Source: Alphaproteobacteria bacterium
GTDB lineage: Bacteria; Pseudomonadota; Alphaproteobacteria; SMXQ01
Direction: 5' to 3'
DNA: 47,763 bases
Assembly: GCA_009380075.1 (NCBI GenBank)
Contig: WHSO01000019.1
Span: 1 to 47,763, forward strand
Under the pieces are notes generated by a model. The model did no database searches and had not been told where the DNA came from. It was given only the letters and a program-made list of their open reading frames with translations. A program made the translations under genes and the position numbers. Positions 1 to 47,763 of the stretch are shown piece by piece (position 1 is the first letter of the stretch; every line of letters begins with the position of its first letter).

Positions 1-1
1 G

Positions 2-1111
2 GCTGCGAACAGGAAGCTGCTCATTCTGCCGGGCGACGGCATCGGCCCGGAGGCGATGGGCGAGGTCAAACGCGTGCTCGACTGGATGGATTCGCACCGC
101 GCCGTCGCCTTCGACGTGGACGAAGACCTTGTCGGCGGCTGCGCCTACGACGCCCACGGCGCGCCCGTGAGCGATGCAACGATGATCAAGGCGCTCGATG
201 CGGACGCGGTGCTGCTCGGCGCCGTCGGCGGTCCCAAGTGGGAGAAGCTGCCCTTCGCCTTCCAGCCCGAGCGCGGCCTGCTGCGCCTGCGCAAGGACAT
301 GGAGCTGTTCGCCAACCTGCGCCCGGCCATCGTCTTCGACGCGCTGGCCGAGGCCTCGACGCTCAAGACCGACCTCGTCGCCGGTCTCGACATCCTGATC
401 ATCCGCGAGCTCACCGGCGGCGTCTATTTTGGTGAGCCGCGCGGCATCACCATGCTGTCCAACGGCGAGCGCCGCGGCGTCAACACCCAAGTCTACGATA
501 CCCACGAGATCGTGCGTATCGGCCGCGTCGCCTTCGAACTCGCGCGCAAGCGCTCCGGGCGGGTCTGCTCGGTGGAGAAGGCCAACGTGATGGAATCCGG
601 CGTGCTGTGGCGCGAGGAGATGACGAAGCTCGGCGCGGTCGACTACCCGGACGTCAAGCTGTCGCACATGTACGCCGACAACTGCGCCATGCAGCTGGTG
701 CGCGCGCCCAAGCAGTTCGACGTGATCGTCACCGACAACCTGTTCGGCGACATCCTGTCCGACTGCGCCGCCATGCTGACCGGCTCGCTCGGCATGCTGC
801 CGTCCGCCTCCCTCGGCGCCGCCGACGCCACCGGGCGGCGCAAGGCGCTCTACGAGCCGGTGCACGGCTCCGCCCCCGACATCGCCGGTAGCAACAAGGC
901 CAACCCGCTGGCGACCATCCTCAGTGCCGCCATGATGCTGCGCTATTCCTTCGACCTTGCCGACGACGCCGACCTGCTGGAGCAGGCCGTGCGCGACGTT
1001 CTCGACGCCGGCTACCGCACCGCCGACATCATGCAGGACGGCAAGACCCTGATCTCGACCACCGACATGGGCCAGGCGGTGGTGGACGAGATGGCGCGGC
1101 GGACGAAATAG
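2..1111 (+). CDS. leuB: 3-isopropylmalate dehydrogenase, 5' end cut by window edge
   Basis: Oxidises and decarboxylates 3-isopropylmalate with NAD+ in cytosolic leucine biosynthesis. The frame is already open at base 2, reading [19 protein letters not shown], the usual LeuB N-terminus with the dinucleotide-site GDGIGPE motif. Base 1 is a g that would be the last base of an ATG, so only about two bases of the gene appear to be missing. Later LeuB landmarks are the ELTGGVYFG segment, the VEKANVM helix, the [31 protein letters not shown] substrate and metal region (seen around 660-760) and the [12 protein letters not shown] loop. Length fits the family. It is followed after about 105 bases by asd on the same strand. 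The ATG at 56 is internal. Identification is very secure; the true start lies outside the window. Confidence 0.97.
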
Positions 1112-1217
1112 GGCGGGGCGGGTCGGAAGGCGGGGTTTCGCGGCGGTCCTTGAATTGTCGCCCGGTTGGGGCTAGACCATCGCCATCCAGGCGGGGTTTT
1201 CCTCGGGATCGGAGACC

Positions 1218-2249
1218 ATGACTTACAAGATCGCGGTGGTGGGTGCGACCGGCAATGTCGGGCGCGAGATGCTGCAGACGCTGGCCGAACGCAAATTCCC
1301 GACGCGCGAGGTCGTGGCGCTGGCGTCGTCACGCTCGGTCGGCAAGCAGGTCTCCTACGGCGAGGACAAGATCCTCAAGGTCCAGAACCTCGAGACCTAC
1401 GACTTCACCGGCACCGACATCGCCCTGTTTTCCGCCGGCTCGAAGCCGTCCGAGGTGCACGGCGCACGCGCCGCCAGGCAGGGCTGCATCGTCATCGACA
1501 ATTCGTCGTTCTGGCGCATGCACGAGGACGTGCCCCTGGTGGTGCCGGAGGTCAATCCGGGCGCCATCGCCGCCTACAGGACACGCAACATCATCGCCAA
1601 TCCCAATTGCTCGACCATCCAGATGGTGGTGGCGCTGAAGCCGCTGCACGACGCGGCGGTCATCAAGCGCGTCGTCGTCGCCAGCTACCAGTCGACCTCC
1701 GGCGCCGGCAAGCGCGCCATGGACGAGCTGTTCAACCAGACCAAGGGCATCTACGTCAACGACCCGATCCGCAAGGAACAGTTCACCAAGCAGATCGCCT
1801 TCAACGTCATTCCCCATATCGACGTGTTCCTCGACGGCGGCATCACCAAGGAGGAATGGAAGATGATGGTGGAGACGAAGAAGATTCTCGACCCCTCCAT
1901 CCGCGTCAGCGCGACCTGCGTGCGCGTCGCGACCTTCATCGGCCACGGCGAGGCGATCAACGTCGAGTTCGAGCGCTCCATCTCCGCCAGCGAGGCCCGT
2001 GACCTCCTGCGCGAGGCGCCGGGAATCTCGGTCATCGACAATCCCGCCGCCGAAAGCTACATCACGCCGGTCGAATGCGTCGGCGAGGACGCCGTCTTCG
2101 TCAGCCGCATCCGCGACGACCATACGGTCGAAAACGGCCTGTCGATGTGGGTGGTTGCCGACAACCTGCGCAAGGGCGCGGCGCTCAACGCCGTGCAGAT
2201 CGCCGAGGAACTGGTCCGCTCCTACATCGGGGAAAAGGCTCCGTCCTGA
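1218..2249 (+). CDS. asd: aspartate-semialdehyde dehydrogenase
   Basis: Reduces aspartyl-4-phosphate to aspartate semialdehyde with NADPH, the branch point to lysine/diaminopimelate, threonine and methionine. The 343-residue protein begins with a Rossmann motif (VVGATGNVGREML, residues 7-19) and carries the catalytic cysteine at about residue 131 in NPNCSTIQM. The QSTSGAGKRAMDEL loop and the C-terminal NGLSMWVVADNLRKGAALNAVQIAEEL helix are typical of the family. The ATG at 1218 has GGAG just upstream (1211-1214). leuB followed by asd is a common alphaproteobacterial order. It converges on the minus-strand LysE gene with only 16 bases between stop codons and no visible terminator hairpin. Confidence 0.97.
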   Translation: MTYKIAVVGATGNVGREMLQTLAERKFPTREVVALASSRSVGKQVSYGEDKILKVQNLETYDFTGTDIALFSAGSKPSEVHGARAARQGCIVIDNSSFWRMHEDVPLVVPEVNPGAIAAYRTRNIIANPNCSTIQMVVALKPLHDAAVIKRVVVASYQSTSGAGKRAMDELFNQTKGIYVNDPIRKEQFTKQIAFNVIPHIDVFLDGGITKEEWKMMVETKKILDPSIRVSATCVRVATFIGHGEAINVEFERSISASEARDLLREAPGISVIDNPAAESYITPVECVGEDAVFVSRIRDDHTVENGLSMWVVADNLRKGAALNAVQIAEELVRSYIGEKAPS

Positions 2250-2265
2250 TCCCTTCCGATCCGGG

Positions 2266-3030
2266 CTAGACGTCTCCGACGCCGGATGCCGTGATGGCCG
2301 TGCCGCCCGCGGCCCACGGGAAGAGCTGTTCCGCCCGCGGCGGGCCGGCACTGCTGAAGGTCGACGGGAACAGCAGCAGGGCGAGGCCGAAGGCGACAAT
2401 CAGCGCTCCCGAGACGCGGTTGACCCAGAGGATACCGGTGGCATTGAGACGATCGCGCAGGATGCCGGTCAGGAGCACCAGCGTCGTCCACCACAGGAAC
2501 GCGCCGCCGAACACGCCGGCCAGCAACGACACGATCCAGCGGGCGTCGTCGCCGATATCGGAAATATCGATAAACGCGAAGACGGCCGCGAAAGAGAGGA
2601 GTGTGATCGGATTGGTGATCATGATGGCGAAAGCGGCGGCGAAATTACCGATGTGGAAATCGAGCCGCGATCCGGTCTGTTTTGGGACCAGACGCTCGTC
2701 GCGTTCCTCGGCCGCTTCCTGCTTTTCGGCCGCAGGGGTCAGGTGACGGGCCAGCGCCAGGCGCAGGCCGAGCACGACAAGCACCACACCGCCGCCGAAG
2801 CGCACCCACGTGTGGTGGGATAACAGCTCGGTGGCGAGGAAACCAAGGCCGAGCGCCGCGATGGCGCCGAAGATGGTGTCGGCGATGGTGGCGCCGAGGC
2901 CGCAGACGTAACCCGCCAGGCGCCCGTGGGCGAGGGTGCGATGGATGCACATGACCGCAACTGGACCGACCGGCGCCGCAATCAGGAACCCGACGACCAG
3001 TCCCTTGACCAGGAATGCTACCGTATCCAT
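2266..3030 (-). CDS. LysE/RhtB-family amino-acid exporter
   Basis: A 254-residue inner-membrane protein of the LysE superfamily, which exports amino acids or small zwitterions by proton exchange. The start reads VKGLVVGFLIAAPVGPVAVMCIHRTLAHGR, containing the family signature PVGPVAVMCI at about residues 20-30. Roughly six hydrophobic segments follow, with a charged cytoplasmic loop at about residues 98-120 (AAEKQEAAEERDERLVPKQ). ITNPITLLSFAAVFAF matches the second conserved NP motif of the family. It is transcribed divergently from the CitE-like gene and convergently with asd. The substrate cannot be deduced. The last 25 residues are an unusual hydrophilic tail rich in Gly, Ala and Pro. Confidence 0.88.
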   Translation of the reverse strand: MDTVAFLVKGLVVGFLIAAPVGPVAVMCIHRTLAHGRLAGYVCGLGATIADTIFGAIAALGLGFLATELLSHHTWVRFGGGVVLVVLGLRLALARHLTPAAEKQEAAEERDERLVPKQTGSRLDFHIGNFAAAFAIMITNPITLLSFAAVFAFIDISDIGDDARWIVSLLAGVFGGAFLWWTTLVLLTGILRDRLNATGILWVNRVSGALIVAFGLALLLFPSTFSSAGPPRAEQLFPWAAGGTAITASGVGDV

Positions 3031-3173
3031 CAGAGTTGCCGGAGTCCTTCCATCGGGGTTGCGCTGTACATAGCGCGTGCCTGCGGCCCTGACAACGACG
3101 CACTGGCCGTGCTTGCGCCGGTGTCGCCATGATCCTAGTCTCGGCGCGTCGAAAAAACAGACCGGAGAAATCC

Positions 3174-4034
3174 ATGATCAGGCGCCCCCGGCGCAGTTGC
3201 CTGTACATGCCGGGGACAAATGCCCGCGCCCACGACAAGGCGCGCGAGCTCGCCTGCGACGTGGTGATCTTCGACCTTGAGGATTCGGTCGCGCCCGAGG
3301 CCAAGGCCGAGGCACGAAACCGGATCGTCGCCTGCCTCGATGCGGGCGGATACGGTGCGCGCGAACTGGTGGTGCGGATCAACCATCCGGCGACCGTGTG
3401 GGGTCGCGACGACCTCGCCGCTGCGGCACGTGCCGGTGCGCAGGCCGTGCTGCTCCCCAAGGTGACCGGTGCCGAGGACGTGCGCGTTGCCGGTCGGGTG
3501 CTCGACGATCTCGGCGTGGCGGCGCGGCTGTGGGCGATGATGGAAACGGCGCGGGGCGTGCTCGATGCACCGGCCATCGCCGAGTCCCATCCGCGGCTCG
3601 CGCTGTTCGCGATGGGCCTCGAGGACTTCGCCAAGGAACTGCATGCCGACACGGCGCCGCCGCGCATGGCGATGCTCTACGCCCTGGAACGAACGGTCCT
3701 GGTGGCACGCGCGTTCGGCCTCGGCGTCCTCGACGGCGTCTATCCCGCCTTCGACGACGATGCCGGTTTCGCTGCCGCCTGCGCCCAGGGCGCAGCCCTC
3801 GGTTTCGACGGCAAGCAGCTCATTCATCCGCGTCAGATCGCGGCGGCCAATGCCGCCTTCGCCCCCTCGGCCGAAGCGGTGGCCGAGGCGCATCGCATCA
3901 TCGCCGCCTTCGAGGCGGCACGTGAGCGGGGAGCAGGCATTGCCGTGCTCGATGGCCGCATGATCGAGGCGCTGCACGTAGACGAGGCGCGGACGCTGGT
4001 TGCCTTTGCCGAAGACATCGCGGCGCGCGGGTGA
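3174..4034 (+). CDS. CitE/HpcH-HpaI family CoA-ester lyase
   Basis: Belongs to the CitE-like aldolase family, magnesium-dependent TIM barrels that cleave or form acyl-CoA esters such as malyl-CoA or citramalyl-CoA. Visible landmarks are RRSCLYMPGTNARAHDKA at the N-terminus, the metal and active-site segment VVIFDLEDSVAPEAK, VRINHP, the VLLPKV strand and MMETARGVLDAPAIA with the second metal-ligand Glu. The C-terminal part has GFDGKQLIHPRQI. I chose the ATG at 3174 because GGAGAA lies at 3164-3169; the frame is open upstream to 3129. At 286 residues it fits stand-alone CitE-like enzymes and not true citrate lyase, whose other subunits are absent. A CoA lyase gene next to sdh is known in related bacteria. 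The exact substrate is not decidable. Confidence 0.88.
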   Translation: MIRRPRRSCLYMPGTNARAHDKARELACDVVIFDLEDSVAPEAKAEARNRIVACLDAGGYGARELVVRINHPATVWGRDDLAAAARAGAQAVLLPKVTGAEDVRVAGRVLDDLGVAARLWAMMETARGVLDAPAIAESHPRLALFAMGLEDFAKELHADTAPPRMAMLYALERTVLVARAFGLGVLDGVYPAFDDDAGFAAACAQGAALGFDGKQLIHPRQIAAANAAFAPSAEAVAEAHRIIAAFEAARERGAGIAVLDGRMIEALHVDEARTLVAFAEDIAARG

Positions 4035-4070
4035 ATGCCCCGTCAAATCCGAAAATTTCCACAACATGTA

Positions 4071-4092
4071 GGGATATTTGAACAAATATCCC
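4071..4092. repeat. perfect 22-bp AT-rich palindrome
   Basis: The arms GGGATATTTG (4071-4080) and CAAATATCCC (4083-4092) are perfect inverted repeats separated by AA. The palindrome lies 37 bases after the CitE-like stop codon and 16 bases before the left DnaA box. A two-base spacer suits a protein-binding site or cruciform better than an RNA hairpin, but it might also help end transcription arriving from either side. No known operator was recognised. Confidence 0.8.
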
Positions 4093-4107
4093 AAAATTTA
4101 GTTGCCT

Positions 4108-4127
4108 TGTGGATAACCTTTGGATAA
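4108..4127 (-). promoter_or_regulatory. left DnaA-box pair
   Basis: On the minus strand 4116-4108 reads TTATCCACA, a perfect consensus DnaA box. Adjacent 4127-4119 reads TTATCCAAA, one mismatch. The two are in the same orientation, 11 bases start to start, so one helical turn apart. They are in an AT-rich patch directly beyond the terminator-like end of the candidate structured RNA. Confidence 0.65.
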
Positions 4128-4197
4128 AGAAAGGGCGTCAGGCGCGCCCGGACCAAGGACCAAGCGCTTTCTGCCCCGCGAAGGACACCTGACGCCC
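4122..4197 (-). terminator. terminator-like stem ending the candidate RNA
   Basis: Inverted repeat with perfect 10-base arms: GGGCGTCAGG at 4133-4142 and CCTGACGCCC at 4188-4197 on the plus strand. Read on the minus strand the stem closes with GACGCCC followed at once by TTTCTTTAT (4132-4124), as in a Rho-independent terminator. The 45-base interior is longer than usual and contains a tandem GACCAAG repeat (plus strand, 4152-4165). Orientation fits an RNA transcribed leftwards from the 4900s. Confidence 0.5.
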
Positions 4198-4920
4198 CGG
4201 AAGCCCGGAAGCTTCCGGCACGTGAAAGCAGCGGGTAAACCGCCGGACCTTTTCGAACCCTTCCATCGCGTCCCCAGGGAGAGAAGCGACGAGCGGTTGA
4301 ACAGCCGGGCCCTTGCGGGCGTTCACCTGCGGCGAGTCCGCGCATTTCCCCAGCGGTGTTCCCGATCCCTGTCGCGGTAGCGTCTCCGCCCTCCGCCAAG
4401 CGGGGTTGCCCCCGCGCCGCGCCGGCATCGTCCGGGTTGCCCCGTCGAGGCCTTGCGCCGCTCACTCCGGCACCTGCATATCGGAGTTGCCTCCGACGGC
4501 GGCGGAGTCGCCCCCGCCCGGTGTCGGTGCCGTTCGTCGCGGAGACAAGCTCCGTAACGTCCGGCCCTGGATCCGCGCCCGCCCTTCGGCGGGCCGCGTC
4601 CGGGTCCCGCGGTCCTTGGGGAGACCGGAAACCCAAGAGAACACCGGCGAGAGGGTAAATACGTTCCCCTCCGTTCAGCGGCGGGCAGTCCTTGCGAACC
4701 GTCCACGGTCCCGTTCCCTTGCGGGAAAGAAAGCCGCGCCGTCCCCCTCACGGGGGATGGAGCACCGCCAGCGCCAACCCGGCGGGACCTGCCGGCCGAA
4801 GCCAACCTTCCCCCGAGTCTCCGGGAATTGGTCCTGCATCCGGTCCCGACGCCCGGAGGCGGCGGACAAGGACGGAAACCGATCCCGGCACTTTCGCGTA
4901 CCCTGATATGATTCCCCCGA
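4128..4920 (-). ncRNA. candidate large structured non-coding RNA with repeated GNRA-loop hairpins
   Basis: Nearly the whole stretch can be written as consecutive short hairpins. On the minus strand five stems close with a GCAA loop: 4727-4714 (TTCCC/GGGAA), 4496-4481 (TCGGAG/CTCCGA), 4444-4433 (CGGG/CCCG), 4415-4400 (GCGGGG/CCCCGC) and 4320-4309 (GCCC/GGGC, inside an outer TGAAC/GTTCA pair at 4325-4298). A sixth, 4757-4742 (TCCCCC/GGGGGA), closes with GTGA. Further stems are 4795-4779 (CCGGC/GCCGG), 4671-4651 (GAGGG/CCCTC), 4637-4615 (CTTGGG/CCCAAG), 4612-4594 (CCGCG/CGCGG), 4593-4578 (CCCGCC/GGCGGG), 4554-4540 (CGGAG/CTCCG) and 4218-4205 (a 14-base palindrome). It ends at the terminator-like stem 4197-4122. 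GNRA loops form on the minus strand only, which sets the likely strand. The RNase P core GAGGAAAGTCCGG, tmRNA and SRP RNA motifs are absent. The 5' end and promoter are not established; family unknown to me. Confidence 0.5.
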
Positions 4921-4965
4921 GGCGATGCGGACACAAGTCAAAACCCAAGTAATGACGATTTTTCT

Positions 4966-5026
4966 TGTGTATAAAACTGCCGTGCATTCACAACAGATAC
5001 ACAATTTACCCACAAATTTATCCACA
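4966..5026. promoter_or_regulatory. right DnaA-box array
   Basis: A perfect box on the minus strand at 4974-4966 (TTATACACA) is followed by four plus-strand 9-mers: 4984-4992 GCATTCACA (2 mismatches), 4995-5003 AGATACACA (2), 5006-5014 TTACCCACA (1) and 5018-5026 TTATCCACA (perfect). Start-to-start distances of 11, 11 and 12 bases place the four on one face of the helix, with affinity apparently rising towards 5026. An ordered array of weak and strong boxes is typical of bacterial origins. Confidence 0.6.
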
Positions 5027-5355
5027 AGATTGCCGTGCTTTTTTGGGCGCCAATTGTAACCCACTGATTCGTCGGGTCTTTCACCGCGAACTTTTTGCGG
5101 CACCTGCCTTGCGATGAGACCGGCAGGAGAGCGCCCGGGGATGGCGAGTCGACGTTTTCGTAGTGCGTGTATTCTCCAGCACCGTGGTCGGCATGATGCA
5201 GGTGCGACCACTGTTCCTGTGCGGGACCTCAACCTCCCCATTTGGGTCGGACTCCCGGTCCCGGGAATCATTCGCGGTCGCGCGATCCTGGACATCCCGA
5301 GCCGTGGGAATGCGCCGGCGCCGACGCGCTCGCGCAGCAGGTGGCCCGGCTCGCG
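5027..5355. other. intergenic stretch before the sdh promoter, no gene seen
   Basis: No protein gene is supported here. The only structures noted are a 7-base inverted repeat, GTGGTCG (5184-5190) and CGACCAC (5205-5211), a T run at 5039-5044, and CCGC/GCGG arms around a T-rich loop at 5084-5100. It probably separates the candidate origin from the sdh operon promoter. Confidence 0.4.
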
Positions 5356-5384
5356 TTGACTTGGGCGGGGACAGGCGGTAAACC
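5356..5384 (+). promoter_or_regulatory. possible sdh operon promoter
   Basis: TTGACT (5356-5361) lies 17 bases before TAAACC (5379-5384). The -35 is one mismatch from TTGACA; the -10 is weak. Transcription would start near 5391 and give a leader of about 75 bases before sdhC. Judged from sequence only. Confidence 0.35.
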
Positions 5385-5398
5385 GAAGCGCTGTTCCA

Positions 5399-5442
5399 GG
5401 CGCGCCGCCGCCAGCCGGATTCGGAACACGATCCGGCGCGCC
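5399..5442 (+). repeat. long inverted repeat in the sdhC leader
   Basis: GGCGCGCC (5399-5406) and CCGGAT (5415-5420) pair with ATCCGGCGCGCC (5431-5442), giving a two-part stem of 6 and 8 base pairs broken by an eight-base bulge, with a 10-base loop. It ends 24 bases before the sdhC start. It could be a leader structure affecting translation or RNA stability; no T tract follows, so a terminator is unlikely. Confidence 0.6.
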
Positions 5443-5466
5443 CTCCCGATGAATCGAAGGCCCTGC

Positions 5467-5865
5467 ATGGCACGTCACGATCGCCCGCTGTCCCCGCATC
5501 TCCAGGTTTACCGGCTTCCGTTCAACGCCATCCTCTCCATCACCCACCGGATCACCGGGGTCGGACTTGGTTTCGGCGCGCTGATCCTGGTCGCGTGGCT
5601 CGCCGCGGCGGCGGCAGGGCCGGAGTGGTTCGCGACAGCGTCGTCCATGATGGGATCCATCGTCGGGCGGATCGTGCTGTTCGGCTTCGTCTGGGCGCTG
5701 TTCTATCACCTTGCCAACGGCATCCGGCACCTGTTCTGGGACGCCGGCTTCGGCTTCGAGCTCAAGGATGCGCGGTCGTCGGGCCTCATGGTCGTCGCCG
5801 TGTCCCTCGTGCTCACCGCGGTCGCCTTCGCTATCGGCTGTATCCGCGCCGGGGCCATATCATGA
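5467..5865 (+). CDS. sdhC: succinate dehydrogenase cytochrome b556 subunit
   Basis: Membrane anchor of respiratory complex II, helping bind haem b and ubiquinone in the inner membrane. The start MARHDRPLSPHLQVYRLPFNAILSITHRITG is a clear SdhC signature (RPLSPHLQVYR and SITHRITG). Three membrane helices follow, and the haem-ligand region reads ALFYHLANGIRHLFWD. The product has 132 residues, usual for the family. I chose the ATG at 5467 because GAAGG at 5456-5460 is well spaced; an in-frame ATG at 5449 lacks one. The stop overlaps the sdhD start by four bases (ATGA), indicating translational coupling. Confidence 0.95.
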   Translation: MARHDRPLSPHLQVYRLPFNAILSITHRITGVGLGFGALILVAWLAAAAAGPEWFATASSMMGSIVGRIVLFGFVWALFYHLANGIRHLFWDAGFGFELKDARSSGLMVVAVSLVLTAVAFAIGCIRAGAIS

Positions 5866-6260
5866 GTTCGCCCGCGGGAAGCTCCTTTCGCACGCGCCTC
5901 GGGCGCGTACGCGGCCTCGGCTCCGCCAAGGAGGGCACCGCCCATTGGTGGGGCCAGCGCCTGTCGTCGCTCGCCCTGGTGCCGCTCGTGCTCTGGTTCG
6001 CCATCTCGCTGGTTGCGCTGGCCGGGGCGCCGCATGCGGTGGTTGTCGCCTGGATCCGGGGGACGGTTACCACGGTCCTGCTGGTCGTGCTGATCGCCGC
6101 CGTCTTTTATCACCTCGCCCTCGGTCTTCAGGTGGTGGTGGAGGATTACGTTCACACCGAATGGCGGAAGCTTGCCGTCGTCATCGCGATCAAGTTCGCC
6201 TCGGGGCTGGCCGCGCTGATCGGGATTTTCGCCGTGCTACGTATCGCGTTTGGGGCCTGA
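5862..6260 (+). CDS. sdhD: succinate dehydrogenase hydrophobic membrane anchor subunit
   Basis: Second membrane anchor of complex II. The 132-residue protein begins with a basic, Gly/Ser-rich segment (RTRLGRVRGLGSAKEGTAHWW), where the GSAKEGTAHWW motif is typical of alphaproteobacterial SdhD. Three hydrophobic helices follow. FYHLALGLQVVVEDYVH in the second helix holds the conserved His and the quinone-site Asp-Tyr pair. The start overlaps the sdhC stop, and only three bases separate its stop from the sdhA ATG, so C, D and A form one tightly packed transcript. Confidence 0.94.
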   Translation: MSSPAGSSFRTRLGRVRGLGSAKEGTAHWWGQRLSSLALVPLVLWFAISLVALAGAPHAVVVAWIRGTVTTVLLVVLIAAVFYHLALGLQVVVEDYVHTEWRKLAVVIAIKFASGLAALIGIFAVLRIAFGA

Positions 6261-6263
6261 GTC

Positions 6264-8054
6264 ATGAGTGACACTTATCCAATCACCGATCATCATTTCG
6301 ATATCATCGTCGTCGGCGCTGGCGGCGCCGGGCTGCGGGCCACCCTCGGCATGACCGCCGCAGGGCTCAATACCGCCTGCATCACCAAGGTGTTCCCGAC
6401 CCGCAGCCATACCGTCGCCGCCCAGGGTGGGGTCGCCGCCGCGCTCGGCAATATCGAGCCCGACGACTGGCGCTTCCACATGTACGACACGGTCAAGGGC
6501 TCGGACTGGCTCGGCGACCAGGATGCCATCGAATACATGGTGCGGAATGCTGTCACCGCCGTGACCGAACTCGAGCATCTGGGCGTGCCGTTCTCGCGCA
6601 CAGCGGAAGGCAAGATCTACCAGCGCCCGTTCGGCGGCCATACGGTGAATTACGGCGAGAAACTCGCACACCGCGCCAACGCCGCCGCCGACCGCACCGG
6701 CCATGCCATCCTGCACACGCTGTACCAGCAGTGCCTGAAGCACAAGGCGCAATTCTTCATCGAATACTTCGCTATCGACCTGATCATGTCCGAGGACGGG
6801 CGCTGCCTCGGCGTCATGGCGTGGGACCTCGACGACGGCAGCCTCCACCGCTTCACCGCCGAAGTAACCGTGCTGGCGACGGGTGGGTACGGGCGCGCGT
6901 TTTTTTCCTGCACCTCGGCCCATACCTGCACCGGCGATGGAAACGGCATGGTGCTGCACGCGGGGCTTCCCCTCCAGGACATGGAGTTCGTCCAGTTCCA
7001 CCCCACCGGAATTTACGGGTCCGGGTGCCTGATCACCGAGGGCGCGCGCGGCGAGGGCGGCTACGTCACCAATTCCGAGGGCGAGCGCTTCATGGAACGT
7101 TATGCGCCGACGGTGAAGGACCTCGCCTCGCGCGACGTGGTCTCGCGATCCATGACCGTGGAAATCCGCGAAGGGCGCGGCGTCGGTCCCGACAAGGACC
7201 ACATCTACCTGCACCTGGAGCACCTCGACCCCGACCTCCTGCACGAACGCCTGCCCGGCATTTCCGAGACGGCGAAGATCTTTGCCGGGGTCGACGTGAC
7301 GAAGGAGCCGATCCCCGTCCTGCCGACGGTGCATTACAACATGGGCGGCATCCCGACCAACTACCATGGAGAGGTCATCAACCCGACCGCCGACGATCCC
7401 GACCGGGTGGTGCCGGGCCTGATGGCGATCGGGGAGGCGGCCTGCGTCTCCGTCCATGGCGCCAACCGGCTCGGTTGCAATTCGCTCCTCGACATCGTCG
7501 TGTTCGGCCGTGCTGCGGCGCTGCGGGCGGCGGAGGTGGTCAAGCCCGGCAGCCGCCGGCCGAGGCTGCCCAAGGATGCGGGGGAACAGGCCATCGCCCG
7601 CCTCGACCGTCTGCGCCACGCCGATGGTGCGCGCCTGACCAGTGAAATCCGGGTCGACATGCAGCGCACCATGCAGAACGACTGTGCCGTGTTCCGCACC
7701 TCCAAGGTGCTGGCGGACGGCTGCCGGAACATCGATCGCATCGCAGGGACCCTTGGCGACATCCGGGTCAACGATCGCTCGATGATCTGGAACTCCGACC
7801 TGGTCGAGGCGCTCGAGCTCGAGAACCTCATGGGCCAGGCGGTGGTCACGATGCATTCGGCGGAGGCCCGGCACGAAAGCCGGGGCGCCCATGCCCACGA
7901 GGACTACCCGAAGCGAGACGACGAAAACTGGATGAAGCATTCGGTAGCGTATCTCGACGGCACCAGCGACATCCGGCTCGTCTACCGTCCGGTGCATCTC
8001 AAGACGCTCAGCGACGACATCGAAACCATCCCGCCCAAGGAGCGGGTGTACTAA
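6264..8054 (+). CDS. sdhA: succinate dehydrogenase flavoprotein subunit
   Basis: Catalytic FAD subunit that oxidises succinate to fumarate on the cytoplasmic face of complex II. The 596-residue protein has the FAD-binding motif [13 protein letters not shown] (about residues 14-26) and the covalent flavin His at residue 49 in [11 protein letters not shown]. Substrate-side segments include [23 protein letters not shown], and [10 protein letters not shown] and [21 protein letters not shown] are the capping and FAD segments. The C-terminus ends in YRPVHLKTL...IPPKERVY, usual for alphaproteobacteria. Normally sdhB follows directly; here an AT-richer gene lies between them. An AAGGAG at 8038-8043 within the last codons may be the original ribosome site of sdhB, now displaced (inference). 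Confidence 0.98.
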
Positions 8055-8062
8055 GTGCTGTG

Positions 8063-9007
8063 ATGTCTGCGGCACCAATGAAACATTTGGAACGCCGGTA
8101 CAATTCCAAACTGATTCAGCAGTTACCCCTATACCCTCATGTTGATTTCGATATGACTCTTTCGACTGAGTGGTGGCCGGTTGGCGTAAGCGCGAGATAC
8201 CACGATGAATTTATTCGTAGGGTGGCAGCAGGCGCATCTTCCGCGTTGTTGAACATTAGTTCTGTTGATTACGTTTTGAAGCGCTACGTAAAGCAAATTT
8301 CGTATGATGCTAACGTTCCCGACCGTCTCGATTTTCGCATCTCTGATTGTGTTAGAGAGCTTTCTGGAAGTATCGATAATGCCGTTCGCGGATTTGGTGA
8401 TAGAAATGATCAACCAGTTGGCGAATTCATGTCGGAAGTGACGTTCGTTCGCCTGGTCTTCGCTTTCAGTGCAATGCTGACACTTTCAAATAGGGGCTAC
8501 TTATATGAGACAGCGGCTGTTGCCCGTATGGCTCTTGAGCAGATCGCTTGGGCTTTTGTCGCAAAAAGTCACCATTCGTATGAGGTAGTACGAAATTTAT
8601 CGGCAACCCACTCCATCGGGAGGTTGAAGGTCGTTTATCCTACTGCTGGTAGATACTATCACTGGCTGTCAGAACATTCGCATTGGGCTTACAACGCACA
8701 TGTGAAGACACTCTCTTCAAGTGAAGGGTTGATTAAGGCATTGGGTGCGTCTTGCGGGTATAAGGCAGCTTCGCTTTTAGCCACTCTCATTTGTTTAGAT
8801 TGTTGCTTGGCGGCTTTCGAAGCGGTCTTTGGTGACAAAGTTGCGAAGTTTCATGTGCTGAAGCGCCTCAAAAGTGGAGGCTATGAAATTAAGCGTCGTC
8901 GTAGAACACTAGCTTTGTTCAATGAAGTTTTGCGCCTTAGTAAGTCTGTTCAGGAAATCAAAGGGTTGAAACCATTGATGCCAGTCACAATGTCGATTAA
9001 AGGATAG
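8063..9007 (+). CDS. hypothetical protein of foreign composition inserted between sdhA and sdhB
   Basis: A 314-residue protein I do not recognise. It begins 8 bases after the sdhA stop; a GTG lies directly before the ATG at 8063, and an ATG at 8080 is also possible. Base composition differs sharply from its neighbours: 8281-8340 has 28 G+C of 60, against 43 of 60 in sdhB at 9241-9300. Codon use is correspondingly rich in A- and T-ending codons. The sequence is mixed alpha-helical without a signal peptide. Features are an Arg-Leu-Val-Phe-Ala-Phe helix at about residue 130, an [15 protein letters not shown] helix, a [12 protein letters not shown] motif with several His/Trp, a hydrophobic Cys-containing helix ([18 protein letters not shown]) and a basic KRRRR patch. 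The His-rich motif recalls the loosely defined DUF5677-like group, but that is a weak impression. The frame is intact over 945 bases, arguing for a functional acquired gene. Confidence 0.8.
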
Positions 9008-9012
9008 TATTC

Positions 9013-9789
9013 ATGGCCGAGTTCACCCTGCCGAAGAACTCCCGGGTCGAGAAGGGCAAGACCTTCAAGGCGCCGGACGGCGCTACGAACGTCAGGACCT
9101 TCCAGGTCTACCGCTGGGATCCGGACAGCGCCAACAACCCGCGCATCGATTCCTACGAGGTCGACCTCGACGCCTGCGGGCCGATGGTCCTCGATGCGCT
9201 GATCAAGATCAAGAATGAGGTCGACTCGACCCTGACCTTCCGACGCTCCTGCCGCGAGGGCGTGTGCGGCTCCTGCGCCATGAACGTGGACGGCACCAAC
9301 ACACTGTCCTGCACCAAGCCGATCGAGGACATCAAGGGCGCCGCCAACGTTTACCCGCTGCCCCACTTGCCGGTGGTCAAGGACCTGGTGCCGGACCTGT
9401 CGATCCCCTATGCGCAATACGCCGCGATCGAACCCTGGCTCAAGACGGAGAACCCGGCGCCCACCGGCGAACGCCTGCAGAGCCCCGAAGAACGCAAGCA
9501 ACTCGACGGGTTGTGGGAATGCATCCTGTGCTTCTGCTGCACGACGTCCTGCCCGAGCTACTGGTGGAACGGGGAGCGCTTCCTCGGTCCGGCGGTGCTG
9601 CTGCAGTCCTACCGCTGGATCGCCGATTCGCGCGACGAGCACACCGGCGAGCGGCTGGACGCGCTGGAAGACCCCTTCCGCCTGTACCGCTGCCACACGA
9701 TCATGAACTGCACCGACACCTGCCCCAAGAGCCTCAACCCGGCCAAGGCCATCGGAGAAATCAAGAAGTTGATGGTGGAGCGTAAATAG
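9013..9789 (+). CDS. sdhB: succinate dehydrogenase iron-sulfur subunit
   Basis: Carries electrons from SdhA to ubiquinone through three iron-sulfur clusters. The 258-residue protein has the [2Fe-2S] cysteines at 80, 85, 88 and 100 ([12 protein letters not shown] ... LSC). The [4Fe-4S]/[3Fe-4S] cysteines are at 170, 173, 176 and 180 ([11 protein letters not shown]) and at 227, 233 and 237 ([11 protein letters not shown]). The first nine residues AEFTLPKNS are typical of alphaproteobacterial SdhB. The current ribosome site is AAAGGA just before the ATG at 9013, within the last codons of the inserted gene, so its expression now depends on read-through across that gene or on a promoter inside it. 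Confidence 0.98.
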
Positions 9790-9860
9790 CGCTTCCGCGC
9801 TTCACGGGCGGGCCTGTGCTCCGCGGACGGGCATGATCACGGTACCACAGGGAGACTGCT

Positions 9861-10571
9861 ATGACCGAAACGGTTGCCATTCCCATATCGGACGGCGCGA
9901 CGATGGACGCTGAAATGGTTGCGCCGAAGAACGGCCCGGCGCCCGGCATCCTCATCATTCCGGCCATCTTCGGGATCGATGACGGCGTGCGCGGCATCAT
10001 GACCGCGTGGGCCGCGCGCGGTTGCGTCGTACTGGCGGTGGACAGCTTCCATCGCTCGATTCCCGGCACCATGGGCCGCGACGACGCGGGTCGCGAAAAG
10101 GCGCAGAAGCGTTACGCGGAATTCGATGCCGAACAAGGCGTGAAAGACTTTGCCGAGGCGGTCGCATGGCTCCGCAAGGATCCGCGGTGCAACGGCAAGG
10201 TGGTGGTGTTCGGCTACTGCTTCGGCGGGCGCTACGCCTTCCTCGCCGCGGCACGCGGACTCGCCGACGGCGCGGTGTCGTTCCACGGCACCAAGATCGG
10301 CCTCAACCTGGACGAGGCGAAGAACGTGTGCCGCCCGCTCTCGATCCATGTCGGCGACAAGGACGGATCGATCCCGATGAGCGAGGTCGAGGCCACGCGG
10401 GACGCCCTGGCGGGTAACCCGCTGGCCGAAGTCCATGTCTACCCCGGCTGCGTCCACGGCTTCACCGGCAAGGGGCGGCCGTCCTTCGACGCGGGCGCCG
10501 ACGCCGCATCGACGGCGGCGGCGGAACGCCTGATCCGGTCCATCACGCCACCGGCGACCGTGCCCGCCTGA
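9861..10571 (+). CDS. dienelactone hydrolase family protein
   Basis: A 236-residue cytosolic alpha/beta hydrolase of the carboxymethylenebutenolidase family. The nucleophile is Cys120 in GYCFGG, the hallmark separating these enzymes from serine hydrolases. His199 in YPGCVHGF and an Asp in HVGDKDGSIP (166 or 168) complete the triad. True dienelactone hydrolases act in chlorocatechol breakdown, but no such pathway genes are here, so a general hydrolase is likelier. The ATG at 9861 has GGGAG a few bases upstream. It is 71 bases after sdhB and 140 before the next gene on the same strand; co-transcription is possible. Confidence 0.88.
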   Translation: MTETVAIPISDGATMDAEMVAPKNGPAPGILIIPAIFGIDDGVRGIMTAWAARGCVVLAVDSFHRSIPGTMGRDDAGREKAQKRYAEFDAEQGVKDFAEAVAWLRKDPRCNGKVVVFGYCFGGRYAFLAAARGLADGAVSFHGTKIGLNLDEAKNVCRPLSIHVGDKDGSIPMSEVEATRDALAGNPLAEVHVYPGCVHGFTGKGRPSFDAGADAASTAAAERLIRSITPPATVPA

Positions 10572-10711
10572 TGGACGGTTTGTGATCGCGCTCGCCTTCC
10601 GTGCCGTCGAGGTGTCTTGCGTCCGGGCACGCCATCTCCAACAATAGCCCGGGTGCGCCGTTGCCTCGGCAACAGCCGGGGCGGTGGCGCGAGCGCGCAA
10701 AGGGGTCAAAA

Positions 10712-11803
10712 ATGAACGACCGTTCCAACGTCAATTCTGTGCTGTTCCTGGGTCCCGCTGACGTCAAGGACGTCATCGCCATGAAGGAGGCGATCGACCT
10801 CGTCGAAGAGGGCTACGCCGGCGCGGTCCGATTCCCCATCATCAACGCGCCCCGGCGGCGGGTGCATTCCCCGGACGGCGTCCGGGTCTCGAACTTCCCC
10901 GGCGGAATCGATTCGCTCGGCGTCATCGGCTCGTTGACCCGGGCGGAATCGGTCAGCCACGATCCGAAGAATCAGGTCTATCCCTACCGCGAACACCCTG
11001 TGTACCTGCTGTGGGATTCGAAGACGAGCCACCTCACATCCATCATCGTCGGGGAAATTACCGACAAGCGTGTCGGCTTCTCTTCCGTGATGGCGTTGCG
11101 CACCGCGGCGACCACGGGTGTCGGCATCCGTCACCTGGCGCGCAAGGATTCCGAAATCTGCGGCGTCTACGGCACCGGCGGCCAGGCGCTGCATAAGGTG
11201 CTCGCCTGCCAGGAGGAGCGGAAGATCCGCAAGTACCGCATCTATTCGCGCAACCCGGAAAACCGCCGCGCCTTTATCGAAAAGCTGCAGCCCCTGGTGG
11301 ACGCCGAATTCGAGAACCTCGATGACCCGCGCGAGGTCTGCCGCGGCGCCGACATCGTTATCTGCGCCACCAATTCCAACGTGCCGGTGTTCGACGGCGA
11401 CTGGCTGGAACCAGGCCAGCACGTCGTCACCGTCGTCGGTTCGAACAACGCGCTGGTGCAGGGCGGTTGGCTTGAAAGCGGCCGGCGGGAAAACGACGAC
11501 CGCACCTGCGAGCGGGCGGATGTCATCGTCACCAACTGGCGTGAATCGGTAGTGCAGGACCAGCAGGCCGGGCTTATCGAGCCCCTGAACAAGGGCGTCA
11601 TCACCTGGGACAGGATCGTCGAACTGGGCGAGATCATTACCGGCACGCACCCCGGTCGCACATCGGACGATCAGATCACCTATCACGCCAACAACAACGG
11701 GACGGCGGCTTCCGATCTTGCCATCGCCCAGCGGGTCTTCGACAAATGCCGAGCCCTGGGCCGGGGAGTCAAGCTCGAGCTGCCGGTGCCGGGAACCCAG
11801 TAA
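10712..11803 (+). CDS. ornithine cyclodeaminase / mu-crystallin family NAD(P)-dependent enzyme
   Basis: Family members include ornithine cyclodeaminase, alanine dehydrogenase and ketimine reductases. The 363-residue protein has the early MKEAIDLVEEGYAGAV helix, an Arg-rich substrate segment (APRRRVHSPDGVRV), the LRTAATTGVGIRHLARKD linker and the nucleotide-binding strand ICGVYGTGGQALHKVLA, a GxGGQA variant of GxGxQA. ADIVICATNSNVPVFDGDWLEPGQHVVTVVGSN is the typical second half of the domain. The start at 10712 has AAAGGGG at 10699-10705; the open frame extends to 10601 but lacks a ribosome site. The PYREHPVYLLWDSKTSHLTSII segment differs from canonical ornithine cyclodeaminase, so the substrate is open. 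A small stem (GTTGC/GCAAC, 10660-10673) lies upstream. Confidence 0.85.
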   Translation: MNDRSNVNSVLFLGPADVKDVIAMKEAIDLVEEGYAGAVRFPIINAPRRRVHSPDGVRVSNFPGGIDSLGVIGSLTRAESVSHDPKNQVYPYREHPVYLLWDSKTSHLTSIIVGEITDKRVGFSSVMALRTAATTGVGIRHLARKDSEICGVYGTGGQALHKVLACQEERKIRKYRIYSRNPENRRAFIEKLQPLVDAEFENLDDPREVCRGADIVICATNSNVPVFDGDWLEPGQHVVTVVGSNNALVQGGWLESGRRENDDRTCERADVIVTNWRESVVQDQQAGLIEPLNKGVITWDRIVELGEIITGTHPGRTSDDQITYHANNNGTAASDLAIAQRVFDKCRALGRGVKLELPVPGTQ

Positions 11804-11859
11804 CCCAGGCGCTGGACGTCCGGCCGCGACAGAACCGAGGCGGGCGCCGACCCCCGACC

Positions 11860-13008
11860 ATGACCGACAGTCCGCTTTCGCTGTATCGTGCCGAGATCGC
11901 CGCCGGTCGTCTTGTTCGTGATCCTGTCCAGGCGCTGGCGGTGGAAAAGCTCGAGAGCCTGTTCCATGCGCTCGCGCATTACCGGCCGGGCAGGGCCGGC
12001 GGCTGGAAGGCGCGCCTTGGCCTTGCCCGCCGCGAGGAGACCCCGCCCCAGGGGCTTTACCTCTACGGCGGCGTCGGGCGCGGCAAGTCGATGCTGATGG
12101 ACCTGTTCTTCGGCGTCGTCGCGGTGCCCGGCGGCGCCAAGCGCCGGGTGCATTTCCACGCCTTCATGCTCGAGATTCACGACCGCCTCCACGCCTGGCG
12201 GCGGGCCAGCCGGGACGCGCGGGAGAGCGACCCCTTGCCCCGGATCGCCCGGGACGTGAGCCGGAATGCGGTGCTGATCTGCTTCGACGAATTCCAGGTC
12301 ACCAACGTCGCCGACGCGATGATCCTTTCGCGCCTGTTCGAAGCATTGTTAGACCTCGGTGTCGTGGTGGTGACGACGTCGAACCGCGCACCGGACGACC
12401 TCTACCGGAACGGCCTCCAGCGCGAACGGTTCCTGCCGTTCATCGCGCTCCTCAAGCGGCGGCTCGACGTGCTGCACCTCGACGGCGAGCTCGATTACCG
12501 CCTGGCGCGCTTGCGCGACATGGACGTCTATTTTACCCCTGCGGACTCGGCGGCGGAGACGGCGCTCAACGCGGTGTTCCATCGGCTCGTCGACGACGCG
12601 GCAGGCGACGGCGCGACGCCCGCGTCCGTCACCTTGTCGGCCCAGGGGCGCGATATCCGGGTTCCCCTCGTGGCACGTGGCACCGCCCGCTTCACCTTCG
12701 AGGAACTGTGCGCCCGCCCCCTGGGCGCGGCCGATTACCTCGCCATCGCGCGCGAGTTCCATACCGTGATGATTTCGGGGATTCCGGCGATGGGGCCGGA
12801 AAGCCGCGACCGCGCCGCCCGCTTCGTCACCCTGATCGACGCGCTGTACGAGCATCGGGTGAAGCTGGTCTGCTCCGCCGATGCCCTGCCGCCGGCGCTC
12901 TACCCCGCCGGCGATGGGGCTTTCGAGTTCACCCGCACCGCCTCGCGGTTGATCGAGATGCAATCGAAGGAGTACAAAGCCCTACTCCATATGACCGGGG
13001 CCGGTTAA
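11860..13008 (+). CDS. zapE: ZapE/AFG1-type cell division ATPase
   Basis: A 382-residue AAA-type ATPase of the AFG1/ZapE family. In Escherichia coli ZapE associates with the Z-ring; in mitochondria AFG1 aids respiratory-complex quality control. The Walker A motif GGVGRGKS is at residues 70-77, Walker B reads LICFDEFQVTNVADAMIL, and the sensor region VVVTTSNRAPDDLYRNGLQRERFLPFI is the family's most conserved stretch. HTVMISGIPAM and FVTLIDALYEHRVKLVCSA complete the C-terminal signature. ATG at 11860; an upstream frame to 11746 overlaps the previous gene. Its place between sdh and mdh is common in Rhodospirillales. Confidence 0.94.
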   Translation: MTDSPLSLYRAEIAAGRLVRDPVQALAVEKLESLFHALAHYRPGRAGGWKARLGLARREETPPQGLYLYGGVGRGKSMLMDLFFGVVAVPGGAKRRVHFHAFMLEIHDRLHAWRRASRDARESDPLPRIARDVSRNAVLICFDEFQVTNVADAMILSRLFEALLDLGVVVVTTSNRAPDDLYRNGLQRERFLPFIALLKRRLDVLHLDGELDYRLARLRDMDVYFTPADSAAETALNAVFHRLVDDAAGDGATPASVTLSAQGRDIRVPLVARGTARFTFEELCARPLGAADYLAIAREFHTVMISGIPAMGPESRDRAARFVTLIDALYEHRVKLVCSADALPPALYPAGDGAFEFTRTASRLIEMQSKEYKALLHMTGAG

Positions 13009-13042
13009 TCACGGCCCGTCCACACCACCGATAGAGGCATCC

Positions 13043-13879
<837 letters not shown>

Positions 13880-14035
13880 CGCCCCATGGGTGCCGGACCG
13901 GGCGCGGGAAGGCCCGCCCTCATGGTTTCGGGGGCGGCGCCCAAGGCGCCGGCCCGCTTGCCCGCTGCCGGGATTCGGGCTAGTAACCAGCCCATTCCTT
14001 CTCCCAGACCGAACCCGTCCGTTGCCAAGGGGTAG

Positions 14036-15016
<981 letters not shown>

Positions 15017-15160
15017 GGCGTCAACTCCCTGTCACAATTGAATTTACTCGGCTTCCGGCCGGGTAACGGTTGCGAAAGGTTATCGGGGTGATACAGTAAC
15101 CATGCGTGGTAGCGTAAGGCCTGATCCGGCGGGCGGTAACCCCGGCAACAGTTGGCGATC

Positions 15161-16330
15161 ATGAACATTCACGAATACCAGGCCAAAGGCCTGCTCGCCA
15201 AATCAGGCGTTGCCGTTCCACGGGGCGGCGTCGCCTATACCCCGAAAGAGGCCGAACGTATCGCCAAGGACCTGGGCGGTTCCGTCTGGGTGGTCAAGGC
15301 CCAGATCCACGCCGGCGGCCGCGGCAAGGGCGGGGGTATCAAGGTCGTCAAGTCCCTCAAGGACGTACGGGACACGGCCAAGAAGATGATCGGCATGCGG
15401 CTGGTCACCCATCAGACCGGTCCCCAGGGCAAGGAAGTCAAGCGCGTCTATATCGAGGAAGGCTGCGCCATTGCGCGGGAGTTGTACCTCGGTATCCTCA
15501 TCGACCGCGCGACCGGCCGCGTCACGATCATGGCCTCGACCGAGGGTGGCGTGGAGATCGAGCAGGTCGCCGCCAGGTCGCCCGAAAAGATCCTGATGGT
15601 GGCGATCGATCCGGTCACCGGCATCCAGCCGTTTCATGCGCGCCGCCTTGCGTTCAGCCTTGGCCTCAAGGGGGACCAGGTCAGGAACGCAGTGCGGTTC
15701 ATCCTGTCGCTCTACGACGCGTTCATGTCTCTCGACGCGTCGCTGGCGGAGATCAACCCGCTGGTCGTTACCAAGCAGGGTGCCGTGATGGCGCTCGATG
15801 CCAAGATGAATTTCGACGACAACGCGCTGTTCCGCCACAAGGATATCCTGGAGCTGCGCGACGAGGACGAGGAAGACCCGGCCGAACTCAACGCCTCCAA
15901 GCACGACCTCAACTATATCAAGCTCGACGGCAACATCGGTTGCATGGTCAACGGCGCCGGTCTTGCCATGGCGACCATGGACATCATCAAGCTCTACGGG
16001 GGTTCGCCGGCGAATTTCCTCGATGTGGGCGGCGGCGCGACGCGCGAGCGCGTCGCCACGGCGTTCAAGCTGATCCTGTCCGACGCCAATGTCGAGGGCA
16101 TCCTCGTGAACATCTTCGGCGGCATCATGCGCTGCGACGTCATCGCCGAAGGCGTCGTCGCCGCGGCGCGCGAAGTCAGCCTTCACGTGCCCCTCGTCGT
16201 GCGTCTCGAAGGGACCAACGTGGAGCTGGGCAAGAAGATCCTGAACGAATCCGGCCTTGCCATCGTTTCGGCCGACAATCTCGCCGACGCCGCGGAAAAG
16301 ATCGTAAAACAGGTCAAAGAGGCCGAGTAA
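15161..16330 (+). CDS. sucC: succinyl-CoA synthetase beta subunit (ADP-forming)
   Basis: ATP-grasp subunit that binds nucleotide and succinate in conversion of succinyl-CoA to succinate with substrate-level phosphorylation. [22 protein letters not shown] is the classical start, so I chose the ATG at 15161 over the TTG three codons earlier. The 389-residue protein has [24 protein letters not shown] with magnesium ligands, [15 protein letters not shown] and the C-terminal [17 protein letters not shown] and [16 protein letters not shown] segments. Its stop shares one base with the sucD ATG (TAATG), so the subunits are translationally coupled. A weak promoter-like pair lies upstream but is not claimed. 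Confidence 0.97.
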
Positions 16331-17205
16331 TGGCGGTGCTGGTCGACAAGGAGACCAAGGTGATCTGCCAGGGCTTCACCGGCGCCCAGGGGACGTTCCA
16401 TTCGGAACAGGCCATCGCCTACGGCACAAAGATGGTCGGCGGCGTGACGCCGGGCAAGGGCGGATCGACCCACCTCGACCTGCCGGTCTTCGATACCGTC
16501 GCCGAAGCCGTGGAAAAAACCGGCGCCAATGCTGCGGTGATCTATGTGCCGCCGCCCTTCGCCGCCGACGCCATCCTCGAATCGATCGATTCGGAGGTGC
16601 CGCTCGTCGTCTGCATCACCGAGGGTATTCCCGTACTCGACATGGTCCGCGTCAAGCGCGCCCTCACGGGGTCCATGACCCGGCTGATCGGCCCCAACTG
16701 TCCCGGGATCATCACGCCGGATGAATGCAAGATCGGCATCATGCCGGGCCATATCCACTCGCGCGGCAAGGTAGGTATTGTCTCCCGCTCGGGAACGCTT
16801 ACGTATGAAGCGGTGGCGCAGACGACTGCCGCCGGGCTTGGCCAATCGACGTGTATCGGGATCGGGGGTGACCCCGTTAACGGCACCAATTTCGTTGAAT
16901 GCCTGGAAATGTTCCTGGCGGATGACGAAACCAAGGGCATTGTCATGATCGGCGAAATCGGGGGCTCGGCCGAGGAAGACGCGGCGGCCTTCTACAAGAA
17001 GGTCAAGAAAAGGAAGCCCATGGTGGGCTTCATTGCCGGCGTTACCGCGCCGCCGGGACGCCGGATGGGTCATGCCGGAGCGATCATCGCTGGCGGAAAG
17101 GGCGGCGCCGGCGACAAGATCGAGGCGATGAAGTCGGCCGGCGTCAAGGTTGCCGAATCCCCGGCGGCACTTGGCAGCACGATCGCGAAGGCCCTGAAAG
17201 GCTAA
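16330..17205 (+). CDS. sucD: succinyl-CoA synthetase alpha subunit
   Basis: CoA-binding, phosphohistidine-carrying partner of SucC. The 291-residue protein begins [28 protein letters not shown], with the CoA-site [10 protein letters not shown] motif, and continues [20 protein letters not shown] and the active-site His in [21 protein letters not shown] are diagnostic. The ATG at 16330 overlaps the sucC stop by one base. The gene is followed after about 100 bases by sucA on the same strand, linking succinyl-CoA production and use in one gene run. Confidence 0.97.
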
Positions 17206-17308
17206 ACAAATATTAGGTTTGGTTTGTTATCCGGATACCGGGTCCCGTAATGGTTTGCGGGGGGGCCGCCGGCATATCAGGAAGGGCGGCGGGACGCCGC
17301 TTCGCGCA

Positions 17309-20300
17309 ATGGTGCCGAATATGGATGAATTGAGTTTTTTGTCAGCAGGCAATGCCGCCTTCGTCGAGGAGCTATACGGGCGTTACCTGAAGGATCCGGG
17401 GTCCGTATCCGCCGATTGGGCCGCATTCTTCGGCGGGCTGGAGGACGACGCCGCGAATGCGCTCCGGACCCTCGATGGCGCGAGCTGGGCGCCGCCGCGC
17501 CGGGAGCGGGCCCGGCCCTCCACGCCGCAAGCCGCGGTGCCCGCAGGCAAGGCCGAGTCCGCACCGGCGACCGACGCGGCGGCCGTGCGCGCTGCGACGC
17601 TCGATTCGATCCGGGCGCTCATGCTGATCCGCGCCTACCGTGTGCGCGGACACCTGATGGCCGATCTCGATCCCCTGGGTCTCGACAAGGGCGAAGCACA
17701 TCCCGAGCTCGATCCCGCGAGCTACGGTTTCTCCGAAGGCGATTACGACCGTCCCATCTTCATCGACCGCGTGCTCGGCCTGGAAGCTCCCACGCTGCGT
17801 GAAATTCTCGAGGTTGTGCGCGCCACCTATTGCGCCAAGGTCGGCGTCGAGTTCATGCATATCCAGGTTCCGCAGGAAAAGGCCTGGATTCAGGAACGCG
17901 TCGAGGGCAGCCGCAACCAGCCGAACCTGACGGTCGAGGAACGACGCGCCATCTACCGTCACCTTGTGCACGCCCAGGAGTACGAGCGCTATCTCCACGT
18001 CAAGTTCACCGGCACCAAGCGATTCGGATGCGACGGGGCGGAATCGATGATTCCCGCGCTCGAGGAAATCATCCATACCTCGCGCCGTGCCGGTGTCGAG
18101 GAAATCGTCTTCGGCATGCCGCACCGCGGCCGGCTCAACGTTCTCGCCAATATCATGGGCAAGCCCTACACGGCGATCTTCTCCGAATTCCAGGGCAGCG
18201 CCGCCAATCCGGAGGACGTGCAGGGTTCGGGTGACGTGAAGTACCACCTCGGCACGTCCGGCGACCGCGAGTTCGACGGCGAAAGGCTGCATCTGTCGCT
18301 CAACGCCAATCCCTCGCATCTGGAGGCAGTCGATCCGGTGGTCACCGGCAAGGTGCGCGCCAAGCAGAACCTTTTGCTCGATTTCGTGCGCGAGAAGGTC
18401 CTGGGCATCCTGATGCATGGTGACGCTGCCTTCGCGGGGCAGGGGCTGGTGCACGAAACCTTCATGTTCTCGGACCTCAAGGGCTATCGTTCCGGCGGGA
18501 CCGTGCACCTGATCGTGAACAACCAGATCGGCTTCACCACCTCGCCGACCTTCAGCCGTTCTTCGCCCTATCCGTCGGACGTCGCCAAATCGGTGCAGGC
18601 GCCGATCTTCCACGTCAACGGGGACGATCCGGAGGCGGTCGTTCATGTCGCCCGCTTGGCCACCGAGTACCGCGCCCGGTTCAAGAAGGACGTGGTCATC
18701 GACATGTTCTGCTATCGCCGCTTCGGCCACAATGAAAGCGACGAACCCTCCTTCACCCAGCCGCTGATGTACCAGCGCATCGCCCAGCATCCTACGGTGG
18801 TCGACCTCTACGCGAGAAAACTGGCGCACGAAGGCATCCTCACCGAAGACGAGGCCCAGGCCGAGATCGACGGTTTCCGCAAGCGTCTCGACGCCGATTT
18901 CGAAGCGTCCAAAACCTTCAAGCCCAACAAGGCCGACTGGCTCGAGGGCGCCTGGACCGGTTTCGAGGTTGCCTCCGGCGACGATCGCCGCGGCGATACG
19001 GCCGTGGAGGCGGACGTGCTCAAGCGCATCGGACGCACGCTGACGCAGGTTCCCGAAGGATTCAACATACATCCCCGTATCGCCCGCATTCTCAAGCAGA
19101 AGGCCGAGATGTTCGAGACCGGCCAAGGTTTCGATTGGGCGACCGCCGAGGCGCTGGCCTTCGGGACCCTCCTGATCGAAGGTACGCCGGTGCGCCTGTC
19201 CGGCCAGGATTCGGGACGCGGCACCTTCTCCCAGCGCCATGCCGTGCTCACCGATCAGGAGAACGAGGAACGCTACGTCCCGCTTACCAATCTTTCGCCG
19301 GACCAGGCGCTGTGCGAAATCATCGACAGCCCCCTCTCGGAAGCGGCGGTGCTGGGCTACGAATACGGCTATTCGATCACCGATCCCAATTCCCTGGTGC
19401 TGTGGGAAGCGCAGTTCGGCGATTTCGCCAATGGCGCCCAGGTCATCATCGACCAGTTCATTTCATCGGGCGAATCGAAGTGGCTGCGCATGTCGGGCCT
19501 GGTCCTGCTGCTGCCCCACGGTTACGAGGGCCAGGGGCCCGAGCATTCCTCGGCCCGGCTGGAACGCTACCTGCAGATGTGCGGCGAGGACAACATGCAG
19601 GTGGTCAACTGCACGACGCCCGCCAACTATTTCCATGTCCTGCGTCGCCAGGTGCGGCGCAATTTCCGCAAGCCGCTCATCGTCATGACGCCGAAGTCGC
19701 TGCTCCGGCACAAGCTCTGCGTTTCGACGCTCGATGACATGGGCCCTGGCAGCACCTTCCATCGTGTCCTGCCGGACACGGCAAAGCTGGTCGCGGACGA
19801 CAAGGTCCGGCGCGTCGTCCTGTGCAGCGGCAAGGTCTATTACGATCTTCTGGCGGAACGTAACGAACGCGGTATCAAGGATATCGCGCTGGTACGGCTC
19901 GAACAGCTCTATCCATTCCCCATCCGCTCGTTGACGGCGCAGCTGTCGCGCTACCGCAATGCCGACGTCGTATGGTGCCAGGAAGAGCCTTGGAACATGG
20001 GTGCCTGGACTTATGTCGATCGTCGCCTCGAAGACCTGCTCAGCAGTCTCGACGTGCGGGCCGAACGGCCGGTCTACGCCGGGCGCGTCGAGGCGGCATC
20101 GCCCGCCACCGGGTTGCTGCGCCGTCACAACGCCCAGCAGGCGGAACTGGTCGACGAGGCACTGACCATCCGCGAGGGCGCGCGTAAGGCGCGCGCGGGC
20201 GCCCGCAAGGTTGCGGACGCCGACGCCGGCCGCGCACGGTCCCGTAATGCGAATGTCGCGCTCCGCGCCAGCCGTGCTAGCACGCGCTCACGCAACGCAT

Positions 20301-20332
20301 CCCGGAAGTCCCCCAAAAAAAGGGTGAAGTGA
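17309..20332 (+). CDS. sucA: 2-oxoglutarate dehydrogenase E1 component
   Basis: Thiamine-diphosphate subunit that decarboxylates 2-oxoglutarate and passes succinyl to SucB. The start is uncertain: ATG at 17309 or 17321; the [32 protein letters not shown] opening is typical after either. Landmarks are the E1 core [13 protein letters not shown], the thiamine site [20 protein letters not shown] with [25 protein letters not shown], and [16 protein letters not shown] in the pyrimidine-binding half. The end of the E1 fold reads [13 protein letters not shown]. After about residue 950 there is an unusual basic Ala/Arg/Ser-rich tail of some 55 residues ([19 protein letters not shown]... ending KSPKKRVK), longer than normal SucA, giving about 1007 residues. 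One base separates it from sucB. Confidence 0.96.
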
Positions 20333-20333
20333 C

Positions 20334-21614
20334 ATGGCTGTGGAAATCGTCGTCCCAGCACTCGGCGAATCCGTGACCGAGGCCACCGTCGCCAAGTGGT
20401 TCAAGGCTCAGGGTGATGCGGTCGCCGTCGATGAGCCGCTCCTGGAGCTCGAGACCGACAAGGTCTCGGTCGAGGTCAATGCCAAGGCCGCCGGCGTCCT
20501 GTCGGAGATCGTCGCCGATGCCGGCGCGGAGGTGGAGGTCGGCGCTGTGCTCGGCCGCATCGATTCGGACGGCAAGGCGGCTGGCAAGCCGTCGGGCGCC
20601 GCAGCCAAGGTCGAGGCCCCAGTATCAAAGACCGCGTCCGCCGCGCCGAAGCCTGAGGCCTCGAAGTCCAGTCCGGAGGCGCCAAAGCCTGCGCCCGCCG
20701 ATGTTGCCGCACCCTCGGCCGGCTTCGACATGGCCTTGGCGCCCGCCGTGCGCAAGCTGGTGGAGGACAACCGGCTCGACCCGGCAAAGATTCCCGCGTC
20801 CGGCAAGGATGGCCGCCTGACCAAGGGCGACGTGCTCGCGTATGTCGAAAAGCAGGGCGCCGACAAGGGTGGCGCCGCGCCCAAGCCCGTACCCGCGCCG
20901 CCGCGCGAGCCCGGCCCGCGCGAAGAAAGGGTCAGGATGACCCGCCTGCGCCGCCGCATCGCCGAGCGCCTGAAGGAAGCGCAGAACACCGCGGCGATGC
21001 TGACCACTTTCAACGAAGCGGATATGAGTGCGGTCATGGCCCTTCGCAGCCGCCTTCAGGACGGTTTCGTCAGGAAGCACGGGGTGAAGCTCGGCTTCAT
21101 GTCGTTCTTCGTCAAGGCGTGCATGGTTGCGCTTCGCGAGGTGCCCGAGGTGAACGCCGAAATCTCCGGCGACGACATCATCTACAAGAACCATTACGAC
21201 ATCGGCGTCGCCGTCAGTACCGAGAATGGCCTGGTCGTTCCCGTCCTGCGCGATGCGGACGCCATGAGCTTTGCCGAGATCGAGTCGAAGATCACCGATC
21301 TTGCCAATCGCGCCCGCGATGGCAAGCTGGCCATGGAAGACCTCACCGGCGGTACTTTCACCATCACCAACGGCGGCATCTTCGGCTCGCTGCTGTCGAC
21401 GCCGATCCTCAACCCGCCGCAGTCGGGCATTCTCGGCATGCACGCCATCGTCAAGCGGCCCGTGGCCGTCGGCGACAATATCGAAATCCGGCCGATGATG
21501 AACCTCGCGCTCAGCTATGATCATCGCATCGTCGACGGCCGGGAGGCCGTGACCTTCCTGGTCCGCGTCAAGGAATGCATCGAGCAGCCCGAGCGAATCC
21601 TCCTCGACATCTGA
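20334..21614 (+). CDS. sucB: dihydrolipoamide succinyltransferase (2-oxoglutarate dehydrogenase E2)
   Basis: Core of the 2-oxoglutarate dehydrogenase complex, transferring succinyl from lipoamide to CoA. The 426-residue protein has an N-terminal lipoyl domain with the modified lysine in [10 protein letters not shown] (about residue 43). An Ala/Pro/Lys-rich linker follows at about 80-135, then a peripheral-subunit-binding domain ([34 protein letters not shown], about 137-172), a second linker and the catalytic domain. The catalytic motif is DHRIVDG near the C-terminus, and [15 protein letters not shown] is characteristic of the succinyltransferase type. The ATG at 20334 sits two bases after the sucA stop. 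The next gene, lpd, supplies the E3 component. Confidence 0.97.
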
Positions 21615-21651
21615 GTGCCACCCTCAACGTACGCAACCACGGGACGACCAC

Positions 21652-23064
21652 ATGGCGGACGATACTTCCTTCGACCTGATCGTCATCGGCGCCGGTCCGG
21701 GCGGTTACGTCGCGGCCATCCGTGCGGCGCAGCTCGGCCTCCGGACGGCCTGCGTCGAAAAGCGCGGGACTCTGGGCGGAACGTGCCTCAATATCGGCTG
21801 CATTCCGTCCAAGGCATTGCTGCATTCCTCCCATGTTTTCGACGCCGCCACATCGGGGTTCGACAGGATCGGCGTGAAGCTCGGCAAGGTCGACCTCGAC
21901 CTCGCGGCGATGATGTCGAACAAGGACAAGGTGGTCACGGATCTCACCAAGGGCATCGAGTTCCTGTTCAAAAAGAACAAGGTGACGTGGCTCAGGGGCA
22001 AGGCCGAGCTTGTGAGCGCCCGGGAGGTCAAGGTCACCGGCGACGGTGGCGAGGCCCGGACCTATACCGCCACCAACATCATGATCGCCTCCGGCTCCGA
22101 TGTTGCCCGGCTGCCCGGGGTCGAAATCGACGAAAAACGCATCGTGTCGTCCACCGGGGCGCTGGCGCTGGGCAAGGTGCCAAAGCATCTTGTGGTTATC
22201 GGGGGCGGCTACATCGGCCTCGAGATGGGCTCGGTCTGGCGCCGTCTCGGTGCGGAGGTGACGGTCATCGAGTTCCTCGACACCATCCTGCCCGCCATGG
22301 ACGAGGACGTGGCGAAGCAGATGCAGCGCGCGCTCACCAAGCAGGGATTCACGTTCCGCCTCGGCACCAAGGTTCTGACGGCGAAGTCTTCCGACAAAGG
22401 CGTTACCCTGCGCGTCGCTCCGTCCAAGGGCGGCGACGGGGAAGAGCTCTCCTGCGACGTGGTATTGGTCGCCATCGGCCGGGTTCCTTACACCCACGGG
22501 CTCGAGCTCAAGGCCGCGGGGGTCGCGCTGGACGACCGGGGCCGGATCAAGACCGACGCGCATTTCCACACCAACGTTCCCGGCATCTACGCCATCGGGG
22601 ACGTCATCGCCGGACCCATGCTTGCCCACAAGGCCGAGGACGAAGGCGCCGTCTGTGCGGAAATCATCGCCGGCCAGTCGGGGCATGTGAACTACGACGC
22701 CATTCCCGGCGTGGTCTACACCCATCCGGAAGCCGCTGCCGTCGGCAAGACGGAAGCGGAGCTGAAGAAGGCCGGAGTCGATTACCGCGTCGGCAAGTTC
22801 CCGATGTCGGCCAATTCGCGCGCCCGCACCAACGACGAGACCGAAGGATTCGTCAAGATCCTGGCCGATGCCGGGACCGACCGCGTGCTCGGCGTGCATG
22901 TGGTTGGCGCCGACGCCGGCACGCTGATTGCCGAGCTCGCGCTGGCAATAGAGTTCGGGGCCTCGTCCGAGGATATCGCGCGCACCTCTCACGCTCATCC
23001 GACCCTGAACGAGGCGGTCAAGGAAGCTGCGCTCGCGGTCGATGCGCGACCCATCCATATCTAG
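21652..23064 (+). CDS. lpd: dihydrolipoyl dehydrogenase (E3)
   Basis: FAD enzyme that reoxidises dihydrolipoamide with NAD+ for 2-oxoglutarate dehydrogenase and possibly other lipoamide complexes. The 470-residue protein has the FAD motif LIVIGAGPGGYVAAIRAAQLG (from about residue 9), the redox-active disulfide in GGTCLNIGCIPSKALL, and the NAD motif VVIGGGYIGLEMGSVWRRLG. The second FAD motif reads GIYAIGDVIAGPMLAHKAEDEG. The C-terminal catalytic His-Glu pair is in HAHPTLNEAVKEA. It lies 37 bases after sucB, completing the sucA-sucB-lpd cluster. All key residues are present. Confidence 0.97.
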   Translation: MADDTSFDLIVIGAGPGGYVAAIRAAQLGLRTACVEKRGTLGGTCLNIGCIPSKALLHSSHVFDAATSGFDRIGVKLGKVDLDLAAMMSNKDKVVTDLTKGIEFLFKKNKVTWLRGKAELVSAREVKVTGDGGEARTYTATNIMIASGSDVARLPGVEIDEKRIVSSTGALALGKVPKHLVVIGGGYIGLEMGSVWRRLGAEVTVIEFLDTILPAMDEDVAKQMQRALTKQGFTFRLGTKVLTAKSSDKGVTLRVAPSKGGDGEELSCDVVLVAIGRVPYTHGLELKAAGVALDDRGRIKTDAHFHTNVPGIYAIGDVIAGPMLAHKAEDEGAVCAEIIAGQSGHVNYDAIPGVVYTHPEAAAVGKTEAELKKAGVDYRVGKFPMSANSRARTNDETEGFVKILADAGTDRVLGVHVVGADAGTLIAELALAIEFGASSEDIARTSHAHPTLNEAVKEAALAVDARPIHI

Positions 23065-23069
23065 GCTTC

Positions 23070-23333
23070 ATGACACTGAAGACGAAACGCCGGCTGTATC
23101 TGGTGGCGGGCAGCGTCTTTTTCGTCCTCGGAATCCTCGGCCTGTTCCTGCCGATCCTGCAGGGCGCCCTGTTTCTGCTCGTCGCGCTCGTGCTGCTCGC
23201 CAAGGCGCATCCGCGCTTCCGCCTGCTGAAGCAGAAGCTTCGCCGGCGCTATCCCAAATACGCCGATATCCTGAGGAAGGCGGAAAAGCGCGCCGTCGAC
23301 ATCGCGCATGGCCGGTTCTTCAACCGGAAGTGA
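23070..23333 (+). CDS. small two-helix inner-membrane protein, PGPGW/DUF454-like
   Basis: An 87-residue protein starting with basic residues (MTLKTKRRLYLV). Two adjoining hydrophobic segments lie at about residues 8-28 and 30-45, separated by the GLFLPILQG turn, and a long basic cytoplasmic tail follows (HPRFRLLKQKLRRRYPKYADILRKAEKRAV). The layout resembles small membrane families such as PGPGW or DUF454, but the diagnostic PGPGW sequence is not literally present; assignment is tentative. It begins five bases after the lpd stop, so is probably the last gene of the suc operon, and converges on xerC. The frame is open upstream through lpd, but that part is a shadow. Confidence 0.7.
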   Translation: MTLKTKRRLYLVAGSVFFVLGILGLFLPILQGALFLLVALVLLAKAHPRFRLLKQKLRRRYPKYADILRKAEKRAVDIAHGRFFNRK

Positions 23334-23370
23334 CCGGCTTGAAGCAGCGACCGGGAAGGAAACGCTTCCC

Positions 23371-24339
23371 CTACGCGGTGCCCTTCGCCCGCGGGTGCGC
23401 CGCCCTATAGACCTCCGACAGGCGTGTCATGTCGACTGCGGTGTAGCGCTGGGTCGTCGACAGCGAGGCATGGCCGAGCAGTTCCTGGATCGTGCGCAGA
23501 TCGCCGCCGCCCGCGAGCAGATGGGTGGCGAAGGAATGGCGCAGGGCGTGCGGGGTCGCGGTTTCCGGCAGGCCGAGCGCACGGCGCACCCGGCGCAGGC
23601 TGGCCTGCACCTGGCCCGCCTGCAGGCGCTTGCCGCGCTTGCCGACGAACAGGGGCCCCTCGGGCGCCAGCACGCGGGGGCATACCGCAAGGTAATCCGC
23701 GATCGCCTCGGTCACCACTGGCAACAGCGGCACCACCCGTTCCTTGTTGCCCTTGCCGGTGACGCGCAGCGCCGGTCCCGGCGGTACGTCGCGGCGGTCG
23801 AGGCCGAGCGCCTCGCCGATGCGCAGGCCGGCGCCATAGAGCAGCAGCAGGATTGCCGCGTCACGCCGCTGGATCCACGGCTCGGCATCCATATCGGCGG
23901 CGGTGGAAATGGCGGTGAAGGCCTCCGTCTCGCTCAACGCCTTGGGAACGGACTTCGGCACCTTCGGTGTGCGCAGCACCGAAACAGCTCCGTTGTGGAC
24001 GAGCCCGGTGCGTTCGAGCCGGCGGAAGAAGCCGCGCACCGTGGACAACGCCCGCGCCGTCGAACTGCGCGCAAGCCCCCGTCCGCTGCGCGCGGCGAGC
24101 CAGGCGCGAAAATCCCGCAGCTGAAGTCCGGCGAGCGTTTCGAGTCCGATGGGACCGCCCACATGGGCAACGAGGAATTCGAGGAAATCGCACAGGTCGT
24201 GGCCGTAGGCGTCGAGGGTGTGGGCCGAGGCCCGCTTCTCGTTCCGGAGCCAGGCCACCCACTCGTCGATCGCGGTCGACAGCGGCGGGGCGAGCGGCAA
24301 CCGCCCGCTCAGGTCCTGGACCTTGGCAGCCCCAGCCAC
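23371..24339 (-). CDS. xerC: tyrosine recombinase XerC/XerD type
   Basis: Site-specific recombinase that resolves chromosome dimers at dif with a partner Xer protein. Counting from a GTG start at 24339 the protein has 322 residues: an N-terminal SAM-like core-binding domain (about 20-115) and a catalytic domain (about 135-310). The full catalytic set is present: Arg173 (GAGLRIGEALGL), Lys196 in the TGKGNKE hairpin, His264 and Arg267 (TPHALRHSF), His290 (LLGHASLSTTQ) and nucleophile Tyr299. The start overlaps the end of the DUF484 gene by 31 bases, consistent with coupling. The frame continues open far upstream to 25194 but that is a shadow. Neighbourhood (DUF484-xerC) favours XerC over XerD. 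Confidence 0.93.
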   Translation of the reverse strand: MAGAAKVQDLSGRLPLAPPLSTAIDEWVAWLRNEKRASAHTLDAYGHDLCDFLEFLVAHVGGPIGLETLAGLQLRDFRAWLAARSGRGLARSSTARALSTVRGFFRRLERTGLVHNGAVSVLRTPKVPKSVPKALSETEAFTAISTAADMDAEPWIQRRDAAILLLLYGAGLRIGEALGLDRRDVPPGPALRVTGKGNKERVVPLLPVVTEAIADYLAVCPRVLAPEGPLFVGKRGKRLQAGQVQASLRRVRRALGLPETATPHALRHSFATHLLAGGGDLRTIQELLGHASLSTTQRYTAVDMTRLSEVYRAAHPRAKGTA

Positions 24340-25052
24340 GTGCGGATGCAGAGTTCGATGACGCCGCCGAGGAACGCCAGCAGTTCGGTCCCCTGGCCCG
24401 GGTCGAACCGGGCCGGGTCGCGCGACGCCAGCGCGAGGATGCCGGTCGGCGCTTCCGGGCTCGCCCGCAGGCGCAGCAGCGCTTCGGAGGCGACAAGTCC
24501 CGTGCCAGCGCCGTAGAGCGCCTTGGTGCCGGTGATGCCCGTTCGCAGCACCACGTCGCGGTCCGGCCCCCCCATGAGCCGGTCGACCTCTCCCGTCGGA
24601 AACAGGCGAATGCCGGAGACGGAATGCTTTCCGAGGCGTTCCTCGCTCTCCACCGCGAGGACGGCGATGTCGACGTCGAGGCGCATGGCGAGATCGTTGG
24701 TCGCGATCTCGATCAGGTCCTTGAAGCTCCGGGCCTCCAGGATCATCAGCGCCGCGGCGTGGATGCGGCCCTGGGACAGGACGTTGGCCCGCGTCGTCGC
24801 GAGCAGGTCCGCGTGGCGGACGAGGAGCCGTTCGTTCTCCGTGCGCAGGCGGGCGATCAGGAAGGATTGCAGATCGGTAAGCCGCTCGCCGCTGTGGCGC
24901 GGCCTCGGTGTAATCGCCGCCAGCACATCGGGATTGTCGGTAAAGTACTGGGGGTTCTCGGCCAGGAACGCACGAATGTCGGCCTTGGCGGGGGGCCGCC
25001 GGGTCGGCGCCCTGTCCGCGGTCGCCGGTCGTTTGGGCTTGGCCCCGTTCAC
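24309..25052 (-). CDS. DUF484 family protein
   Basis: A 247-residue cytosolic protein of the DUF484 family, whose members have a GAF-like fold and are of uncertain function. The N-terminal basic segment ([19 protein letters not shown]) is followed by the diagnostic [22 protein letters not shown]. Then come [19 protein letters not shown] (coiled-coil-like helix) and a GAF-like body ending [36 protein letters not shown]. The GTG start at 25052 overlaps the transaldolase stop (GTGA). The same family sits beside xerC in gammaproteobacteria, so the coupling recurs across classes. A regulatory link to recombination is an inference from position. Confidence 0.9.
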
Positions 25053-25735
25053 TCCGCGGCCCGGGGCTTGGAATTGCCGACGTCGAGCTTCTGGCCGGTC
25101 TTTTCCCAGTCCGCCATGAAAGCGGCAAGCCCCTTGTCGGTGAGGGGATGGGCATAGAGCGCCCGGACCACGGCGGGCGGCATGGTGGCGACATGGGCGC
25201 CGAGCCGGGCCGCCTCGATCACGTGGTTGACGCCGCGGACGGAGGCGACCAGGACCTCGGTCTTGAACGCGGGCTGGGCACGGTAGATGGCGCAGATATC
25301 GCGGATCAGGTCCATGCCATTGAGCCCGATATCGTCGAGCCGGCCGACGAAGGGCGAGACGAAGGTGGCCCCCGCCTTGGCGGCGAGAATGGCCTGGCCG
25401 GCGGAGAAGCACAGCGTCACATTGACCGGGATTCCATCGCCGGAAAGTTCGCGGCAGGCCTTCAGGCCGTCCGGCGTCAGCGGCACCTTGACGGTGACAT
25501 TGGTTGCGATCCTCGCGAGATACCGACCCTCGGCGACCATGGTCGGTGCATCGAGCGCGGTCACTTCGGCCGACACCGGCCCGGGGAGGATGGCGCAGAT
25601 CTCGGCGATCACGTCTTCGAACCTGCGCCCCGACCTGGCCACCAGCGACGGGTTGGTGGTCGCACCGTCGATCAGGCCCGTGGCGGCCAGTGTGCGGATT
25701 TCATCGAGATCGGCGGTGTCTATGAAAAATCTCAT
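25049..25735 (-). CDS. fsa: fructose-6-phosphate aldolase / small transaldolase
   Basis: A 228-residue class I aldolase of the short transaldolase (TalC/FSA) group. Landmarks are [34 protein letters not shown], the Schiff-base lysine in [13 protein letters not shown], and [29 protein letters not shown]. The end [19 protein letters not shown] is also typical. Sequence alone does not separate transaldolase from fructose-6-phosphate aldolase activity. The ATG at 25735 faces priA divergently across 91 bases that probably hold both promoters. Its stop overlaps the DUF484 GTG. Confidence 0.92.
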
Positions 25736-25826
25736 GTTCGTCCCGGGGCGGCGGTTGACCCTGTTGTCTCATCGTCCGGTGCGGCTCCCTTGGCTCCGTT
25801 CCGGCGCTGCGGCTAAAGTGTAACCG

Positions 25827-28052
25827 ATGGTCGACTCCGGTACCAGTTCCGATCCTGCCGCAAAGAGCGCCGATAACGGCCGCGTTCGCGTCTTGTTGCC
25901 GCTCGCACTGCCGGGCCCGCTCGATTACCGGGTGGAGGGCGCGGTTCCCGCACCGGGCAGCTTCGTACGCGTGCCGCTGGGGCCGCGGGAGCGCATCGGT
26001 GTGGTGTGGGATGCTCTGCATGACGGCGGTTCGGCGGTCGCCCCGGAGAAGCTGAAATCCGTTATTGCCGTACTCGACGCGCCGCCGATGCTGGCGGTTA
26101 CGCGCCGTTTCGTCGATTGGATCGCGCGCTACACCGTTTCCGCACCGGGTGCGGTGTTGCGGATGGCGATGAGTGTCCCGGCGGCGCTCGAACCCGAAAC
26201 GCCGATCACGGCTTACGTCGCCGAGACCGGTTGGTGCGCGCCGGAGGGCTTTCGCATGACCGAGCGGCGCGCCCAGGTGCTGCGATTCCTCGCCGCCGGC
26301 CCGCCACGCACCGCAGCCGATATCCGTGCCGAAACGGGGGCGGCAGCGGCGGTGGTGGCGGGGCTGCGCGACGCCGGCGCGGTGCGCGCGGTCGCTCTCG
26401 CGCCGCCATCGCGCTTCGCGCCGCCCGACCTTGCGCCCACACGCCTGCCGCTGTCGCCCGATCAGGAGCGCGCCGCCGCGCGCCTTCGGGACCAGGTCGC
26501 GCGCGGCGATTATTCCGCAACCGTCCTCGACGGGGTCACTGGCTCAGGCAAGACCGAGGTCTATTTCGAGGCCATCGCCGAGGCACTTGCCCGCGGCCGC
26601 CAGATCCTCGTGCTTTTGCCGGAAATTGTGCTTTCGGCGCAGTGGCTCGATCGCTTCGAATCGCGCTTCGGCGCAGCACCGGCGCTTTGGCATTCGGAAC
26701 TCGGCCCCGCTGTCCGCCGCCACACGTGGCGGGCGGTTGCGGAAAGAGGGGCCCGCGTCGTCGTCGGTGCCCGTTCGGCACTGTTCCTGCCGTTCGCCGA
26801 TCTCGGCCTGATCGTGGTCGATGAGGAGCACGACACGTCCTACAAGCAGGAAGAGGGTGTCTTCTACAACGCCCGCGACATGGCGGTACTGCGCGGGCAC
26901 CTCGGCGGCATACCGGTCCTGCTGGTATCGGCGACACCGTCCCTCGAAACCGTGGTCAATGTCGAACGGGGGCGCTACGGCCGTGTCCATTTTCCGGACC
27001 GGATCGGGCACGCGATGCTGCCTGAAGTCACCCTGGTCGACCTGCGCCAGAGCCCGCCGGAGCGCGGCCGCTGGCTCGCGCCGCCGCTCGACGCGGCGGT
27101 GCGGGAAACGCTGGCGGCGAGTGAACAGGTGTTGCTCTTCCTCAACCGGCGCGGCTATGCGCCCCTGACGCTGTGCCGCGCCTGCGGCCACCGCCTGCAA
27201 TGTCCCAACTGTTCGGCCTGGCTGGTCGAACACCGCGCCACGGACCGCCTCGACTGCCATCATTGCGGATTCGCCCTGAGGTTGCCGCCCGCATGCCCCA
27301 ATTGCGCGGTGGAAGGCACATGGGCCGCCTGCGGCCCTGGCGTCGAACGCGTAGCGGAGGAAGTGGCGCGCTACTTTCCCGACGCCCGGCTGCGCATCAT
27401 GGCGTCGGACACCATGGGAGGGCCCGCCGCCGCCCGCGAACTGATCACCGCCGTTGCGGAGCACCGCATCGATGTCCTGATCGGGACCCAGGTCATCGCC
27501 AAGGGGCACCATTTCCCCCTGCTCACCCTGGTCGGTGTCATCGACGCCGATCTCGGCCTGACCGGCGGGGACCTGCGCGCCGCCGAGCGCACCCACCAGT
27601 TGCTGACCCAGGTCTCGGGCCGGGCCGGGCGCGGCGACCGTCCCGGCCGGGTGCTGTTGCAGACGTTCATGCCCGAGCATCCGGTGATGACGGCGCTGGC
27701 GCGGGGCACCCGTGACGAATTCCTGGAGACCGAGAAGCGCGAGCGCGAGCGCGCCCGCATGCCGCCCTATGGCCGGTTGGCGGCGGTGATCGTGTCGGGA
27801 CCGCAGCAGTCTGAGGTCGACGCCTCCGCCCGCGCCCTTGGCCGCGTGCGGCCTGTGGGGGACGGCATCGAGGTCCTTGGTCCGGCGCCCGCGGCCATGA
27901 GCCTCCTGCGCGGGCGCCATCGCCGGCGTTTCCTGGTCAAGGCGGAGCGGGGCTTCGACATCCAGGGTGCGATCCGCGGCTGGCTCGCCCTCGTGCGTCC
28001 CGGCAAGGGCGTCCGGGTGCAGGTGGATATCGATCCAATGAGCTTTCTTTGA
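25827..28052 (+). CDS. priA: primosomal protein N' (replication restart helicase)
   Basis: Superfamily 2 helicase that recognises stalled forks and reloads the replisome. The 741-residue protein has an N-terminal DNA-binding domain (VRVLLPLALPGPLDYRV ... GSFVRVPLGPRERIGVVW). Walker A is GVTGSGKT, Walker B/DEAH-like is IVVDEEHDTSYKQEEG, and VLLVSATPSLET follows. Eight zinc-binding cysteines occur in four CxxC pairs (CRACGH, CPNCSA, CHHCGF, CPNCAV). GTQVIAKGHHFPLLTLVGVIDAD and GRAGRGDRPGRVLLQT are later helicase motifs. The ATG at 25827 is divergent from fsa. Priming and restart function matches the E. coli protein. Confidence 0.96.
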   Translation: MVDSGTSSDPAAKSADNGRVRVLLPLALPGPLDYRVEGAVPAPGSFVRVPLGPRERIGVVWDALHDGGSAVAPEKLKSVIAVLDAPPMLAVTRRFVDWIARYTVSAPGAVLRMAMSVPAALEPETPITAYVAETGWCAPEGFRMTERRAQVLRFLAAGPPRTAADIRAETGAAAAVVAGLRDAGAVRAVALAPPSRFAPPDLAPTRLPLSPDQERAAARLRDQVARGDYSATVLDGVTGSGKTEVYFEAIAEALARGRQILVLLPEIVLSAQWLDRFESRFGAAPALWHSELGPAVRRHTWRAVAERGARVVVGARSALFLPFADLGLIVVDEEHDTSYKQEEGVFYNARDMAVLRGHLGGIPVLLVSATPSLETVVNVERGRYGRVHFPDRIGHAMLPEVTLVDLRQSPPERGRWLAPPLDAAVRETLAASEQVLLFLNRRGYAPLTLCRACGHRLQCPNCSAWLVEHRATDRLDCHHCGFALRLPPACPNCAVEGTWAACGPGVERVAEEVARYFPDARLRIMASDTMGGPAAARELITAVAEHRIDVLIGTQVIAKGHHFPLLTLVGVIDADLGLTGGDLRAAERTHQLLTQVSGRAGRGDRPGRVLLQTFMPEHPVMTALARGTRDEFLETEKRERERARMPPYGRLAAVIVSGPQQSEVDASARALGRVRPVGDGIEVLGPAPAAMSLLRGRHRRRFLVKAERGFDIQGAIRGWLALVRPGKGVRVQVDIDPMSFL

Positions 28053-28142
28053 CTATTGTAACACCTTGATCTCGCGCCAGAAAATTCCCTCCCGAATCGC
28101 GGCTTCGTCGGTTGCAACGCCAAACCTCGTATGCTACGAAAA

Positions 28143-28162
28143 GCGCGCCACGTGGGGCGCGC
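28143..28162 (+). repeat. GC-rich inverted repeat between priA and atpH
   Basis: GCGCGCC (28143-28149) pairs with GGCGCGC (28156-28162) around a 6-base loop. It lies within the 209-base gap that must end priA and start the atp operon. It has no following T tract, so it is a leader structure or weak attenuator at most. A TTGCAA...TACGAA pair 17 bases apart (28112-28140) just upstream is too weak to call a promoter firmly. Confidence 0.4.
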
Positions 28163-28261
28163 GGGGGCCAAGTCTCCTCCTTCCGTGTCAGATTCGGTTC
28201 CGTGCATTCGGTTGTGTTCCGCCGCCGCGGACCGCATCCAGTCTTTCAGGAGCAGATCCGA

Positions 28262-28822
28262 GTGCCATCCCAGTCTCAGGACGCGGACGTCGTCGCCGGT
28301 CGATACGCGAGCGCTCTGTACGCGCTTGCCGATGTCGACCGGTCCCTCGACCGGGTCGCCGAGGATCTCCGGAATCTGCGTGCCATGTGCAACGCCAGCG
28401 CCGATCTGGCGCGGCTCGTCGCCTCCCCGGTGCTGAGCCGGGTGGCCCAGTCCGCGGCTATCACCGGGCTCGCCCGAACGTCGGGCTTCCATGACCTTAC
28501 CGTCAAGTTTCTGGGTACCCTGGCGAAGAACCGCCGCCTCGGTGCGATCCGCAGCGTCATTGCTGCGTTCCTGACCGAACTCGCCCGCCGACGCGGCGAA
28601 GTGACGGCCGAAGTGATTTCCGCGACTCCGCTCAAGCCCGTCTACCTCGACCGGGTACGTGACGCGCTGGCGGCCGCGCTCGGCGCCAAGATCGTGCTCG
28701 AATCCCGCCTCGACGACGCGATCATCGGCGGGCTCAAGATCCGGGTGGGGTCGAGGATGGTGGATGCCTCGATTGCCACCAAGCTTCAGAAACTCAGGCT
28801 TTCCATGAAAGGGATCGGTTGA
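28262..28822 (+). CDS. atpH: ATP synthase F1 delta subunit
   Basis: Stator subunit linking F1 to the peripheral stalk. I chose the GTG at 28262, with AGGAG at 28248-28252, giving 186 residues, the family's usual length; the frame is open upstream to 28112 without a ribosome site. The N-terminal helical part ([29 protein letters not shown]) and the C-terminal [11 protein letters not shown] ... [37 protein letters not shown] match AtpH. Its TGA shares a base with the atpA ATG (TGATG). It is the first gene of an F1-only operon; alphaproteobacteria keep the F0 genes elsewhere. Confidence 0.95.
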
Positions 28823-30354
28823 TGGACATCCGGCCGGCGGAAATTTCCGCGATTCTCAAGGAACAGATCGCCAATTTCGGCACCGAGGCCGAGGTCGCCG
28901 AGGTCGGTCAGGTCCTGTCGGTGGGCGACGGAATCGCGCGCGTCTACGGCCTCGACAAGGTCCAGGCCGGCGAGATGGTCGAATTCCCCGGTGGCATCAA
29001 GGGCATGGCGCTCAACCTCGAAACCGACAACGTCGGAATCGTGATCTTCGGCGACGACCGCACCATCAAGGAAGGCGATACGGTCAAGCGTACCGGCGCT
29101 ATCGTCGAGGTGCCCACAGGCAGGAGCCTGCTCGGCCGCGTGGTGGATGCGCTGGGCAATCCGATCGATGGCAAGGGGCCGCTGGAAGGGGTCGAGCGGC
29201 GCCGGGTCGAGGTCAAGGCGCCCGGCATCATCCCACGCCAGTCGGTGCACGAGCCGATGCAGACCGGGCTCAAGGCGATCGATAGCCTGATTCCCATCGG
29301 CCGGGGACAGCGCGAACTGATCATCGGCGATCGCCAGACCGGCAAGACCGCCATTGCGCTCGACACGTTCATCAACCAGAAGCCGATCAACACCGGCAGC
29401 GACGAATCGAAGAAGCTCTATTGCATCTACGTCGCGGTCGGACAGAAGCGTTCCACCGTTGCCCAGATCGTCAAGACGCTCGAGGAGCAGGGCGCGATGC
29501 AGTACTGCATCGTCGTTGCCGCCACGGCGTCCGAGCCGGCGCCGCTCCAGTTCCTCGCACCCTACACGGGATGCACGATGGGGGAATTCTTCCGCGACAA
29601 CGGCATGCACGCGGTCATCGTTTACGACGACCTGTCGAAACACGCCGTGGCCTACCGCCAGATGTCGCTGTTGCTGCGCCGTCCGCCGGGACGCGAGGCA
29701 TTCCCCGGCGACGTTTTCTATCTCCATTCCCGCCTGCTCGAACGTGCCGCCAAGTTGAACAAGGACAACGGCTCCGGCTCGTTGACGGCGCTGCCCGTGA
29801 TCGAGACCCAGGCGGGCGACGTGTCGGCCTATATCCCGACCAACGTGATTTCCATCACCGACGGCCAGATTTTCCTCGAAACCGGGCTGTTCTATAAGGG
29901 CATCCGCCCGGCGGTGAACGTCGGCCTGTCGGTGTCGCGCGTCGGCTCCGCGGCCCAGATCAAGGCGATGAAGCAGGTCGCGGGCTCGATCAAGCTGGAG
30001 CTCGCCCAGTACCGTGAGATGGAGGCCTTCGCCCAGTTCGCCTCCGATCTCGATGCCTCAACCCAGCGTCTCCTCGCGCGCGGTTCGCGCCTGACGGAGC
30101 TCCTGAAGCAGGCCCAGTATTCGCCCATGCCGGTCGAACAGCAGGTGGTTTCTCTCTTCATCGGCGTGAAGGGCTATCTCGACGGCGTGCCGCTGAACCA
30201 GGTCGGTGCGTTCGAGCGCGGCGCCTTGGCCGAAATGCGCGACAAGCACCGCGCGATCCTGGATGCCATCCGCGACGATCGCGAGATCAAGCCGGAGACC
30301 GAGGAAAAGCTCCGCGCCGTACTGGACGAATACAAGCGCACCTTTGCCGCCTGA
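28822..30354 (+). CDS. atpA: ATP synthase F1 alpha subunit
   Basis: Non-catalytic nucleotide-binding subunit of the F1 hexamer, 510 residues. The start [44 protein letters not shown] is standard. The P-loop reads [13 protein letters not shown], and the alpha-type signature [29 protein letters not shown] and [18 protein letters not shown] are present, with the arginine finger in the last. The ATG at 28822 overlaps the atpH stop by one base, and a TTG directly before it is ignored. Nine bases separate it from atpG. Confidence 0.98.
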
Positions 30355-30363
30355 GCACCGTCG

Positions 30364-32717
<2,354 letters not shown>

Positions 32718-32736
32718 GGCGAGGAGCGAACCGCGT

Positions 32737-33138
32737 ATGGTCGACAAGGTCGAATTCGAACTGGTTTCCCCCGCGAAGCTTCTCTACGCGGGTGCGGTGG
32801 ATATGGTCGTCGTGCCGGGGTCGGAAGGCGATTTCGGCGTGTTGCCCGGCCATGCGCCGCTGATCTCGCTTGTGCGTCCCGGTGTCATCAACATCCACGA
32901 TGAGGGTAGGGTCGAGCAGCGGATCTTCGTCGCCGGCGGCTTTGCCGAAGTCACCCAGACGCGTTGCACCGTGCTCGCGGACGAAGCGATGCCCGTCACC
33001 GACATCGACCGGGCCAAGGCCGAGGGCCGGCTCCAGGCCGCCCGAGTGCGCCTCGGGGAGGCCGACAGCGAGGCCGACAAGGCAGCGGCATGGCACGAGA
33101 TCGGCGTTGCGGAGGCGCTTATATCGGCTGCCGGCTAG
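32737..33138 (+). CDS. atpC: ATP synthase F1 epsilon subunit
   Basis: Regulatory foot of the central stalk, 133 residues. The beta-sandwich domain reads VEFELVSPAKLLYAGAVDMVVVPGSEGDFGVLPGHAPLISLVRPGVINI with the conserved EGDFGVLPGHAP motif. IFVAGGFAEVTQTRCTVLADEA and a C-terminal helical hairpin (AKAEGRLQAARVRLGEADSEADKAAAWHEIGVAEALI) complete it. It closes the atpHAGDC operon. The following 155-base gap contains a separate promoter for the next gene. Confidence 0.95.
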   Translation: MVDKVEFELVSPAKLLYAGAVDMVVVPGSEGDFGVLPGHAPLISLVRPGVINIHDEGRVEQRIFVAGGFAEVTQTRCTVLADEAMPVTDIDRAKAEGRLQAARVRLGEADSEADKAAAWHEIGVAEALISAAG

Positions 33139-33187
33139 GGAACGTCGGCGATTCGGTTCGAATTGAGCCCCGTGCCAAAGTCGGGGG

Positions 33188-33218
33188 TTGGCAGATGGGG
33201 CGGGCTTTCCGATATAAT
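33188..33218 (+). promoter_or_regulatory. sigma-70-type promoter for the ferritin-like gene
   Basis: TTGGCA (33188-33193) and a perfect TATAAT (33213-33218) are separated by 19 bases, slightly long. Initiation would be near 33225, about 70 bases before the ATG at 33294. An exact TATAAT in this GC-rich gap is notable. Confidence 0.5.
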
Positions 33219-33293
33219 GACAAATCATGTATGACGGCGGCCCCCCCTCTCAGGGCGGGGGTCGGTCAAGGGCAGGATGTTGTCAGGAACGCC

Positions 33294-34109
33294 ATGAAGC
33301 ACTGGACAGCCGACGATATTCCTTGGGACTGTTTCGATCCGACCCGCGTCGATTCCGAAATCCTGCGGTTGGTCAAGGCCGCCGCTATGGTTGAGAAGAA
33401 CTCAGGCGACTACGCCACCTACCTCAAGAACGTGTTTCCCGACGACGGTGCGTTCGCCGGGGCGGTGGACACGTGGGCGAAGGAGGAAGTGCAGCACGGC
33501 GACGTACTCGGTCGCTGGGCGGAAACGGCCGATCCTTGCTTCAACTTTGCGGACCGATTCCGCGTCTTCAAGGACGGCTTCAAGATTCCGGTTGACGCGA
33601 CGGCCTCGGTTCGCGGTTCGCGCTCGGGCGAACTGGTGGCGCGTTGTGTGGTCGAGGTCGGCACCAGTTCCTACTATACCTCGCTCGCCGTGGCGACCGA
33701 CGAACCGGTGCTCAAGGCCATCTGCCAGCGCATCGCCGCGGACGAGTTCCGCCACTACAAGCTCTTCTACAAGCACTTGAAGCGCTACCTGGAAGCGGAG
33801 AAACCCAGTACGTTCGCCAAGCTGCGCGTCGCCTTTGAACGTATCGTCGAATCGGACGATAACGAATTGGCCTATGCCTATTACGCGGCCAATGGTGAAG
33901 GCGAAGGTTACGATCGCCGGCGATGCGCCGATGCCTATGCGATGCGTGCGTACCGCTACTACCGCCCCGCCATCGTCGAGCGCGGCATCGCGATGACCTT
34001 CAAGGCCGCGGGGTTCAACCCTCACGGGCGTCTTGCGCGGGTCGCGTCAAGCGCGGCGTGGCGCTTCATGGGATGGCGCCGAAAGCGCCTCGCCCAATTG
34101 GCGGCCTGA
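33294..34109 (+). CDS. ferritin-like di-iron protein
   Basis: A 271-residue protein with a complete ferritin-like four-helix di-iron ligand set: Glu34, Glu65-x-x-His68 (KEEVQHGDVL), Glu121 (VVEVGTSSYY) and Glu151-x-x-His154 (ADEFRHYKLF). This arrangement matches rubrerythrin, acyl-ACP desaturase and related carboxylate-bridged enzymes. The Tyr-rich GTSSYYTSLA and the spacing recall the acyl-ACP desaturase side, but it is shorter. No rubredoxin domain is present. I chose the ATG at 33294 with AGGA at 33285-33288. The C-terminal region after about residue 200 is Arg/Tyr-rich (RRRCADAYAMRAYRYYRP). The substrate is unknown. Confidence 0.85.
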   Translation: MKHWTADDIPWDCFDPTRVDSEILRLVKAAAMVEKNSGDYATYLKNVFPDDGAFAGAVDTWAKEEVQHGDVLGRWAETADPCFNFADRFRVFKDGFKIPVDATASVRGSRSGELVARCVVEVGTSSYYTSLAVATDEPVLKAICQRIAADEFRHYKLFYKHLKRYLEAEKPSTFAKLRVAFERIVESDDNELAYAYYAANGEGEGYDRRRCADAYAMRAYRYYRPAIVERGIAMTFKAAGFNPHGRLARVASSAAWRFMGWRRKRLAQLAA

Positions 34110-34122
34110 GCTCCTCCAACGT

Positions 34123-34629
34123 TCAGCGCTGTGCGCGGGCCCGCTCGGCCAGGTGCGCGAAACGTGCCACCAGTTCGGTGTACAGCGCGCGCTTGAACGG
34201 CACGATCAGTCCTGGCAGTTCCGGCGCCGGCACCCATTTCCATTCGGAGAATTCCGGGGTCGCGGTCTCGATGTCGATGTCGGCATCCTCACCGAGAAAT
34301 CTCATGGCGAACCATTTCTGCCGCTGGCCGCGATAGCGTCCCTTCCACAACTTGCCGATCAGGTCGACGGGAAGGTCGTATTCGAGCCAATCCGCGGATT
34401 CGGCCATAACCTCCGCGGCGCCGGTGCCGATCTCCTCGTCAAGTTCGCGAAACGCGGCGTCGACCGGTTCCTCGCCCGGATCGATTCCGCCCTGGGGCAT
34501 CTGCCAGGCCTCCGAAACCATGTCGATTCGCCGTGCGACCAACACCAGCCCGTCACGGTTGAACAGCATGATGCCGACGCAGGGGCGATAGGGCAGGGCG
34601 GCGGGGTCTGCGGTGGAAGACTGCGTCAT
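34123..34629 (-). CDS. rppH: RNA pyrophosphohydrolase (Nudix)
   Basis: Removes pyrophosphate from 5'-triphosphate ends of mRNA and so starts decay. The 168-residue protein begins LPYRPCVGIMLFNRDGLVLVARR, has AWQMPQGGIDPGEEP, and a Nudix box GGIDPGE...RELDEEIG with the catalytic Glu residues (about residues 47-69). The GQRQKWFAMRFLG segment is diagnostic for RppH/NudH rather than other Nudix enzymes. The ATG overlaps the stop of the upstream deacetylase gene by four bases (ATGA). It converges on the plus-strand ferritin-like gene with 13 bases between them. Confidence 0.95.
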   Translation of the reverse strand: MTQSSTADPAALPYRPCVGIMLFNRDGLVLVARRIDMVSEAWQMPQGGIDPGEEPVDAAFRELDEEIGTGAAEVMAESADWLEYDLPVDLIGKLWKGRYRGQRQKWFAMRFLGEDADIDIETATPEFSEWKWVPAPELPGLIVPFKRALYTELVARFAHLAERARAQR

Positions 34630-36005
34630 CGGGCCTGGTCCTGCTGCGCGTTGGCCAACGCCGAAATCGGTGCCAGGGCGAACCCCCTTTGTTCGATCTC
34701 GCGGGTCCAGATTCGCAGCCGTTCGAGGGTCACCGGGTGCGGTTGGCCGATACCCACGGCGTGGCCTGATGTGCGGGCGATGCGTTCAAGCTCTGCGAGG
34801 CGTGAATCGATGGCAGTGCGGGAAACATCGGCATCGATGAAGCGGTTGTTGATGGCTCGGGGCAGCCGCATCTCGGTGGCGGTGCGCGCGGCGATGGAAT
34901 GCAGTGAAGAGCGTGAATCGACGAACATGAGACCCCGGTCGCGCAGCTCTGTAAGTACCGGACGCAAGTGTGGCTCCGACGTGGTGAAACGCGATCCCAT
35001 CTGATTGACGACGCCGACATAACCGGATACCCGTCCGAGCAGCGTGCGCAAGCGCGTGCGGTTCTCTTCCGCAGTCAGGCTGGTTAACAGGGTATCCGGG
35101 CCCGGGTCGTTGGCCGGGAAATCGACGGGTTCCATGGGGATTTCGATCAGAACTTCATGTCCGGCCGCCCGTGCCAGCCCGATCCAGTTGCCGAGCCCCC
35201 GGGCATTGGGAGCGAACGATAGGGTTATGGCGGCGGGCAGTTGCCAGATCGCTGATTCGGTGGCGGCGCCGGAGAATCCAAGCTGGCTGATGACAATGCC
35301 GATTCGGGGTCGCTTGTCGCTCGTGTCGAATGGCCGCGCATAGGCACGCCAGGGCTTGCGTCCGCTGGTGGAAACGCGAGGCAGGGGCCCGAAGCGCGAG
35401 AGTTCGAGCAAGTCGGGATCAGGCTCCGGGGCGGTGAGCCCGCGGGCCGCCCCCGGCAGCGCCGACGACTGGACTGGTGCTGGTTCCGCCTCGGTTGCCA
35501 TCTCCGCCTGCTGCGGGGAGGGCTTTGCCGCCGGCATTTCCTGCGCCAGCGCCACCGAATGGTCACCTGTCGGTGTAGGCAGGTCGACCGGTCCCGTTTG
35601 GTCCGCCGCACCCATGTCGTCCATTGCCGGATCGGCGGGGACCGGCGCCTCCGGCTTCACGGTGGAAGCCGCTTCCTCTTGTGCAAGTGTGGGCAGGTTA
35701 CCGTGTTCCGGGGGCGATGTCGGGGCGACCGTTTCCTGCGTCGGTGCGGGCGGATTCGTCGGTTCCGGCCCGGGCTCGGGACTCATGAGGGCCGTGGGGG
35801 CCGGCGCCTCGGTCGCGGTTGCCGGCCCGTTCGGCGACAGGGCGACGACGACGGCTGTTGTATCCGCGGCCGTGCGCGTGGACGGCCCACTCAGTGCCAA
35901 CCAGGTGAGGACGATCACCGCGAGCGCGACTAACCCCCCGACCGTCGCGGCGAGCGGGTCAAGGCCCAGTCGGCGCAAGGATCTGTTGGGGTAATCGGAC
36001 GACAC
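34626..36005 (-). CDS. divergent polysaccharide deacetylase family protein (YibQ-like)
   Basis: A probable periplasmic protein anchored by one N-terminal membrane helix (LAATVGGLVALAVIVLTWLALSG). A long Pro/Ala/Thr/Glu-rich linker leads to a C-terminal domain of the divergent polysaccharide deacetylase family (RIGIVISQLGFSGAATESAIWQLPAAITLSFAPNARGL ... GHEVLIEIPMEP ... VGVVNQMGSRFTT ... LMFVDSRSS). Three starts are possible: GTG 36056, ATG 36020 and GTG 36005. I prefer 36005 because AAGGAG is at the right distance; this gives 459 residues. Family function is not established. Placement after ctpA and the EnvC-like gene suggests envelope work (inference). Confidence 0.87.
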   Translation of the reverse strand: MSSDYPNRSLRRLGLDPLAATVGGLVALAVIVLTWLALSGPSTRTAADTTAVVVALSPNGPATATEAPAPTALMSPEPGPEPTNPPAPTQETVAPTSPPEHGNLPTLAQEEAASTVKPEAPVPADPAMDDMGAADQTGPVDLPTPTGDHSVALAQEMPAAKPSPQQAEMATEAEPAPVQSSALPGAARGLTAPEPDPDLLELSRFGPLPRVSTSGRKPWRAYARPFDTSDKRPRIGIVISQLGFSGAATESAIWQLPAAITLSFAPNARGLGNWIGLARAAGHEVLIEIPMEPVDFPANDPGPDTLLTSLTAEENRTRLRTLLGRVSGYVGVVNQMGSRFTTSEPHLRPVLTELRDRGLMFVDSRSSLHSIAARTATEMRLPRAINNRFIDADVSRTAIDSRLAELERIARTSGHAVGIGQPHPVTLERLRIWTREIEQRGFALAPISALANAQQDQAR

Positions 36006-36055
36006 GCCTGCTCCTTGCATCGGGTCGGGGCGTTTGTCGGACGCGTAGGACTCCA

Positions 36056-37351
36056 CTAACCGGGGCGACGCTGGTAGAGCGCAATGCCGCGCAGCACGCT
36101 GAAGGCCCGTGTGAGCTGGTAGTCCTTGATCCTCGCTTCGTCGGCGGCCTCAGCGCCGGGACTGGCGCCGTTCGATTTCGGAGCCGCGGGGACCGCCTTG
36201 CCGCCCTGCGGGTTGACCAAGGCACCGCGCAGGTCCTTCTCCCGGCGCTGGTCGTCATCCGACAGGGCCGTGACCTGGAGTTGTTCGATCACGATGTCGG
36301 GGGTAATGCCCTTCCCCTGGATAGAGCGGCCCGACGGCGTGTAATAGCGCTGGGTCGTCAACCGAATGGCGCCATGGCCCGGCAGCGGAATAATAGTCTG
36401 GACCGAGCTCTTGCCGAAGCTCTGGGTGCCGAGGACGATAGCGCGCCTGTGATCCTGCAGCGCGCCGGCGACGATTTCCGAGGCCGAGGCCGAGCCTCCG
36501 TTGATCAGGACGACGATGGGCAGGTCGCTGCCGATGTCGCCCTTCTTGGCATTCCAGCGCTGGCCCTCATCCTTCTTGCGCCCGCGGGTGGAGACGATCT
36601 CGCCCTTGTCGAGGAAGGCATCGGAGACGCTGATTGCTTCCTTCAGGAGGCCGCCGGGATTGTTGCGCAGGTCTATCACGTAGCCGATCAGCTTGCCGTT
36701 CGACTGCTTGGCAAGGTCGTTCACCGCCTTTTCGAGGCCCGAGGTCGTCTGCTCGTTGAACGAGGTGACGCGGATGTAGCCGATGTCTTTCTCCTCGATC
36801 CTCGCCTTCACCGGCGTGATTTTGATGCTGGCGCGGGTGAGACGCACGTCGAACGGGTTCTGTGTTTCGCGGCGGATGGTTAGCTTGATCGACGAACCGA
36901 CGGGACCGCGCATCTTCTCGACCGCAAGCTGCAGGGTGAGTCCGCGGATCGGCTGGTCGTCGATATGTGTGATCCTATCGCCGGCCTTGAGTCCCGCTTT
37001 GGAGGCCGGGGTATCGTCGATGGGTGACACGACCTTCACGAGGCCGTCTTCCATCGTGACTTCTATGCCGAGACCGCCGAATTCGCCGCGCGTCTGCACC
37101 TGCATGTCGCGAAACGTCTTTTCGTTCATGTAACTCGAATGCGGATCGAGCGACGACAGCATGCCGTTGATGGCATTTTCCATCATGTCGTCCACTTTGG
37201 GCTCTTCGACGTAGTCCTTGCGAATGCGGTCGAATACCGTGCCGAAGAGTTCGAGTTGACGGTAGGTTTCGCGATCCTTGTCCTGCGCGAATACCGGCGG
37301 GGACAACAGGGCACAACCCAGGAGGGCCACCAGAAATACATGTTTTCTCAT
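36056..37351 (-). CDS. ctpA: carboxy-terminal processing protease (S41)
   Basis: Periplasmic serine protease that trims C-termini of envelope proteins. The 431-residue precursor starts MRKHVFLVALLGCALLSPPVFAQ, a signal peptide. The DPHSSYMN motif, a PDZ domain (GEFGGLGIEVTMEDGLVKVVSPIDDTPASKAGLKAGD) and the protease domain follow. Catalytic Ser lies in LINGGSASASEIVAGAL and the Lys base in GTQSFGKSSVQTI. The ATG at 37351 is preceded by AAGG; upstream frame to 37453 is inside the EnvC-like gene. The C-terminal Pro/Ala/Asn segment is a non-conserved extension. Confidence 0.96.
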   Translation of the reverse strand: MRKHVFLVALLGCALLSPPVFAQDKDRETYRQLELFGTVFDRIRKDYVEEPKVDDMMENAINGMLSSLDPHSSYMNEKTFRDMQVQTRGEFGGLGIEVTMEDGLVKVVSPIDDTPASKAGLKAGDRITHIDDQPIRGLTLQLAVEKMRGPVGSSIKLTIRRETQNPFDVRLTRASIKITPVKARIEEKDIGYIRVTSFNEQTTSGLEKAVNDLAKQSNGKLIGYVIDLRNNPGGLLKEAISVSDAFLDKGEIVSTRGRKKDEGQRWNAKKGDIGSDLPIVVLINGGSASASEIVAGALQDHRRAIVLGTQSFGKSSVQTIIPLPGHGAIRLTTQRYYTPSGRSIQGKGITPDIVIEQLQVTALSDDDQRREKDLRGALVNPQGGKAVPAAPKSNGASPGAEAADEARIKDYQLTRAFSVLRGIALYQRRPG

Positions 37352-37355
37352 TCGC

Positions 37356-38597
37356 TTACCTTGATGTTGGGGACGCCGCGAGCCAAGGCAGAGGGTCGAT
37401 GGGCCTGCCGCCCTGGCGTAGTTCCATATAGAGCCTTTGGGATGCCTTTCCATGCTGGGTCATGACGCCGATGGGCTCCCCGGTCAGCAGCTTCTGTCCG
37501 ACAACAGCGTCAATCCGCCCAAGACCCGCAAGAAGGCTATGATATCCCTCGCCGTGATCGATGATCAAGAGAGGGCCGTATCCGCGGAAAGGCCCGGAAA
37601 ACATCACTTCGCCGCCAAACGGGGCAACCACCTGGGCTCCGTCAGCCGCTTCGAGGCGGATTCCCTTCGCCACCCCGGCGTCCTCGCGAGCGCCGAAGGC
37701 GCCCGAGAGGCGGCCCACGACGGGCGGTATCAGCCGTCCGCGCGCAGCAGAAATCGGCACTCCGGCCGGTGCGGCGGATGGGCCGGGAACTGCCGGACGG
37801 ACCTTGGGCAGGGCGGTGACCCGCGCCGGTGGCTTGGCCCGCCGTGGTGGTGTGAGGACGATGCGCGCCTTGCGCTCGCGCTCGATCGCCGCGAGTAGTT
37901 CGCGCAGGTCCCCGGCTTCCTTGGCGAGCGCCTGCGCACGGGATGCGGCCTTGTCCTCTTCGGCTTTGGTAGTGCGCGCAAGCTCCCGTTTCTTCGCCAC
38001 GAGCGCTGCCAGCTGCCGGCGCTTGGCGTCCAGCCCGGACTGTTCCTGCGCCAGCGTCTCGCGCCGCGCCGCAGCCTGCTCGCCGAGCCGCGAAAGTTCG
38101 TCGATCTCGGCGCGCAGCCGCTGCGCTTCGGCTTCGATTTTCGGTATGGCCGCGCGTAGCAACATCGCACCGCGCAGTGTGTCCTGAGGAGTCCGCGCGT
38201 AAGCCATCAACGCTTCGGGCGGGTGGCGAGCGATGCGTTCGAGCGCGGCAAGCAACTGCGTCAGATATGCACGCCGCGCCTCGAGATCCCGGCTTCGCTG
38301 GCTTCGCTCGGCGGCGATATCCGCAAGACGAGCCTTGAGTTCGTTGATCGCCCGCTCATGGGCGCGTGCATCGGCCGCAAGCGCGACCAGTTGGCGTGCC
38401 GTCTTTTCGGCCTCGCGCTCGAGCTTCTTCGCCTCGCGTGCCAGTGCCGCAGCCCGCGCTTCCGATTGCTTGCGCGCGCGCTCGATATCGGCGAGCTTGC
38501 CGGATTTTTGTTCGGGCGCCGGCTCGGCGGCCGTCACGGGTGCAATCAGCAGGCCGATGACGACCGCCGCGGCAAGCGGGGACCAGTGCGGGGCCAT
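37356..38597 (-). CDS. EnvC-like murein hydrolase activator (degenerate LytM/M23 domain)
   Basis: A 413-residue periplasmic protein with a signal peptide (LAAAVVIGLLIAPVTAAE). Long coiled coils follow (about residues 30-240, rich in Glu/Arg/Ala heptads), then a Pro/Ala/Arg linker and a C-terminal LytM domain. The LytM metal ligands are lost: the usual HKGIDI-type motif reads AKGIRLEA, and the usual LHFEIR-type His is Tyr in LYMELRQGGRPIDPLPWL. The same loss occurs in EnvC, which activates amidases and does not cleave murein. ATG at 38597 is preferred; GTG at 38618 adds seven residues. Four bases separate it from ctpA. Confidence 0.9.
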   Translation of the reverse strand: MAPHWSPLAAAVVIGLLIAPVTAAEPAPEQKSGKLADIERARKQSEARAAALAREAKKLEREAEKTARQLVALAADARAHERAINELKARLADIAAERSQRSRDLEARRAYLTQLLAALERIARHPPEALMAYARTPQDTLRGAMLLRAAIPKIEAEAQRLRAEIDELSRLGEQAAARRETLAQEQSGLDAKRRQLAALVAKKRELARTTKAEEDKAASRAQALAKEAGDLRELLAAIERERKARIVLTPPRRAKPPARVTALPKVRPAVPGPSAAPAGVPISAARGRLIPPVVGRLSGAFGAREDAGVAKGIRLEAADGAQVVAPFGGEVMFSGPFRGYGPLLIIDHGEGYHSLLAGLGRIDAVVGQKLLTGEPIGVMTQHGKASQRLYMELRQGGRPIDPLPWLAASPTSR

Positions 38598-38631
38598 GGC
38601 CAATGCCCGCTGTGGCACGACTCTGTGCCGC

Positions 38632-40224
38632 TCAGGCAGAGACGCGCTCCCGCACGCGCCCGCCGTGGGCCGGACGCAGAAGGGAGTTTCCCGTCATTTC
38701 ACTCGGCTGCGGCAGGCCCATCAGCGCCAGCACCGTAGGCGCCAGATCCGCCAGCCGCCCGCCGCTGACGCCTTCGACCCATTCCGGCGCGTTGACCAGA
38801 ACCAGCGGCACGGGATTGACCGTATGGGCGGTGTGGGGCTGGCTGTGTTCGTAATCACGCATCAATTCGGCGTTGCCGTGATCGGCCGTGATCAGCATCA
38901 CGCCACCGGCCTTGACGATGGCGCCTTCCAGCCGTCCGAGGCAGGTATCCACCGCCTCCACCGCCGCCACCGCGGCCTCGAGATTTCCGGTATGGCCGAC
39001 CATGTCGCCGTTGGCATAATTGACCAGGATAAAATCGTAAGTTCCGCCTGTGATGGCGTCCACCAGCTTGTCGGTCACTTCATAGGCCGACATCTCGGGC
39101 TTCTGGTCGTAGGTATCGACCTTGGGCGAGGGGACGAGGATACGGTCCTCGCCCTCGGAGGGCGTTTCGATCCCGCCGTTGAAGAAAAAGGTCACGTGGG
39201 CGTATTTCTCCGTCTCGGCGATTCGCAACTGGCGAAGGCCCGCGTCGGCGATGATCTGGCCGAGAAGGTGGTCGAGGTCTTCCGCCGGAAACAGGACCTG
39301 CATCAGCTCGTTCAGACGGGTCGAATATTCGGTCATGGCGAGCGTTGCGGCAAAAACGACGGTGCGCGGACGTTGGAATCCGTCGAAACCTGGGTCGAGC
39401 AGGGCAAGAAGGATTTCGCGTGCCCGGTCGGCGCGGAAATTGCCCATGGCTAGTCCGTCCCCGTCCTTGATGCCGGCGAAGGTGCCGACAGCGGTCGGTG
39501 CGACGAACTCATCCGTCTCGCCGCGCCCGTAGGCTGCCTCGACGGCCGCGTGCGCGGTCGGCGCGCGTTCGCCGGCGGCATCCATCATCACGCGGAAGGC
39601 GCGTTCGACGCGCTCCCACCGCTTGTCCCGGTCCATCGCCCAGTAGCGGCCCGTAACGGTCACGATGCCGGGGCCGGGGACACCCTTGATGCCGTCTTCG
39701 AACTTCTCGAGATAGCCGAGCGCGCTTTTTGGCGGGGTATCGCGGCCGTCCAGGAAGGCATGGACCGCCACCGGCACGCCCGCCTCGCCCACCGTCCGGG
39801 CGAGCGCGGCGATCTGATCCTGATGCGAGTGAACGCCGCCGGGCGAGATCAGGCCGCACAGATGCAGCGTCCCCCCCGTCTTTTTCAGGCGCGCGACCAC
39901 GTCGCCGAGCGCCGGGTTGCGCGCAAGACTGCCGTCGGCAATGGCGGCATCGATGCGCGGCATGTCCTGCATGACGACCCGCCCGGCACCCATGTTCATG
40001 TGCCCGACCTCGGAATTGCCCATCTGGCCGCGCGGCAGGCCGACGTCCAGTGCCGATGCCTGCACATGGGCGGTCGGCAGGTCGGCCATGAAATGGCGCC
40101 AGACCGGGGCGTCGGCGCGGCAAATGGCGTTGTCCTCGCACTCGCTGCGTTCGCCCCAGCCATCGAGGACGCACAGGACCACCGGACGGGGACGGGGGGA
40201 ACGGGGCGAATCCGGAGACGTCAT
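38632..40224 (-). CDS. gpmI: 2,3-bisphosphoglycerate-independent phosphoglycerate mutase
   Basis: Interconverts 3- and 2-phosphoglycerate in glycolysis and gluconeogenesis using two manganese ions and a serine phosphoenzyme. The 530-residue protein begins after a short Pro/Ser/Arg stretch with VVLCVLDGWGERSE. The catalytic Ser is in GQMGNSEVGHMNMGAGRVV, followed by SPGGVHSHQDQI, HAFLDGRDTPP, GRYWAMDRDKRWERV and MGNFRADRAREI. Metal ligands lie in NYANGDMVGHTG and ITADHGNAELM. The ATG at 40224 lacks a strong ribosome site and the frame extends to 40359. All active-site residues are present. Confidence 0.97.
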   Translation of the reverse strand: MTSPDSPRSPRPRPVVLCVLDGWGERSECEDNAICRADAPVWRHFMADLPTAHVQASALDVGLPRGQMGNSEVGHMNMGAGRVVMQDMPRIDAAIADGSLARNPALGDVVARLKKTGGTLHLCGLISPGGVHSHQDQIAALARTVGEAGVPVAVHAFLDGRDTPPKSALGYLEKFEDGIKGVPGPGIVTVTGRYWAMDRDKRWERVERAFRVMMDAAGERAPTAHAAVEAAYGRGETDEFVAPTAVGTFAGIKDGDGLAMGNFRADRAREILLALLDPGFDGFQRPRTVVFAATLAMTEYSTRLNELMQVLFPAEDLDHLLGQIIADAGLRQLRIAETEKYAHVTFFFNGGIETPSEGEDRILVPSPKVDTYDQKPEMSAYEVTDKLVDAITGGTYDFILVNYANGDMVGHTGNLEAAVAAVEAVDTCLGRLEGAIVKAGGVMLITADHGNAELMRDYEHSQPHTAHTVNPVPLVLVNAPEWVEGVSGGRLADLAPTVLALMGLPQPSEMTGNSLLRPAHGGRVRERVSA

Positions 40225-40367
40225 GGAGCAGGGGTCCGATACAAATTCGTTTGTAAATTCAAGCGACAAGCCAGCCCGCCGGGCACCGCCGGACGCAAAG
40301 ACCCTAGCGCGTTCGCCCCCGGGGCTCAAGCCTAGCCGGGGAAAACGGTCGTGGCACACCGTTAACC

Positions 40368-40844
40368 TTACCGTCCGGGCGGTGGCCCGGCGCGGTGGTA
40401 GGGATGACCCGACAGGATCGCCTCGGCGCGGTAGAGTTGTTCGACGACGAGAGTCCGCACCAGCATGTGCGGCCAGGTCATGGGACCCAGCGACAGCACC
40501 ATTCCGGCAACGTCCAGCACCGGCTTGCCCAGGCCGTCGGCGCCGCCGATGATGAAACAGGCCGCGGATGTTCCCGTATCGCGCAGGCGACGCATCCTCT
40601 CGGCCAGTGCCTCGCTCGATAGCATCCGGCCCAAGCTGTCCAGCGCGAAGACGAAGGCCCCGTCCGGCACGCGCTTGAGCAGAAGTTCCGCTTCGCGGTC
40701 GACGCGCCGGGCGGTATCAAGCTTGCGGCGTTCCTCGACCTCGACCAGTTCTGGCGGCGGGTGAAGGCGTTTCGCGTAAGATTCGTACAGGGCACGCTCG
40801 GCACTGGCGCGAAAGCGGCCGACGGCGAGGATCACGGTCCGCAT
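40368..40844 (-). CDS. rlmH: 23S rRNA pseudouridine-1915 N3-methyltransferase
   Basis: SPOUT-class methyltransferase modifying helix 69 of 23S rRNA in assembled ribosomes. The 158-residue protein starts MRTVILAVGRFRASAERALYESYAKRL. It has FALDSLGRMLSSEALAERM, the knot motif FIIGGADGLGKPVLDVA, and the end LSLGPMTWPHMLVRTLVVEQLYRAEAILSGHPYHR, which is nearly invariant in RlmH. It lies with rsfS in most proteobacteria, but here a glutamine-amidotransferase gene separates the two. Confidence 0.97.
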   Translation of the reverse strand: MRTVILAVGRFRASAERALYESYAKRLHPPPELVEVEERRKLDTARRVDREAELLLKRVPDGAFVFALDSLGRMLSSEALAERMRRLRDTGTSAACFIIGGADGLGKPVLDVAGMVLSLGPMTWPHMLVRTLVVEQLYRAEAILSGHPYHRAGPPPGR

Positions 40845-40857
40845 CGCGCCCGTCTCT

Positions 40858-41565
40858 TCACAGGCCGACCTGCGACAGCCAGTCGCCGAAAAAGAGGCGT
40901 CCCTGCCTCGTCATCGTTGCCGACCATCGGGCCGTGTCTTCGCGCAATTTCGTCACGGTCACCTCCGGCGTGGCAGCGATCTCCGCGGCATGGCCGACGA
41001 ACCAGCGTTCCAGCGCATGCCCGGCCGCCTCGGCGTGAAACTGCAGTGCCAGCGCTGCCTTGCCCCAGGAAAACGCCTGGTTGGGGCAGATGTCGCTGGA
41101 GGCCAGGTGTATCGCGCCGGCGGGAACATCGAAGGTATCGCCGTGCCAGTGCAACACGTGGGTCAACGCCCCATCGACTGGGGCAAGGCAGCCCCTGCGC
41201 CCCGCTTCGGTAAGGGTGAGGGGATACCATCCGATTTCCTTGACGCCCATCGGCGCGACGCGCGCGCCCAGCGCCGCCGCCATCAACTGCGCGCCAAGGC
41301 AGATTCCGAGCGTCGGGGCATCGACGGCGAGCCGCCGTTCGATCGTGCGGATTTCGTCGGTGAGGAATGGATAGGATTCCTGTTCGTAGACTCCGATGGG
41401 ACCGCCCAGGATGATTATCAGGTCCGCCGCCGCCGGGTCCAGGCCGCCGAAGCCGGCGGCGGGCACGTCCCAATACACGATGTCGAATCCGCGTTGCTTC
41501 AGCAAGGGCCCGAGAAGACCCAGATCCTCGAACGGAACGTGGCGAAGGGCGAGCGCCGTCGCCAT
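40858..41565 (-). CDS. class I glutamine amidotransferase-like protein
   Basis: A 235-residue stand-alone amidotransferase domain of the GMP-synthase-like type. Nucleophile Cys is in TLGICLGAQLMAAALG, and the His-x-Glu of the triad is in LQFHAEA. GWYPLTLTEAG and VLHWHGDTFDVPAGAIHLASSDICPNQAF are typical of the YfeJ/GuaA-like stand-alone group. I chose the ATG at 41565 with GAAGG just upstream; ATG codons at 41598 and 41601 overlap rsfS. No synthetase domain is fused or adjacent, so the ammonia acceptor is unknown. It sits between rlmH and rsfS, an unusual position. Confidence 0.88.
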   Translation of the reverse strand: MATALALRHVPFEDLGLLGPLLKQRGFDIVYWDVPAAGFGGLDPAAADLIIILGGPIGVYEQESYPFLTDEIRTIERRLAVDAPTLGICLGAQLMAAALGARVAPMGVKEIGWYPLTLTEAGRRGCLAPVDGALTHVLHWHGDTFDVPAGAIHLASSDICPNQAFSWGKAALALQFHAEAAGHALERWFVGHAAEIAATPEVTVTKLREDTARWSATMTRQGRLFFGDWLSQVGL

Positions 41566-41572
41566 GGCGCCT

Positions 41573-42232
41573 TCAGTCGGGCCGACGTGGGTCGGCATCA
41601 TCGCGCTCGGGGCCGAGCGCGGAGCCCCACATCTTTTCCAGGTTGTAGAGCCGGCGTACCTCCGGGCGGAACAGATGGACCACCACGTCGCCCTGGTCGA
41701 CCAGGACCCAGTCGGCCGTGGCGAGGCCCTCGATCGGCGGTGTCCGGCCGCTCGATGCCTTGATCCTCTCGCGCAGATGCTCCGCCATGGCACCGATGTG
41801 ACGCGGGTTGCGCCCCGACGCGATCACCATGTAATCGGCCATGGCGCTCTTGCCGGCGAGGTCGATGATGGCGACTTCGTCCGCTTGGTCTTCGTCGAGA
41901 ACCCTGGCGATCATCTTGAGTGCCTGGCGCGACGGGCTCTCCGCCGCAGGTTTGAGCCGAGCGGCTTTGCGCGATCCTGCCTTGCCGGCGACCGCCCCCT
42001 TTGCGCGGACGGCCGACTTTGCCGCGGGGGGCTTACGGGCGGAGGAGGACTTCTTGCGACCGGATTTCGTCGACGGGGCCGCCGTCGTCTTCGCCTTGGC
42101 GGGCGCCTTGCGACTCGCTGCCTTTTTGGACGAAGCCTTTTTCGCAGCGACCGTCTTCGCGGGATTCGTCTTGCGGGGGCTCGAACGGCTCTTCGACGCG
42201 CTGCTCGGTTTAGTGGGAGCCGGTTTCTTCAA
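41573..42232 (-). CDS. rsfS: ribosomal silencing factor RsfS with long basic N-terminal extension
   Basis: Binds uL14 on the large subunit and blocks 70S joining during starvation. The conserved core (IARVLDEDQADEVAIIDLAGKSAMADYMVIASGRNPRHIGAMAEHL ... TADWVLVDQGDVVVHLFRPEVRRLYNLEKMWG) is the last 113 residues and could begin at the ATG at 41914. The frame is open further up to a TTG at 42232 that overlaps the nadD stop (TTGA). It encodes about 106 extra residues almost all Lys, Ala, Ser, Pro and Arg. The absence of stops, the biased composition, and the coupling geometry favour a real extension, but the start is uncertain. Confidence 0.85.
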   Translation of the reverse strand: MKKPAPTKPSSASKSRSSPRKTNPAKTVAAKKASSKKAASRKAPAKAKTTAAPSTKSGRKKSSSARKPPAAKSAVRAKGAVAGKAGSRKAARLKPAAESPSRQALKMIARVLDEDQADEVAIIDLAGKSAMADYMVIASGRNPRHIGAMAEHLRERIKASSGRTPPIEGLATADWVLVDQGDVVVHLFRPEVRRLYNLEKMWGSALGPERDDADPRRPD

Positions 42233-42876
42233 CGTCTGCGTCGTGCCTTTCCGCGCTTGCGCATCATACGGATACGCGTTGCCGATGCGGGATGCAGCGG
42301 CGAATGAAAGTAAACCCAGGCCGGTGGCCGGTGGCCGACGATCCTGGCGGCGTTGCGCGAGCGCATGCGAAAGCGCGCGAACCGGTGCGCCGCCTTGCTT
42401 GCCAGCGCCTTGAAAGAATAGGTGGCGCGGTCGAAAACCGCAATGGGAACGGCGCGAAAGATCAGGCGCCAGTTCTGCCAGCGTGATATCTGGCCGAGGT
42501 TGTCCGCACCCATGATCCAGACGAAATGGGCACGCGGGAAAGTGGCCCTCAGCGCCCGCAGCGTGCTTGCGGTGTAGCGGGTGCCGAGGCGATTCTCGAT
42601 GTCGGTGACGATGATGCGGGGATGCCGCGCCATCGCCCGGGCCGACGCGATACGCTCTTCGAAAGGCGCCATGTCGTCGGAGCTCTTGAGCGGATTCTGC
42701 GGCGAAACCATCCACCACAGTTCGTCGAGGGCAAGCAGTCGGATGGCGAGGCGCGATATGTGCAGATGTCCTTCATGGGCGGGATTGAACGATCCCCCCA
42801 GTATGCCGATGCGCGCCCCAGGCCGCCGTGCACCGGCGACGTGAGACCGCGCCGCCTGGGCGGTGATGACGGGCAC
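42229..42876 (-). CDS. nadD: nicotinate-nucleotide adenylyltransferase
   Basis: Adenylates nicotinate mononucleotide in NAD synthesis. The 215-residue protein has the nucleotidyltransferase motif GILGGSFNPAHEGHLHISRLA (about residues 23-43), WWMVSPQNPLK, the ENRLGTRYTASTLRAL segment, WIMGADNLGQISRWQNW, and a late SPLHPASATRIR, where many homologues have SSTxIR. The start is a GTG at 42876. Its stop overlaps a TTG that may start rsfS. nadC is also in this window, so two of the NAD pathway steps lie in it but in different operons. Confidence 0.95.
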   Translation of the reverse strand: MPVITAQAARSHVAGARRPGARIGILGGSFNPAHEGHLHISRLAIRLLALDELWWMVSPQNPLKSSDDMAPFEERIASARAMARHPRIIVTDIENRLGTRYTASTLRALRATFPRAHFVWIMGADNLGQISRWQNWRLIFRAVPIAVFDRATYSFKALASKAAHRFARFRMRSRNAARIVGHRPPAWVYFHSPLHPASATRIRMMRKRGKARRRR

Positions 42877-42906
42877 AGGGCTCAGGGGGTTCCCGTCCGC
42901 ACGTTT

Positions 42907-44190
42907 TCAGGGCCGCGTCTGGCCGGCGCCGTGAACGACGTACTTGTAGCTCGTGAGCTGTTCGACTCCGACGGGCCCGCGCGCATGCAGCTTGTCGGTG
43001 GAGATTCCGATCTCGGCCCCCATGCCGAACTCGCCACCGTCGGCGAACTGGGTCGAGGCGTTGTGCAGGACGATCGCACTGTCGATCTCGTTCAGAAACG
43101 TCTCCGCCGCGGCCGCGTCCCCGGTGATGATCGATTCGGTATGGTGCGAGCCGTATTTCTCGATATGGGCGACGGCGCCGGCAACCCCGTCCACCAGTTT
43201 CACGGAAATGATGGCGTCGAGATATTCCGTGCCCCAGTCGGCCTCCGTCGCCGCCTTCGCCCGCGGCTCCGCGGCGCAGACCTCGGCGTCGCCGCGCACC
43301 TCGCAGCCGGCCTTGATCAGGTCGTCGAGCACCGGCAGCAGATGGGTCTTCGCCACCTTGCGGTCGACCAGAAGCGACTCCGCCGCTCCGCAGATGCCGG
43401 TCCGGCGCATCTTGGCGTTCAAGGTTACCGCGCGGGCCATCTCCAGGTCGGCGCCGCCGTCGATATAGACGTGACAGACGCCGTCGAGGTGCTTGATGAC
43501 GGGAATGCGGCTCTCGGCCGCAACCCGCTCGATCAGCGACTTGCCGCCGCGCGGCACGATGACGTCGATGAGCCCCGTCATGCGCAGCATCTCGCCCACC
43601 GCGGCGCGGTCGGTCGTGGGCACGAGCTGGGCGCAGGCTTCTGGCAGGCCCGCTGCCGTGAGCCCGCGGTGCAGCGCGGCGATGATGGCGCGGGACGAAT
43701 GGAAGCTCTCCGACCCGCCGCGCAGGATCACGGCATTGCCGGACTTGAGGCACAGCGCCGCCGCGTCGGCGGTGACGTTGGGCCGCGATTCGTAGATCAC
43801 GCCGATGACGCCGAGCGGTACCCGCACGCGGGTGATGCGCAGTCCGTTGGGCCGCGTCCAGTCGGCGATCACGTCGCCGACTGGATCCTTGAGCGCGGCG
43901 ACATCCTCAATCCCCTTGGCCATGGCTTCGACACCGGCGGCGTTCAGCATCAGTCGGTCGAGGAACGCCGGGGTCGCGCCTGCCCCCATTGCCGCCTCGA
44001 GGTCGCGGGCATTGGCTGAGGCGATGGCTTCGGCGTCGGTACGGATCGCGGTGGCGGCGGCAATGAGTGCCTTGGTCTTGGCGCCCGCGTCGGCGCGGGC
44101 CAGCACCCTGGCAGCGGTGCGCGCGTCCCGCCCCAGGCGCTGCATGGCGGCGTGAAGGTCGTTTCCGCGCTCAATGTCGGCGACGGTCAT
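42907..44190 (-). CDS. proA: gamma-glutamyl phosphate reductase
   Basis: NADPH-dependent reduction of gamma-glutamyl phosphate, the second step of proline synthesis. The 427-residue protein has [39 protein letters not shown] (coenzyme-binding), [28 protein letters not shown], and the catalytic Cys in [56 protein letters not shown] is the strongly conserved C-terminus. The ATG is at 44190, 14 bases after proB. Confidence 0.97.
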
Positions 44191-44204
44191 GGCCGGCTGC
44201 GTCC

Positions 44205-45335
44205 TTACCTGTCGTTGCCGTCGAGGACGACAAGATCGTCCCGGTGGATCATCTCGTCGCGGCCACGGTAGCCCAGAACCTCTTGAATTTCACGGCTTTT
44301 GTGGCCGGCGAGACGGCGCGCGTCGGCATCGGCGTAGGCGACCAGACCGCGCGCCACCTCGCGGCCCGCGCCGTCGCGCACGATCACCGCGTCGCCCCGG
44401 TCGAAGCGGCCGTCGACCTTCGTGACCCCCGCGGGCAGCAGGCTCTTGCCCTCGCGCAGCGCCCTGAGCGCCCCGTCGTCCACGGTGAGAGTTCCGGCGG
44501 GCTTGAGCGAAGCGGCGATCCAGTGCTTGCGGCTGGCGCGCGGGGTGCCTTCCGGCACGAACCATGTCTTGCGCGGGGCCTTGTCGAGGTCGCGCAGGGC
44601 GTGGGGCTTGCGGCCGTCGGCGATCACCATGCGGCAGCCGGCGCCGAGCGCCACCCGCGCCGCCTCGAGCTTGGTCACCATGCCGCCCGACGAATAGCCC
44701 GGCGGCGCATCGCCCGCCATGGCAAGAATCTCGGGCGTCAAAGCGCGGACCTCGGGGATGAACTTGGCTTCGGGATGCTTGCGGGGGTCGGCGGCGTAAA
44801 GCCCGTCGACGGTGGAGAATAGTGCCAGCGTATCGGCGGTGATCATCGCAGCGACACGTGCGGCCAGGCGGTCATTGTCGCCGTAGCGGATCTCGTTGGT
44901 GGCGACGGTGTCGTTCTCGTTGATCACCGGCACGGCGCCAAGCCTGAGGAGCGTTTCGATGGTGTTGCGGGCGTTGAGATAGCGCCGGCGCTCCTCGGTG
45001 TCGCTCAGGGTCAGCAGCACCTGGGCGACGTTCACCCCGTGTCGGGCGAGGGCGGCCTGATAGGCATGGGCGAGGCGGATCTGCCCCGATGCCGCGGCGG
45101 CCTGCTTCTCTTCGAGCCGCAGACGCGCGCGCTCGATTCCAAGGAGCCCGCGGCCCACGGCGATTGCGCCCGACGACACCAGCACCACCTGGGTGCCGCG
45201 GGACTTCAGTTCCGCGACGTCGCGCGCGAGCGCGCCGAGCCAGCGCGTGCGTACCAGGCCCTTCCTTTCATCGGCCAGCAGTGCCGAGCCGATCTTGACG
45301 ACGAGACGCCGCGCGGAGGACAGCAGCTGGGTCAT
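44205..45335 (-). CDS. proB: glutamate 5-kinase
   Basis: Phosphorylates glutamate in the first, usually proline-inhibited, step of proline synthesis. The 376-residue protein has an amino-acid kinase domain ([94 protein letters not shown]) and a C-terminal PUA domain (about residues 280-370). The ATG at 45335 overlaps the obgE stop by four bases (ATGA). The longer frame up to 45542 is a shadow of obgE. Confidence 0.97.
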
Positions 45336-46381
45336 GGTCCGTCGTTCGTGACTGCGGCTGCGGCTTGCGTGCCGCCAGTCTTGCGCGTTGCCCGGACGTG
45401 CCCGAAGGCCGCGCGCATCAGTTCGGCGACGCCCTTGCCGGTGACGCCGGAAATGCGGTGGACCAGGACCAGTTTGCACCTGGCCGCGCGGGCAAGCTTT
45501 TTCGCCTGAGCCTCGACGCCGGCGGCATCGAGCGCGTCGCATTTGGTCAGGACGGGGATCTCCGGCTTTGCTTCGAGGCCGGCGCCGTATTCGGCGAGCT
45601 CCCGGCGCACGGTCCGGTACGCCCCGGCAACGTCCTCCTGGGTACCGTCCACGAGGTGCAGCAGCACGCCGCAGCGCTCGACATGGCCGAGGAAGCGGGT
45701 GCCGAGGCCGACCCCTTCATGGGCGCCTTCGATCAACCCGGGGATGTCGGCCATGACGAATTCGCTGTCGTCGATGTAGACGACGCCGAGCTGCGGCGAC
45801 AATGTGGTGAAGGGGTAGTCCGCGATCTTGGGCCGGGCCCGCGAGGCCGCGGCCAGCAGCGTCGATTTGCCGGCGTTGGGCAGGCCGATGAGGCCGACGT
45901 CGGCCAGCACCTTGAGGCGCAGCCACACCCAGCGTTCCTCGCCGGGCCAGCCGGGGTCGGCGCGGCGCGGCGCCTGATTGGTGGAGGACTTGAAATGATC
46001 GTTGCCGAAGCCGCCGTCGCCGCCACGCGCGATGACGAAGCGGATGCCGGGTGCGGCAAGGTCGGCCAGCACGGTTGTCTTGTCCTCGGCCAGCAGGATG
46101 GTGCCGACGGGAACCTCGATCACGATGTCGTCCGCGTCCGCGCCGGTACGGTTGCGGCCCGATCCGCCCCGGCCGTTCCTGGCCACGAAATGCTGGCGGT
46201 AGCGGAAGTCGATCAGGGTGTTGAGCCCGTCCACGGCGACCGCGATGACGGAACCGCCGCGCCCGCCGTTCCCGCCGTCGGGCCCGCCGAATTCGATGAA
46301 CTTCTCGCGCCGGAAGCTGAGGCTGCCGGCACCACCGTCACCCGCCTTGACGTAAATCTTGGCTTCATCGAGGAACTGCAT
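45332..46381 (-). CDS. obgE: Obg GTPase involved in ribosome assembly
   Basis: Large-subunit assembly and stringent-response GTPase, 349 residues. The Gly-rich Obg domain occupies about residues 1-158 ([43 protein letters not shown]). The G domain has [13 protein letters not shown] (G1), [26 protein letters not shown] (G3/switch II) and TKCDA (G4, Thr replacing the usual Asn). The C-terminus is short. The rpmA terminator lies immediately upstream, so it probably has its own promoter within 46382-46420, but none was clear. Confidence 0.96.
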
Positions 46382-46421
46382 CGCCGGTCCGTCTCATACA
46401 CACGTCAACCCTGAGGCCAAC

Positions 46422-46452
46422 AAAAAAGGGGAATGTAAGCCATTCCCCTTTT
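46422..46452 (-). terminator. Rho-independent terminator after rpmA
   Basis: Perfect 12-base arms AAAAGGGGAATG (46424-46435) and CATTCCCCTTTT (46441-46452) around TAAGC. On the minus strand the stem is followed by a run of T (complement of the A run at 46422-46427). It ends the rplU-rpmA transcript 27 bases after the rpmA stop and insulates obgE. Confidence 0.9.
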
Positions 46453-46478
46453 CTGAAGTTCGGGATGGCCGTTGTTGC

Positions 46479-46736
46479 TCAGTCGCGCGGCTCCACCGAC
46501 ACGAACGACCGGCCGCCTTCCTTGCGGGCGAAGCGGACCTGCCCCTCGACCAGGGCAAACAGGGTATGGTCGCGGCCGATACCGACGTTTTCGCCGGGAT
46601 GGAACTTGGTGCCGCGTTGGCGCACGAGGATATTGCCGGCGACGACCTTCTCTCCGCCGAACTTCTTCACGCCGAGGCGCCGGCCGGCGGAATCGCGTCC
46701 GTTGCGCGAGGAACCACCTGCTTTCTTGTGTGCCAT
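46479..46736 (-). CDS. rpmA: ribosomal protein bL27
   Basis: 85-residue large-subunit protein whose N-terminus reaches the peptidyl-transferase centre. It has the classical sequence [68 protein letters not shown]. No N-terminal leader of the Firmicutes type (cleaved before AHKK) is present. It lies six bases after rplU, ending at a strong terminator. Confidence 0.98.
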
Positions 46737-46742
46737 GGACGA

Positions 46743-47249
46743 CTACTCCTTCTTCGCCGGCTTCCTGGCCGGGGCCTTCTTGGCGGCCGCCTTCTTTGCC
46801 GGTTTCCTGGCGGCGGACTTCGGTGCGGCGCGCTTGGGCGCGGCCTTCTTCGCCGGCGCCTTCCTGGCCTTGGGTGTAACCTCCGGCTCGGCCTTGGGTT
46901 TGGCCTCTACGGCCTTGCGCTCGGGCCTCGCCTGACCGGCGTCAAGAATGGCGGTGATGCGCACCACGGTCTCGAGCTGGCGATGACCTTTCTTGCGCCG
47001 GTAGTTCTGCCGGCGCTTCTTGCGGAAGATGATGACCTTGGCGCCCTTGCGCTGCTCCAGCACGTCGGCGAGGACCTGCGCACCCTCGACCAGCGGCGCA
47101 CCGATCTTCGCCTTGGTCCCGTCGTGCAGTGCCAGGACTTCGGAGAAGGCGAGTTCGCCGCCGGCCGCGCCCTCGAGACGCTCGATGGCGATGACGTCGT
47201 TTTCGGCGACCTTGTATTGTTTCCCGCCCGTGCGGATGACCGCGTACAT
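46743..47249 (-). CDS. rplU: ribosomal protein bL21 with long Lys/Ala-rich C-terminal tail
   Basis: The bL21 core occupies about residues 1-103 ([14 protein letters not shown] ... [32 protein letters not shown]). About 65 further residues of Lys/Ala/Pro/Arg follow ([19 protein letters not shown]... ending KKE). Tails of this kind occur on bL21 in several alphaproteobacteria, though this one is long. A strong promoter lies 54 bases upstream. The ATG at 47249 has AGAGAG a few bases upstream. Confidence 0.96.
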
Positions 47250-47302
47250 GCCGCTCTCTCAATCTGAATATCAGGAAGACGGCCCCGCCGCCGAAAGCGC
47301 GG

Positions 47303-47330
47303 AATATAGCGTCCGAAGCGCTCCTGTCAA
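47303..47330 (-). promoter_or_regulatory. sigma-70-type promoter for rplU-rpmA
   Basis: On the minus strand TTGACA (47330-47325) is a perfect -35, followed after 16 bases by TATATT (47308-47303), one mismatch from TATAAT. Initiation near 47296 gives a leader of about 47 bases before rplU, room for an untranslated regulatory leader. Confidence 0.75.
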
Positions 47331-47669
47331 CGGTTTTCGCCCGGTTTCCGGGGCGATCCGGGGCCGATCATGCCCACGTTCCGGCCGTACCGCCCGGCAA
47401 GTGGAACACCCGAGGTTGGCCGTGGTGGTCGGTTCCGCCGGGCGGGGTCCTGCGGGGCCGGGGGCCATCGGTCTCGATCGCGGCCGGGCACCCCGGCATC
47501 CGCCCTGCGGGTACGGATCCACGGACGCACCCGGAGGCTTGCAGGGGCAGGGGGTGGTGGGCTAGTTTCCGGCTCCCGTCGCGTCCGGCGCCCGTTGCCG
47601 GGACTTTCGCTACTTTGAGGTCGCGGGCGCGGAATGACTAGGGGCAGGCCCGCCAGGGCCGACCCGGAC
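47331..47669. other. intergenic stretch between rplU promoter and tRNA-Ser
   Basis: GC-rich and without a credible gene on either strand; the open frames here are short and have no recognisable product. The promoter of the tRNA should lie within it but no clear -35/-10 pair was identified. Confidence 0.5.
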
Positions 47670-47759
47670 GGTGGGGTGCCGGAGTGGTCGATCGGGGCGG
47701 TCTCGAAAACCGTTGTGCGGGTAACCGTACCGTGGGTTCGAATCCCACCCCCACCGCCA
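47670..47759 (+). tRNA. tRNA-Ser (anticodon CGA)
   Basis: The acceptor arms GGTGGGG (47670-47676) and CCCCACC (47749-47755) pair, with discriminator G and an encoded CCA (47757-47759). The anticodon loop CTCGAAA gives CGA, reading serine codon UCG. The T arm is GTGGG TTCGAAT CCCAC. A long variable arm, the class II feature of serine tRNAs, separates the anticodon and T arms. It ends four bases before the window edge. Confidence 0.95.
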
Positions 47760-47763
47760 CCAC

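Follow-up and report, generated by a model that had tools for sequence, protein, structure and literature searches.

Defence genes are usually sought in islands, prophages and integrase-bearing hotspots, and the protein DitA of the Aditi system works with DitB. Aditi counts among the defence-island systems with mechanism unknown (PMC12926258). The locus described here is a single gene encoding a protein of 314 amino acids (aa), inserted between sdhA and sdhB in a 47,763-nucleotide stretch of DNA that was analyzed at its full length (the window). With the DitA gene of genome G091 it shares a likeness to DUF5677, AT richness and a position just past the stop codon of a core gene, which in G091 is purD; DitA, however, is ∼500 aa long, and the window protein has neither a DitA match nor a partner gene. 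At L173 (G091, 6414 to 9434), the AT-rich DitA-like gene lies directly past purD on a contig that ends shortly after, and it matches PADLOC DitA (PDLC03826, Aditi) near full length (E = 1.2e-57; DUF5677 domain at residues 335 to 453). No PADLOC DitA match was obtained for the window protein or the homologues scanned. A second comparison is with integrase-borne defence islands and integration hotspots such as guaA 3' ends: one member of the family lies directly past guaA, but what the window holds is one gene, within an operon, that comes with no integrase, attachment repeat or further cargo. Phage and organelle homing endonucleases of the free-standing kind are likewise single genes of sporadic occurrence at one conserved seam, but none of the known endonuclease folds or motifs is seen in the window protein. 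DUF5677 proteins themselves, for which open-access papers yielded one passing mention only, are also all-helical, and their R-x3-E helix and later S..H motif align with those of the window family; the latter differs in its own N-terminal S-x-D-x5-Y block and L-S-x3-H-W-x4-H signature, and in sitting at a fixed core-operon seam. Finally, the HEPN superfamily (AbiV, sacsin HEPN, MNT-HEPN) is represented among the best structural matches of two separate predicted models, although these were low-confidence models with Z of 6.5 to 8.4 and the window family lacks Rx4-6H. HEPN families in which Rx4-6H is lost or altered do exist, such as AbiV, which lacks the H (PMC3710099).

The sdh operon of the window runs on the plus strand from sdhC (5455 to 5865; Pfam Sdh_cyt) through a presumed sdhD (5867 to 6260; assigned on position and hydrophobicity, with no Pfam match) to sdhA, which encodes the flavoprotein subunit and forms the left flank of the insertion (6264 to 8054; Pfam FAD_binding_2 and Succ_DH_flav_C), and sdhB, which encodes the iron-sulfur subunit and forms the right flank (9013 to 9789; Pfam Fer2_3 and Fer4). 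Between them, also on the plus strand, the inserted gene (8063 to 9007) is an intact frame of 314 codons with an ATG at 8063, an in-frame GTG at 8060 and a further ATG at 8078. The TAA stop of sdhA ends at 8054, leaving a left seam of 8 bases (8055 to 8062) without a clear Shine-Dalgarno sequence, and a right seam of 5 bases (9008 to 9012) separates the stop of the insert from the sdhB ATG at 9013. The gene stands out in GC content (0.461, against 0.654 for sdhA and 0.640 for sdhB), in GC3 (0.451, against 0.858 and 0.911) and in a codon-adaptation-like index (0.33, against 0.78 and 0.81); in 600-base bins, GC falls below 0.50 nowhere in the 47.8-kb window except in the inserted gene. Coordinates and GC thus confirm the intact low-GC frame, 8 bases past sdhA and 5 ahead of sdhB, that had been described from the sequence alone. 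That earlier reading had also proposed that the insert supplies the ribosome site of sdhB and keeps the operon, and the sequence fits this: a Shine-Dalgarno-like AAAGGA within the 3' end of the insert (8999 to 9004, plus strand), 8 bases ahead of the sdhB ATG, could serve such a function. No terminator-like or promoter-like sites around the inserted gene exceeded those in shuffled sequence, and the lack of a clear Shine-Dalgarno sequence at the left seam makes translational coupling of the insert to sdhA termination plausible.

Horizontal acquisition of the gene is well supported. A same-genus relative (G001), in which SdhA and SdhB are both ∼88% identical to those of the window, has a sdhA-sdhB gap of 12 bp and no copy of the insert, which marks the inserted gene as an acquisition, and gaps were short in the remaining family relatives examined. 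The class is taken to be Alphaproteobacteria: guaA of G049, a genome of this class, has its best match in Azospirillum, and those homologue records that bear names are from Hyphomicrobiales. When junctions were surveyed across the class (a broad, non-random genome sample), the median sdhA-sdhB gap was 29 bp among 129 genomes with a resolved junction, of which 103 had gaps of ≤60 bp and 12, the window counted, had gaps of >200 bp. Of 385 class genomes, three gave any match to the window protein, namely that of the window itself, G049, and G117 with one marginal 78-aa match (E = 7.6e-4) within a 753-aa frame. Foreign codon use and the short gaps in the same genus and other relatives therefore uphold the acquisition that the sequence-only reading had proposed and, with foreign codons and matches in so few genomes, the gene is not an order-wide member of the sdh operon with matching codon use. 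Compared across relatives, the junction is empty in the nearest ones and is also filled repeatedly by homologues elsewhere.

Genome-wide sequence searches recovered five homologues, all of them AT-rich and 25 to 30% identical to the window protein, four of which also lie between sdhA and sdhB (L038, L044, L167 and L169, in Hyphomicrobiales-type genomes). The fifth, found among the 385 class genomes in G049 (30% identical), lies 26 bp past the guaA stop, and the sdhA-sdhB gap of that genome is 24 bp. Variability at the guaA 3' end is seen within the G049 genus, where L162 (G176) and L163 (G272) have no DUF5677-like gene at this position; past guaA, L162 has a minus-strand gene with NOV_C (PF13020) and L163 encodes a similar-looking protein, also on the minus strand. 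A degenerate DNA pattern for YPx5Yx2LSx3HWx[YF]x2H, made by hand from the window and G049 proteins and applied to 84,980 species, each represented by one genome, gave seven matches; five had arisen by chance, with no protein to match, and two were true homologues, L038 (a Methylocystaceae MAG) and L044 (a Hyphomicrobiales MAG), both between sdhA and sdhB. Profile searches in relatives of the L038 and L044 genomes then yielded L167 (G753) and L169 (G900), again both between sdhA and sdhB; these searches were centred on relatives of gene-bearing genomes, yet whole genomes were scanned and the searches were blind to position. Searches with single sequences found no relatives in viral contigs, plasmids, phages or genome contigs, and neither did a search of viral contigs with a two-sequence alignment. 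The family is known from six members only, and five of the six, the window counted, occupy one seam on the coding strand of the sdh operon. All five (window, L038, L044, L167 and L169) are lone genes directly bordered by sdhA and sdhB, and GC is 0.45 to 0.49 in the occupants at sdh compared to 0.58 to 0.64 in their sdh flanks. Entry into this seam on repeated occasions, without integrase, repeats or partner gene, is well supported. In open-access papers, no literature on bacterial genes between sdhA and sdhB was found, and no description of such a site-locked insertion habit. The gene behind guaA, together with DitA behind purD, suggests a broader tendency to land directly past core-gene stop codons.

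The protein is best read as highly divergent, DUF5677-like and HEPN-like, and helical throughout. The Pfam DUF5677 profile (PF18928) matched the window protein at 15.0 bits (E = 0.026), under the gathering cut-off of 27.1 bits, and gave a signal in two of the four family members tested. When a four-member profile was aligned with hhalign to a set of five bona fide DUF5677 proteins, the score was 29.5 (E = 0.0026, probability only 11.5%), compared to 11.6 to 18.0 for ten column-shuffled controls and one reversed control. In this alignment the family-invariant residues R155, E159 and H207 pair with the invariant R88, E92 and H188 of the DUF5677 set. R155 and E159 delimit an R-x3-E (codons 155 to 159; 8525 to 8539, plus strand) that is unchanged across aligned homologues, and H207 belongs to the family signature L-S-x3-H-W-x4-H (codons 202 to 213; 8666 to 8701, plus strand). 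Frames are intact and residues invariant among homologues that are only 25 to 30% identical, which shows purifying selection. AlphaFold models were all-helical and weak (window, mean pLDDT 50 and pTM 0.57; L044, pLDDT 60 and pTM 0.66). With VIA-align, sacsin HEPN was the top match of the low-confidence L044 model (Z 8.4, rmsd 3.1, 120/139 residues) and the second match of the likewise low-confidence window model (Z 7.5, 124/139 residues), for which a nucleotidyltransferase-like protein (Z 7.2) and AbiV (Z 6.5) were also returned. Foldseek searches with both models (PDB, BFVD) gave nothing significant, and a profile search among PDB sequences gave nothing. The relation to HEPN is best treated as a lead from predicted structures, as Z of 6 to 8 for helical bundles can arise by chance. 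An alignment of five members contained no conserved HEPN Rx4-6H motif, with L-S-x3-H at the possible motif position.

A further explanation, for which the HEPN-like fold hinted at by the models speaks, is a toxin or stress effector (HEPN-type, ribonuclease-like) that acts alone, would halt growth under stress other than phage attack and has its transcription tied to respiration. Genes of toxin-antitoxin type do occur elsewhere at the seam (VapD, and DUF4258 with a YgiT/MqsA-like gene), but the window has no partner antitoxin gene, the catalytic Rx4-6H is absent and a free toxin made constantly from the sdh operon would come at a high cost, so we regard this explanation as unlikely. A type II toxin-antitoxin pair is ruled out by the presence of one gene only between sdhA and sdhB.

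By our analysis, there is about an even chance that the inserted gene is a stand-alone effector of anti-phage or abortive-infection type. The case for defence is circumstantial and draws on association and fold. At L172 (G101, 4162 to 8075), a DUF5677 cousin has a TIR-domain gene and a tyrosine integrase as neighbours, and another cousin among the class genomes shares a stretch that bears an integrase with a KAP NTPase gene. The sequence-only reading had named defence or stress as one possible role; DUF5677 cousins and HEPN-like models lend this circumstantial support, but PADLOC, PHROG and NCBIfam held no direct defence match for the family itself. The DUF5677 cousins occur in integrase islands or as DitA, and the window family is found mostly (5/6) at the sdh seam. 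The L172 locus resembles a small defence island.

The overall picture that we favor, a promoterless single-gene defence cargo riding the sdh operon, is one that we would expect to prove right about as often as wrong. Under this proposal, the insert would have no promoter of its own and would be made from the sdh transcript, its translation would probably be coupled at the sdhA stop, and its 3' end would donate the ribosome site of sdhB, so that core respiration would be preserved and the cargo always expressed. Spread could occur through DNA carrying sdhA'-X-'sdhB, recombining by way of the highly conserved sdh flanks. The effector, akin to HEPN-superfamily effectors such as AbiV, would stay silent until infection and would have its putative working site in the invariant R/E/H/W residues. 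A wider version, in which self-sufficient, integrase-free mobile immune genes target the sdhA-sdhB junction and a few core-gene ends (guaA) and are swapped between lineages base-exactly, is possible, though we hold it to be rather doubtful; if true, immunity in the form of exchangeable single genes would have a universal landing site, and a promoter, in an essential respiratory operon.

Comparison of closely related filled loci shows occupants being replaced INDEPENDENTLY of their sdh flanks. The hosts of L038 and L169 have SdhA/SdhB that are 96% identical (92 to 94% at the DNA level) around occupants that are 26% identical, and blastn similarity between the two loci stops one base past the sdhA stop and restarts at the sdhB ATG. 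Between L167 and L169, the occupants are 52% identical and the SDH proteins 79% and 72%. A sdhAB tree of six taxa supported L038 with L169 (100/100) and L044 with L167 (98/97), and in AU tests the insert data rejected both groupings (p 0.0005 and p 0.002, respectively). The nearest empty relatives of L038, namely G882 (SdhB 97% identical to that of L038), G880 and G881, have an empty seam of 1 bp, and in the flank tree G882 adjoins L169, nested between two filled loci. Vertical inheritance with sdhA/B is ruled out by these empty sisters and the AU tests. The simplest history is one of separate acquisitions of distinct family members at one base-exact seam, with the window as another independent case. 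Near-identical flanks around unrelated alleles would allow a direct test of precise single-gene insertion without integrases.

A search for an imported tract beside the insert gave none for the L038 and L169 flanks, where SDH identity is even up to the seam (identity between the two is slightly higher in the final 100 bp of sdhA, an excess on which no weight was placed). Simple recombination with DNA from a distant donor does not explain flanks that lack an imported tract, which leaves room for a homing-like process. No recombinase gene lies between the flanks; inverted repeats were absent from the window and L038, with direct repeats at chance level only, and comparison of empty with filled sites revealed no target duplication, conserved ends or shared terminal motif. 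The lack of recombinase, terminal repeats and target duplication speaks against a transposon, an integron cassette and an integrative element. A selfish gene of homing type, whose protein, alone or with a host nuclease, breaks the empty seam so that repair copies the gene in, would account for a single position being hit time after time with neither integrase nor repeats involved, and the insertion does have the expected look, being site-locked, repeated, single-gene and sporadic, within conserved sequence that is empty in relatives. In G225, the seam is filled by an AT-rich gene that is unrelated and includes a GIY-YIG-like stretch, a weak similarity. Nevertheless, no nuclease family is recognised in the DUF5677-like protein, and LAGLIDADG, HNH, GIY-YIG and PD-D/ExK domains had no profile match in the window protein (Pfam, PHROGs, NCBIfam, PADLOC), although a nuclease fold of a new kind is conceivable. 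As one member is located at guaA, many unrelated genes also fill the seam, and neither a shared terminal motif nor a target duplication is present, we judge homing to be distinctly unlikely.

Unrelated genes fill the seam in ∼9% of surveyed genomes, as would be expected if the seam were merely permissive and the gene a neutral passenger, random horizontally acquired DNA with no selected function there. Among these occupants are a 364-bp insert in L098 (G255) encoding a VapD-family protein (PDB VapD, E 4e-14; NCBIfam VapD, 3e-17, below cut-off), a 769-bp insert in L083 (G097) where a gene for DUF4258 and one for a YgiT-type zinc finger/MqsA-like protein together have the look of a toxin-antitoxin pair, and a 738-bp AT-rich insert in L109 (G225; GC 0.46, against 0.65) encoding the 233-aa protein with the GIY-YIG-like stretch, for which profile support was weak only (a region of PRK07883, E 9e-4). 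Against a neutral passenger stand the intact frames and invariant residues at 25 to 30% identity, a mark of purifying selection, and the fact that permissiveness alone does not explain why a rare family has five of its six members at one seam, and we find it quite improbable. Most improbable of all is an SDH assembly, protection or regulatory factor, useful only beside sdhA/sdhB and gained and lost many times: five of six members do lie within the sdh operon on its coding strand, but the gene is missing in almost all relatives (including a sister species with 97% identical SdhB), is foreign in composition, has occupants 26% identical beside SDH 96% identical, and in G049 sits past guaA while that genome's own sdhA-sdhB gap is 24 bp.

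What the locus offers is a rare protein family, found by sequence alone, that recurs in one essential respiratory operon seam while sister species are empty. If the favored reading of a single-gene cargo is confirmed, core operon seams would be an overlooked reservoir of mobile single-gene cargo, and such cargo could be searched for simply, by looking for AT-rich lone genes that interrupt conserved pairs of operon neighbours.

The seam is a recurrent docking site for cargo genes, and its occupants are not all defence-like. Five further filled sdhA-sdhB junctions were L025 (G020), L135 (G163), L148 (G032), L128 (G130) and L032 (G044), and their contents comprise a DUF2442 gene with a DUF4160-looking neighbour, an FkbM methyltransferase, a 276-aa protein and two small exported proteins; the FkbM methyltransferase and the small exported proteins are those without a defence-like character. 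Separately, the sdhA-sdhB gaps of L076 (G193) and L146 (G081), 187 and 166 bp long, are GC-rich and have repeat-like translations (SLSLPRKGGG...), and are perhaps copies of a dispersed small repeat element.
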